Positions 1-64,000 of a stretch of DNA of 64,000 nucleotides are shown here, piece after piece. Where the stretch lies: the NCBI RefSeq assembly GCF_964355755.1, contig NC_092675.1, positions 8,404,312-8,468,311 of the forward strand, given 5' to 3'. A program made the position numbers and the translations under genes. The stretch's first letter is position 1. Every line of letters begins with the position of its first letter. This DNA comes from Antedon mediterranea (lineage: Eukaryota > Echinodermata > Crinoidea > Comatulida > Antedonidae). The notes beneath the pieces are model-generated. The model saw only the letters and a list, made by a program, of their open reading frames with translations, did no database searches and was not told the DNA's origin.

Positions 1-224
1 ACAGAGTTTTTAGCTCTCTAATTAATTTTGCTCTTTTGGCGTTCCATAGAAACCAAAATATTGAACATTGAGTGTGCGAAATGCGAGAAAAACAACGTCT
101 GTAAAATCACCAATTTAATGGATTTATTGTTACTTTTATGTGATTTTTCTTCATTAAAGTAGGCCTACTAATTCTAAGCTGTGGTATTCAGGATAAAGCC
201 TTGGTTAAATTACAAGGCAGGTGC

Positions 225-625
225 AAAAGGAAACTAGCCTAGCGGGCCTAGGCCTAGGCTACTTAAATTTCGGTGATTTCCTGCCTTGCAATTTTGAGAA
301 ATGATAAAATGATGCCTCGCATTTTTTGATGATGGTAAAACGATGCCTCGCATAAATTTCTGACTTGCCTCGCATGCCTTCCCTGCCTCGCGTGCCTCGC
401 TGCCTCGCACTTTGTTACTACCCAGCTATAGATAGAGGGCCTTGCCTCTACTAGGCTTCTTAGGCTAGCTAGCCTCTCCTAGGCCTAGGGCCTAGCTAGG
501 ACAGTAGCCTAGGTCTATATATTATATAGATTGAGGCATATGGCTAGCTATAGCTAGAGCCTCTAGTCTAGTAGAGGCTAGCCACATGCATGGCCTGGCC
601 TGGCCCTAGATAGCTAGGCCTAGGT
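225..625. repeat. AGGCCTAG/CTAG-rich low-complexity tract
   Basis: The tract is built from overlapping palindromic words such as TAGGCCTA, CTAGCTAG and CCTAGGC, with little else between them. The same composition returns at 54120-54215 and 63205-63585 and as a pure CCTAG pentamer array at 23921. It is non-coding on both strands. Confidence 0.6.
311..411. repeat. Degenerate TGCCTCGCA tandem repeat
   Basis: The word TGCCTCGC occurs about six times within 100 bp, first at spacing near 40 bp and then nearly head to tail at 365-410. This is an imperfect short tandem repeat; no function is evident. Confidence 0.6.
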
Positions 626-1327
626 CTATTGTTTCCATAATATGGAGGCTTTCAGCCTACCTTTAACTAGATTCCATCCCAAGCTATCACTTAATTCAGC
701 AACAGTCAACAAACATTTGTCATACAATGACATAACCTGCAGTAGCTCTATCCTCTGCATTTTGTTTTGTTTTCCTTGCTTGTTTTTAAAACGCACACGT
801 GCTTTAAAGGTCATAGTTCACAGTGTTTATGAAGTACAAATGTTGACAAAAAATCTAATAAATGTTATTGAAATAACAGTTTAATACTGTTAATAATAAT
901 ACACAATTAAATAAATAATACGCACTTAGGCCTATATCAAATCACCCTAAATAACGACTGATTCACAAATGGTTAACTCTCCCTTCAAATTATATGGTTT
1001 TTACTTGAAATCATGAAGATCCGTGTAAGCGCGTTGCATTATGAGATATGTTTTGATCGAAAACTTTGACTGGAAGTCAAAGTTATTTTTTGAACAAAAA
1101 ACGTCTGTATTTCAGTTAAATGATTTTTTTTTTCGACTAATTATTATGATACTTCAAAATGACCTACTTTTTTTCGAAATCTTTTTTTAAAATGTTTTCG
1201 GAATTAGTCAAAGGGACATCTTTAAGTTTAAGCTCACAAAAAGGAAGATACAAAAACATAATATAATCGCCATAATATTTTTACACAAAAGAAGGTTGTA
1301 GGCACACTCCGCGCTCCATACTGTTTT

Positions 1328-1529
1328 AATTGTCGTATTCGATTTAGACTTTCACCGTTGAGTACAGTTTTTCCGTTCTTTTGAGATTGTTCTTAACGAA
1401 AAAGCTTTCGTTGTCAACGTTTTCTATTCGAATGACTTTCTGTTGAGCACAAATTTACAATTCGAATACAAAAAGTACTCAACGAATCTTTACGTTGACA
1501 ACGAAAGTTCCCAATCGAATACGACAATT
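1328..1529. mobile_element. MITE-like foldback element with 17-bp terminal inverted repeats
   Basis: The left end (1328-1344) and right end (1513-1529) are inverted copies built on AATTGTCGTATTCGATT. Two further perfect inverted pairs lie inside: CGTTGAGTAC at 1356-1365 with its complement at 1475-1484, and a 16-bp pair at 1405-1420 and 1492-1507. The two internal pairs are not nested in order, so they cannot all pair at once. No ORF is present. It sits about 95 bp upstream of the sulfotransferase start codon, so it may form part of that promoter or 5' UTR. Confidence 0.55.
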
Positions 1530-1622
1530 GTGTGTGGAATTGTCTACTTTTTAAGAGGGAGATCAAGTCATACCGTCTATAGAAGCTCTGCATTTTGTAT
1601 TTGAGACAAAACAACATTCGAA

Positions 1623-4600
1623 ATGGACCACATGAAAGCCGCATTTGATACGTGGAACTACGAAGGAATAGAGTTGCCTGTGTTTGTCAAGAAAGATGTT
1701 TTGTTAGGTCCAGTAAAAGATTTTGAGGTAAAAGACGATGATGTTTGGCTTTGTACCTATCCAAAGTCTGGTGAGTACAAGAGTCGATATATAAAATGAT
1801 TAATTGTCACCCACAAATGTACAGTAGTATAAAAATACGTCAATAATATTGATGATAACACATACACAACTGTATAATTATTACTAATTTACTACAGTGA
1901 GTTACAGGAGCTTAAATTAATGTGAGTGATAGCTCTTTGCAACAGGAGCAGTGTTGGATCTTTAGTTGTGCTTAAAAAAAGGATCTCCGGGGTTAAAATG
2001 TCGTGCTTATTCTGCTTCACTGCCTCACAGTAAACAAATGGAGATGGTTAATCAACATTGTAACAAAGGTTTTATACCTTACAAATACAAATGTTATCTC
2101 CGGACCTGCCCTTTAAGCTGTCAATAGTAACACAAACGACTATAAAACAAGAATATTTCTTACAAAAAACGCTGCTCGCTCGTTGACGTAGTTTTTTTTT
2201 AAAGATATATTGTCCCGCTGAAAAATATTTTTTATTTCAAATTTCTTTTTGAATGTGTGATTTTATATTATTTTCACATAATAGTTGTTCACGTTAACCA
2301 AACAATTATTTAGGCCTACCTGAAAAAAAATGTAATTTAAAATAAAAAATACTTAAATTACGGTCTGTCAGACAATGGTTTTTGGGTTATAATTAAAAGT
2401 TTTTTTCTCTTTTTATACATGAATAAATATTATTTTTTTGTTACAGAAATGAATGTACTTTTGTATTTGAAGTAAAATACAACAAGAATTCATACTTTGT
2501 TATATGTCATAATTGTGCAATTGAAATTGAAAACTAAAAATACTGTATAAAAAAAACACTTTACTATTAAATGGACTGTTTTGATAATAATTCAATGATT
2601 ATCGGACATCGAATTACAGTATTATAATATCGGTCTAGATTGACAGTAAAATCTAAAATGGGACTCATTGTAAATACCATAAATAATGTTTTGATTATTT
2701 TACAGTGAATTATTATAATAGGCCTACTGGCCTAGGTTGACAGCAAGAACAAAGTCATTATTTATTGAACATGATTTTACAGATTACTGTCTACATGCAT
2801 CTATACAATCTGTATTATCAGCAAATTGTTTCATAGACCTCTTCTCCCAGACGTGCTTTGGGGATTGTAATTTTAGCATGACCTGTCCTAGTTTACAAAT
2901 TATCAAAAACGTCAGCCTCTAGAACTATAACTGCTGCTTGCTTATAGCTTCTGAATGAGTAGTCCTCTTGGGATGTAGCTGGCTAAGGCAGCATGAAAAT
3001 GTCCTTCTAAATATTCACTTCACTGGATAAAAATAAGGCGTATAGACCTACATACCCACGTCCTACTATTCCACAATCTCCAATATGAAACAAAACTAGA
3101 ACTCTCTAATACTTCGTTTCTATACTTCTAAAGTGTTTAATACATTATGCCTAACTTGAAAATTTAGGCCTACCAAAGATATTGTATTTTATAAATGTTG
3201 TTAATTAACTTATTATATGGTGGTCAGGCAATTTTATGAGCAATATGTTCATAACATTTTGTTCTTCTAGGAACACATTTTACCATGCAAATGTTAAATT
3301 TATTACAATTTGATGGTGATTTTGCTCAATTAAACAAGCACACTGAATCTATTCCTCGTGGACCAGGGCCATTTGGAGTATCAGTCCCTCAAGCAGATGG
3401 CAGTACACAACACACCCACGAATACTTCGGAAGTTTACCATCACCGAGGATGATTGTTACCCACCTTCCATTCCATCTTCTACCCACACAAGTGTTTGAG
3501 AAAAAAGCAAAGGTATATCAATGCTGCTGCAGTCTAAGTGACTATTTCTATAAGCTGCTGTTTTTGTCAGGCGTGATTCGTGTTACTTAAGCTTGTTTCT
3601 TCCAACTAGAGAAACGCACCGCAAGGACGTTTGAGGCGCAACGCAAACGTGTTGACCACCAATGACAAGCAAAAGTTTAGTCGAATAATTCATCGCTTTC
3701 GATTGGTCAAATCACTTAATTTGCGTTACGTGCTTGTCGTGTTGCGTCTCCAGTACATTGGGAGATTAGGTTATTATACGCATTGATTTTACCAATATAC
3801 ACATGATTGCTCCAAGCTCCTATAACTGTTTGCTTCACCTCCTTCTTCGCCGATATTTTGGGAGCAATGTTCACAACATTAATAGTGTGTTTATGTTTTT
3901 ACCTTGCAGGTAATTTATGTTGCTCGTAACCCAAAAGACGCGGCTGTATCGTTTTACCATTTCATACAACCATCCATGAAAGCATTTGGCAAAGATTTTG
4001 AATGGAATGATTTTATAGAAAGATACATGTCAGATAAAGGTAAAAACAATTCTTTTCCGACTATGGCGACTTTGATTTTTCCCCTGAAGTCGTAATATAA
4101 GTGTTTTTTTACTTAGGCCTAATATAATTGATTTTAATAGTAGGCCTACATCGCTTAACTATCAATATTTCAGATACGTTTCATTTCAAGTACAAATAAA
4201 GTTGACTATGTTTTATTTATCTTATCGGATTTTTTTCCAGCACATATAGGACCGTGGCATTCTCACGTTCTACCGTTCTGGAAACGTAGAGCCGACGAAA
4301 ATGTTCTGTTCCTAAAGTTTGAGGAAATGAAAATGGTATGTGCTTAGAACCTATACATGGAGCCTTTGTGTCCGCAAAGCTGGCTCCCGACAATACCAAT
4401 GCGTGTGCGCGAGCCGGCCTTGATATGCCGTCAAGTTTCGTTGGTAATTACGTCCTATGAAAATGATTCCCTATAGTAGGCCTACGTTATTTTAAGCAGT
4501 GAAGATAATAAAAAAAACTCTACCGTAACAGCACTCTGCATTCATGTTGTATTTATACATTTAGGACAAATATGAAGCAGTCAAGAAAATTGCAAAATTT

Positions 4601-5379
4601 GTTGGAAAAGCAGTTACAGAAGATTTACTAAATAAAGTTGTTGAAAATTCATCATTAAAAAAAACCAAAGAAGCAATGGATTCCGAACACTACCGAAGCG
4701 GAACAACTAGTGCGGCTAAACTTGGATCATTTGTGAGGAAAGGTAGGCTAACTTGACAATATTACGTTTTATTCAAAGAAATTGTAAGTGACGGAAGCAA
4801 CAGCAGCGGCAACAAGCAAGAGCGCGGCAAAACAGCAGAAGTGTCGCAATCAGCAACTAGAATCAGGCAACACCGCGACTGACAGCAGCAGCGGCGACGG
4901 GTAACAGCGCGGCAACAGCAGAAGCGCCGCAATCATCAACTAGAATCAGGCAACAGCCCGACTGACAGCAGCGCTGCAGCGGCAATGGGCAACAGCAGAA
5001 GCGCCGCAATCAGCAACTAGAATCAGACAACAACAGGCTATTCCATAGGTCTACAACAACGACGATACATATCAATGTTATTTTTATTGCTGGTCATGAC
5101 ATGATTTTAATTTTTTTTTTATATTTCCAGCGACAGCGATATTTCGTCGTTCAGTATCGTCCGTTGTATAAACGACGGGCATTTATTCAATTGAGACAGT
5201 TCAAATTCACAATAACCTAAATATTTTGTTAAATGTTTTTTTTTAAACATATATTTTATATTTTACCAGGAACAATTGGTGATTGGAAAAACGAATTTAC
5301 TGTTGCTCAGAGTCAACAATATGATATGATACTCGAAAAAGCGCTAAAAGGATCGGGATTAGTCATGCAGTTCGAATAA
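1623..5379 (+). CDS. Cytosolic sulfotransferase (SULT family), complete, six exons
   Basis: Cytosolic enzyme that transfers sulfonate from PAPS to the hydroxyl or amine group of small molecules. Exons: 1623-1770, 3271-3512, 3910-4039, 4241-4335, 4565-4742, 5270-5379; all phases agree and give 300 aa, the usual SULT length. The 5'-phosphosulfate loop TYPKSGT is at residues 45-51 and is split by intron 1. The catalytic histidine is expected at H114 (VTHLP). The 3'-phosphate contacts are R136 and S144 (VARNPKDAAVS), and the C-terminal RKGTIGDWKN starts at residue 263. The start codon is the first ATG of the exon, with a second ATG three codons on. The dimerisation motif usually written KTVE is here K..FTVAQSQ, ending in Q rather than E. 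Substrate class cannot be read from sequence; SULT1-like and amine-SULT-like are both possible. It is convergent with the cadherin gene. Confidence 0.93.
2199..2240. repeat. TTAAAGAT(A/G)TATTGTCCC-type MITE end
   Basis: Within sulfotransferase intron 1 lies TTTAAAGATATATTGTCCC. It matches the terminal sequence of the elements at 20525-20783 and 45656-45873. Only one end is clear, so this is probably a fragment. Confidence 0.35.
3597..3770. mobile_element. MITE copy, family with GCAAGGACGT terminal repeats
   Basis: Located in sulfotransferase intron 2. Its left end (ACTAGAGAAACGCACCGC, then CAAGGACGT) and right end (GTTACGTGCTTGTCGTGTTG, then CGTCTCCAGTA) are approximate inverted copies. Between them is CCAATGACAAGC with a complementary GATTGGTCAA. 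Related copies are at 15365-15487 and 43482-43675. No coding capacity. Confidence 0.6.
4800..5040. repeat. Intronic CAG/CGG-rich minisatellite, about three units
   Basis: Lies in sulfotransferase intron 5. The phrase CAGAAG.G.CGCAATCA recurs at 4836, 4919 and 4996, giving periods of 83 and 77 bp. Between these anchors are CAACAGCAGCGGC-like trinucleotide runs. The GC-rich block contrasts sharply with the AT-rich intron around it. The frame is not maintained, so it is not coding. Confidence 0.7.
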
Positions 5380-5678
5380 AATCAAGAACTTGAACTTAAA
5401 AGCATAACGATTATTCAACATAAATAGAGTCCAATCATATCAATTTTATTGTGACTAACACAGAGGCCAGTCAATGTTTTTAACAATACTATCAGGATTA
5501 TCATGACATAAACATTTTTAATTTGTCTACAAACTAAGCCTATATTAAATTAATATCATATAAAAATCTACTTAGGACTTTTCAAAGTCACTATTGACGA
5601 AAACCTACCTCAATCATTGTTTGTTTTTTGATTAAATTGTATACAATGGAGAATTATGTTTTAAAATAGATTATATGA

Positions 5679-5684
5679 AATAAA
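5679..5684 (+). terminator. AATAAA poly(A) signal of the sulfotransferase
   Basis: A canonical AATAAA hexamer 300 bp after the stop codon, within an AT-rich stretch. It is the best poly(A) signal for the plus-strand gene. Confidence 0.5.
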
Positions 5685-5709
5685 ATAATTAAAATATGTT
5701 ATGATATAC

Positions 5710-5715
5710 TTTATT
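5710..5715 (-). terminator. AATAAA poly(A) signal of the cadherin (minus strand)
   Basis: TTTATT on the plus strand reads AATAAA on the minus strand, about 685 bp after the cadherin stop codon. It faces the sulfotransferase signal only about 26 bp away, so the two transcripts probably end close together or overlap slightly. Confidence 0.4.
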
Positions 5716-6398
5716 TTTATTGAAATAATGTTCTCTATATAGATTTATGCTCTCTCTAAAATAAGCGCCGAACAAAACTAAAATGATATGAGAATGCCAC
5801 ACACATATGGATACAGAGACACAGTACCAACTACCAAGGACCTAATACACATTCAAAGTTTTTTTCTGTGATACATAGGCCTACATGTATGATGCATAAA
5901 GAAGAAGGTTAAGCACTTAGCAGCTTCCTCAAGATGAGCATGTGACTATCATTTCACGAGTGCGTTAATGATTGGAGGGTCTTTACAAAAACATATGGTT
6001 ATTAAAGTGTTTTACAAATGTTCTATTATACTACTTAAGCTGTGAAGTAAAAAAACAACAAACGTAGGCCTACATGATAGCCAAAATCTTGAAGAAAGTC
6101 TCCCTCAAAACAGGTGAATCCTCCACTGACATTTTGAATTCGGCTTATCTATAATTAATTAGGCCTAACACGTCAAACTATAGGGGCTGAACTACTGTAT
6201 TTTATAAACTAAATAATATTGATAACAATTTAATTTTAAAATAGTTATCATTTTAGAACTTGAAACAATACCGAATTTTACGCAATTAACCAATTAAGCA
6301 AACACACGTGATTATAGGAAAACAAGTAAAAATAAGAAAGCAATAAGAAAAAAAAGAAAAAAATAGAATTTCGGTCTGAATACGACATAAAACATGGC

Positions 6399-7755
6399 TT
6401 AGAGAGCTGTCATGTCATCTTCCGTATCGTCATCATCTTGAACGTCATCCATAAAATGAACTTTCTTTAACTCGACATCTGGAATATCAGAAGAACTTTC
6501 AGAACTCATGGGGATAGAAACGAAATCATTTGACGTTTTCTTCTTGCCAAATTCACCAGTGTCATCGTCTATAATAACGCCTGAATGGTCTTTGTGGTCT
6601 GTGCCAACCTTATCTGGTGAATCTCTAAACACCTCGTGGTCTTCTGACACGATGGTTTCATCATCAGTTGTCCCGTCGATGGTACCAGGTGCAATGATGA
6701 ATGAATCACTGTATTCATCATCAGCTCCTTCTTCTTCCTCTTCTTCGTCTTCTCCTTCAGTTAAGTCTCGGCTATTAGTTTCTTTTGTCAAACCATCGTC
6801 ACCATACCCAAATGAATTGAACCCGTGACCCTTACCACTGTCAACGTAAACTCGAGCGACAGTGGTTTTTCTAGTGCCATTTGGAGTCATGGGAACAATG
6901 GCATTGTCCCAATCGATGGTACTAGGATCAAAGTTATCATCGTTGCCATCGTGTTCATTTTGAAATTCTGTTAGTTGTTCCTGAAAAAGAAAAAGTGTGT
7001 TTTTATAATGAAATCCTTAAAGGATAATATTTTAAAGGGTTGCTCTGGGTTGAAAACTTGTAATGTTTATTATAATATATAAGCCTTTGTAACAAAATAA
7101 CCCCATTTATTTTTTGAGAAAATATTGTTGTTCATCAGAAGTAAAACAGAACGAGCATCATGACATGAGCATATTTTTAAATCTGTGCTCAGGAATAGCC
7201 TACATTCATAAGAATAATGTTAACTCTCACCATTGATTCATAAACGTTCTCAGTCACATTTGTAGTAGGACTAGTAATCAGTAAGTCATCTTCTCTATAA
7301 ACCATATCTTGTCCAACTTCATCTACATCTGTCTTTAATGTATTACTGAAATGAAAGCACGTCATTTAGTACTTATTTATTAGCATCAATGATGTTATAC
7401 ACGCGTACTGGTATAACTTAATTAAATGCCGAATTAACTTTTTTAAGAGGGCATGCGTCCACCCGGCTATTGGATTCGAACATCCCAAAGTTCATTGACT
7501 ATTCTACACCAGGTAAGCCAATAGAAAGGATACGTGTAGAATGTCGCATGTTCACTCAAGAACCTTAACTGAATTCCGTACACATGGTTTTAGTATAAGC
7601 ATGTAATATTACGATTGGCTTACCTCTTTTTAACTTCCATTCCTTCACTTATATCGGATTCATTTTCAAAAGCAAAATTCCTAACACCATTTACATAATG
7701 TTTCTTCCTTATCATGCTTTCACGTAATACATTGTTCCTCCTTGCCTGTTCATAC
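6399..7755 (-). other. Cadherin cytoplasmic tail exons with acidic stretch and PDZ-ligand-like end
   Basis: Three exons (7624-7755, 7231-7345, 6399-6980) encode about 275 residues after the membrane helix. A basic juxtamembrane segment (YEQARRNN, then RKKHYVNG) is followed by very acidic sequence including a run of glutamates near EGEDEEEEEE. The protein ends in DDMTAL. The last three residues T-A-L fit the class I PDZ ligand rule S/T-x-hydrophobic. CDH23 and PCDH15 also end in class I PDZ ligands, which supports the assignment but does not prove it. Confidence 0.7.
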
Positions 7756-10700
7756 CTGAATAATAGTATAAATGTTATAAGTTAGGCCTAGATGGTAAAT
7801 TGCGAAGGAAAATTGATCTGTTTTTTTAAACGATTCCCCTTCTTGTATCGTTGTTCCCATTAGGCCCTGCTGAATCAAACGATTTAAAGCTTGAGTTAAG
7901 TGCCTTTATGGCATCATGCCTTCTGGTGTTAGGTATACAAACGGTTGCCACTGTTTGAAGGTTTTGCTTACTAGAAGCTGTCCATCTTAGGATCACTTAC
8001 TGTAGTTGTGTGATCCTCGGATGGACAAGCTTCTCAAACTCGTAGAGTTTGAAATCAAAATGGAGAATGTTAGGGGATTAGGATAATTGTCAATTTGTGA
8101 TTCGTTTGTCATCACACTGCCTAAATACGAATTATAAAAACAGTAACTTACTCTTCAAATGAATATACAATGAAATATAATAGAATACAGGAACCAACTA
8201 GAATAGTGGAAGCAAATACAATCATCACCAATCCTAGGACATCATTTTGTGTTGAGGACAATTTCTGGATTGGAACCAGTTTACAATCATCAATATCCTT
8301 TGTACTTTCTTTATCACAAGAAGTTAAGCTATGAAAAATAAAATGTATTAATAATAGTATATATAAATCCAAAGGCAAATAACTGAAAAAATGACAATGC
8401 TGTGGGTAACAGTGGCTGGATCTCAATGGAGATACAAAAAAAAGCGAAAAGCTAAATCAAAACGATAAAGTAAAACAGCCAGAAAAGTTAGCAGAGCTTT
8501 CGGGCAACACTAGCCCTTCATCAGTGACATATAAGTGATATATTATCAATTTGATTTTTTTAAATAATTATTAATACAAATAGTGTGTACTTACTTTTTA
8601 AACTCGTCATAAGTATAAAAACGTCCTTCATTTGATAAAACTATCACCATCATTTCAGATCTGAAAATTAATTTTAAACTTAGTATCTTTTATCATTTAA
8701 GAAAAAAATAACTGGATTTTGAACAATATTTAGCGGCTTATAAAGTGTTCCAGTATTCCAAATCAAATCATTTAAAACGTCAACACAAACGGAGTATTGC
8801 TTGGCTACAACTTTACCAATTGTACGTTTGGTGTAAAATAAATGTTGCTGTAAAATACGACCGCGATTGTTTAAAGACTGAATGGATCAACGTTCTTGTC
8901 TCTTTAATTATTTTGTTATAATAATAAGGTACAATCAGACACTTGTAAAGCATGGCCAAGTTATTCAACTTACTTTTCAGAATCAACCTCAATTGGCATA
9001 TACGTTGTACGTGGCGAAATACTTTCTACAAATATATTTACATCAAAATTGTCTTCTAAATCTCTGTAAAAAATTTAAGAACAAAACAGTCAGTGCTTTA
9101 CGTGGTATTGTACATTTTTTTAATTTAGAAATTTATATATTATAATTTATATAACAATCAGAAGCTAATTAACATTTTAAAGCACACACAATATAAATTC
9201 ATAGTTATTAATAAGATATTCGCACTTACTTAACAATATATTGTTGCTCATCTTTGATAGATTCAACTGATTTGTTGAAAATCAACAGAATGTGCTCAAA
9301 CCTCGACAAGATTCTAATCTATGAAAAACGAAAACAAATATAAAATAAACAAGTTTATTGGTACCGTAAAGATATATGGAAATATAATAGACTAGGCCTA
9401 GAACTGCAATAAAAAGTCAAAGTCACATTTTTGTCAGATCGAAACCCAAATAAATGGTTTTGTTACTTTACTTACATACTTTATTGAATAATAAAAAATA
9501 AAAAATCGTCTAAAACAAGTTGCCTTCCCATAACGTACTTTCGAATTGGTTGTTGTTGTACTTTCTCCAGTTACGGTACTATTCTCATCCGTTACTTGTA
9601 TGGTATACTCAAATTCTTGTTTCTTCCAATTATCTGGATTAGAGTAATCAATGTCCTTGTACAGAAACCCCTTACCAAATACCTGTCCAGTGTCTGAATC
9701 AATCATAAACAAGCTGTTGTCAGATGGTGACATGCTATACTCTAGCTTGGACGTTGTATCTTTATCTTGTGCCTGTAGGTTAATTAAAACAGTCAATACA
9801 AATGTACGGGGTAAAAACATATCAGAACTGTATTAAATTTGTCCAGTACAGGAAAATATCATGCTACAAAATCACATATGTTTCACAGTGCAGGCCTATC
9901 AATTAGTATTCCTTCATTTATTTCTTTATTTCGGATATTACATCCCTATATAAATCATACAAACAAAAAAAGAAACAATTACACCCGAAAATTAAAAATA
10001 TATGCAACTTCCATAAAACCAACCTACAATATCCTAAAAAACAACACTGATGTAGGTTGGATTGTTGAAGTACAGCAAACTCTAAATGAGTTCACAGTAC
10101 CTTCATTGAATTTACTCCATAGAGTCATACATTATACATTAACGCAATACGTTTCAAATAACTGAAATTTCACTTCAACGGAACATTTGCATGCATTATG
10201 TATTAGTTCTGATACATAGCTCGATACTGCTTCTTATATCATTATCATCATTCATAGAGTTACAAATCACATGACCCAAGTATGTTATACAGTCAACAAA
10301 TTCAAGGTCAATGGTTTAGCTTAACACTGGGTAAACCTGTTTTTGTATTGTATCACATTCCATAAACTCATATCTCTAATAACCTAACCTTACATGATAC
10401 AGGTATCAGATGTGATAGGCCTACAAATCAAATTCCGTATTACCAAACATTCCTATGATACTGAGAAAATATTGTAGTATGTATCACTGATAATCGGGAA
10501 CTTTATAGCAGTGGTATACATTATCTCTTTCAATCTCGTAAAACAAAATATATAAAAAGGGTTTTAGATTTGCGAATTAATACTATTAAATTCACCAACC
10601 TGAACTTGAAATAGCTCATAACCATATTCGGTGTCATCTCGGACACCAGCAATAATGTAACCATCAATGTTATCGTTTTCAATTGTTGGTGGTTCATCGT

Positions 10701-13700
10701 TAATATCCTCAAGAATGATAGTTAGCAAAATTTCATTTGAAGTTAAAACAGTATCTAAATTCAAACAAATCATAGTTCATGTTAAGAAAAGAACAAAGTA
10801 CAGTACTAATTTCATTATATGAAATATAGTTTTAGTCGTTTCTCGCCACAATTAATGACAGATAAGGCCAGTCCGCAATTTCATTTTTCGTACATTAGTT
10901 GGGGACTACTTCAAAAATATAACTAAACGTAACCTTCTAAATAATCTCTCTCTCACTATAAAGTAAAAAAGAGGTTGCTCATGGGATTCGAACTTCATAC
11001 ATCAACATGTAAAGTCCATGGTCTAATCCACTCGACTACACAGACGGCTCGGCCTTTCTATGGTACACAGATATGACAAACGTGAGGAGAGGGAGAGAAA
11101 GCTACGCTACATTACCAGAAGATGGATATGTTTGAAGTGCAGCGACGTGTTTCAAATCGTTACTTTCCGTTTCGCAATCACTCGTCAGATTAGAGCATTC
11201 GTTTAGTGTATAGTTACAGAATTCAGCAGCTATTATCAAAGTATATGAGGCATTTGCTTCTCGATCTAGTTCATAAATTGGTCTCAAGATGTTAACTAGT
11301 GGGTCGGGTATACAGAAATCATCTACCAGAAGAAGAAGAAGAAAAAAAAATAATAATCTTCTAAATTATTCGGTCACTACAATGCGTTCAGTAGTCAAAA
11401 GGCATACCATTTATTATTAGCTTTATCAATACATTCCACAACCCGTAACATGAAGTGGCGTAATATGCTATTTATTCAAGAAGAACGGTAGCAATACAAA
11501 AACCGTAATATATAGCCTATACAAAAATAAATAGATTTCCTCAACAGCAACAAAAGGTTTCCATGATATTTAAAAATGATGTAGGCCAAAGAAGAGTAAA
11601 ATTAGCGATTTCACTCTTGCTGTTTCAACCAATAAATTTACACACGATGATACAAATAAAAAATATATTGCACACATAAATTACAATAGTTTATAATTGA
11701 CGAATATAGGCCCCTAATACCGTATTCTATATATTCCAAAGTGACGAATTAAATTCTAGTCATTCTTTTTTTCTTCAAATTGAATGTGAAAAACTTACCA
11801 ACACCACTTCCCCCTGTAATAGAATAGGTCACATTCCCTTCATTTCGATTTTCATCAGGAAGTTCTGCTGCTGGAAACTGTTTTTGATCCGTTGATTCTT
11901 CCATGATTTCCAACCTATGTACACAATATTTTCTTTCTAGTTAGTTATTTGTATTCCTTTCAAACTTATCCAACAACAAATACTGTAATAATACTGGGTG
12001 AATAAACTATAATATCTTTTTTTTAATAAAAAATTAATTGAGGCTTGTTGTGTGGAGAAAAAATACCAATCACACTTTAGGCTAAGGGAAACATCCTTAA
12101 AATTAAGAAAATCTCCTATCGAATTGAATATAATTTAAACCCTTATCATACCGGATTCTTTTTAAGAAAAATGCTTAAATATTTATTGAGTTAAGTGAAA
12201 TACTTTTATTTAAGAGAAATATCTCACGTAAGTGTGAACAGGCCACTGGATACATTCCTCGTTCTTACTCTTTTGATATTGTTGTTTTTCTAAGCACCAG
12301 TGATTGTCATAATAATAGTGTTTGCTTACGTTTGCTTTTCTGGTGTACTTTTATTAAATTTAGGCTGGCCTGGTTTTGATAACACAATTTCAACTCCAAC
12401 TTTATCTGACTTCGGTGGTGATCCTTGATCTTCAGCGTGTGCTACCAAGCTAAACGTTGGCTGCGAATATCAAACGTTTAATGACATTGTTTAAACAATA
12501 TAATCTAATAATAATAATAATCTATATACACATATTTCGCAAAATAAATAAACTTATATAATATAAATTAATTGATTACTATGTTATCTTACCAACTCTC
12601 CGAGTAGTTCTGGAGAAAACATGCGTTTAGTGGTAATGACTCCCGTAGATTTGTTTACAGTAAAGTATTCCAGACTTGAATCTTCTGCACTTAATGAATA
12701 CACCAACATACTATTGAACCCCTATATTGTACAAAAATATGAAACATTTTATACTGTATTGAAATTACAACCTAAAATTGAGCTTTTTTCAAATTATTGA
12801 CACGTTTTCTCTATTCTTTTTAATACATTCATACCAGTTTTGTGAGAGACTGCTAATAAGAGTCACTCCCTATTATGCCCGCTCTTTAGTGAGTAACACG
12901 CGGTGTCATAGTTAGCGATCAGTTTGAACGTAGTTTAAATGCCTGTTTCTCATAGTTCTATATTATTTGTAATTTTGTTCAAACTCTCCAATCAGTTTTA
13001 TTTATTCAATTTAACATTACCTGATCTACATCTTCTGCGTGGACTGTCAATACATCAACTCCAATGTTATCATTGTAGTTCGTAAAATACGTTTTATAGG
13101 ATTCTTGATCAAACTTTGGTTCGTTGTCATTTACGTCTAAAACCCTAATTAGCACGTTAGTTGTATTTTTTTCAAATTCCGTATCATCATCAATGTAAGA
13201 TTGGATTATGTTGAATGCTTCGATCGTCAGGTTAAATGAATCTGTAGTTTCGCGGTCTAATTGATCTTTAATGTATATTTTTCCCGTAAAAGCATCGACA
13301 CCAAAGTATTCTGCGTTATCTGAAGATAATTATAGTTATATGTTGTTAATCAACAGTCAATCTATATCTAATGTATCTTACACCATCCGTATTTTGTTTT
13401 TAAATAATGGATCATAAAAATATTAGTAAAAGCAAGTAATTTGTAGTGATCGGCATTAGGCCCTATATCATCATCATCATCACGGTGATTATAAGTGATT
13501 AAACTAGCATTACAATGGTAAATATTGTTTCTGATAATAGTAATTTACATTAAAATGAACATATCCCATTCTCACTTGTGGAGGCCACAGTCACTAAGAC
13601 AATGAATTCATACCTAATAGTTTGTAGTTGACTGTATTTGTGTTGTTTGAAGAACCAATGTCGTCATCATATGCATAAACGTAACCAACTGTGTCATTCA

Positions 13701-16700
13701 CTAAATGGTTTTCAAAGACGTCAAACGCAAATGACTCCTAGGGAATAATTAATGTTTATATTAAGAATAGCAACATCTCACATTAATTGCAAATGACATA
13801 ATAATGCATTGTAATTTAAATTGATAAAAAAATTAATGTTTTAGAAATTTACAAAAATTAATTTTTGCAGTTTTTCTGAAATACCAGTAAACCAGACAAT
13901 ACAATAACGTACACTGTCACACTAGCAAATGAGGTAGGCTCTACACACAGTTGTTACACAAACAGGCCTCTATTATTTAAGATTGACGTTACAATCACCG
14001 TCTTTTTATGTACTTATTAGTGCAAATATATATTGTTCTCATTGTTTAATGTAAACTGATAAATGTTACCTTAAATGTTGGTAAATTGTCGTTTATATCT
14101 TCGATATTGATCACCACTACTGCATAATCTTTCAAGCTACTTGGATTGCTAACAACCACTACGATCTGTATATTCGGTACAATAATTTAAAACAATTATT
14201 TCTAGTTTTGTTTATAAGAAGTGACTCACATGGAGTACATAGATCACCAACAATGAACTTTTTTTCCTATAATTTCGGTATATAATACACATCAATACAT
14301 AGTCGTAATGCTAATTGTTCTTACAACCATAAAGAAGCAAATGTTCGGCATTAGTCACAAGCGTCATTAAGTTAATGGAAGTAAAAGCCTATTAATTGAA
14401 GAAGTTCAGGCTTTTTGAGTATTGTTTAAATATTGTTATATACTTAACTGACCTCAAAATTACTGTCTCCTTTTTCACAGTTAAACTTTACTTTAGAAGA
14501 GACATTTCCATCATTGTTAATCTCGAAGAATTCTGCCCCACTTCCATCTAGTTCAAATGATAGAGGTCCGTCAGACGAAGAAGTATCACCATCTTTTGCA
14601 GTAATTTGAAATAAGTACATCGGATCTTGTTCCTTACATAAAAGATTTAGGCTTATAGTATCAAAAAATCATCCTAATTATATGCTTAAAAAACCGGCAA
14701 TGACAGGTGAGAAAGCGTCTGGCAATATTTAAATTATTGATGCCCACAAAAATAGTAGTGTAAATAATATCAATCTATCTACTGTATCTTATTGTTTACT
14801 CTAGATTGTTTAGAGATCATTATTAGGAGTATATAATAATAATCAAGGTAATAATCAAAGCAATAAATACCTCTTTTAAATAATACTGTAACGGGGCATA
14901 AGTAATAACTGGGCTGGGGCTTGGTAGTTGAATTCGGAACTCTAGCGTTGCGTTGTCCACACCGGACACGACGCTTAAGTCATACACCTGAACATCTACA
15001 GTAACATTAATTATCGTCGAAGTATACCTGGTTGCTATAGAGATTTCTGCTGGACTTAGTAACAGTGAAATTGATCCGCTTGTAGGGTTTATAGAGAAAA
15101 TACCTGTAATGATATATACAAGAATATGTAATTCTTAAGCATTTAAAGTAATTTTATCCCTACATTAATTTATTTTTACCAAAGCATGGGTTTGCCCTTT
15201 ATCAATTTATTTTTATCAATATAGTTTAGCATAGTTTTGCCTTTGTTATCGAAGGAAATCTTGTATTTTTAATATGCAGACGTATTGTGATTATATCAGG
15301 GAGCTGTAAGTAGAACTCTAATTACAACTCACTGATTATATCACCGAGTTGTCTTTGTATAATGCTTAGTTGCAACGCAAGGACGTAAGCATAACGTAAG
15401 TGATTTGACTAATCACAAGCGATGGATTATTCGAACTGCCATTGGTCAATTCTCTTACGTTGCGTCTCTAGTGGGAGCCAAGCTTTGCTGGGTCACATAG
15501 TACGCTATAGGTTTGGACATCTGTGTGCGAGAGAATCCAATATCTAGTACTACTGTAAATACATGCATTCTAATTAACAAATAGAAACTCTATAACCTCC
15601 CAACGTAAATAATGTTACTAACGTTGGCCATTTGTTATATTTTCCTCTTTCGTAATACTATACATGATTTCACCATTTCCAAGCTCGGGATGCTCTTTAT
15701 CTGTGGCATTTAGTTTGAATACTTCTGTTTCTATCTTCGTGTCACTTTGAATTAGTGGGGGCACAGATTCAATAAACTTTGGAGCAGTATTATTGACAGC
15801 CACGATGGTTATAAACACCTGGAAAAAACCCCAATTTCACTTTATATAATCAATGAAAGAAAGTTACATTAACAAAATATGATGACAAACAAGACCAAAA
15901 TAAATCAGCTTTCACTACTCCGGTTTTTGCCTTACGTAAAATTCATTAATCATTAACACAATGTTAATTGCAACATTAGTTTAATAAATAAATTTAAATA
16001 TAATAATATATAACGTTATTCATCTTAAACGTAAAATTAAAGACACCAAATTTTTAAATATTTTTTAAAAAAATTACTTAGATAAGCTGGTAACTTCAGA
16101 ACATTTAGCTTAGGCCTATTGTATGTCTACGGTATATTACTAATATTGAATCACAGACAAGTTTTAATATCAACATTTAAAAATATATATCTTACAGTTT
16201 CTTGATCGTAGATCGATTCTTCACTGATGTTAAACGCCTTGACAACAGTAACGTAGCGTCCCATACCAGCGCTACTGTTAATTGACAGCTCACCATCCGT
16301 GTTAATAATCAACATAGTAGATACAATCGTTTTACTACCAATTTCTTTAAAAGAGAGGAAAGTATATGTATATATATATATATAAATTCACCGTTGTATA
16401 TATATAAAAATACTGAAAGATGAGGGCGTATCAATTTGTTCCGCCGTACCACGCCGAGAATGTTAAAGAGTCGCTATCCAATCGAGTTTAAACAATACCA
16501 TGAAAGCCCCAGAGGTCTAATGGTTAGGGCAACTGCATATCAAGCAGACGGTCCGAGTTCGAGTCTCGGTAAAGGCGACTTTTTCTCATTCTCACAGATT
16601 TCCTCATCTCTATCGTTTCAAATTAATTAATTAAATTTCAGTATATCACCGGACGGTTTAGAATTAATGTTCTTTGCCTAATGTGTTTATATATATATAT

Positions 16701-19700
16701 ATTAATAACAATTATAATCATACTTTACACAAAGCCTAATAATATTTAGGTATTTATATTATAACAATCGTCATCATTTGTTGTCACAAACACCTTTCTT
16801 TGAAGTCATAAAATCACAACTACGACATCCAAAAAACACCCCTGCTACCATACACGAAAACTCAAAGATCACAAGAAGCAAAAGCACACTTATAAAGATA
16901 TTTCACAGTGTTTACATTGTGTCAAAATAAGTTAAAATACCTTCTTGAAATGTTTCTTCAATAATTTCGAACGATATATCTTCGTCATTTCCGTATGAAT
17001 CTGTTTCTATAGACAGTGTGAAATTTCCAATCTCCTCACGATACCAAGTGGTGTTCTTGACAGGTTCAATGTTGATGCTGTATGTCGGATTGCTTATAAT
17101 GTAAATTGTCAGCGTCTCCTTTACAGCATTGATGAGCTCTGTGCCGTTGATATTTTGTACTGTGATCGTCAATTCATATGGTACACTGCTGACATTAACT
17201 TTGCTGATCTTTAGCGTTCCTGTAGAATCTGTGCAAAAGAATACCTAACCATTAAAATACAATGGTATATTGTTAAAAGTATACTTATTATGTAACTATC
17301 ATCACCACCACCATCATTATCATCATCAAGACATTATCAGACTGTGTTCATCCATTGTTGGATGAAGCCCTCCTCCAGCAATTTCATTTCATTTATTTTG
17401 TCTGCATAAAAATACAATTTACACAACAAGGACAAAGAACAAGAAAAAACAACACACAAAGTCAGGCAGGGACAGAATTCCTAAAAATAGAACTTAATCA
17501 CTATCTGGTAGGTTTCCTATGGCACTGGTTGGATAAAAACATTTATAATATAATTTGTATAAACATTAAAATTGCATAAAAATACTATATCAAAATAGAA
17601 TTGAAATATATTGCAAGGCCATGTTCTTCTGTCATAACTCTACTTAAACTAGCTAAATATAGACTATGACTTGGAATCTTCATATATGGAGATCAGGGTT
17701 AAAATAAAAATGAAAGGAACAAATTTGAACTCTGGTCAGTCCAAGTTTAAACGAAACATAAAATGGAAACAAAGCTGAGATAGGCTCCAACATGGAGAGT
17801 AACGTTGTAAAAGCAACCAGCTCATTCCGCCTGTTTCGTCAGTGTCTGCATTTGAGTCTGGCGTTGTGTAGCCATCGAAATCATTAATTAACTGTATACT
17901 GTAACTTTAATATAGGCATACTTAACGTTATTCAAACAAAACCTCAACATACTTACCCGTAATATCATTCTCAATATAGAAATGATTATCATTGTTTGGT
18001 GACTCCTCAATTGTAAACCATACAATATTGTTTGGATAGGTATCGTTATCAGTCGCGGAAAATGTGTGTATCTATAAAGTTGAGAGTAAAACAATAATTT
18101 CCAATCATAAATATCCAAGCTTAAATACAATGTCTGTCGATCCAAAGAAAAATACTACTTATGTGGATGAAGTTAATATTAGTTTAACGGAATACATTAG
18201 ACGAGATTACATATTCTCCAGATAAAGGAATACAATACTATGAATGCATCTTTTCAGTTACCAATGCAATCATACAAAACCTGTGAAATGACGTTAACTC
18301 AGTATGTAGAGTGTGAACGAATTGTTCACAGAAATAATTTGAACGAGAACTTACCGCTGTTCCAAACTCAGCAAACTCTTCGTATACAATAAATTCAGTA
18401 ACCATACTCTCTGTTGTAAATGTTGGTTTCTCATCATTTACGTCATCAATTACTACTTTAATTAGGCACACATCCGATATCACATTGTCAGGATTCAGTG
18501 CCTGGAATGGCAATGATAAAATTAAATAAATCGATAATTGATCAAACACCGATACAAAAAATCGATACAATAACAAACATCATTACAAGCAAGACTACAA
18601 TGACTGCAACCTTATAACATAATAATATTATATTTCATTTACAGTATTTCAAATTATCTAACTACAACTAGTTAAATTCCTATTCAAATCATACCCAGAT
18701 AAAAAGTGAAAAGTTTGTGTGAACTTCTCGATCAATTGGTACATTAGTTGTGGACAGTTCACCTGTCGTATCGTTTATTACAAAGTAGGTAGAAAAGATA
18801 TCTGAAGCAGAAGAATAAAGAATTCCTTTTAAAATTTAGTATCATAGACTTCATACATCTGCAATGTATTTATCAATGTATCAATGAATAACATAAAATT
18901 CAACATAATAAAAAAAATGCTTATTAAGCAAAATATATTGCTGTATAACACAAATGAGCCATGTACTCCATAAGCAAATAAGTAAAAGTATACAGGCAGT
19001 GTTTGTTCCAAAGATTTCCACCCAATTCTGCTTTCCTGCAGGTTCTAGAATAATTTAATACACATTTCACGTTATACATTATCTGCAGATAGAACTGACA
19101 GATAGCATGTAAGTATTTAGTACACCTAGACTTGTATCATAGCTGACTGTCACTAGTCAGTTAGATATTATCTAGTGACTTCTACAGAATCGGGTAAGAG
19201 TGTAAAAACCTACCACTTTCTGTATTGTTGCCTAATTGATATAATATTTGGGAGTTTAGAGAATCCTGTTCATCCGCATCATATGCTTGAACCTGTCCTA
19301 TTGCTGTTCCTTCTGATGTTCCTTCTGAAACGTGGATTACCGAAGAATTGCATTGGTTGTCAAATACTGGTGGATTATCATTCTCATCCAGAATATCCAC
19401 TGTAACCTAAAACGATGAAAATAATTATTGCATATCTCCAACCCAGTGCTATATTGATATTAAACAAATGTTACCTAATGCTATTGTTGAATAACTTTAA
19501 CGTCATTGTTAGTAGGCCTATGTTGTATGAACCAGTGAAAGCATATGAATGATAATACTACTGTATAAATAACAATCGAAAGCTTTTTAATAGAAATGAA
19601 TATCGTTTAGATGATATGTTAAATAAAAGGAGAGAACCACACAAATCAAAAACAGAATGAATCGGGTGTAGTATACATGGTATTTCTCCTAAAGGAATAG

Positions 19701-22700
19701 TTAACAAACAATAGTAACAAACTTCTCATTGGCATTGGCTTACCTTGGTAAGGTTGTATAAAGGCAACATAGTAGCATTATCTCTTATAATTATCAGGAC
19801 ATCGTAGCTACTTTGAATCTCTCTGTCCATACTCACATTAGTTGTAAACAAACCCTAAAGGAAGAATAATAACATGCTAGATATGTAAGTAAAACGTATT
19901 TGGAAAATTTATTGGGAAAGTGAACTTAGTTACAAACTTAAGACTACACATAAACATTACAAAAAAGCTTGAAATAGATCAATCGTTTTAGATTTAAAGG
20001 TAGGCTTAATAATCGTATGTATGTACAAAATCTAAAGTAGTATATATAAATATACATGCTAATATATTTAGCCCAGGCATAAATTCAATAATTTGTTAGA
20101 CCAGTAGTTTTACCAAAAACGGCAGGCAGCAGGCAAATAACAGATTTGTTGTAGTGTTGTATTATTTATTCGTTTCACTTCAATAAAAAATGTGTCACTC
20201 TTTCTGTCAGTGACAGGACCAACACATGTTTTGATTATCAAGTTAACTTGTTACTAGTAAAACACGTAGGCCTATTGTTAATTAATGTTTCACATAATAC
20301 CGTTTCAGTATCGAGAGAAAAGTATTGGGCGAATGACGGATCATACAGATGGTAACTTAGTTGTTGATTCTCCAATGCATCACTGTCAGTAGCATTAATC
20401 TGTGAAAACAGAAACAAAATAGACTGTTGATATAATAATCATTATGGTTGTTATTGGTACATTGTATCTTTCGATGTTTATGTCGAGTGCCACCATAAAT
20501 AAAATATAAGTCGGCCTAATCAAATTATATTAAAGATACACTGGCCACCTGAAAATAAAAAAATTATTTACAACTGTAATTTAAATTAAAAAAATTTCAA
20601 ATTTACTGGAAGTCAATGGGGTTTTGTTTGAATTTAACAATTTAATTTGTCTTTTTAAAAGTGACATTATTTATTTTCCTAAAAAGTGATTAACTTTATT
20701 AAAATTCTGAAATGGCCTTTTCAAAGTCTTTTTTTTTATTGATCTTAATGTTCATGTTTTGGGGGACAATACATCTTTAAGTAAAATGTTTATTGAATTG
20801 TTGTAACATTTATCAAGTTATACAGCGTTGGATACAAATGGTTCGCCGCCTTATTGTGAAGTGTTCTCGCATACAGGCCTAAACAATATAACTTACCACG
20901 ATGTCCTTATATCCTGCGGCAAGATTTTCTTGAATTTCAAATTCGAAAGCTGTAGTAACTTCTGGGTAGTTATCATTTGCATCCTCAACGACTACAGTCA
21001 GGTTAAGCGTAGTAGTCTGAAAGAAATAACCCAATGTATAAGGATCCTAAACTAACTAAAACAAACTCAGACATCGGACACCATCATCGGTATAATAAAC
21101 CCAATCGCAGGCTATAAAAGAATCAGAATAATACCTACATTGAATCCGTCTGTTGCATCTATATATAAATTGTATTTAGATGCGACTTCTCTATCCAACG
21201 GGTTGATTCGTGTTATCTCGCCTCTATTAAAAATGAAACAATAGCAATACGATGATATGAATCTAATCTAACCAATCCGGAATTCGGTGTTTTTGCTAAT
21301 CCAATGAAAGCCATCAGTTGAAAAAAGCAGCAAAAGAAAGCATAACATTACTGTGGAGTAGATTTGCGGCAGGGACTTGAGTAATTGGTCAGATGTTTTG
21401 CCCTACTATGACTTTATACTAAGTGCATTGAGAATACTTGTGAAAAAATATGCAAGTAATTCTCATGTAAGACTTGAACCCACGACCTCTCACGGCTACT
21501 GCACCAATTGGATTGTAATTGTTTGTAACTACTCCACACCATTTTCGCAAGTATTCTCAATGTACTTAGTATAAACTTATAGTTTTAGACTTTTACTAGA
21601 GTTAAACACTCAACATTATAATCATTCTATGAAACATTTGCAATGTTGGTTACAATTAAGCAGGTGAATTTACAGGTTATTGATAACTAATTGTAATAAG
21701 CGAAATTTAAACTTACGTTACATTGTCAATTCTAAAATTATCACTCCCACTCAGTGTATATATAATATTTGCAGTAATGTCGTCATCAGTAGCCTGAACA
21801 AAAAACCACATTAAATAATTGATTCAATACGTGTACAGCATACCGTATGAGATGGCTCCACTTTGAGAAAACTCTTAGGTTTGCTACCTGACAAATAATC
21901 TCAGCCCAGTGGTCAAGCCATACCAATGCTTGCTTTATATTCTTATAGATTATTCTCCAGTCACTCTAATATTAAGTAACATATTTTTACTCTACAGCTC
22001 ACTATGTCGGTCGGTCGGTACTCTAACACACTAACTCAAATTTGGGCACGTGACTGCAGCCATGTATATATGGCCTTGTTTAAGGTAGGTTCTCAATATG
22101 GAAATCATGACAATGTTTAAAGTAAATATACACAAAGCTCCCCTTCCTCCACAATTGCCTCATTCAAACATGCCAATACATGATGTTGTTGCTAAATGAA
22201 ACTATATACGGTTCTCTAAACGTTTGGAATTATTACCTTGATAATAAGGCTGTTACATTATTTGTTATACACATATTTGAATAAAATTACCTTGGTAGTA
22301 AAAATAAGTTCAGTGTGCTCGTTTTCATATACTTGAATTAACTTCGAAACTTCTGGAAATTCAGGGGAATACTCATTCACATCTTCAACCGCAATCACAA
22401 CATCAGTAAATGCACATCGTCTGCGCAGGCAAGAGAAAAATTACAAATACCGTTATCAATTATTTAACTTTACTATACCAGTATTAATGTAATTTATTTA
22501 AGAATTACAAAAGAAAAGTTATTACAACAGTCTGTTGTCAGCATTTAAAATAGCAAATTTGTTCTTTTAGCCTCAAATGAGTATATACTGTTTAAGATAA
22601 CTAAACAAGTTCAGTGTAAATAATAATATTTTGATTACATTTCTATCAGTCTATTACTGTTGGGGTTTGGAAATATTGTATGGCATGGTGGGGTGGACAT

Positions 22701-25700
22701 GCTACAGATGGAGATAAGGGTAGAATTCATCGTGTGGAAAGAAGGGTTGAGCGGATGTCTGGTTTGTGTCAGCAGTCGGTGGATTCAGTTTTGCGAGAAC
22801 CTGGACAGGCTTTTTGGGATTGTGTTGAGGGATGAAAGTCATCCTCTGAATTCCAATTTAGGCAGTCTCGGGAGTGCTCGCAGTGAAAGATTGCGATTCG
22901 CGGCTCCTGGAACAAATCGATATCTTTTCTCCTTTCTGCCCACAGGTATCAGGAGACATCAGCGGAATTCATCCAGATGAGCACCATGGAATAATATGTT
23001 CTTGTCATGAGTTTTTAAACTTGGTATTGTTTCATATTGTTATAAATATTGTAATTATGATGTATTTTAAGACGAGCAATGTAATGTTATCCTTGTGGGA
23101 ACGAATAAAGATTATACTTGATAGCTTGATGGGCAAAATCTATTTTTCTCTTTTTCTTTCTGTTTTATTAAAAAATCTTGCGTAGATTAATTACGATAAT
23201 ATGAAACTGAGTTACAATACAATTTTAAAGTTATAGTAAATAGCAATATTAATTGTATTATCATGTAAGGTAACAAAGCACGAACGTTATTTTTCCATTC
23301 CTCTTTACAAGTATTGAATTGTAGCAATCCAAAATAGTGACCATAAAAGGTTATTCAGAGAATTTTTTAAATCTAAAACTAGCGGTTTGTTGCAATCTTA
23401 TGCAATTATAAGTATACTGTTTAGTGACATAAGCCTAAAATATACAGTTTGCAAAAACATGTTACCACCTTTGAAACATCTTGGATTTGTCGCATGCTTG
23501 AACGACCAAGCGGTACTCTGTTCTCTTCTCTGCATCTAATTCACCCGAAAGTTGCATCACTCCGGTTGTGTTATTAACAGTAAATAGGTTCATATACTCC
23601 GATACAATGCTGTATTCTATATCCCCATCTATGCCGGAGTCATTGTCTGTTGCGGTTATCTAGTTAGTAAAAACAGAATATTATATCTAGGCATGCCAGA
23701 TGATTTTGTTTTTCTATATATTCACTTTTAAATTAAGTGTTGTTAAAGGTTTTATTCTACAGTGGACTATAAAACTTTACCACACGTTTGTCACTGGTTT
23801 GCCTACACGAAATTGTTATTATGTCTATCTGAAGGATCATATTATTGCAAAGCACTCAAATACTTTCTGCAGTTTGCTTGTGTAGCTTGTAGACACACAA
23901 GCAAGTTTTGGGAAACGTATCCTAGCCTAGCCTAGCCTAGCCTAGCCTAGCCTAGCCTAGCCTAGCTATCTTGCTAAACTAGTAGATTGCAAACTAATGT
24001 TTTCTAGTGTAAAATAGGCTTGGGTAGCAACAATGTCGATGACGATTATTAACCCTTGATAAGGTCGCAACATGTACGTTTTAACGAAGTAAACACAACA
24101 ACGAATAAATAGAGGTAAACGGCATTCAAACTTGCTCACGAAACGGAAGATGACCATTATTAGAAAAATGGCGCTTTCTTAAACAGACAATTTCTACTAT
24201 ACCTCAATAACATCAGATGCCGTCCCCATATCTTCTGCTACATTTATATTGTAGGTATCTTTGAATACTGGATTATGATTATTGACTTCAACAAGATGAA
24301 TCGAAACATTTGTTTCTGTCTTGCAATTATTATCATCTGTCAAAGTAATCTACACGCATAAAAATTATATTAGGAAATCAACAATGAAAATGATTAGTTC
24401 TTTGGTTTTTAAACAAATTTAAACTCTTTAAACTTTCGGATATCAATAAGTCCCAAATTGGTCTTTTATGTACAGTACATTGTTTTAACTAATCTTGATG
24501 TGCGTGTTTCATTATCACTCTCACATCAAGCTCATTTCGAGTTTTTATGTGTTTCCTTTTCATCTCTTTATCGAAATTTTTCTGATTTTTTTCTTTATAT
24601 TTTAACGATTATGAATTAAAAATAAGGTAAGTACAGACTTACAATGATTTCAAACACTTTTTCACAGTTCAAATACAATGAGCAATTCAAGGGTTCACCA
24701 TCCTTCACTCGTATTCTAAATGAGTCTGCGCTTAAAGAATCCAACTCAAATTCTTCGCTATCAGTCTTAAAGGTTCCATTGAATTCCTGTAGGAAAATAC
24801 CGGTCATCATATATTGTTATTCAAATTTAATATGCATCATACTATTCTAATAATCCCACTACGATAAATTTACTTGGTTACCTAAAACTGTGAATTATGA
24901 CCTGTAGACCTACAATGTTAAAATAAACTTGTATTCGTTATATTTAGCGTATAATAATTTATATAATGGATAAAAAGTTAGTCATATTCTGTAGAAATTG
25001 ATGGTCAAACCCTAATACTTCAAACGACATAGATACATTTGTCTACCCAGTAGGCGTAAATGGACGTAAAGGCGTTTACAAATCAATCAACGAAAATGTC
25101 TTTTTTTCTCTCTCTTTCGTTAATTAAATTATTCCATTAATTAAATGGATAAGAAAACGTATATACAGAGGCGTAAGCTCAAATTGTAAATTCGGAACTA
25201 TATAAGACTCACCAGAAATAGAGCTGCTAGGTCCCCGGAAATTGCACTTATACTTTGAAATATATGAAACGAAAGTCTCGCACTTTGGCGAGCCAGCGAG
25301 ACATACAATGCATGCCATTCACAAAAATTCACAAAAATTCACAAAATCATAAATACAAACAACGCGAGCCACACACAAAACAACAAATTATAATTACTAA
25401 TATTACGATAATTATGGTATGTTAAAATTTTAACTATCCGGATGTTACTTAAAAGTTTAGGTGGGGGTTTTCTCTACTTAAAAAACCCCGGTGGAGGGTT
25501 AGTCTAACTTCGAAATTAGTCTAAACATCGGCATCTTTACAAAATGTTCTACATTTGTTCATAATCTTAAAATTAAGGGCGCTAAACATAACATTTTCAA
25601 GATCGCATACGTGGCGCAAACATCTTTAATATTCTATAATAATTCGTTCATTATAACGTGGTTCTTAAAAATTGAAGGCGCTAAACATAACATTCATGAG

Positions 25701-28700
25701 ATCAAAGGAGGTGACGTAGGCTACAGAAAAAAGATGTTATGGTGTGCTATCCCTGCCTCAGCACTAATGTCCTGCCACAGCCTTGGGGTCGTTTCCACAT
25801 CATACGCATTGATGTTGCCGCTTTGTGATGTGGTGGTGGAAAAGGGGGACGTACAATTCTGTGAACCCCAAACACAGTAGCTCGCATAGCTTTAACTCTA
25901 TTTACCATTTCCGACCAGCACGGGATTCGAACCCACGACATTTATGTTGTTAACACGACCCTCAGTTGGATGAGCTAACCGATCATCTTGTTTATAAAAA
26001 AGGTTAATACAAACTTCGTTGCCTAAAAATGACGTTTATGAATATGCATATTTATTTATGACGTAACGATGAATAACGTAATATGAAGCACGTTTAAATA
26101 GACAATTTTCAGCTGTTCAGTCCATTGACACATTTGAGCTGTTTAATGCATTTTCTTGTAAGAAGTTAAAAAACAAAAGTTCAAAAACATAGAAATGCAC
26201 AAATTAGCCTCGAATCATAGAAAAACAAATCAAAGTAGATTAAAATGAAAGCTTCATATTACGTCATTCTAATAGTTACGTCATAAATATGCATTCATGA
26301 GCGACGAACCTAGTAATAAACAAGATGACCGGTTAGTAGTGGATGGAAAATAAGGTTTAACCTAGAAATAATTGCGTACAAAGGTTTTTCAACGTTTTTG
26401 GATTCTACTCTATGTCATTAGTCACAGAAAAAAAGTCCCGAGAAATCGGACCCTCCGAAGGGGTCATTTGAGGTCAAATTAAGTGGAAATTAACATAAAT
26501 TAATTAAAATATCTTAATATCAATCAATCTTAGGCAAACTTTGTGTATTTATCATATGACTAAAGTGAATTCCATTGATCATCTTATTTATCAATAATCA
26601 TGTTACCATAGCAACCGTTGCTATGCGTAACTAAGGAAAATTAAAATAATTAATAAAAAATAGTTATATTGTGTTTGAAATGTTAAAACTGATGAATTAT
26701 GTACTGAGAGATCCCCTTATATCAACACAACATATTGCCACTGGAATAGGAATGTGGTTGCCATGGTAACAATAACAAATAAATAAATAAAATTAAATAA
26801 TTAATAAAATAAAATTTAATGTTTTCAGGTCTATCAATCTTATTCAAAATGTGCATGTGCATTGTTTGTTCATGTGCAATCATATTGATGATAATATTTT
26901 ATAAATATGGCATTACCCTAGCAACCGTAACTAAGGAAAATACAAATAATGAATAAAATACTATAAATAATGTTTAACGATAGTATTTAACTATATAAGA
27001 TTGTAATGACTTACTATAATAGTAACTGCTTTTGAAATGATAATTTACCATCACATGATGATGTTTTGATCAAAACCATTACAATCAAACAGCAGTATGG
27101 CAAGTGGCAGTGGTTACCATCCATTTATTAAAGCATTTTATTCCACATTTAAAATTGAAATTGTATCGCTCTCTTTAACACAGTGTACATTAAAATATAA
27201 CAGATAATTGCATACATACTATTTGGAGAATTTACTTATCATCCTCTAACACCATCAGTTGGATACACTACTCGTCATCACTTTCATCATCATCAATGTC
27301 GCCTTCGATGTCAATTATTGGGCAATTTTCGCATCCTTCTAGCTGGCATGATCCACATGTAGATGTACACTGTAGGCCATATCGTCTGCAGCCACATCGA
27401 GGTGTACCACATCCAGTCTTACAATTGCAATGTATCATTTTGAGCAGATGAGGTGGTGCAGCATCCTCGGTTGTCATTTGTGGAACTAGGCGGTTGTCTT
27501 CTTCCTTCCATCCCCACTCCGATAACACCATATCTGTATCATTCATAGACCATGTCATAATCTGCAAATATACCCTTTGACTATGAAAATCGGTTGCACA
27601 ATCAGTAGGTGGTAGTCTTTCAGGCCCAACAAATGATTTGGAACCAGCAACCTTCTTGTTAAAAATTTTCCTCCTCGAACTTAATAATGTTTCACTGCTA
27701 CTTCCTCCAAAGAGAGCCACCATCGCTTTCCGACCATATTTTTCAATCTTTTTCTTAGTTTGACAATTGGATGTCAAGACTTTGGCACAAGAGCTTAGAA
27801 CTTTATCATCACCAAGCAGCTTTTTAAAAGCTGCCTTCTTTCCAACGCCATATATTCTTGAGGTCGTATCGCATCCTGTAAGGGCATGACAAAACAGGAG
27901 CTTTGAACAAAGGTTAGATCCAAGTGCTTTCTTTAAGGGGATGATATCTGTCGCTTTTGTAGCTGATGCTTTGTCGGATCTAAAAATTATCCTATTCAAG
28001 CTTAGACGGGTATGATGCAAAAGGAGGATAAGAAGGTCTGTATCCTCTCCTATGAGTGTGACTGATTTATTCTTGGCAGCATTAATAGCAGTAGTTGCTA
28101 TGAGAACATCAGCATCACCCGGTGCATGGATGACTTCTACACCTACTGACTCAAGCTCTTTTCCAAGCATGTTGATAAATCTTTGTTTGTTGTTGGTATT
28201 ACTCAAAAATTTCTCTTTCTTTGTGTCAAATACTGTAGATTCGTCAAATTTGACATCTAAGTGGTCAGCTTTTCCACGCCTCAAGTGTGTAACATCTTTT
28301 GTTGTTGGTGTTCCATAGCCATCAAACACTACTATTGTGGATGCATACTTTCTAACTAGCTTGCAATAAGACGTAATAATTTCATGGTATAACTCGCCCT
28401 TCTTCCATGGCAGTCGGTGTATTAAAGAACCTCCATCGAAGACATAGATGTCAGTTTTGGGGACGGCATTTTGACATAGTAATATGTCTGACGATTTCTT
28501 TTGTCCTTGATCAATAATTGCGTGAAGCAATTGCGGCTTGTCTGCTTTCCGGAGCAAATTCTTTCCTTCAAACAATGATGGGGGAAAGGGACTCAGTTCA
28601 AACGTAAGCATTTCTTCCAAAGACAGGCTCCCAGTTTGTGACACAATGAGACATCTTTGAAATAAGAGTCCAGGATCTATAGCCGCAGTCGACTGATTCA

Positions 28701-31700
28701 TTCTAAGACAATTTTGAAAGATAGAGCTGCTATGTTCTCCCAGCCTACGCCCTGATATATATAACCTAAGACAAACATCTATATGGATTTAATTAGCTAA
28801 ATATTATGTTGAGCTATACACTATAGCTTTGTAATGTTATGTTGAAGATATATATTTTATAGGCCATAATTAAATTATAGGGCCTAATTGTATGTAACTT
28901 ACCTTATCTGGATCAGTTGCCTTGATTACTAAAGCACCTTTGAAAGTTTCATCTACGGCAACCAAAGCATTGTCTACGGCAAACAATGCGTCATCCATGT
29001 CAGACACTTCGTAGATGTAACCTGTATAGGACGAGTTCTGGATAGTGGGACAGTTATCGTTTATATCCGTTACATCCACGTGGATTCTTGCAATACCTAC
29101 CCTTTGGTAGTTATCCAATTGTGTTGCCTGATATAAAATACATTTTTTTTTAAAATAAAATAAATATTTAGCATTTTATTTTTATTATTTAGTTTTAACG
29201 AATGATAATGTTTTGTTGATGATAATAATTTTCATAACATTCCTGGCGGCACTGCAACGTTGTTATGTAGTTTTTGTTGGCGGATCATGCTGACCGTATA
29301 GATCAGTTAGTAGGCATGTACATATTCAAGCGATTTGTACGATTATAAGATAACATGGAGCTAGGAATAAGCAGATATATTATAATCATTGTGGTTGAAT
29401 GTATTGATTTTGTCGAGTACTGATAGTATAATAGTAGTAATATTTCGACAATTGAAACTACTATAAAGTAGGATTGATCACCTGAACAACCAAAGGGTTT
29501 AAGTCAGCTCCTGTAACTTCCCAATCAATGGGGCTAGTCATGCTTAACTCACCAGTCGTAGAATTAATTTTGAACTCACTGGTAATGGGATCTCCTAAAG
29601 TAGTTAGAAAAGTATAATAATAAGATAATTTGTTTTAAGATGTTTAAAAGATGAAAATTAATATTTCGCTTTGGAGATTATTGCAGCATTCACTTCTTCT
29701 CTTGGGAAAAAACTATTTTATGCAACAGATTCAAATTATGGAATAGGACCAATCAGGAATTACTGTACATAAGTTACGGAATGAGGAATTTTTCAAATTC
29801 AACAATGGCATTTGCAAAGGTCTCTTCCAAAATAAAGATAAATGAGGCATGATAACACTAACTGGAAAACTACTAACTTAATGAATAGCTAATTGTAGCG
29901 TTGATACCACGATCTTGATCAAATGCGTAAATCTCGTTGGTGTTCCAAGTCGTTTGATTTTCAGCAACAGTAAAGTAGTAATCTTCTGTACTGAATGCCG
30001 GATTCAAATCGTCTTCATCGATTACAGTTACTACCAGTGACATATTTCCACCTGTTTTTGGTTTACCCTCATATTCATCCTGAAGTATAAAGAATAACAT
30101 TCTTGTTTTATTCTCATTTTAGGCAATTGCCAAGGATAAGCACACGTTAATTCATTCACTATCCTTCTCAAAGGTGGTAATCCCGTTTAGAAGATGCTCT
30201 TAGTTGGTTGAAGTAAACTAGACACAATTGAGGTATTGTTGCGATAACTGTTATATTTATATTGACTAAAGCGATATTTATATTGACTAAATGTATTTTA
30301 TAAAATTATAGGCCTATCTGTCAAAGAAAAGATTGTTTGAATGGAAGAATATCAAAATGAATTGATTTCGATTTGAGTGACAGGACTTGATGTATTGTGA
30401 TTGGTTGGTCGGGGAATCAGCACATCCCTAAGTCTACGAATGCGTCACGAATGCATCGATTCCATTATTCAGGTCAAATGTGCAATCTAGTCGCAAATTG
30501 AATGGTTCCTATTCTAATATATTATAACAGCTATTTAAATACCATGGGTTACTATTAAAAGTAGCAAATATAATATCAATAAGGCTTATCTTAAATAATT
30601 CTCACTCACAGAAGCTTGAATAATTAGGTTGTACTCTGGATACTTTTCGAAATCAATGATAGAATTGACCTCTATTATCACATCTAAATTATTACCACGA
30701 ATGATAAATGGTGAATCTTTCTGCCAAAAAAAAAGTAAGAAAACATATTTAAAAGCTTGTTTATAATAATGAATGATATATATGTCTCATATCTGATTGG
30801 AGTAGCGGGCCTACATCATTTATTTTGCAAAACAAACATACTGTATTTTCACTGAACATCGGGCCTCTCAGAATTAATTAGGTTTGATGTTAAATAATTG
30901 GATTATTGTTAAATAAATGTATGTTTAAAATACATTTTCTGTCAATTTTGCAATCGTATATCATTTCTGATTTCTTTTGTCTTTTTTTTACATTGTTGTT
31001 CGACATTCACAGTATAACTTATGGTATATACATTTTACTAATATTTATTAATCATCACCATGATAATGCATTGCTGTAGTGGGTCTATTGTACCTCCTCC
31101 CATATGCTATGATTATGCGCAATGTAGCCCTAAGCAGTATTTTTCTCATTTACATCATAAGCATAGCCTACTGTACCTTAATTTATCACATGGCAATACG
31201 TCGTATAATTATTATATATAAGTATTATCTTATCGTTATTATTATGAAATCTTAATTAAACTTACTGGTTCAATAATTTCATAAACTACTTGTTGATTAT
31301 TTAAGTTATCCTTGTCAGTTGTAGCGAAACTCACATTCTTTAGATCCAATTCTTCTCCTTCTCGGGCAAACTAAAAAAAAGTAAAATTAGATTGCAGAAG
31401 TCATGATTGTGATTTAATAATAAATATTATTGTAATAAAAATACAAAACTTGTTATTCGTATCTAACAATTATTTTGGCTCGATATATCGCCCTCTCGTT
31501 TGTTTGTTTGTTTGTTCGTTCGTTGTTCATCAATTTATTCAACATTATGCCATCCATCGATGATACAGAGACAATTTAGGCATATCGACCGATAATTCTT
31601 GCATTACCTCAAACACAATAGCGGTATTAGGCCAATCGCTAGTGAATGTTGGTCCATTATCATTTTCATCAACTAATTCGAATTTAATGTTCTGCAAAAG

Positions 31701-32931
31701 AAAACTGGTAATTATATCATAATACTGTACAATATTTCAATAAGAGAAAATATTTCTTAGCAAAATATGGGGAGGGGGAATTACGGATATTGATGTATAT
31801 CTCGATAAAACGGAATGTTGGTTCGGCTGGGCGGCGCTAAGATCGGACTAGTAATAGGCCTACAGTATAATAGTAGGCCATAGCAATGCCTAACTTAAAA
31901 AACTATTAAAAGTATTTACCACCACATAACCGTATTCAAGAATCACACTCAAATTCAGCTGTTTTATTCCTAACAATTTTCCTCCCTGTATAAAATGAAA
32001 CATGAATATTGTGCTAAATATCATATATATCACAGTCATGGATAATAAAAGTATGTTAGCGTCAAACAGAATACCGTTATGATTACATTGAATAGTACAA
32101 ACCTGATCAATATCAATGATATCTCTAACAATCAATTTGTTTACATCATGATCAATGTATTCTGTTGAATTAACAGCATCGCCTGGAACATTATTTAATC
32201 CGGAAATGTTTCCTAATGTTTCGTTAAACTCTAAGATTACTTCACCTAAAATAAACCAAACTCATATTAAATGTAACAATCTGCTGTTATCTCTATTCAT
32301 ACATTGTGTAGAATGCCATGAATGTACATTATCAGAATTTAGTGCTATAGGCCTATGTATAAATCTTCATACAAATATAATTGCAAACGTAACTTATTTA
32401 TTTAAAAAGTAGCTAATCAAACCATTCCTTCCACGATCTAACCATGGTAGTAGTGGATTGTAATTTCACTGTTCTACGCATCCACACATTCGATTACTCA
32501 CCCGTCCGTTCACTTTATTTGTTTGTGTATAAGTTATTTGAGACTTATAGATTTCCACGTCGACTATGGCGACTGCTACCTTAATATGTAATACGTTTAC
32601 TGGCACGTCAACGTAATGTTCACATATATCACACATAGTAACAGTCGACTACGACCCATGTGGACGTGACGACCGTCGTGTGCACGTTCACTCAATCTAA
32701 AAGTCCCTATTATCTTAACTCATTCATATCCATATCACATCATTAGTAAAGTCATCTGAAGTCCATGGTCTGTCAACCAGGGAAGAGAGTGTAACTTCAT
32801 CTTGTCTAATAAATTTTCATTTTCCTTCATTTAATACATTCTTAATAGACAAGCGAACTTACCAATGTCATTTTGCTCATACAGATAACAGGAATATGAA
32901 CCGTTCGTAGTAACGGTCTCGTTTCCACAGA
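6399..32931 (-). CDS. Giant single-pass cadherin, CDH23/PCDH15-like, at least 44 exons
   Basis: Calcium-dependent adhesion receptor at the cell surface, about 2,200 aa. Exons in transcript order (all minus): 32863-32931, 32103-32245, 31920-31985, 31608-31691, 31266-31370, 30610-30720, 29878-30079, 29482-29594, 28903-29127, 25213-25252, 24643-24786, 24203-24349, 23469-23659, 22291-22420, 21717-21793, 21139-21223, 20897-21016, 20301-20399, 19744-19854, 19214-19406, 18695-18801, 18355-18501, 17957-18071, 16941-17228, 16196-16344, 15623-15818, 14871-15103, 14453-14632, 14070-14165, 13614-13737, 13021-13319, 12593-12721, 12330-12460, 11799-11914, 11116-11322, 10600-10754, 9539-9772, 9230-9318, 8974-9063, 8595-8660, 8152-8328, 7624-7755, 7231-7345, 6399-6980. 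Phases agree at every junction except 28903/25252, where an exon seems to be missing. Linkers such as DENDNGP, DINDNCP, DANDNYP, DENDNPP and DVNDNEP define about 16 cadherin repeats. The 5' end is unresolved. FAT/dachsous type is less likely because EGF and laminin-G domains are absent. Confidence 0.88.
8152..9318 (-). other. Cadherin membrane-adjacent domain and transmembrane helix
   Basis: Exons 9230-9318, 8974-9063 and 8595-8660 encode a domain that is not a cadherin repeat. It alternates strands and helices (IRILSRFEHILLIF, then SEMMVIVLSNEGRFYTYDEF). This looks like the ferredoxin-like membrane-adjacent domain known from PCDH15 and CDH23. Exon 8152-8328 follows with two cysteines and the membrane segment VLGLVMIVFASTILVGSCIL. 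The domain call rests on pattern and position only. Confidence 0.55.
8410..8545 (-). mobile_element. Possible Penelope-like element remnant with hammerhead-like core
   Basis: Lies in a cadherin intron. Read on the minus strand, 8498-8524 gives CTGATGA, a GGGC/GCCC hairpin, then GAAA. This is the arrangement of a hammerhead ribozyme core, and Penelope-like retroelements are known to carry hammerheads in their terminal repeats. The closing pair of stem II would be a mismatch (A opposite C), and I cannot find a good stem III, so any ribozyme is probably decayed. No reverse transcriptase is visible. Confidence 0.35.
10985..11047 (-). repeat. tRNA-derived SINE head (fragment)
   Basis: On the minus strand this reads a box-A-like GTGTAGTCGAGTGGATTAG followed after a typical spacing by the box-B-like GTTCGAATCCC. 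The cloverleaf is degenerate and there is no clean acceptor stem, so it is a pol III promoter-bearing retroposon head and not a working tRNA gene. It lies in a cadherin intron. Confidence 0.45.
15365..15487. mobile_element. MITE copy, GCAAGGACGT family (truncated)
   Basis: In a cadherin intron. GCAACGCAAGGACGT at the left and TTACGTTGCGTCTCTAGTGG at the right are inverted copies, with CAATCACAAGCGATGG-like sequence between them. It is shorter than the copy at 43482-43675, and the left terminus lacks the TCCCACTAGAG part. Confidence 0.6.
16360..16400. repeat. TA-rich microsatellite
   Basis: Alternating TA dinucleotides broken by a few G residues, inside a cadherin intron; a second short TA run is at 16688-16702. 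Confidence 0.6.
16502..16584 (+). repeat. tRNA-like sequence with T5 terminator (tRNA pseudogene or SINE head)
   Basis: GGTCTAATGGTTAGGGC resembles a D-arm/box A, CTGC-ATATCAA-GCAG gives an anticodon stem-loop (anticodon would be ATC), and CCGAG-TTCGAGT-CTCGG is a perfect T-arm/box B. A T5 run, the pol III stop, follows directly. The acceptor stem pairs poorly, so a working tRNA is unlikely. It is in a cadherin intron, antisense to that gene. Confidence 0.45.
17298..17400. repeat. CATCAT-rich segment of a probable dispersed retroposon
   Basis: A CATCATCACCACCACCATC run is followed by GTTCATCCATTGTTGGATGA and AGCCCTCCTCCA. This combination resembles 3' regions of invertebrate retroposons. I cannot define its ends or class, and the sequence to about 17870 shows nothing else recognisable. 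Confidence 0.25.
20525..20783. mobile_element. AT-rich MITE with TTAAAGATG-type inverted ends
   Basis: The left end TTAAAGATACACTGGCCAC and the right end GGGGACAATACATCTTTAA are inverted copies with a few mismatches. The inside is very AT-rich and non-coding. A relative at 45656-45873 shares TTTTGTTTGAATTTAA and the right end. It lies in a cadherin intron. Confidence 0.55.
21415..21573. mobile_element. MITE with 32-bp near-perfect inverted ends and tRNA-like core
   Basis: The ends (21415-21446 and 21542-21573) are inverted copies matching at about 30 of 32 positions, built on TACTAAGTGCATTGAGAATA. The inside, read on the minus strand, contains GTGGGTTCAAGTC, a box-B-like word. No coding capacity. 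It lies in a cadherin intron. Confidence 0.65.
21994..22095. repeat. Dispersed repeat shared with 37060-37140
   Basis: Shares CTCAC..TATGTC at the left and GACTGCAGCCATGTATAT-GGCCTTGTT at the right with a copy in carboxylase intron 4. This copy is in a cadherin intron. Class unknown. Confidence 0.45.
22630..23120 (+). pseudogene. 3' end of a non-LTR retrotransposon (reverse transcriptase ORF tail), decayed
   Basis: The plus strand encodes phrases typical of the extreme C-terminus of LINE reverse transcriptase ORFs: DESHPLNSN at about 22830, then RLRFAAPGTNRYLFSFLPTG ending near 22955. A separate frame gives QSVDSVLREPGQAFWD just upstream, so at least one frameshift breaks it. The remaining 150 bp look like a short 3' UTR with AATAAAG near 23105. 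It is 5'-truncated, as expected of LINE copies, and sits in a cadherin intron on the opposite strand. Confidence 0.6.
23921..23966. repeat. (CCTAG)9 microsatellite
   Basis: Nine uninterrupted CCTAG pentamers in a cadherin intron. The unit is contained in the TAGGCCTAG words that are abundant across the window. Confidence 0.9.
25735..25992 (-). mobile_element. tRNA-derived SINE, minus strand
   Basis: Read on the minus strand the element starts with GATCGGTTAGCTCATCCAAC (box A), has a GTGGGTTCGAATCCCGT T-arm (box B), and continues into a body of about 180 bp. The tRNA head is 25915-25990. Its 5' end overlaps the left arm of the foldback element at 25975-26336, so one probably inserted into or grew from the other. 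It lies in the longest cadherin intron. Confidence 0.5.
25975..26336. mobile_element. Foldback element with about 90-110 bp imperfect inverted arms
   Basis: The left arm 25975-26089 and right arm 26251-26336 are inverted relatives. Shared words include CATCTTGTTTAT, ATGCATATTTAT, ATGACGTAA and GACGTAATATGAAGC-like ends. The centre contains CAGCTGTTCAGTCC. A partial relative is at 49507-49560. No coding capacity. Confidence 0.55.
26602..26615. promoter_or_regulatory. X-box-like palindrome (RFX-type)
   Basis: GTTACCATAGCAAC fits the RFX consensus GTNRCC-N2-RGYAAC exactly. Whether it is bound is unknown; it may be just a conserved part of a repeat. Confidence 0.35.
26757..26770. promoter_or_regulatory. 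X-box-like palindrome (RFX-type)
   Basis: GTTGCCATGGTAAC is a nearly perfect palindrome and fits GTNRCC-N2-RGYAAC. A third, weaker version (ATTACCCTAGCAAC) is at 26912-26925, so the three are spaced about 155 bp apart. Confidence 0.35.
27268..28701 (-). CDS. Nested intronless ORF: FEN1/XPG-like PIN nuclease signature plus CXC cysteine-rich tail
   Basis: A 477-codon uninterrupted ORF inside the longest cadherin intron, on the same strand. The acidic residues are laid out as in FEN1/XPG nucleases: D89 (YVFDGGSL), D127 (IVVFDGYG), D196/D198 (APGDADVLIA), D220/D222 (GEDTDLL) and D278 (TGCDTTS). The last is followed by YGVGKKAAFKKLL, like the helix-turn-helix IRGIGPKRA of FEN1. Residues 425-460 hold ten cysteines in CNCKTGCG, RCGCRRYG, CTSTC and GCENC, a CXC/CRC-type zinc-binding pattern. 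The end is an acidic tail. Many aquatic invertebrate genomes carry multicopy uncharacterised proteins of this type (from memory), which suggests a mobile or recently amplified source. Absence of introns beside 44 small exons agrees. Upstream TTGTCTTAG could be a splice acceptor, so the N-terminus may be incomplete. Function is not known. Confidence 0.72.
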   Translation of the reverse strand: MNQSTAAIDPGLLFQRCLIVSQTGSLSLEEMLTFELSPFPPSLFEGKNLLRKADKPQLLHAIIDQGQKKSSDILLCQNAVPKTDIYVFDGGSLIHRLPWKKGELYHEIITSYCKLVRKYASTIVVFDGYGTPTTKDVTHLRRGKADHLDVKFDESTVFDTKKEKFLSNTNNKQRFINMLGKELESVGVEVIHAPGDADVLIATTAINAAKNKSVTLIGEDTDLLILLLHHTRLSLNRIIFRSDKASATKATDIIPLKKALGSNLCSKLLFCHALTGCDTTSRIYGVGKKAAFKKLLGDDKVLSSCAKVLTSNCQTKKKIEKYGRKAMVALFGGSSSETLLSSRRKIFNKKVAGSKSFVGPERLPPTDCATDFHSQRVYLQIMTWSMNDTDMVLSEWGWKEEDNRLVPQMTTEDAAPPHLLKMIHCNCKTGCGTPRCGCRRYGLQCTSTCGSCQLEGCENCPIIDIEGDIDDDESDDE

Positions 32932-33387
32932 CTAAATTAAGATAAAAATCATTCACGAAGATTAAAAAGGAATATAGTTATTGTGGTGTTTTAGATGATA
33001 TTTTTAATACACTTTACAGATGTTTGAATCCACCATCAATAGTACGAATCTTAATTTTTATGTAGGCATAATGGTTAGTCACAAAAAAATGGTAATTCAA
33101 ACCTGAATGCGAAAAAACCCTACGGTCCATAACAATAATATTCGTTAGAACATCAATAAAAACTGTTGTCACCAGCAAACCCATTTTTGTCTCATCAACC
33201 GACATTAAACTTACATTCATGAAAATTAATCTAAACATTTGTTTCGTTCTTTTGTTTTACAGACCTAACTTATATTTCATTTATTATTGAATTCATTGCT
33301 ATGGCAGATATTTGCTATCGATGACAACGATAGCTAAAATGTATTATTAATATAAAGAGTTAACTTGCTTGTTATTTGTGCATCTAC

Positions 33388-33453
33388 CGTTGTGATAACT
33401 ACTGCTGAAAACACCACTAGCCAGATAAAGCTTAACTCAACCGCATGGCCCAT
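33388..33453 (-). other. Candidate signal-peptide exon of the cadherin (unresolved)
   Basis: ATG at 33453 opens a hydrophobic segment (LSFIWLVVFSAVVITT) typical of a secretory signal, ending at a GTAGAT donor. That donor leaves phase 0, whereas the first certain cadherin exon (32863-32931) needs phase 1, so the two cannot be joined directly. An alternative first exon around 33113-33238 ends TCA G before GTTTGA, which would fit the phase but has a weaker signal sequence. Confidence 0.3.
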
Positions 33454-35669
33454 TATCTAAAGGGAAAACAGCACGCTTTAATATATTAGTAACTGGTGCA
33501 TTCGATACAAATATAAATGAAAAACCAACCAACCTTTTCCCTTTCTTAAAAATAGGCCTATATAGGCCTGAACACAATAATTTTTGTTTTGTTTTTGCTG
33601 AATATTCTATTTTAATGTCCCGTAGACACAAAATTAGGATCGAAAAATTATTTACCTACATAAACACTGTAATTTAAAGCAAACATAGTCAAGTCAGGTC
33701 ACGTCACACAGAGTTTTTGGTTAAATTTAATCATTAGCCTATTTTATTCGGAAGTGAATAATATGAAAACTACAAAATGGCCTATTCTGACATTTTTCAT
33801 ACTTTTTTTAAAAGGAATAGCCATCTTTAAAGGAAGGCAAGTACAGTATGTATGTTAGGCTTATAACATTAAAATAGACGGTGGTGTTCATTTATTTTAA
33901 ATTAATGCGTAGGCCTATATATGATTATGATGGACTAATATAGGCCTATACTCGCTTTCACGTATTTTCAAATCCTAGCCTAGTGATTAATGATGCCTAC
34001 AACAAAAATGAATATCAGGATTAAACTTACGGCGGTAGTCAGTATTTAGGCCTACTAAACCAAATATAGCAGTTTGTGGTCTTGTGGTATATTTTCCAGT
34101 ACTATAGCCTACCAATACGATAAATTCCGGGTGTTGTCTTCTTTATCCAGGTAATTTACTCTATGTAATCTACAGACTGTAAAGTCCCATATAATTATTT
34201 ATGAATAAAACAAGTAAGGCTAATCAGATAGTGTGTTTACACGACACTTATGTAAAGAGACATTGGTGATTTGCATTGGGTTTGGTTAGAAACTTTGTAC
34301 TTTGTATATTACCGATCAGTAATTTCTACAATATGATTGTGGACTACTATACAACCTAATTGTCGGCTATTCAAATAAATGTAGTTAGTTACTTAATTTA
34401 ATAATGTTATCATTTACCATGTTGTCTATTTACTTTATTTACAAAAACGCATTTTTTTTTCTTTTTACAGAAAACAACATTATGGAGGAAAAATTATTAA
34501 ATATTATAAGTCATAAAGCGCAGGTCCACCAGCTTAATGATGATAAAATGTTGTTTCTTGAAATTTCCTCACTACTGTCATTCCTGTACGATCTTATATC
34601 TTTAGGAATTGTTTCATATTGTGCTTAGTATAGGCCATCTTTTTTTTTTGCAATAGGCCTATCACGTATTTATTTTTCAATAGGCTTTAAATAATTAAAT
34701 TATCGTTCAAAATTAGATTTAAAATTTAAAATACATGAATATTTAAAAATTCAAAGGCCTACGTAGGAACACATTAAAAAAGGTTCACAGTGTGTTAATA
34801 ATTAATATATATGTATGCTGTATACTAATAACCATACTGTAACCAAGGCACTTTGATTGCTGTATCACATCAATCGAGTATCATTTTGAAAGGTCATCCC
34901 CTGACGTCATAATCGGTTTCACGCTTGAATTGGTATGTATAAACAAACGTTGCCGAGTGTATTGGTTGATAAAATAAAAATTATAGATAGTAATATTAAT
35001 AGTATTAATATTATTCCGATTGTGTAGTATTTTTAAAGTAAGGTAAGTGACTAATTAATTGGTAATTAAATTTATAGCTCTGTAATTATAAAAATCACAT
35101 CTCATAAAGACGACGGACACAAGTTTTAAGCCCAGGCCTAACAAGTCTGCATTTAAGTACAGTACGAAGTCTTTAAGAAAGGAATACTTCGATTGTAGCG
35201 TAAGCCTTCCAAAACTAGCCTAGGCCTAGTAGTAGTAGTATAGTAAATGTTTTTAAATAAAGCTCTTAATTTTTTAGGATGCGTGTGTTCATGGTGTAAA
35301 CAGTATAGCATGGTACTTTAATCCCCCTTTATATTTTCAAGTTATTGATAATAATTTTAAATAATTATCAATAACTTAACTATGAATAACTTATATTAAA
35401 ATAATAAATAGGTCTATATATGATGATCATTGTGGTAAAAAGATTCTGAATGAATATACTAAACCTAGAAGGGGGTCAATTAAATTTTATCTGAGAAAAT
35501 TATTATTATTTTTTTTTTAACAATGTTTTTATGTTCAATAATGGAAAGAGAAGAGAGAGTGGATGTGGGCTTACCTTCCCCAATAAAGAACCTATGCTTT
35601 TGTAGATTGGTCATTAAAATTATAATAATAACTCTAACATATATAGTTTTTTTAATTTTTTTATTTCAG
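33454..35669. other. Divergent intergenic region between cadherin and carboxylase
   Basis: About 2.2 kb, AT-rich, with many TAGGCCTA palindromes. It must contain both promoters, but I see no clear core elements. A short ORF at 34482-34625 follows an acceptor-like CTTTTTACAG and could be a 5' exon, yet it resembles nothing and is not called as coding. Confidence 0.45.
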
Positions 35670-35689
35670 TACCGGTAATCAGTTTTACA

Positions 35690-38600
35690 ATGAAACTGTG
35701 TAGCAGTTCATGGTACCAGAGACTAAAGATGGCTATAAGTTTGAGAACTACTATCTCATTTGATAACATTATATATCTTCTTCATGAACCTAGAGATTCA
35801 GCATCATTAGCTGTCTGGCGTGTTTTATTTGGTATGTATAATAAGATTTCAATTAAAAGTATTATAAATGTCTAAAAGTAGACTATATGCATTGTATTTA
35901 CTGGAGTTTCAAATTTCCTAATTTACTGCTATGTGTACGTGTACGAGATGCTGCTTTCCAAATTGTTGATTAATATATTCCTACTGGATGGCTATTATAG
36001 ATAACTCTACTATATGCTATGATTTCTAGCAAAGATTTTATTTTTGTTTATTTTCAGCCATTCTTAATTTTGAGGATTGAGTGAGATTCTTATATTAAAG
36101 TGTGTTTTTACAAAAAAAAAAGAAAAGTGCACACATGAGACGTGTATTTTTCCCTCATTTGCAGTCATTTATATTTGAGGTAGCTTATAATACATATCAT
36201 TAGTCATGCTTGGCTATTAGTTCATCTTATAATGGATATGTAATGACTTTGGCATTTTGTCTCCTAGGTTTCATCATTCTAATTGATATACCTCAAGAAC
36301 GTGGCATGGCCAGTATCAGTAGCAGGTGGAGTGATCCCTATCGATGCAATTTCCCACTCTTCCATTTTTTGGCACCACTCCCAGTTGACTGGATGTATGT
36401 GGTTTACCTGCTGATGTGTCTTGGTAACATAAATTTTGATTTTTATTTTGTATATCTTATTTACATTAATTTCAATGATAATTTTCAAAACATCACCTTT
36501 GATAGTGCTTAGGTGCTTATCAGCAATCCTTAAATAAATGGAAGTTCATATAATTCAATGAAAATTCCAATTGAGTATTATAGTACCATATTCGTCGAAT
36601 TTCCATACCCTACAGTCGATAACCATTCTTCATAAACCCAAATGCATTTCCAAACATAAAGCTAGGAACCTTGTATATTAAAATCAAATGCACTTAGTAT
36701 AGTATTTTTTCATTATAACCTATAGGAGCCTTGGGGCTAATGTTTGGATTTTTATATCGCCTCAGCTGTCTTACATTTGTGCTCACATACTGGTACGTCT
36801 ATCTACTGGACAAATCTGTATGGAACAACCACTCCTATCTGTATGGACTTCTTGGATTACAGTTCCTATTCATTGATGCAAACCGCTGTTGGTATGAATC
36901 TTATTAACACAATATTAAGTCTGATAATATTTAGAAAACTAGTTGAATTTAGCTTTTAATGAATGTAAATAAGTTTTCGCCAACTTATGTAGTAACCATT
37001 ATGGTAATTTACATGAACTAGAGACGTAAGTTTTACGAAAAAAATAACATTCTAACGCTCACCACTATGTCAGTCTGTTGTTCGGTAATCACTAACTTGA
37101 GCATGCGACTGCAGCCATGTATATGGCCTTGTTAAAAAGTACTTAAAAGTGAACATGATTTGTTCATCACTCACCCAATAGAACTTTAAATTTCTACATA
37201 ATTCTTAGATGTTCTGTTATAAATAACATTAAGTAAACAAACTCAGTAACTTTCACACAGAAAATTTTGAAATGAACAATAATAATAGATTCAAGATTAA
37301 TTTACAAACAAAATATCTTTTTTTAGGTCGGTAGATGGACTTATAAGGCCATCTATAAGAAATTCACATGTTCCACTTTGGAATTATGCCTTAATACAAT
37401 TTCAAGTAAGTTATACGGATTTATGTGAAAATTCATCAATATTTATTGTACAAATCTTTAAAATTGATCTTGGTTTGCATTTTAGAAAATCACATTAAAA
37501 TATAATGACTGATTAATAAAGTACTTTTGTTTTACTTTTAGATTTTTATAGTATATTTTATTGCTGGTTTGAAAAAACTTGATAAAGATTGGATAACAGG
37601 GTATTCAATGGACAATCTCGCTCTCAACTGGATATTTGATCCATTTAGGTATATTTATCTCAATTACCTGGATGCTAAGAATAATATTTGCAGAACCAAC
37701 CATCCCATGAAATTAGGAGTTTTGCTTCTAAATATGGGAGTACATTACAGAAACACAAGAAATAAGTTTTACTTTGTCCATGTGAATACATCATCTTTAA
37801 ATAAAAAATTCAACTGATAGCTTAATTAATTAATATAATGGAAAATGTGCTGTTTAGTAAAATGTTTAAATGTCTAATGCTCTGTCTACACTATCAAACT
37901 AGATTACAAAAAAGTGTGACGTGCCCAAATATGTTTATGATATGATGTCATCCTGTCCATATATGGGCACATCGCATTTTTTGTCACGTTTGATAGTATA
38001 GACAGAGCTTTAGGGAATAGGCTTGTATGGTCTGTTTGCTTATGTACACATAACATAATTAATGTGCACTCAGTATTAACCAAACATCTTTCCTGACATG
38101 TGTCAACAAGGAATCAATTTTTGTTTTCACCAAATAAAAATTATCTTTATTTTATGGTTTTCAGGTTATTTCTGACGAATGAGCATATTGATTTGTATAT
38201 TGTTCATATAGGAGGTTTAATGCTAGATTTGATGATTGGTTTCTTGCTATACTTTGACAAGACAAGACCAGTGGCTGCTTTCTTTTGTGTCTCCTTTCAT
38301 GCAATGAACTCTCAAATGTTCCAAATAGGTAAGGAGAAAAACTGGAATGGATGCCATTGGCATTTAAAATGAAAATTATTTCTGTGTAATAGTAGCTCTG
38401 TGTAATAATGTTCTTGCTTCATTTTTTCTAATATGTTGTTGTCCTTATTAGGAATGTTTCCATACACTATGCTTGTATCTATCCTAATGTTTTGTTATGC
38501 TGACTGGCCAAGACAACTGTTTAAACGCTTGCCACAAGTATGCCACATAGTTCTTCCGTTGAATACGCCACTTCAGAGCAGTAAACATTGCTTGTATCAA

Positions 38601-41600
38601 GAATCAGATAGCCACCAACAACTAGATAGCCACCAACAACCAGATGAGGTCATCAGCCCAATTAGAAAATCACACAAACAGAAACGAAAATCAAAAGAAG
38701 AAGTAATCATTAAAAGAACCAACGATGAAACAGAAAGTACAATTTATCTTAAACACAGAATCATTTTCGGAGTTCTTTCAGCTTATTCATTAACTCAAGT
38801 GATCTTGCCCTATTCACATTTTGTTACAAAGGTGAGTGCAGTATGCTATTGTAGTTTTAGTAGAGTTGACCACCATTTTTTATTTGTCAATTATCACCAC
38901 AAAAGAGGTATCATTGTTGATTATTGCAATGCTTTTTATGTTAATGAAAGACCCTTTGCTGGACAATAGATTGCCACAAACCGCTTGTCTATGTAAATTG
39001 GCCTTTACACAGATTAATACACATCATAGGAACCACAGTCACCATCGAGGTCTGGTTTTATTTATTTACTTTATCTTACTAAAGGGATACAACAACTGGA
39101 CAAATGGACTGTACGGCTACTCTTGGGACATGATGGTTCATAGCTGGTCAAGTCAACATATTAAAATTACCTTTGTAGACAACAAAACTGGGGAAGTCGG
39201 CTACATCACTCCAGGTGTACATGTAAGTATATTTGTTTGTACTGAATCAAACCATGAAATGAGTATTTTGTTCCGTTTTACTGTATAGGTTTCTACTGTT
39301 TGTTTTTTGTTATAGCTTTGGGAAGGTGCTAGTGAAAGATGGAGTGCCCATGGAGACATGCTAAAGCAGTATGCCATGTGCTTAGCTGACCACCTTAAAG
39401 ATCATAACATACACAATACACAACTTTACTTTGATGTTTGGCGATCATTGAATGGAAGATTTCAACAAAGGTTTGTACGGAAATCTATATTTAATAACTA
39501 ATTCAATAAACATAATGAAGAATTGTTGATTAAATCTACTTTCATTGTTTTAATTTTTGCTGGCTTGATACTGGTTGGTTTGTTTAGATTTGCACTTTAG
39601 CAAAAGACATTCCAATTATGTTTCCTTGATTGCAACAAATGTGTTATAGTAACATGTTGAATACATTCTTGTTCAAAAGAAACTAAATCTTCATCTTTAA
39701 ATCCGTCTGTAGAATGTGGAATCCTAAAGTTGATATCGTTGCAGCTGATTGGTCACCATTTAACCAATCAAGTTTCCTAATGCCTCTTCTCTCAGAATTA
39801 TCGCCATGGAGAACAAAGTTTGAAGAGATTGAAGATTCTTTGGACAACCATACTACAGTAGTGTTTGTGGCAGACTTTCCTGGTAAATTTCCATTTTTAT
39901 AAATTATTACATATCTGAAATAAAACATGATGATGTAGGAACATTCAAAAATATATATACTGATAACAAATTTATGATATCAAGCTCTGAAAATCAGTGT
40001 GGAATATCAAGTGATTATTTTAAGAGACATATTAATTTCTGAAAGGGTAATATTAATGGATGATTATTACTTTTTAGGCTTGCATCTTGAGAACTTTGTA
40101 GATCCAAACCTTGGCAACACAAGTATTCAGGTTTTAAAGGGTAGTTTAGTGGTTGAAATTACAGATTATAAAGAAAATATTACATTACATGAGGGCGGTA
40201 GTATACAGGTTTGTATATCAGTTGCTGCAATTCTCAATCAGATGGTATTGTGGGAGATTGGTTATTACATGGTCTTCTGTTTATATATGATAATAGTTAC
40301 ATAGTGCATATATAGCTGGCTGTCAATGCACTGTACATGAAAATAGGATATGGCAAAATTTAACAATTGAAAGCTAGTTGGATAAGAAAATTCTGCAGCT
40401 GCTGCTTTGAGATATTTTTATTTATAATACACATGTTTGTATTCTTGCAATTTGATTGATTAATTGCGCATCACGTGTCATTTGAAATTAGCCCTACTTA
40501 GTGGAAAAGTGATATCTAATGATGATAACGCCCAGCATTTTGAGTTGTCTGATCCTGTTCAGAATAAACTATTCTCTATAATACAACTATTATCCTCTTG
40601 TCCATCGATATTTACCTTCTGGTACATTTTATACATGTTTTTCTCCTCTCAAACAATAGGTGCCTTCTGGTAAGTTTCATATTGTACACACAGTATCAGA
40701 AGAACCTTCTTGTTACATGTACTTGACCGTTAATACAACAGATGTCGCTATTAGGAAGAAATTTAACGACTTTAAAGAAATTCGAAACAGCAATGAGTCT
40801 AGTTTGGCAGGTATTTTGGATATTTTGCATTACAATGAAGAAAAAAACAATTATAATGTATTACCTTTAATTTATTTATTCAGATAGATAGAAATACTAA
40901 AATCTCACTTGTTTCAATAACTAAATCAAATCAATTCAATTTTTTATTTCATTTGTATAAACTACATAGTAAATTGTGTTGCTATGAAACTAACAGCACA
41001 ATACAATACAACAAAAGTAGAAACACCATTACCCATCATTCTCTAACATTCAGTGCTCTAACGGCAGATGGCTAAAAACTATTACTATATAACTATTATA
41101 CTGTTGATCATTTTCCTTGAAACAGCAGTAAATAGAGTTCATAAATGTTGTTTGTTAGTATTATGGAGGAAAAAAAACATCTTAATCCATAAATTATTTA
41201 TATAATTCGAATGTCATTTTCATATTTACTATTATATTTAAAATATCTTTATTTTTGTTTTGTTTATTATTTAGAGTTTTCTTCTAAAGAACTTCAAATA
41301 TTCAAAGATCTCCTAGAACATGAGAAACTTATAGAAGAGTACAGGAACATGACATTGTTTGATCGATTTAGAGATTTCTATGAAACAAAGTTTTCGTTGT
41401 TCGCCTCAAGGTACAGTGCTTTTTTTAAATGTTTTTAAATAAACATAACTTAGTATTAGCAAGGCAATCTAACAACAGGACACTGAGCTCGCCTTGGTAA
41501 GATAGCAAGCAGTCCTTTGATCATATGTCTGGCTGTGACAAATACCACAGTACTGTACTATGTACATATTTTCCGCGGCACAAGTTCCTGTTAAGGGGCG

Positions 41601-41868
41601 TGTAACTGATCGTATCACAACCACAGATAAGCCCTTTGATCTCAAGAGCTCAGCAATCAGCATCCTGTTGTTAGATTTCCTTGGTATTAGTGCCTTGATA
41701 GTATTGTATTTAGTACCTTCTGGTATTAGTGTCTTTTGATAATTCGCAGCATTCTTCCGTACCTACTGTAACATATACACAATGTCTTTTATTGGATTCT
41801 CTTTCAGTTTTAATAGTGCGTTTCAGGCTGTTCATAACATTGCCAACTCAGCATCTTTCAGACTCTAA
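35690..41868 (+). CDS. GGCX: Vitamin K-dependent gamma-glutamyl carboxylase, 14 exons, 711 aa
   Basis: Multi-pass ER membrane enzyme that converts glutamate to gamma-carboxyglutamate using reduced vitamin K, CO2 and O2. Exons: 35690-35831, 36268-36423, 36726-36891, 37327-37405, 37542-37648, 38165-38328, 38452-38831, 39085-39222, 39316-39470, 39713-39882, 40078-40208, 40660-40810, 41275-41410, 41808-41868; all phases agree. Signatures are [37 protein letters not shown] (K193 matches the catalytic base K218 of the human enzyme), [17 protein letters not shown] and [15 protein letters not shown]74 and C466 match the human disulfide C99-C450. Exon 7 of this list carries an extra charged loop (about residues 290-345, including a duplicated DSHQQ) that accounts for the 41-residue shift from human numbering. 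The reading frame is open upstream of the chosen ATG to the acceptor at 35669, so a longer N-terminus is possible. The last exon is short and less certain. Confidence 0.93.
37060..37145. repeat. Dispersed repeat shared with 21994-22095
   Basis: In carboxylase intron 3. Contains CTCACCACTATGTCAGTCTG and GACTGCAGCCATGTATATGG as in the cadherin-intron copy. Class unknown. Confidence 0.45.
37875..38012. mobile_element. MITE with about 55-bp inverted ends and TA target duplication
   Basis: ATGCTCTGTCTACACTATCA at the left pairs with TGATAGTATAGACAGAGCTT at the right, and the similarity continues inwards through GTGACGTGCCCA/TGGGCACATCGC. TA flanks both ends. No coding capacity. It sits in a carboxylase intron. 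Confidence 0.7.
41466..41677. mobile_element. MITE with AATCTAACAACAGGA inverted ends
   Basis: The 15-bp ends at 41466-41480 and 41663-41677 are perfect inverted copies, and GAGCTC words follow on both inner sides. It lies in the last carboxylase intron and encodes no plausible protein. Confidence 0.6.
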
Positions 41869-42436
41869 TTTATGCAGCTCATATTTCAAGCATGAGTTAG
41901 TTACTTACATCGTGATGCTAAAACTGGTTTGCAATATTTGAGGCTGCTCCTTTACAAAACAATACTAGAGGAACATTTACATACCAGATGCAAATAAGGG
42001 CCAAGTAGACTTATTCTTAAAGAAATCCCTTACTTTATTTAACCTCAAAAAGAATATCCTATAATCTTAAAAGAAGCCCGCATATTTAGTCTAAAAACGA
42101 AATCTGTGTGTGCTAGATATGTATTAATTAATTGAAAATGAGTTCTTGTATTTGTTGTTATGGAATAGCAATTCCAAAACCAGTATCTACATCGTTGATG
42201 GTTAAAATAGTGCAATAGTTGGAATAGGGCAAATATTTGCAATGGGCGTGCCTAAGTTCAGGTAACTAATTTATGTTATATTATGTTATATTTGTTATAC
42301 CATACCTAAATTTTGAAATTTCCAAAGTGAATGTGCAATGCAATTGTCGGTTCTAATTCTTTTTTTAATTTCCTTGACTCTGTTATTATCCTAGAATAGA
42401 GTAACAATACACATTTACTTTTATTATACGGCTTTA
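41869..42436 (+). other. Carboxylase 3' UTR / downstream sequence
   Basis: Non-coding AT-rich sequence after the carboxylase stop. By eye I find no AATAAA or ATTAAA here; the first canonical signal is in the tail of the SINE that follows. Confidence 0.4.
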
Positions 42437-42775
42437 TACGGCTTTACCACGTTGAAACGTCAGATCACCGAAGTTAAGCGACGTTGGGCCTGGTTAGAGC
42501 TTGGATGGGAGACCATCTGGGGAAAACGGGTGCTGTATACGGAGCTGGGGTCCCGTTAGGCATTTGAAATCAGCACTGCTGACTCTTATGGCAGCCCCTG
42601 CATCTAGTATCTGCCTCAGACCTCTGGTCAAGGTGGGCACTGGACGAGAGAAACCCTTGATCAATGTTAGGACCAATCAAGGTGCTTTAAACAGTCCTGG
42701 CTTTGTTTGTATCAAACCTGTTAGTGGCAGTAATTATCGCTGTTGGTTTCGATTGAATAAAATAAAATAAAATAC
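42437..42775 (+). mobile_element. 5S-rRNA-derived SINE (SINE3 type)
   Basis: The first 105 bp are clearly derived from 5S rRNA: TTACCACGTTGAAA, GATCACCGAAGTTAAGC, GTTGGGCCTGGTTAG, CTTGGATGGGAGACC and GGTGCTGTA follow in 5S order, including the internal pol III promoter (box A, intermediate element, box C). About 11 bases of the 5S helix III region are missing. A body of about 210 bp and an ATAAA repeat tail follow. The plus orientation matches the carboxylase upstream. TTTATACGGC is duplicated at the left border. SINE3 elements are known from fish and sea urchin. Confidence 0.85.
42756..42761 (+). terminator. AATAAA inside the SINE tail, possible carboxylase poly(A) signal
   Basis: First canonical AATAAA after the carboxylase stop that I can find, repeated four times in the ATAAA tail. 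A further AATAAA is at 43384-43389. Use by the carboxylase transcript is inference. Confidence 0.35.
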
Positions 42776-42807
42776 TCTTTGGTATTTTGATTATACACAC
42801 AACCCCT

Positions 42808-42915
42808 CCCATCCCACACACACACACACACACCCCTTCCACACACGCACCCACCCCTCCCACACACGCACCCACCCCTCCCACACACGCACACACCACT
42901 CCCACAGACACACAT
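42808..42915. repeat. CA-rich minisatellite (CACACACGCACCCACCCCTC units)
   Basis: A CA dinucleotide run merges into three near-identical 20-22 bp units, all on a pyrimidine-rich plus strand with no T-A alternation. The apparent long glycine/cysteine/valine ORFs on the minus strand are artefacts of this composition. Confidence 0.85.
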
Positions 42916-44056
42916 TGGTATGAACCATCAATGTTTGTTTGTGCTATTTTTCTCCCTGTACTTGTTTCTAGTAATGATAGAAGTTAAAACGGTGCCTTAA
43001 CGGTTTCAATAGACTTTTAATAATGTTATTTATTAACTTTAGCATTGAAGAACTGTGGCGCCTTATGTTTGTTTAATGTATGTAAGTAAGATAACATGTA
43101 TAGGACCAGAGATATTATTAATGATTGTATGAATATTGTCTGTTAATATAGTTAATGTAATTCCTTTATGGTGCAATATTAGAGTAGGCTTACGTCCGTT
43201 ATTAATAAGCGTATGTATTTCTTGTTGTAGAGTTTTGCAATATTATAGTAATATTACACAACAATTATGAATTTAAACAATTGCATCATTATCATCATCA
43301 TCTTCAGAGATGAAGAAGGTGGACATAGCAATTAGTATATTAAATGCAATTATTGTATGTACTGCAAGTAATCATGACAAACAAATAAATATTAATGTTA
43401 CATCTCCGATTTGTGTATCTTCTTTATCATTTAGTTGGTAAAGGTCAGTCAGACACGCCGAATGACCTATTCTGAAGCGTGGTTCCCACTCTAGAACGTA
43501 ACGCAAGGACGTTAATAGAACGTAACGCAAGGACGTAAACGCAACGCAAGCGTTTTAACCAATGACAAGCGAAGTTATAGACAGTTTTGCAATCACAAGC
43601 GAATAAGCCATCGCTTGTGATTGGTCAATTCACTTGCGTTGCGTTACGTCCTTGTGTTGCGTCGCTAGTGGGAACTATGCTTTAATCTCTGATTATAAAT
43701 CAAATGTTATCTTTTTGGCGCATTATAACAATTTACAAAAGAATTGTTTATCATTAATCTTAACTTCGTAGGCCTAACTTCTGATTTAAATATTTGTTTT
43801 TATCAACACATAAATATTTTTAGTTTTGATACCATTACTGGACAAAAAAAGAGCTATATGATAGCATAATATATTATAAAATCCAACAACAAAAGATATT
43901 CATTACCTTGCTCACAGTACCCATTAATTATAAATTTTTGTTTAATATTTATAAATATTATCGAGCAGGATAAGAAATATCAAACATTATATAGGTGGAA
44001 TTATTGCAAACAGTAAATCAGTTTCTATGATGCCCAAACAATAACAACTTTTTAAT
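42916..44056. other. Intergenic region between carboxylase and paraoxonase 3' ends
   Basis: Apart from the MITE at 43482-43675 it is AT-rich and non-coding. AATAAA at 43384-43389 is a second candidate carboxylase poly(A) signal. TTTAAT around 43941 reads ATTAAA on the minus strand and could serve the paraoxonase. Confidence 0.4.
43482..43675. mobile_element. MITE copy, GCAAGGACGT family (most complete copy)
   Basis: GGTTCCCACTCTAGAACGTA at the left and GCGTCGCTAGTGGGAAC at the right are inverted ends. The word AACGTAACGCAAGGACGT occurs twice in the left arm, and its complement TTGCGTTACGTCCTTGTG is in the right arm. The inside contains CAATCACAAGCGAATAAGCC and its complement, so nearly the whole element can fold on itself. 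Confidence 0.75.
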
Positions 44057-47000
44057 TCAAAACCCACGAACATCGCAGCGTAAGAGATGTCCGGTTATGC
44101 TACCAACCAGCATTTGGTTACCGTAGAAACTTGCGACGCTTGAGCCCTTAAAATTGTTACCATTATCTGCATACACCTCACGTATGGTTTCATTCCAGTC
44201 ACCATCAAAATGTATATGTAGAATCTGAAAGATAATTAAACATTATACAGTTGTTAGTCATTTAGCTTTAGAGCATTAATAAATCAAATGTAAGATTCAA
44301 GATTCAATTTTATTTTGCCAATTAAAATGGAAATAATATGAGTACATTTTCAAAATTTTAAAATGTATATTAATAAAATTATTATTATATACAATATTTA
44401 TATTATTTAAAACAATCAATATATCAAAAATAGACATGAATACTACAGGCATACAACATTTTAAAAGTAACATAAGAACATCAAAAATACTATAAACATT
44501 ACATTATACAGCCTAATTTATTATAATTTATTATTATAGGCCTAATATAGATTATATATTATTGGCTTTAAAAATAAATTTTACAATTAATTTAATAATT
44601 AATTATATATTATTATACGTTAATAGTATTGATATAAAGTATCTAATTTAAATTGGCTGACAGCATGTTAATGACGATATTGAGTATAAAAGTCATGGTA
44701 ATAATTCAGTATCTATGATAGTAGTGGATGTAATAGACGTGTTTTGTATGTTTATTTCAGTATATTCATCTTATGTGTCACATAACGACAATAAATCATA
44801 ATGACTATGTTTTATCGACGTAATTAATTTATTTTATCTGTGAGTCCATCCATGGATAAAATAAGTAGAAGGATTGGTATCGATGGTAACATCAAAATAA
44901 GTTTCCACCGCGCTCGCCTATAATACCACTAGGAATAAAACAATTTATTTTATCATCAATACCAACTTACCTGTGAGGCTCCTTTAATGCGCTCTTTACT
45001 AGACAGCAGCTTGTGTACGAGTGGGTGACACCCCACCAACAAGTCGCCTGTCGTTGGATCAACTTCAATGTTGTCCGGTGCCGTGTATATATTCAAAATC
45101 TAAAAAATAGGCGATTAAATCATAATATAAATTATACTATAATTATATATTTAAAATAGTTTATATTTTATTTTAGGTCTTAATAATAATTTTAATTATA
45201 GGCCTATACTAACCTTCACCGGTTCCAATGATGAATCTGTTTTACGTGAGTAAACTCGAACTTGATGACTAAATGTGGTAGCAACGTATACTGTCCTATA
45301 AGAGAATTATTCATTTTATGCAGGGAAGCATGATAATCCAACTCTTTTCTCTGATAAGAGCAACTTTATAACATAACGGCATCAAACTGCGTTACTCTAA
45401 AATTAAATTCTCTTAAAAATATAGTAGTCCTTGATCTTTTCATTCTTGACATATTAAATACATAAGACGCGCATAATTTTTTAATTTTTAGTGTTTTAGA
45501 GAGTTATTTACTAGGCCAGTCCTCTACTGTTTTTCTTCCGTGGCGCGAAATTGAATGTATTTAGTTTAAATACCAATTTCACTAGAACAATATTAAGAAG
45601 CACTTCAGGACTATATGGATGTCCACTAAAGGAGGGATGTATGTATTAAATGTATTTCTCGTCATTTCATAGGGTGAGTGTCCAATTAAAGCTGATTAAA
45701 TTCTTTAAAAATATCGTTAAAAATAGTCAAATTGGCTGCCAACCAATGGTTTTTTGTTTGAATTTAATAATTATTTTGTCAAGTTTTTTTATTAAAACTA
45801 CAAAATAACATATTAGTCTGACTTAATTAATCTTCATTTTTCATGTTTTTGGGGAACAATACATCTTTAATGTCCCTAAATAGAAGTCCCAAATGACAAA
45901 CCGTTTATCGGGAGATATATTGATTCCATTTGCTCCCGATAGCCCTGTAGCAACAAACGAGGCTTTCTCTCCATCATAGAAAACAACAGACGCAAACGAC
46001 AAACGAAGTATTTTGTCAAGTAACATATATTTGTATCCGAAGAGCAGGAAATTAGTAGCGTAGAATGTATCGGGTCCGGTGGCCACTACGTCATTTAGGC
46101 TTAAGTAAAAAAACAAAATATGCATCAATGATAACATCAGGATCTATACATTGATATAGAAAAGTAAATTAAAGATGGTGGAATGAAACAAAACAAATCT
46201 ATATTTGTATTGTTGTCTTTAGGCCTAGCCTACCATCGATACGGCAGAACCAGTACATTCCAACATCCTGTCATGCATGTTATCGTTAAATTTCTTTTAG
46301 GGCCTAACAAATAATAGGAAAACTACATTTTAGTATTTAAAAAAAACAATTATTAAATCATACCCGATTCTCGGTACTGTTTAGGGTAAATCATCGGTAT
46401 GAGCGAGTCATATGGCCGAGCGGTTAAGGCAGGGGCGCCGTTTATCGTACCTAAAGAGCCAACAACAACATCGGCAAGGGTTCGAGGCCGACTCGCTCCT
46501 AGTTCAGGTGGTGGAACAAGTCTTCTCGGATAAGGACTATAAACCGTAGGTCCAGTGTACACAGTTATAACCTGTGTGTACTTTAAAGAACCCAGTTCAT
46601 TATTCGAAAAAGAGTAGGGGGTTACCCCGGTGAACCGGTTCACACAATAGCCTCTGTATCAGAGGGATTACCACCTATCTGATAGGACAGTGATTAATTC
46701 ACTATTGGTAATCCTTGGCCACAGTGCCTAAAGACATAAAATAAAAAAAAATAAAAAAAAAAAAAAATAAAAAAAATAAAATAAATAAAAATAAAACACA
46801 GGTGGAAATAAAGTTTGTTTTAAACTGTTTTATACATGTTTAGTTCGATTTGTAATGGATGATAATTGCATAGGCCTATGCATCGAGTAAATTTGTTTTT
46901 TTTTCATTTTGATGTTTGTGTGTGTATGTGAACCATTGAGTATTCCATCATTACTGTAGACGGTATAATACGACTGACTGAAATATTTCTATTTTTTTCA

Positions 47001-50000
47001 AATACAAAAAAATAACGTCTTATACCTTGTAAACAATGTATCTGTGATCGTTTTCTTGTATGATAACGTGTTTTCTGCTTCATTGAAATCAAATATAACA
47101 ACAGCTTCACGGTCTGGAGAATGGTTGACTAAGAACAAAGTCACCTTTCCTTTAAAAAAAATTATATTCAAAATAAAGATATCTGAAGATATTTATGATA
47201 TTTTTTAGTAAATATTATTGGACAAATTTTCTCTGCGACAATCCGTACTTTACGGAGACGTTATATATTCGCAGTGTGCGTACATCATGTGAACAAGATC
47301 GTACATTAACATAATATAATTTTATAACGTAAAGAAAACTTCAATATTATCTGAAACTGAAAAAAAACAAACTCTAACCTGATTTTGGGTCAATCCATGT
47401 AGACATACCATGCGGGTACAAATTAGATCGTTTAAAGTTTACCAACTTAACTTCTTGTACGCCCTTGTCTGGATTGTTGAAATTGTATGTGTACAAATTA
47501 CTAGTAGGAGGTCCATACAAACCCTGTAATATCAGTCATGTAAAAATGTTTAACGATATACACATAGGGCTACATAGAATACCCGACAAACAACCAGTAT
47601 CATGTTTAATGACAACAAACATTATGCAGTATTATGTCTTCTGATAGGAACTTTCATCCCATTATGTGATATAGACATAGGTTCTTCTGATACTATACAG
47701 TTGATTGTACTAAAAAATCGGCTCAAACATTCTATGGATCTTTTCTGTGCATTGGATCGCTTCGCAGTTTAAAAAAAAGATCACACGCACTACTTTAGGA
47801 CGGAATTGCAATCCACATCTATCTAACCAATTTTGCCCGGCTTATACCATGATACTTACGGATGATATAATCGCTATACCACTAGGTAGAGTTGTAATGT
47901 CCTCAGACCCATATTCTAAAAATAAAAAAATATATATATTTTTTAAAACCCATTTTTTAAACAATTCAACCGCTTGTTTGTAACGTTTTGACACACTCGT
48001 CCATTACATTAGGGAACAGACCGCACTCCTTTGACTTCTGTCTTACATTTTTCACAGTTAATAATTGTTCTAATGTTAGTTAATACATTGTTTATTTCAT
48101 TCTTATACATCTCAGTAAAGTCGAACGGCCTTGCATGGTTAATTTAGCACCACTGTCTTAGGCCAAAACATTACACACAATTTCATTCTGTGTATTTCTG
48201 TTGTATTAGAGCAATATAATTGTATATATTGCAAGTAATTTGAGACTAAAATTATAACTTTCTGACTAGTGGTTGCTGAGATATTGATATGACCATTTTC
48301 TTGACCAATGGTAAAAAAAAAGTTCACGGTCATTTTTTGGCAAAAGTTGTTCATTAATGTGAATAGAAATATGTATCTTCTGAGTATTTTGACACCAACT
48401 ACGACCATATCCGCCTAACAATTTCTGAGATATGAAAAGTGTGCTCTAAACCAAAAATGTTTGTGCCGGCTAAATTAATTAAGAACAACATTAAGGGTTT
48501 ATTAACAGTTTTATGATTTTTATTACATTAGAACAAATTATAAACATATACTTTGCGAGTAATTTGAGACCACAATTATCACTTTCTGACCAGTGGTTGC
48601 TGAGATATTCATATGGCCAATTTCTTGACCAGTGGTCAGAAATGGGGTTTCCGTCCTCCACTTTTGTCAAAAGTTTTCCATTAGAGTGAATAGAAATATG
48701 GGTCTTCGGGGTAGTTTGGTAGTAATATTCCAATACACCCAGTAGTTACCAAGTTACGCAAAGTTTTAACTTTGACCATATTGACCTTTTGGACCCTGTA
48801 CTGACCAAGCATCCACATTTTTTCGGCCTACAGCAAAAAATGGATTTGTATTGATATAGGCCTAAGGAAGCAAAAAAACATTATTGGCATAGTTTGCTAG
48901 AGGGTGCAGGTAACCCTATTTCTGGCTCCCCAACTATTTCAAAATCCAGGATTCGACACTTGAAGGGTTTTTAAAATAGTTATATGAAACTCTCCCATTC
49001 CTTTCCCAAAAAGAGTTGCCACGTCCAATCATGCAGTAGTCGTGGAGAATTCCTATCAAGAATTCCTTCCCATTTATTATGCATATTTGTAGTCCACAAA
49101 CTGAACATAATAGTTAATTCTCACATGTGATTTATGCAAATTGTGCATTCCAGAGCGTGACAATGACACTATTCTTATGATCCGTGGTTCAGGTCTTTGC
49201 TAATTAAAATGGCTTTTTAGAACTTAAAATCAAGTAGCTCGTATGATTATTTTATTCGATAAGTTCAATTTATGAGGATCTAGCAGCTCTATTTTCCAAG
49301 ATGTGTGCGACAGTAGGAAGTTGCAAAACAGCAATTTCCTAAATTAACACTCTAAATATCTCTCTTCAAAATATAAGAAAAACAATATTTATTTTCCATT
49401 TTAAAGCAAACAAAAATTAATCAGAAATTAATTAGAGATTCGTACACGGGCTGGAGCTGTGATTACTCAAAACAGAGCATTACCGGATACGCTACAAAGT
49501 ACATGACTGAACAGCTGACAATATTTACTTGCTTCATATTACGTAACTAGGCATATGAATCTGAATTTTTAAAGTAGAGAAGAATCGCATCTGGATATTA
49601 AAACTAATAATTGTGTTGTTTGTGGCTCGCCGCGCTGGAGTGCCCTTCTAGTTTGCCAAGTACTTCACTCAGTTTCTGAGTGGTTTCATTTACTAGTCAT
49701 TGGTTGAAGGTACACTGCTAATTGGTGACAGTGTAGCTTAGGCTGCTTTTGTGCTTTCATGGCAGCTAGTAACTAATGGTATGTTTCTCCTTATGTCGTG
49801 TTTGTTTAATTTGTTGATTTGTATTATATTTTGTAAAATGTATCTTTTGTCTGAATAGATAATAATAAAGGGCAATTAATATAGGTAATAATAGATGAAG
49901 TATAGTTAAAATACTCACCAATCGGAGGAAGTTTGCGACAAGGTCCCGGAGCATGGTCAAACAATGTTTTGTGAAATCCAAAACCAACTCTATGTAATGA

Positions 50001-50501
50001 TAATAGAATAATAAATCCATATAGCGTGTACGTTTATTCAAATGTTTCCCGGATCCCCGTCTATGCGTTTGTTAATCACGGGACTATTTTGTAAATTACC
50101 GTTTCCTATCATCACATAGGACAACTATTGGACATGCTCTATACAACATTTAGAAACAAGACGCTTATAGTAGTATAATATTTAAACTCGTTTCAGATTT
50201 TTGATATGATTTTTTTCTCGTATAAATTGTATGTAAAACAAGAAACTGTTATACACCGTACACATACAACGGTGTACCCGCAAAACTTCTGATTCTGCGC
50301 CAGTCCTAGTATAGTGTAGGCCTATATACCAAAGCAGATAAGGTGACAATTGTCTAGTAACTAAACATAATTGTTATAACATATGGCAGAATCGTTTTTA
50401 AAATAATATACTTCAGTACTAGATACTTACACAACATACATAATACGCTGTACAAGCAAAACTAATCCAGCAAACAGAATACATTTCAACATAGGTGTCA
50501 T
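44057..50501 (-). CDS. Serum paraoxonase/arylesterase family protein, nine exons, 347 aa
   Basis: Calcium-dependent lactonase/arylesterase of the PON family (six-bladed propeller). Exons in transcript order (minus): 50431-50501, 49919-49989, 47860-47915, 47379-47523, 47026-47149, 45902-46099, 45214-45295, 44971-45099, 44057-44224; all phases agree. The N-terminal ILFAGLVLLV segment is an uncleaved anchor/signal as in vertebrate PONs. Calcium ligands are all present: E52/D53 (GSEDI), N158/D159 (LNDVV), N213 (GANGIN) and D258/N259 (APDNI). So is the histidine dyad H104 (YPHGMS) and H124 (VNHSPD). C41 and C342 match the PON disulfide, and C273 (VGCHP) matches the free cysteine of PON1. Which of the vertebrate PON1/2/3 it is closest to cannot be judged here. 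It is convergent with the carboxylase. Confidence 0.93.
45656..45873. repeat. AT-rich repeat related to 20525-20783
   Basis: Shares TTTTTTGTTTGAATTTAATA and the right end GGGGAACAATACATCTTTAA with the cadherin-intron copy. Its left end (GGGTGAGTGTCCAATTAAAG) is diverged. It lies in a paraoxonase intron, ending about 30 bp from an exon. Confidence 0.5.
46401..46798 (+). mobile_element. Full-length tRNA-derived SINE with A-rich tail
   Basis: The first 98 bp form a tRNA-like head whose ends GAGCGAGTC and GACTCGCTC pair perfectly over 9 bp. Box A is TGGCCGAGCGGTTAAGGC and box B is GGGTTCGAGGCC, like a serine/leucine-type tRNA. The body includes CTCGGATAAGGACTATAAAC and TAAAGAACCCAGTTC, which look like a conserved central block. 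The element ends in about 60 bp of A-rich ATAAA tail. It sits in a paraoxonase intron, antisense to the gene. Confidence 0.75.
48205..48395. repeat. Direct repeat, copy 1 (paired with 48525-48715)
   Basis: Shared words in the same order: AAGTAATTTGAGAC, ACTTTCTGAC, AGTGGTTGCTGAGATATT, TTTCTTGACCA and GTGAATAGAAATATG. The offset is 324 bp. It lies in a paraoxonase intron and is non-coding. Confidence 0.75.
48525..48715. repeat. Direct repeat, copy 2 (paired with 48205-48395)
   Basis: Second copy of the 190-bp block, diverged by roughly a fifth of positions. It may be two adjacent copies of one dispersed element or a local tandem duplication. Confidence 0.75.
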
Positions 50502-50938
50502 TGTAGGCTCTTTTCGACTGTGATGTGCTGCAATCGAGGACGTGTTGTTGTATTCTGGATCAACCAGCAGATTTCACTGATCTACAAAACGTGCATAAAA
50601 TCGATTATCTATAGTTAATAAACGGGAAGCGGAAATCATATACATAGTATAATCAGACAGAATAATGATTTTGTCTATTATACAGGGAGGTTTCATAGTC
50701 TCTCCACTAATGGTGTTAATTACAATACTATGACCCTAACCCTTATATTTATGACGAGGAAAATACCTTTTCCATATGTAGACCTACCCCTTTTTATATG
50801 GAGTAAATAAAGATTGGGTTTTGATTAAGTTTGATACAGCACTCTTATCAATGATATAGAGGTTGAAATTAGAGATTAACAGTAGGCCCTAATATTCATT
50901 TTTGTTCCATATACACGCCCATATGCAGCATTTATAAT

Positions 50939-51050
50939 GGGGGGGGGGGGGGCTGCGAGCGAAGCGAGCAACAATGACTGGGGGCCAGGGGGCCGCCAAG
51001 GGCCCCCGGTCAGGGTCCAGGGGCCGAAGGTCCTGGCAAAATTTGCCTTA
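50939..51050. repeat. G14 run followed by GC-rich retroelement-like block
   Basis: Fourteen G residues, then GCTGCGAGCGAAGCGAGC and several GGGGGCC/GGCCCCC words. The block stands out in composition against the AT-rich neighbourhood and resembles ends of widespread invertebrate elements, but class cannot be assigned. Confidence 0.45.
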
Positions 51051-51118
51051 TTTGACGTTCTAAAGACTGATTTAAGACTCTCTGTTGTGGCTTGGGCTAG
51101 TTGAACGATGGACACCAA

Positions 51119-51704
51119 CTTATAAGCGGAGTTCCAATAGCTTGTTTAGAGAGCTCCCATTGCCATGTTTCTACACACTCAGCACACCAACTTTTTTTGA
51201 TAGCTACTACCCTTAGACACAATAATCACGAGGTGTGCCGTTGCAAATTTACTGCGGCCATCTTGAAATCCAAGATGGCGGAAAAAATGGCCGCCATTTT
51301 ATAGTGATGCACTTTATTGTTCATAACTTAATAAATATTTGATGTATTTTGTTGACATTAATGTTGATTAATAGCTAATTACATTATCTATTCAATAAAA
51401 TATTTTTATTTCAACTTTATTGAAATTAAATTACTTTTTTTAAGCAAAAATGCAGAATTTTAGCAAAAAAATTAGCAAAATCTGTGATATACGATATTTA
51501 TTATGTTAATTAAGGCAAGAAGCCATAATTATTTTTTTTTTCAGATATGCAAAAAACCGCAGTAAATTTGCAACGGCACACCTTGTGATTATTGTGCCTA
51601 AGGGTATTAGCTAACAAAAAAAGTTGGTGTGCTGAGTGTGTAGAAACATGGCAATGGGACATGTTAACGAAGCATCATTTTGGCACTTGGACCTCCGCTT
51701 ATTA
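51119..51704. mobile_element. Foldback/MITE with about 140-bp inverted arms
   Basis: The left arm (51119-51265) and right arm (51555-51704) are inverted copies. Shared stretches include CCATTGCCATGTTTCTACAC, GTGCTGAGTGTG and GGTGTGCCGTTGCAAATTTA, then CTGCGG. The outermost word is TAAGCGGAG/CTCCGCTTA. The inside is AT-rich with CCATCTTGAAATCCAAGATG, itself a small hairpin. No ORF. Confidence 0.75.
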
Positions 51705-52044
51705 ACGCTTTCATGATGAGGCCAACTCAGACAGCGTCCCTTGTTTAGGCGCCGTATTCGATAGTGTCTGTATTTCCCGCAAACACTTTACCGCGTACCG
51801 CGTACATGAAGCGCTAAGCTATTGCTTGTCGTCACATGATCGACTGCGCATGTTTTACATCAAGTTTGTAGTCAGTTCAGATTCCGTAATTTAATTACCG
51901 GTATTTTTTCATTTTATATTAGCATATTTTTGTTTGTATACCATTGATAATGTAAATTTTGTATATATATATAATGATATTGTCTTTAGTTAAACAAGAC
52001 AAGAAAAAATACCAACCGAGGAAATAGTGGACCTTTTGGGACTT

Positions 52045-52095
52045 GGGGGGGGGGGGGGAGGGGGCGTCTGCACCCAACGCACCCCCCCCCCCCCC
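52045..52095. repeat. G14 and C14 runs, strong hairpin or quadruplex potential
   Basis: G14 at 52045-52058, then AGGGGG, a 23-bp spacer, and C14 at 52082-52095 followed by TGGATACGGGCC. The runs are complementary. The C-run plus TGGAT.CG.GCC pattern is seen in several invertebrate transposon families, so this is likely an element end. Confidence 0.6.
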
Positions 52096-53094
52096 TGGAT
52101 ACGGGCCTGATATAACCAATCCTATTCAAGTTAAGAGAAGCTGATAGCAAAAAGAAAAAGCGTATAGTAACAAACAAATTCGTACAAAAACAAAACAAAT
52201 TTATTAAAAATAACATCTTGGGATTATATGTTTGTTTAGGGTTTAATTATTCTACGCAAGTGCCTTTTTAATTGTTCAAATTATGCAGTATTTGGGCGCT
52301 GAGGATTGGTGTGTTAACGTTTTGTGTAGTGTATGAGTATTTTGTCCAGTTCCGAATTGTTAATATCAAGCCATTGAGTTTTCCCTTAAAATAATGTTCC
52401 CCCTCAGAGTATTGACTAAAACTTATTGGAAAAGCGGAGGCACATGACGAGTTTGCTGATAACTCTTGTACCCTTGATTGTAATGACTTTTGCGGTATTT
52501 ATCGCTTGACTACACGTCGCTGAAGAGTTTCTGCTGGTCATTTTAATATGCATTATTTTTCAAATGTAGCTTATACCTTCCAATACAATTCCTGTCATTT
52601 GATACACCATGGATGCACCCGTGCAGTAGGAAAAAGTTGTATAACGAACAACTGTAAAATCCGTCCGGTTCTTTGTTATATAGTTATATAAGCAAAGATA
52701 TCCTCCAGGGTGGATTTAAAATTAAATAAATTACAAGACTATTTTGGTTACCAATACATTTATTGTGCAATTACTATTGTAGCCAATGAACAAATATGAT
52801 ATGCCTATAAAAGGGCACTCTATACTCTAGTAAATAGGTGTCATAATGGCCATTAATGAATATTTATACGCTCTATTTAACGCTACAGACCGGTGAACTG
52901 GGCTGTAGGAACATTGTAGTATTATAGTCTGTTTATGTTCTTACACAAGAAAGTAAGTATTGTATTAAAGTACCACAGAACAAGAATAATATTTTGTTTA
53001 ATCTTGTAATTTCGTACATATCACCTTGCACAATATCATATCGTACAAAACAGGTCTTTTTTCCGTACAAGTTCCCCCCATTCGTTTCAGAGCT

Positions 53095-53490
53095 ACTTAC
53101 CTAGCAGCTCTAATTTTCAAGAATTTTCTTTTTTTTGTGTCCATTTCAAATTAAGTGATTTTCGGTCATCGAGCAGCTATTTTTTTCCCTAAAATTTGTC
53201 TTACCTCAACCCCGGCCATGGTGGGGCTGAGGTCCTGGAGACACTATATATTTTTTTTCATATTTTCAATTGTGCCATTTCCGGGCATCAGCCCTAGTTT
53301 TTAAAAATAAATTGTCTTACCTCCTGGAGACACAAACACATGTTTATTTCATATTTGAAATTAATTGCCATTTCCGGCCCCATCGAGCAGGCTCTCTATT
53401 TTCCAAATTGTCTTCAGCCTCAACTATGGTGGGGCTGAGGTCCTGAAGACATTAATATATTTTCTATTTTAATATTCGTGTGCTATTTCC
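53095..53490. repeat. Degenerate tandem repeat, about 100-bp unit, three to four copies
   Basis: The words TGAGGTCCTGGAGACAC (53228), ACCTCCTGGAGACAC (53320) and TGAGGTCCTGAAGACAT (53426) recur, each followed by a T/A run and GCCATTTCCGG-like sequence and then CATCGAGCAGC-like sequence. Copies have diverged and have internal deletions. Non-coding. Confidence 0.65.
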
Positions 53491-53850
53491 GAACTCAAAA
53501 CTGGCTGTGATAGGCCTACTAATAAAAGGTTTTCTTCTTTTTTTTTGTCGGATTGATATCGTTTGAAACAATTAGTGTACCGGTACCATTTTCGCACCCA
53601 AAATATTGCGAGAAATGATTAATGTTAGTTACACAAACTAAAAATATAAATTTTGAAGAACATAGTCCCTATTTTGTTGGTTTTACAGACACTTTTTAGG
53701 TATGCAACCGTTGGTGGCGCTACTTAGGGACACATTTTTGGGAATTTGGCATTCACATTATTTAGCCCAATCTGGAATTATTTGAGACACAGGCTATAAC
53801 GACATAATTTAAATTTTATCGCTGGCAACGCTGCAAACAACAACCAACAC

Positions 53851-54008
53851 TTACGCACTCTATCGTCGACGACTACTCTCTCTCGAGCTGCTGTGGTGGG
53901 GTGCCAATGAAAACATCACACACCACGCTTTCGAAAAGCCAATTCTTTTTCTTACTTTTATGGTGTAAAAATATAATTCTACAAGTAGCCTAGGCCTAGT
54001 GGGTAAGT
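53851..54008 (+). other. Possible 5' non-coding exon and donor upstream of the PIWI-like gene
   Basis: A strong donor GTAAGT lies at 54003-54008 after a stretch with a moderate CG content. It could be the end of a 5' untranslated exon splicing to the acceptor TTCTCAG at 60023. This is speculative because a nearer promoter is also possible. Confidence 0.2.
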
Positions 54009-54119
54009 TTAGTATTTTAAAATAATTAAAAAACAATCTTCTATTGTTCTTTTCATGTATAATATTAATAAGCTTAGTAATACTAGTGTGTAGGATCGGA
54101 GGAGGGATGTCATCGATCG

Positions 54120-54215
54120 GCGATTAGGCTCTAGGCTAGTAGGGCCAGGCCTAGCCTAGCTCCTAGCTAGGCCTACTCCTTTCTGGGCTAGGCCTAGCCT
54201 AGTCTCTAGACTAAA
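54120..54215. repeat. AGGCCTAG-rich tract
   Basis: Same word composition as 225-625: AGGCCTAGCCTAGC, CTAGCTAGGCC and GGCTAGGCCTAGCC. Confidence 0.6.
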
Positions 54216-55230
54216 GGCAAGATAATAGGTAGCGACTAGCAAAACCGATAGAGGGCAGCAGATATTTAAAGGGAATAGAAAAGTGTGACCCTTAAAGCCT
54301 GTTTACTTGTCGTATTTAAAATCGTTAAAGTTAAAAATACCGATGATCAAGCCGGACCGCTAATATTTACACATTTATGGTTTCTTGGTTGTTTCGAGCG
54401 TTCGTCGTACATGCGGATGTGAAGTGTTGCAAAACCAAGGCAAGGCCGGCCACCATGCACGCGCAGCCTGGCCCGCTTCAAAATTGAGTTATGGGTTTTG
54501 ATGCTTCAACACAGTTTCTTTTATTTAGAATAACTGAAAATTTGACTTCATATGTAAATTTCAGCTCACTGGAAAACTGAAGATGAACATTTATTAGTGT
54601 ATTTATTAGTCTATTCTACACTAAATGGATAAAAAAGTTTTAAATTATTTTACCAATTTTAATTAATAGCTACTTAAATAGTTGTAACGGACGTTACATA
54701 ATAGGTGTCACGGATGTGACACTGACAGACAATCAATACTGGCTATGTATGAGTGCTTAATACGGATTAAAAATGGATAGCAACATTAAAATATTTTTCA
54801 AAAGACAAAAATTGTGTATTATGACTACTTACACGATTATAACTTTTTAGTGGGCTACAAACAAGCCTTTGCCCAGATTATTAAAAAAGTTCCTACAGGT
54901 TCAACACAAAAATTGTTGACTTGACCCAACAACTAAGATGATGCGCTATGTTACGTTTAGACAATGTGTACTTGGGTAAATGATAAAAGTTTCTGAAGGC
55001 TAGAAATGATTTTATATGCATAGTAGTCTGGTAAACATTTGATGGGATTTTTCCCAAGAACATGAAAACTTGTCTTGATATGATAGGCTAGGCTAGGTTC
55101 TCCGCAAATCAAACATTGAATGGATCATTTATTAATTATGCGGAGATAATTTGATTTAATTCCCACACAGACCCTGTCCTGTGTGATGGTGTAGCTCTGT
55201 TGTGTGCCAGTGGTGATATGTACCTTATCT

Positions 55231-56711
55231 GGGGTAGCACTAACATTTCATTTTGTTTAGCCATTTGGCGAAAGTCAAAATATTTTTTTTAGTCAAATCA
55301 TTTTAGCTATAGCCAAAATGGCTAAAGTCAAATTTTTTTTATTTAGCCAAATGAATCGTTTTATAGCCAAAATTTAAAATTTTTGAAATATAGTGGTCAA
55401 AACATTTTAGTCAATTTATCTATGTCAACAGGTCTATACACTGTTCCCTGAACATTTTTGTAAGGCATTGAGATAAAGAGCCATGCCTAAATCACTGTAT
55501 GATTAAAAAAAATATTTTTTTTGGTATTTTTTTTACATGATCAAAACAATTGTTCAAATTGTTTTTAATCATACAGCATTTATATACAGTTATCAATTTA
55601 ATAAGAAACATTTTACAGTTTTCTGAAATCCCCTGAACGCTATGTTACTTTTGTTTTTTACGCTTGGCTGGTCATGTTTGCGTGTGACGGCTTCCATGGC
55701 GTACCAGGCGAAAATCGTGTCCTAGAATCACTCAGAATTACCGCCGCGCAGCGGGTTAATGTTTTTAAATTGGGTATGCTCAAGAGGTGAGAAAGTGCAG
55801 AACCGCCGACCTAGGCCTACAAAATTATGTACAACAACGCAACGGTATATCGTATGCTAAAAATATTGAGGAAAATTCCTAGCAAACGAACACTCGTATC
55901 GTTGTTAAACGTAAGATAATATAGGCCAAAGCACAGAGTACACGTCTTTCCATCCCTCAAGGCTGCGCCGAAGCGTTTCTGTCAGGGCGAGAAATTTATC
56001 CGATTATTATTTATTTACACAACAACACAGAAGCCGGCGGCCGGTCCCGCTCAGATGCACGTGTGTGTTTAGCTAAATCCCCGTTAGACACTACCATTTC
56101 CCGCATGTTGTTTTGTTTACACTGACGCACGAGGGAAGTTTATTAAGGCTAAAATATGAAACATTAAATTGGAAGACTCTAAAATGCATAACGCATACAT
56201 TTTTTATTTCGATAAGATTAAGACGTCATTCATCAAAGATACTGTAATGTTTCTTTTTAATCTGAAAAGTACACCCCTATCGAAAAATAGACAATCCCGG
56301 TAATTAGCCGACCGGCCGTCGGCTACGTAGTCGATCGTTTGTGCAGCGCACAACACGTGATAGTTTGGGTAGACTTCATCATCCATGTGTCGTGTAACGT
56401 CTGTCTCTCTGTGCAGTCTACCTCTGCTATCTCCATCTTTTTTAAATAACAAAGAGACGCCTGGTACAACGAAACAAGTTGACGAAAAATGGAGCTTGAA
56501 GTATAGTAAACAACGTGATAACGAACAAAATAAATGCTTGGAGATCGACAAATGGACCTTTTAGTTGGACTTTATGCTTTCGCCAAAATGATTATTTAAT
56601 TATCTATTTTATCATATGTCATCGCCAAAATGGCTAAAGTAGCCGTTTTATTTTTCGCCAATCTAGAAATGTTTTCGCCCATGGCGACTTGGCGATCGGC
56701 CAGTGCGAGCC
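55231..56711. mobile_element. Possible mobile element with repeated GCCAAAATGGCTAAAGT ends
   Basis: GCCAAAATGGCTAAAGT occurs in the same orientation at 55312 and 56624, close to the two ends of a 1.5-kb block. Variants of TTGGCGAAA/TTTCGCCAA surround both. The interior has an unusual GC-rich patch (56020-56060). Ends resemble GTAGCACT and AGTGCGAGCC on opposite strands. No coding sequence can be supported. Class unknown. Confidence 0.3.
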
Positions 56712-59700
56712 TAGCTTATTGGCGTTTTATTTGGGAGGTCATACACGGGTTGAGTAGGTCTACGAAGGAGGAGGACTAAACAATTAATAAACAAAACAAC
56801 TTGGCAACACGATTTTATATTTCAGTTATATACTGATACATTCAGCACTTTTATGTACTCGATCTTTTTCATATTTACATACCGCCCGTCCCATATGATA
56901 ACCTACGTCATTCTTATCAGATATTTGCAGTCTGCAAATCGATTTCTATACGTGTTTCACAAGTCTGTATTTTCAGACAAAAGTCGAAATAAAAACAAAT
57001 AAATAAAAAAAAGACAATAAATACAGACTTGGGAGTTTTCCGGCTTTCTAATGATATAACACAAGTTGATTCAACAACATTCTAGTTTTTACCTTATGGT
57101 AGCAGTTAACAAGGAATTGCCCACAATACAAACATTAAATTTAATTGTTTTGATATTATAATTTAGTTTAACTTACACTTCTTATTTGGAAAAAAAGGTG
57201 AAAAACATTGTTGCATTCAAGAATTGTTAGCACATACAGTACCTATTTTTCCACAAATAAACCATCGTGATTGATAGCCATAAAATTGTGGAGAGTAGGC
57301 ACGCTTGAATTAGGGATAACGATGTAAAAGTTGTTAATTTTCAACCAAATTAGACATTCCTGTGTTAGCCTAGTATTTTGTATCAATATTGCAATAAAGA
57401 AAAAATCACAAAAATCTGACTTGTGGTTTTCAATATAGACCTAGTAGGATCTACTCTACGACATTGTCGAAAAGGATCATTTTTAGCCAGGAACGATGTA
57501 CTGTAAGAGTATTTTTTTGTCACGGACATCACACGGTAGAAAGTTTGAATTGTTACTATCTAGCGAACGAATCTATGAAAACATTTTTTGGTTGAATTAT
57601 TACTTATATATTGAAGTTTAAGTATAATACTTAATAGGTATAAAAAATGTGTAAAAAAAATGTTTCAAAGTTACTGTAAATGCTGAATATGTTAGCGTCA
57701 CAGACTCTACTGTACATGATCGCGACATGACACATGATGGTCAGTTTAACTGATTTCAGATGCCGTTTTAACCTATTTAGTCACTTTACTATTTTGCACT
57801 ATTGAAAAGCAGCAAGCAACAAACGTCAAGCTTATTGTAACTGGTTTCGGAAGTGTTTACAATATTGACAGCTAAGAACCAAGCAGCGGTGGTGTTCACA
57901 TTCAGATTATTTTCGCCGTTATCGCCTGTAAGACCTGCTGTTGGGTGTTCATCAGGACATGTCACGTCAGTGGTGCATCGACATGGGGGGCTAGCTTTAG
58001 TAGTAAACTAGCCTAGACAAGTTAAGCGCCTTGCGGTGTCACAGCTAATTTCTAGCTAACATTACATGGAAGATTTGCTGTGATGTTTGGGATTAAATCC
58101 AAAGATTGAAAAAATGTAATATGAAAGGACTGGAATAAATTAAATAAATAATTAAGAAGAGCCAATAGGATTATATATAAAATGTAAATAAAACTATGTA
58201 TTGACAATAATAAGCTAGTAGGCCTACATCCATAATAAAAATATATAAGGCCTAGCCCAAAATACAATTGAATTTATGACGTGAATTGTTTTTTACTTGT
58301 CTATTTTACTATAGAATAAACAATTGCAGAACACTTTACTTTTGAATAATAATGTAAAATGGATGAGCTTTATTTTGATGTGTGACCTTTCAACATTGTG
58401 CAGCGAACTGGCGATCAAAATTTGGTCAAACTTGGCCACTTTCAACTGAATTTATGCAAAATTTAGCGTAGATCGTGAATAAATCGTTAGGCATAAGGAA
58501 AATGCATGTTTTTAAAACTCATAACTTTATGTATTCTTAAATAGTGAAATATTTTGAAAATGCAAAAACATGTAATGGGTAGTCGATTTGGACGTACTGT
58601 ATTTTGACTGATTACGTAAATTTCTAATTGCCGACAAAGAGAGGGTTTTGCCAGACCGGGTCACAATTAATCCTTCATATATCACATATTTAGATTTTTG
58701 TTTTAAGTGTCAAATCCTTAATAAAAATGTTTTTTTTATTGATATTTTATTGTATATAAGCTGTGTCACAGAGATTACATTTATATAACGAACATTACAA
58801 ATTTGTCTATTCCACAATTGTACCTAATAAAAACAAAACAATTTTAAACCTTTAATTCATAAGCCTGTGTTCAAAATGTGTTTAGTAAGTAAACACGGGC
58901 AAATTCCACAAAATTAAGATTGCCAGCCTTGAAATCCAATGTTTGGAATCGGGTTCTTTGAATCGTATGTTCATAAGCTCTAAGTAACCATTTTCACTTT
59001 AAATACTTTTACAGAAAACTGAGATTTTTGGCATAACCAATTTCACAGGCTATTACTATATTAGCTGCCTTTAAAAATGTTAGTGATGCGTACCAGCTAT
59101 GCCTGTGCATGATGGCTGCCAACGTTCATTGATGACATCGCTAACTTCTTAAATGTTTACTATGATACCAACATGAGTATTATTCTTTCAAAAACCTTAA
59201 AAGCTTCTTGTTCAAATGCAAATTTGGCTTTTGAAGAATTGCTTATTTTTGTAATAGGCTGTTTATAATGACGCCCAGTATTTAAACAAAAGCATTTCTT
59301 AGGCCTTTGTTTCACAAATTAACAGCCATCCATCAACTGCCATGTCAAGCACACATGTGTGACATTGTATTGCACATGCCACAATATGTGTCAGTAGAGT
59401 TGGGCAGTGAGTGTCCACCCACTAGGTGAAAAGGACATTACTCTAAAAAGATTTTTACATGCAAATGTCAGTGAAACATTTGTAGTGGAGAAAAAGTCAA
59501 ATTTATTAACAAAATTATCGTAGGCCTAGGTGGCTAGGCTATACCATTGCCCATTGTTTATTACTGAACATATGCTGGTAGGTAGGCCTGGCCTAGAAAA
59601 CTTTGTGTTGGATATCCCAGATGGTGTACTTTTTGTACAACTTAATATTAGCTTATAGCACACCCTCAATTGTTTACCCGAAATTTCTTGTTTTTTTTTT

Positions 59701-59780
59701 TCAATTAGAGAACTCTGAATTCATTCAGTAGAGAGAGACCATGTGAGAGAAAACATTCCGCTGTGGGTGATTCACATCCA
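56712..59780. other. AT-rich intergenic DNA, nothing recognised
   Basis: About 3 kb without a credible ORF, RNA gene or element with clear ends. Confidence 0.5.
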
Positions 59781-59880
59781 CCAATCAAATAGCCAAAAGT
59801 CATGCAACCGTGAACTCTACCGATCACGGGAAAGCTCAGCTTTGATTGGCTTACACAATGACATCATAACAAAATAAAAG
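59781..59880 (+). promoter_or_regulatory. Candidate promoter of the PIWI-like gene
   Basis: Two CCAAT boxes in opposite orientation (CCAATCAAA at 59781 and TTTGATTGG at 59841) are followed by the CRE-like TGACATCAT and the TATA-like AAATAAAAG at 59872. The spacing would place a start site near 59905, about 140 bp upstream of the ATG. Supported by arrangement only. Confidence 0.35.
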
Positions 59881-60046
59881 CAGCTACAAACTTGTCATCT
59901 CCTAGCCTATGCAGGATTTTAAGGCAGCGTTTGCATTATCCATGCTTCTAAAGGCTACAGTAGTTGTCGCCCTGTTATCCTGCAGTAAATAACCTATAAT
60001 TATTTTTTTATTTTAATTCTCAGTTGGGAACCACAGTTTTTGAAGA

Positions 60047-62167
60047 ATGTCTGGGTTTGGACGTGGAGGTCGAGGAGCAGCCCTCCTAAAGCTTTTAGAA
60101 GAACCTCGTCGTCCAGGCCAACAAAATGACAATTTTACTCAATCTACGAATGGTGCAAATGGCCACTCTAAACCTGAGTCAACCAAGTCTAAAGGAAGAG
60201 GGCTCATGTTAGCTGCGCTTGGAGAGCAGCTTAAACAAGACTCAAATGGAAGTTAGTACATGTCACATCATTATTAGTTATCCGCTCATGGCGGATAACT
60301 CCTTGTAACTGTCCGGTTTCATCATCTTTTTTTTTCTGTATTCTTCTTTCTTTCTGTCATTTTTGTGCAGAGCGTATCTCTAAAACCTGTAAAGTTAACA
60401 TTTCATAACTTTGTCAACATATGGGCATTCACGTGAAGTTGTGCTTTCCTATTTTTGAATGATGTCAGAGTTGCGCAACATGACTTATGCGCGTTTTTAT
60501 GCATTTCGCGTATTTAACATAGATCGAAAACCATAAAACAATTTAAATTGAAACTTAGCAAAAGTATAATTTTTATCTTGCGCTAACTGTCTGTGGAAAA
60601 AAAATGGCATGTTTCACAGAAAGTTACGCGCGCACGCACGTTTAAAATTTGAAAATGCGAAAATTCAATTTCTAATCAACTTTCTACGCGTTTCATGTCA
60701 TTTTAAGCATGTCAAAAATTCCCAGGCGCGCGCAATTTTTTTACGTACGCGTGCGCACGTAGCGCAAAAACACTTTTTTTTCGCGTGATTTATGTTTTTC
60801 CAGCCTTTTCTAGTAATTTTACAAACTTTTAAACAATTTCGACTTAAAATCACGTCATACGGGCACGTAGAATTGGATAATTTTCGCGAGTTTTTGATGA
60901 AAAAGTAAAAAAATTTGTCAAAATTTGTCAAAATTATGCCTTTTTTTAAACAGTCGTAATTTCTAAACTGGACGGTCAATTTTTTGTGGATGACATATTC
61001 TTGAAGTTGATGAGTTATAGATATCGGATCATGTATTAATATGGCTAACCGGACATTGTGACGTCATCGTATGGCCACGCGAATATATAATTTAGGATTT
61101 TTGTATCTTTCGTCGTAGCCCATCACATTTAATAGAGCGCATCTCTACTTATCCGTTTTCCATTTTCACCCCGATTTTGATATTGTCTAGATCAATCAAC
61201 TATCTTTCGCATGACTTAAAAATATTTTAATTTTTATTACGTCATCATGTCTAAAAACGTTAATAACGTGGGTCAATTATTTTCATCTTTACAGTAAATT
61301 TCAATCTGTTATAGCTCGTCAGAATAAAACGTGATAATCATGATTAAAACGTTTTCTGGAAGCTATTGGATTGTAGATACGAATTTATGTAAACATTTTG
61401 CCAATCGAATGTTGTGACGTCATCATATGACCAGTTAAATAAAAAAAGTTGTATTTTCATCTTTTGCGTCATAATTCATCACATTTAAAAGGGCACGCAT
61501 CAATATTTTACGTATTTAAATTTCTTCTACACATTAATATGTTGTTGCCGAGATAATTTCCTTCCGAAATTGCTATCTTAGTGTTTCATTTTGATACCGT
61601 CGCTATGTTAAAAATTGGAATAAATGGCGGGTCCAGTCATTTCACCTATTCTACCCTGTATGTAATATGTATACAGATTATATTGTATAATAATGACACA
61701 AAATAACAGAATTCAGCAATAACAACATACAGTATCATATTCTTCAGTTCAGGTCATATTGCCATAATCTTTTTCTGTGTGCAATATTCTAACGTATGAC
61801 GTCTACGTGGCCTTTGTCGTGCGGATAACTAACTCGTCAAAGTGACGAGTTACATGTCTAGTTAAAATTATTTTGGTTTCTTTCATCCTGCTTTATTTTA
61901 AATAGTCTGAATGTTTTTTGTAGATTTTACTATAAAAGATAGATAATATATAGATGATTAAAAACATTTAACAATAATATTTTTGACATTATTTTTTCCT
62001 TTAAATAACATAGACACTCAGCGAAATCCATCTCCTGAGATAAAAGAGTCACGAGTTCCAGAAAGACATTCTCCTTCTAGTAGCATGACACCGGATACAT
62101 CTGTAACAGACAAGATGACAAAGTTGCACTTGCAAAAAGATAAGAAGATTGGAGTGTATGGACAGAA
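60047..62167 (+). CDS. Probable PIWI-like protein, N-terminal exons only (gene continues past the window)
   Basis: PIWI-clade Argonautes bind piRNAs and silence transposons, mostly in germline and stem cells. Two exons are visible: 60047-60251 and 62014-62167; phases agree (1, then 2), giving about 119 residues. Two glycine-arginine motifs followed by a leucine-rich helix, GRGGRGAALLKLLEE at residues 5-19 and GRGLMLAALGEQL at 50-62, are typical of PIWI N-termini and are candidate arginine methylation sites for Tudor proteins. Exon 2 ends DKKIGVYGQ, resembling the link that precedes the Argonaute N domain. The PAZ and PIWI domains would lie beyond position 64000. The ATG follows TTTGAAGA and may sit behind a splice acceptor at 60023. 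Another RG-rich protein cannot be excluded from 119 residues. Confidence 0.55.
60268..61861 (+). mobile_element. Helitron-like non-autonomous element in the PIWI-like intron
   Basis: The element starts with TC after an A (60267) and ends with CTAG before a T (61862), the Helitron insertion rule. A hairpin AACTCGTCA/TGACGAGTT (61831-61851) lies 6 bp before the terminal CTAG, as expected. The left end has its own hairpin TATCCGC/GCGGATA (60280-60298), and CGGATAACT recurs just before the 3' hairpin, as in some Helentron-type elements. No Rep/helicase ORF is present. It begins 16 bp after the splice donor of the first PIWI-like exon. Confidence 0.6.
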
Positions 62168-64000
62168 GTAAGAAATTTGTAGACTATTTAAATTGTCTTA
62201 GGGTGTGTTTCTGTTTTAGGGAGCTATGACTTTTTAACACTGTAGATGATAAATTGTTTTTCCATGATTTTTTTTACAAATTGATTATCAATGAGCAGCC
62301 ATTGTTCATGCGTGAATTCACCTGATATCCGGTAGTCGTGTTTTCTGTACATATTATACAATGACGTGCACTAAAAAATACTCTACATTTAACCATGATT
62401 TTATTGAATTACTCAATATACCATCCACTCACTGCTTACGGCGTGGTGTTGTTTTGTGGGGAATGAATTGGGAATTGTCTTATTTTCAAACGACGATGAC
62501 AAACCGACCTGTACAATGAAGTTTAACCAACAACATTGTTTTTGTTCATCGACGAAGCGAAATACTTTTTTTTATTATTATATTTTTTTCTTTATGGGCA
62601 TTCCACACTATTTGGTCCGTGGGTTTAAAGTGGAGCTCCACCCAGAAAATTACTATTTTTCATACATTTCAACTATTATTTAAAAATATCATCGCTTATA
62701 CTTCATATTTTTTTGAAATTTTTTTCAATGAGTACGATTTTCTTAAAAATCACGCCTTTTTGCGTTTTGGGGGGATACCTTGTAATTTCCTATTCTTTGA
62801 CATGCAAAAGGGGGGTATATTTGAATAATCCTAAAAAATTCATTTCTTCACCAAAAAAAAAAATGTAAAATGTATATTTATGTAATTTTTCCAGATCTTT
62901 CTATTTCTGGTATTTTTATCACGTATACATTGCGCAATTTTGCGTAAATAGACACTTTCCCCCGTTCGGGTCCAATTGGGTTTTTTATTTTGCTAGGGAG
63001 TACGATCACGTGACATTTTTCACAATCACACTACACTGCAGCTGGCGATCTGTTATTTTGTCGCGATGTTATTTTTGACGGGCGAAAAGTATATTAAAAC
63101 ATTCTGAATGTGACCCTATTATGTTTCACAGTGTAATAATGTGATTATGAGACTATTACTAAATGTCAAATTTAACGAGATTTGAGAAAGACGTGGCTAT
63201 ATATTCAATAAAGCTAGGCCTAGGCCTACTAGAGTGTAGGTATGTACCGATGCTGCGTGGCCTCTAGCTAGGCTAGGCTGACAGCAGTGAAGTTTGTTTT
63301 GCTGGCACCCGACCTTGGCCTACCCATGGGCCATGATAGGGTGCCTGAATAGTTGCTTTTCAGTCAGGTCTAAGCTTGCACATCGCTTTACTACTCTTGT
63401 TCTGTATACTATAGGATTTTGTGTTTCACAATTCTTAATGTGCGAGAAAACCCAGGAACGATAAATGGGGCGAAACGACCATGCCTATGAATACATAGGC
63501 CTCTAGACAAAAATTCAAGGCTAGCTAGGCTGAGCAGAAGCTGAGCTAGGCTGAGCAGAAGCTGAGCTAGGCCTAGCCCTAGCTTAAAGTTAAAAGCAAT
63601 CTGATAAGATTATTATGCTGTTGTTGTACAGTGAAAATCATGAGGTTACATGTAAATTATAATGACATTCTTATCGGAAATATTACTTAGGCCTAAACAA
63701 ATCGTATTAATTAATTGTGTGTATAAAATTTATTCCCCATTTTTCGACACATAATTTACCAAAGGGGAGACATTTCATCAATGCGTTGACCGGTGACTAA
63801 AACGCGTCAGTCGCTAAGTGTAACGCGTTTGCGACGTATTGTAAACTAATAACCCCTAAGTTACTGAAAAACTGTAATGTGTTAAAAAACACTATTTTCT
63901 GACCAATTTTTTAGAAATGATTTTTAGGAAAATATTTCCGTATTTTTCCTGTTTTTTTTTATGTAATCACTTTCAATTAAACATACTTAAACATAATATA
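62168..64000 (+). other. Intron of the PIWI-like gene, cut by the window end
   Basis: No further exon that continues the PIWI-like frame could be supported. AGGCCTAG-rich sequence returns at 63205-63585. The rest is AT-rich and non-coding. Confidence 0.45.
63525..63585. repeat. 21-bp tandem repeat GAGCTAGGCTGAGCAGAAGCT
   Basis: About two and a half copies in tandem, bordered by AGGCCTAGCCCTAGC. Confidence 0.75.

Follow-up and report, generated by a model that had tools for sequence, protein, structure and literature searches.

The window analysed here is a stretch of 64,000 nucleotides of the genome of the crinoid Antedon mediterranea. Its minus strand carries, at 27268-28701, an uninterrupted ORF of 477 codons, and the plus strand has 27 stops over the same interval. 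A preliminary description of this DNA had reported the ORF and left its strand unstated; the ORF does exist, and it is on the minus strand. As had also been proposed, it is intronic: the surrounding gene, on the same strand, is cadherin-like, and its neighbouring exons, once spliced and translated, match Pfam Cadherin (E=5e-12). The features of the locus are collected in Table 1.

Table 1. Features of the ORF and of the transposon fragment that contains it (coordinates of the window).
Feature	Position	Strand	Basis
477-codon ORF	27268..28701	-	codons 1-6, flank; codons 7-477, transposase C-terminus
Fortuitous start: an ATG and the next five codons, all from flanking DNA	28684..28701	-	homology to all other copies ends at 28682-28683
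3'-terminal fragment of a 5.5-kb TIR DNA transposon, 5' half missing	26337..28683	-	identity to L014 and L013
FEN1/EXO1-like (XPG/PIN) nuclease core, ~residues 88-324, with H3TH-like GCDTTSRIYGVGKKA	27730..28440	-	profile to EXO1; protein to archaeal FEN1
CXC-type cysteine domain (putative zinc cluster), residues 425-460	27319..27429	-	nine conserved Cys; LIN54 CXC profile match
3' terminal inverted repeat, ending ...CCATCCACTA	26337..26396	-	same terminus in L013, L014, L015 and L034

The ORF belongs to a single homology block (window 26333-28682) that is 98-99.8% identical to copies on C8, C1, C4 and C11. To loci L014 and L013, the identity of the fragment is 99.8% over 2,350 bp and 99.0%, respectively. 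This homology breaks off inside codon 7 of the ORF, leaving codons 1-6 outside the repeat. Because these six codons are unrelated flanking DNA, the ATG is a chance occurrence and the genuine protein is much longer. The 5' half of the 5.5-kb element is absent throughout the window, where only the right half is present. The earlier view of a complete protein of 477 residues therefore has to be given up: the ORF consists of a truncated transposase C-terminus and six codons of flank. Rather than a free-standing protein, it represents the last third of a transposase of 1,100-1,550 residues.

When the ORF was searched against the host genome (354 Mb in 18 contigs), at least 97 protein matches were obtained over 11 chromosomes, among them copies on other chromosomes with 96-100% identity. 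At the DNA level, the 3' terminus has nine near-complete matches in the genome. The viral and prokaryotic collections gave no relatives. Complete copies of ~5.5 kb could be delimited at L013 (1730-7249, on C8) and L014 (1743-7284, on C1). Their inverted repeats start 5'-TAGTGGATGG, and TAGTGGATGGAA... is found at both ends of L013, L014 and L034. Analogous 5'-TAG termini are observed in L018, L041/L042 and L043/L044, all complete copies starting 5'-TAG. Exact 3-bp TSDs flank seven of the eight complete copies, in four subfamilies: ATA (L013), TTA (L014) and ATT (L034) in the subfamily of the window copy, and TAT (L018), AGA (L041), TAC (L042) and TTT (L043) in more distant ones; L044 is the sole complete copy with a non-matching TSD. 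Thus, the mobile origin suspected in the preliminary description is borne out by the dispersal of near-identical copies, by the TIRs and by the TSDs. For the window copy, no TSD can be read, since its 5' end is lost and a second TIR element adjoins its 3' end.

This neighbour, at 25975-26336, is a MITE-like element of 362 bp with 21-bp inverted repeats (CTAACCGRTCATCTTGTTTAT, 95%), which directly adjoins the Academ-like fragment at its 3' terminus. Beside it, at ~25905-25990 on the minus strand, stands a tRNA-like run (GGTTAGCTCATCCAACTGAGGG ... GGTTCGAATCC), which resembles the head of a tRNA-derived SINE; Rfam gave nothing above threshold on this run. Elsewhere in the genome, at C6:11632017-11648305 (L032, L022 and L023), a copy belonging to the same subfamily has been broken up by later insertions, of up to ~8.5 kb, and now spans ~16 kb. 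This copy retains ~640 bp that are gone from the other copies.

The residues previously noted in the ORF (D89, D127, D196/D198, D220/D222 and D278, as well as the GVGKKA stretch) are all present. In an alignment of 13 diverged copies (24-47% identity), D198, D220, D222 and D278 show no variation and D127 almost none. Position 196 is occupied by E or D in 12 copies and by A in the remaining one, and position 89 is D in each of the 11 copies that reach it. Such conservation across diverged copies argues that the nuclease-like residue pattern is more than chance. When the profile derived from this alignment was compared with all PDB sequences, human EXO1 was the best match (E=4.2e-6) and five EXO1 sequences occupied the top ranks. 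D127, D196, D198, D220, D222 and D278 align with EXO1 D78, E150, D152, D171, D173 and D225, which belong to the EXO1 active site. The conserved D89 occupies the place expected for EXO1 D30, so that seven carboxylates stand in order. Finally, GCDTTSRIYGVGKKA aligns with EXO1 GCDYLSSLRGIGLAKA, and GVGKKA falls within this helix-hairpin stretch, after the last Asp. The family profile was needed to reach this result, the PDB search with the single window sequence giving no match. With the ORF alone, Pfam returned only a sub-threshold 5_3_exonuc_N, and the AlphaFold model built from the single sequence had a pLDDT of 36, too low to interpret. The window protein alone does match archaeal FEN1 (E=3.3e-4). 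Taken together, the two matches and the register of the carboxylates uphold the assignment of a FEN1/XPG-type nuclease core.

The ten cysteines that had been counted at residues 425-460 are also there. Eight of them are invariant across the 13 copies and a ninth is nearly so, C460 being particular to the window copy. At this tail, the family profile matches the LIN54 CXC domain weakly (E=0.07), and Pfam TCR is reached with E about 0.01 in two of the 13 copies. The same Pfam family scores above its cut-off (30.2 bits) in a relative at C9:14395258; a DDE match lies 1.8 kb upstream of it on the same strand. The CXC-type nature of the tail is supported, with nine conserved cysteines forming a putative zinc cluster.

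What the intact protein looks like can be seen in relatives that carry one long ORF each, of 1,107 (L017), 1,246 (L020), 1,235 (L021), 1,547 (L027) and 1,524 (L028) residues. In all five, nuclease and transposase share the same ORF. The order of domains in the relatives is a cysteine-rich N-terminus, a DDE-like region, the nuclease and the CXC tail; in L020, the cysteine-rich N-terminus lies partly on a separate overlapping ORF. In the alignment of the DDE-like region, the DNxD and DQ motifs are invariant and IEQ is found in most members, the last DDE acid (E of IEQ) being out of alignment in some. A search of the PDB with the profile of this region matched no solved structure. Pfam DUF6589 is above cut-off in L021 and weak in L018 and L027. 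From the spacing of the acids, a putative DDE fold may be proposed for these relatives. At L021 (1-7406, on C5), the 1,235-residue DUF6589-nuclease-CXC ORF lies in a segment 99.97% identical to L040 (1-7406, on C8), the identity already beginning at the locus edge. This near-identity reflects a very recent movement or duplication.

Considering the state of the window copy, several possibilities may be envisaged. The checkable copies of the same subfamily (L013, L014, L022, L034 and others) all lack the region of the first two DDE acids, the missing stretch corresponding to residues ~128-625 of the L018 protein, or to 259-591 in L022. From this loss, they appear as internal-deletion derivatives, which are usual for DNA transposons. 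Among copies, substitutions in the nuclease-CXC ORF amount to 8 synonymous, 25 nonsynonymous and 2 stop changes, almost exactly the neutral expectation of 22/73/5%. Nothing points to purifying selection on the ORF or to selection that would keep its reading frame. The window ORF differs from the copies in L013 and L014, on other chromosomes, by 1-3 substitutions, which indicates that the window copy is young, and it is because of this youth that the ORF is open. It might nevertheless be imagined that a transposon-derived nuclease-CXC protein has been domesticated by the host and retained for DNA processing, since the ORF has no interruption, retains all of the catalytic residues and possesses an ATG. 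However, the youth of the copy, the neutral pattern of changes among copies and the provenance of the ATG, which comes from chance flank while the 5' half of the element is missing, make this very improbable, and we rejected it. A free-standing nuclease was likewise rejected, the ORF being a transposase C-terminus with six leading codons of flank. In another model, a specialised non-autonomous subfamily without the DDE region would still be spreading, and its FEN1-like nuclease and CXC tail would serve in trans as a processing factor (helper) or inhibitor for related elements. The uniform loss of the first two DDE acids, along with a nuclease-CXC ORF that is open in several copies, would agree with this. 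Nonetheless, the neutral substitutions, the presence in most copies of stops, frameshifts or gaps and the commonness of internal-deletion derivatives leave it hardly any probability. Loss of the DDE region and neutral substitution together identify the window ORF as a decaying fossil; with neither 5' end nor DDE core, the window copy is probably inert.

The lineage of this fossil may be approached through the two kinds of Academ element that have been described. AcademX encodes a nuclease and has TSDs of 3-4 bp; AcademH encodes a helicase and has TSDs of 9-10 bp, the length of the TSD being tied to the encoded enzyme (PMC10045372). The combination of TIRs, 3-bp TSDs and a nuclease, added to a DUF6589 link with a helicase-bearing relative in the same genome, leads us to file the element as AcademX-like. 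This relative, L045 (3569-7725), has a DUF6589 transposase on the plus strand (E=8e-19) and a RecQ-type helicase with DEAD and Helicase_C domains on the minus strand, an arrangement as expected of AcademH. A second DUF6589 match occurs in the genome at C9:8123266. Alternatively, the element would come from another or an unnamed DDE superfamily, whose FEN1-like nuclease would have been gained separately from Academ. In favor of such a scenario, the DDE region of most members is named by no profile, and the comparison with the Academ lineages was made by published description. On the other hand, nuclease-bearing transposase, 3-bp TSD and DUF6589 link together fit the two published lineages, and an independent origin is accordingly unlikely. 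The ORF is thus very probably a stranded 3' remnant of a cut-and-paste DNA transposon of the Academ type (AcademX-like), an assignment resting on published lineage descriptions. The combination of domains had at first been tied to no named family; the window element is instead very probably a truncated member of an already described transposon lineage, not a new family.

In intact relatives, the N-terminal region, like the CXC tail, would hold DNA of the transposon or of the target. The TIR ends would be cut by the DDE region and joined to a target staggered by 3 bp, and the FEN1-like nuclease might trim ends that carry branches or flaps, either in excision or in integration. Trimming of ends at excision and removal of flaps at integration appear about evenly balanced as the nuclease step.

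An orphan-looking ORF can now be given a name, and the case cautions against annotating such ORFs as host repair nucleases. Academ-like elements are present in this genome as several diverged subfamilies with a nuclease and one with a helicase. Hence, the genome offers a usable test ground for the idea that the accessory enzyme sets TSD length (PMC10045372), on which bear the seven exact TSDs of four nuclease subfamilies, all of 3 bp.

Finally, the element may be set beside known systems. As in EXO1, FEN1 and XPG nucleases, the carboxylate constellation stands in order and a GCDxxSxxxGIG helix-hairpin stretch is found; the element's nuclease is, however, very diverged, below Pfam gathering scores, and is fused to a transposase and a CXC tail. 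The tail shares nine cysteines of nearly the same spacing with the CXC/TCR domains of tesmin, TSO1, LIN54 and MSL2 but is a single short copy, of weak profile score, at a transposase C-terminus. No mention of the CXC tail was found in the literature searched, nor did any paper there name Academ together with XPG or FEN1. With AcademH, the DUF6589 transposase domain is common, whereas a DEAD/Helicase_C helicase replaces the nuclease there and the published TSD is of 9-10 bp. With AcademX, the likeness, judged by description, extends to a nuclease accompanying the transposase, to 3-bp TSDs (published, 3-4 bp), to TIRs and to a long element (5.5-7.2 kb), the window subfamily differing in that it lacks the DDE core.
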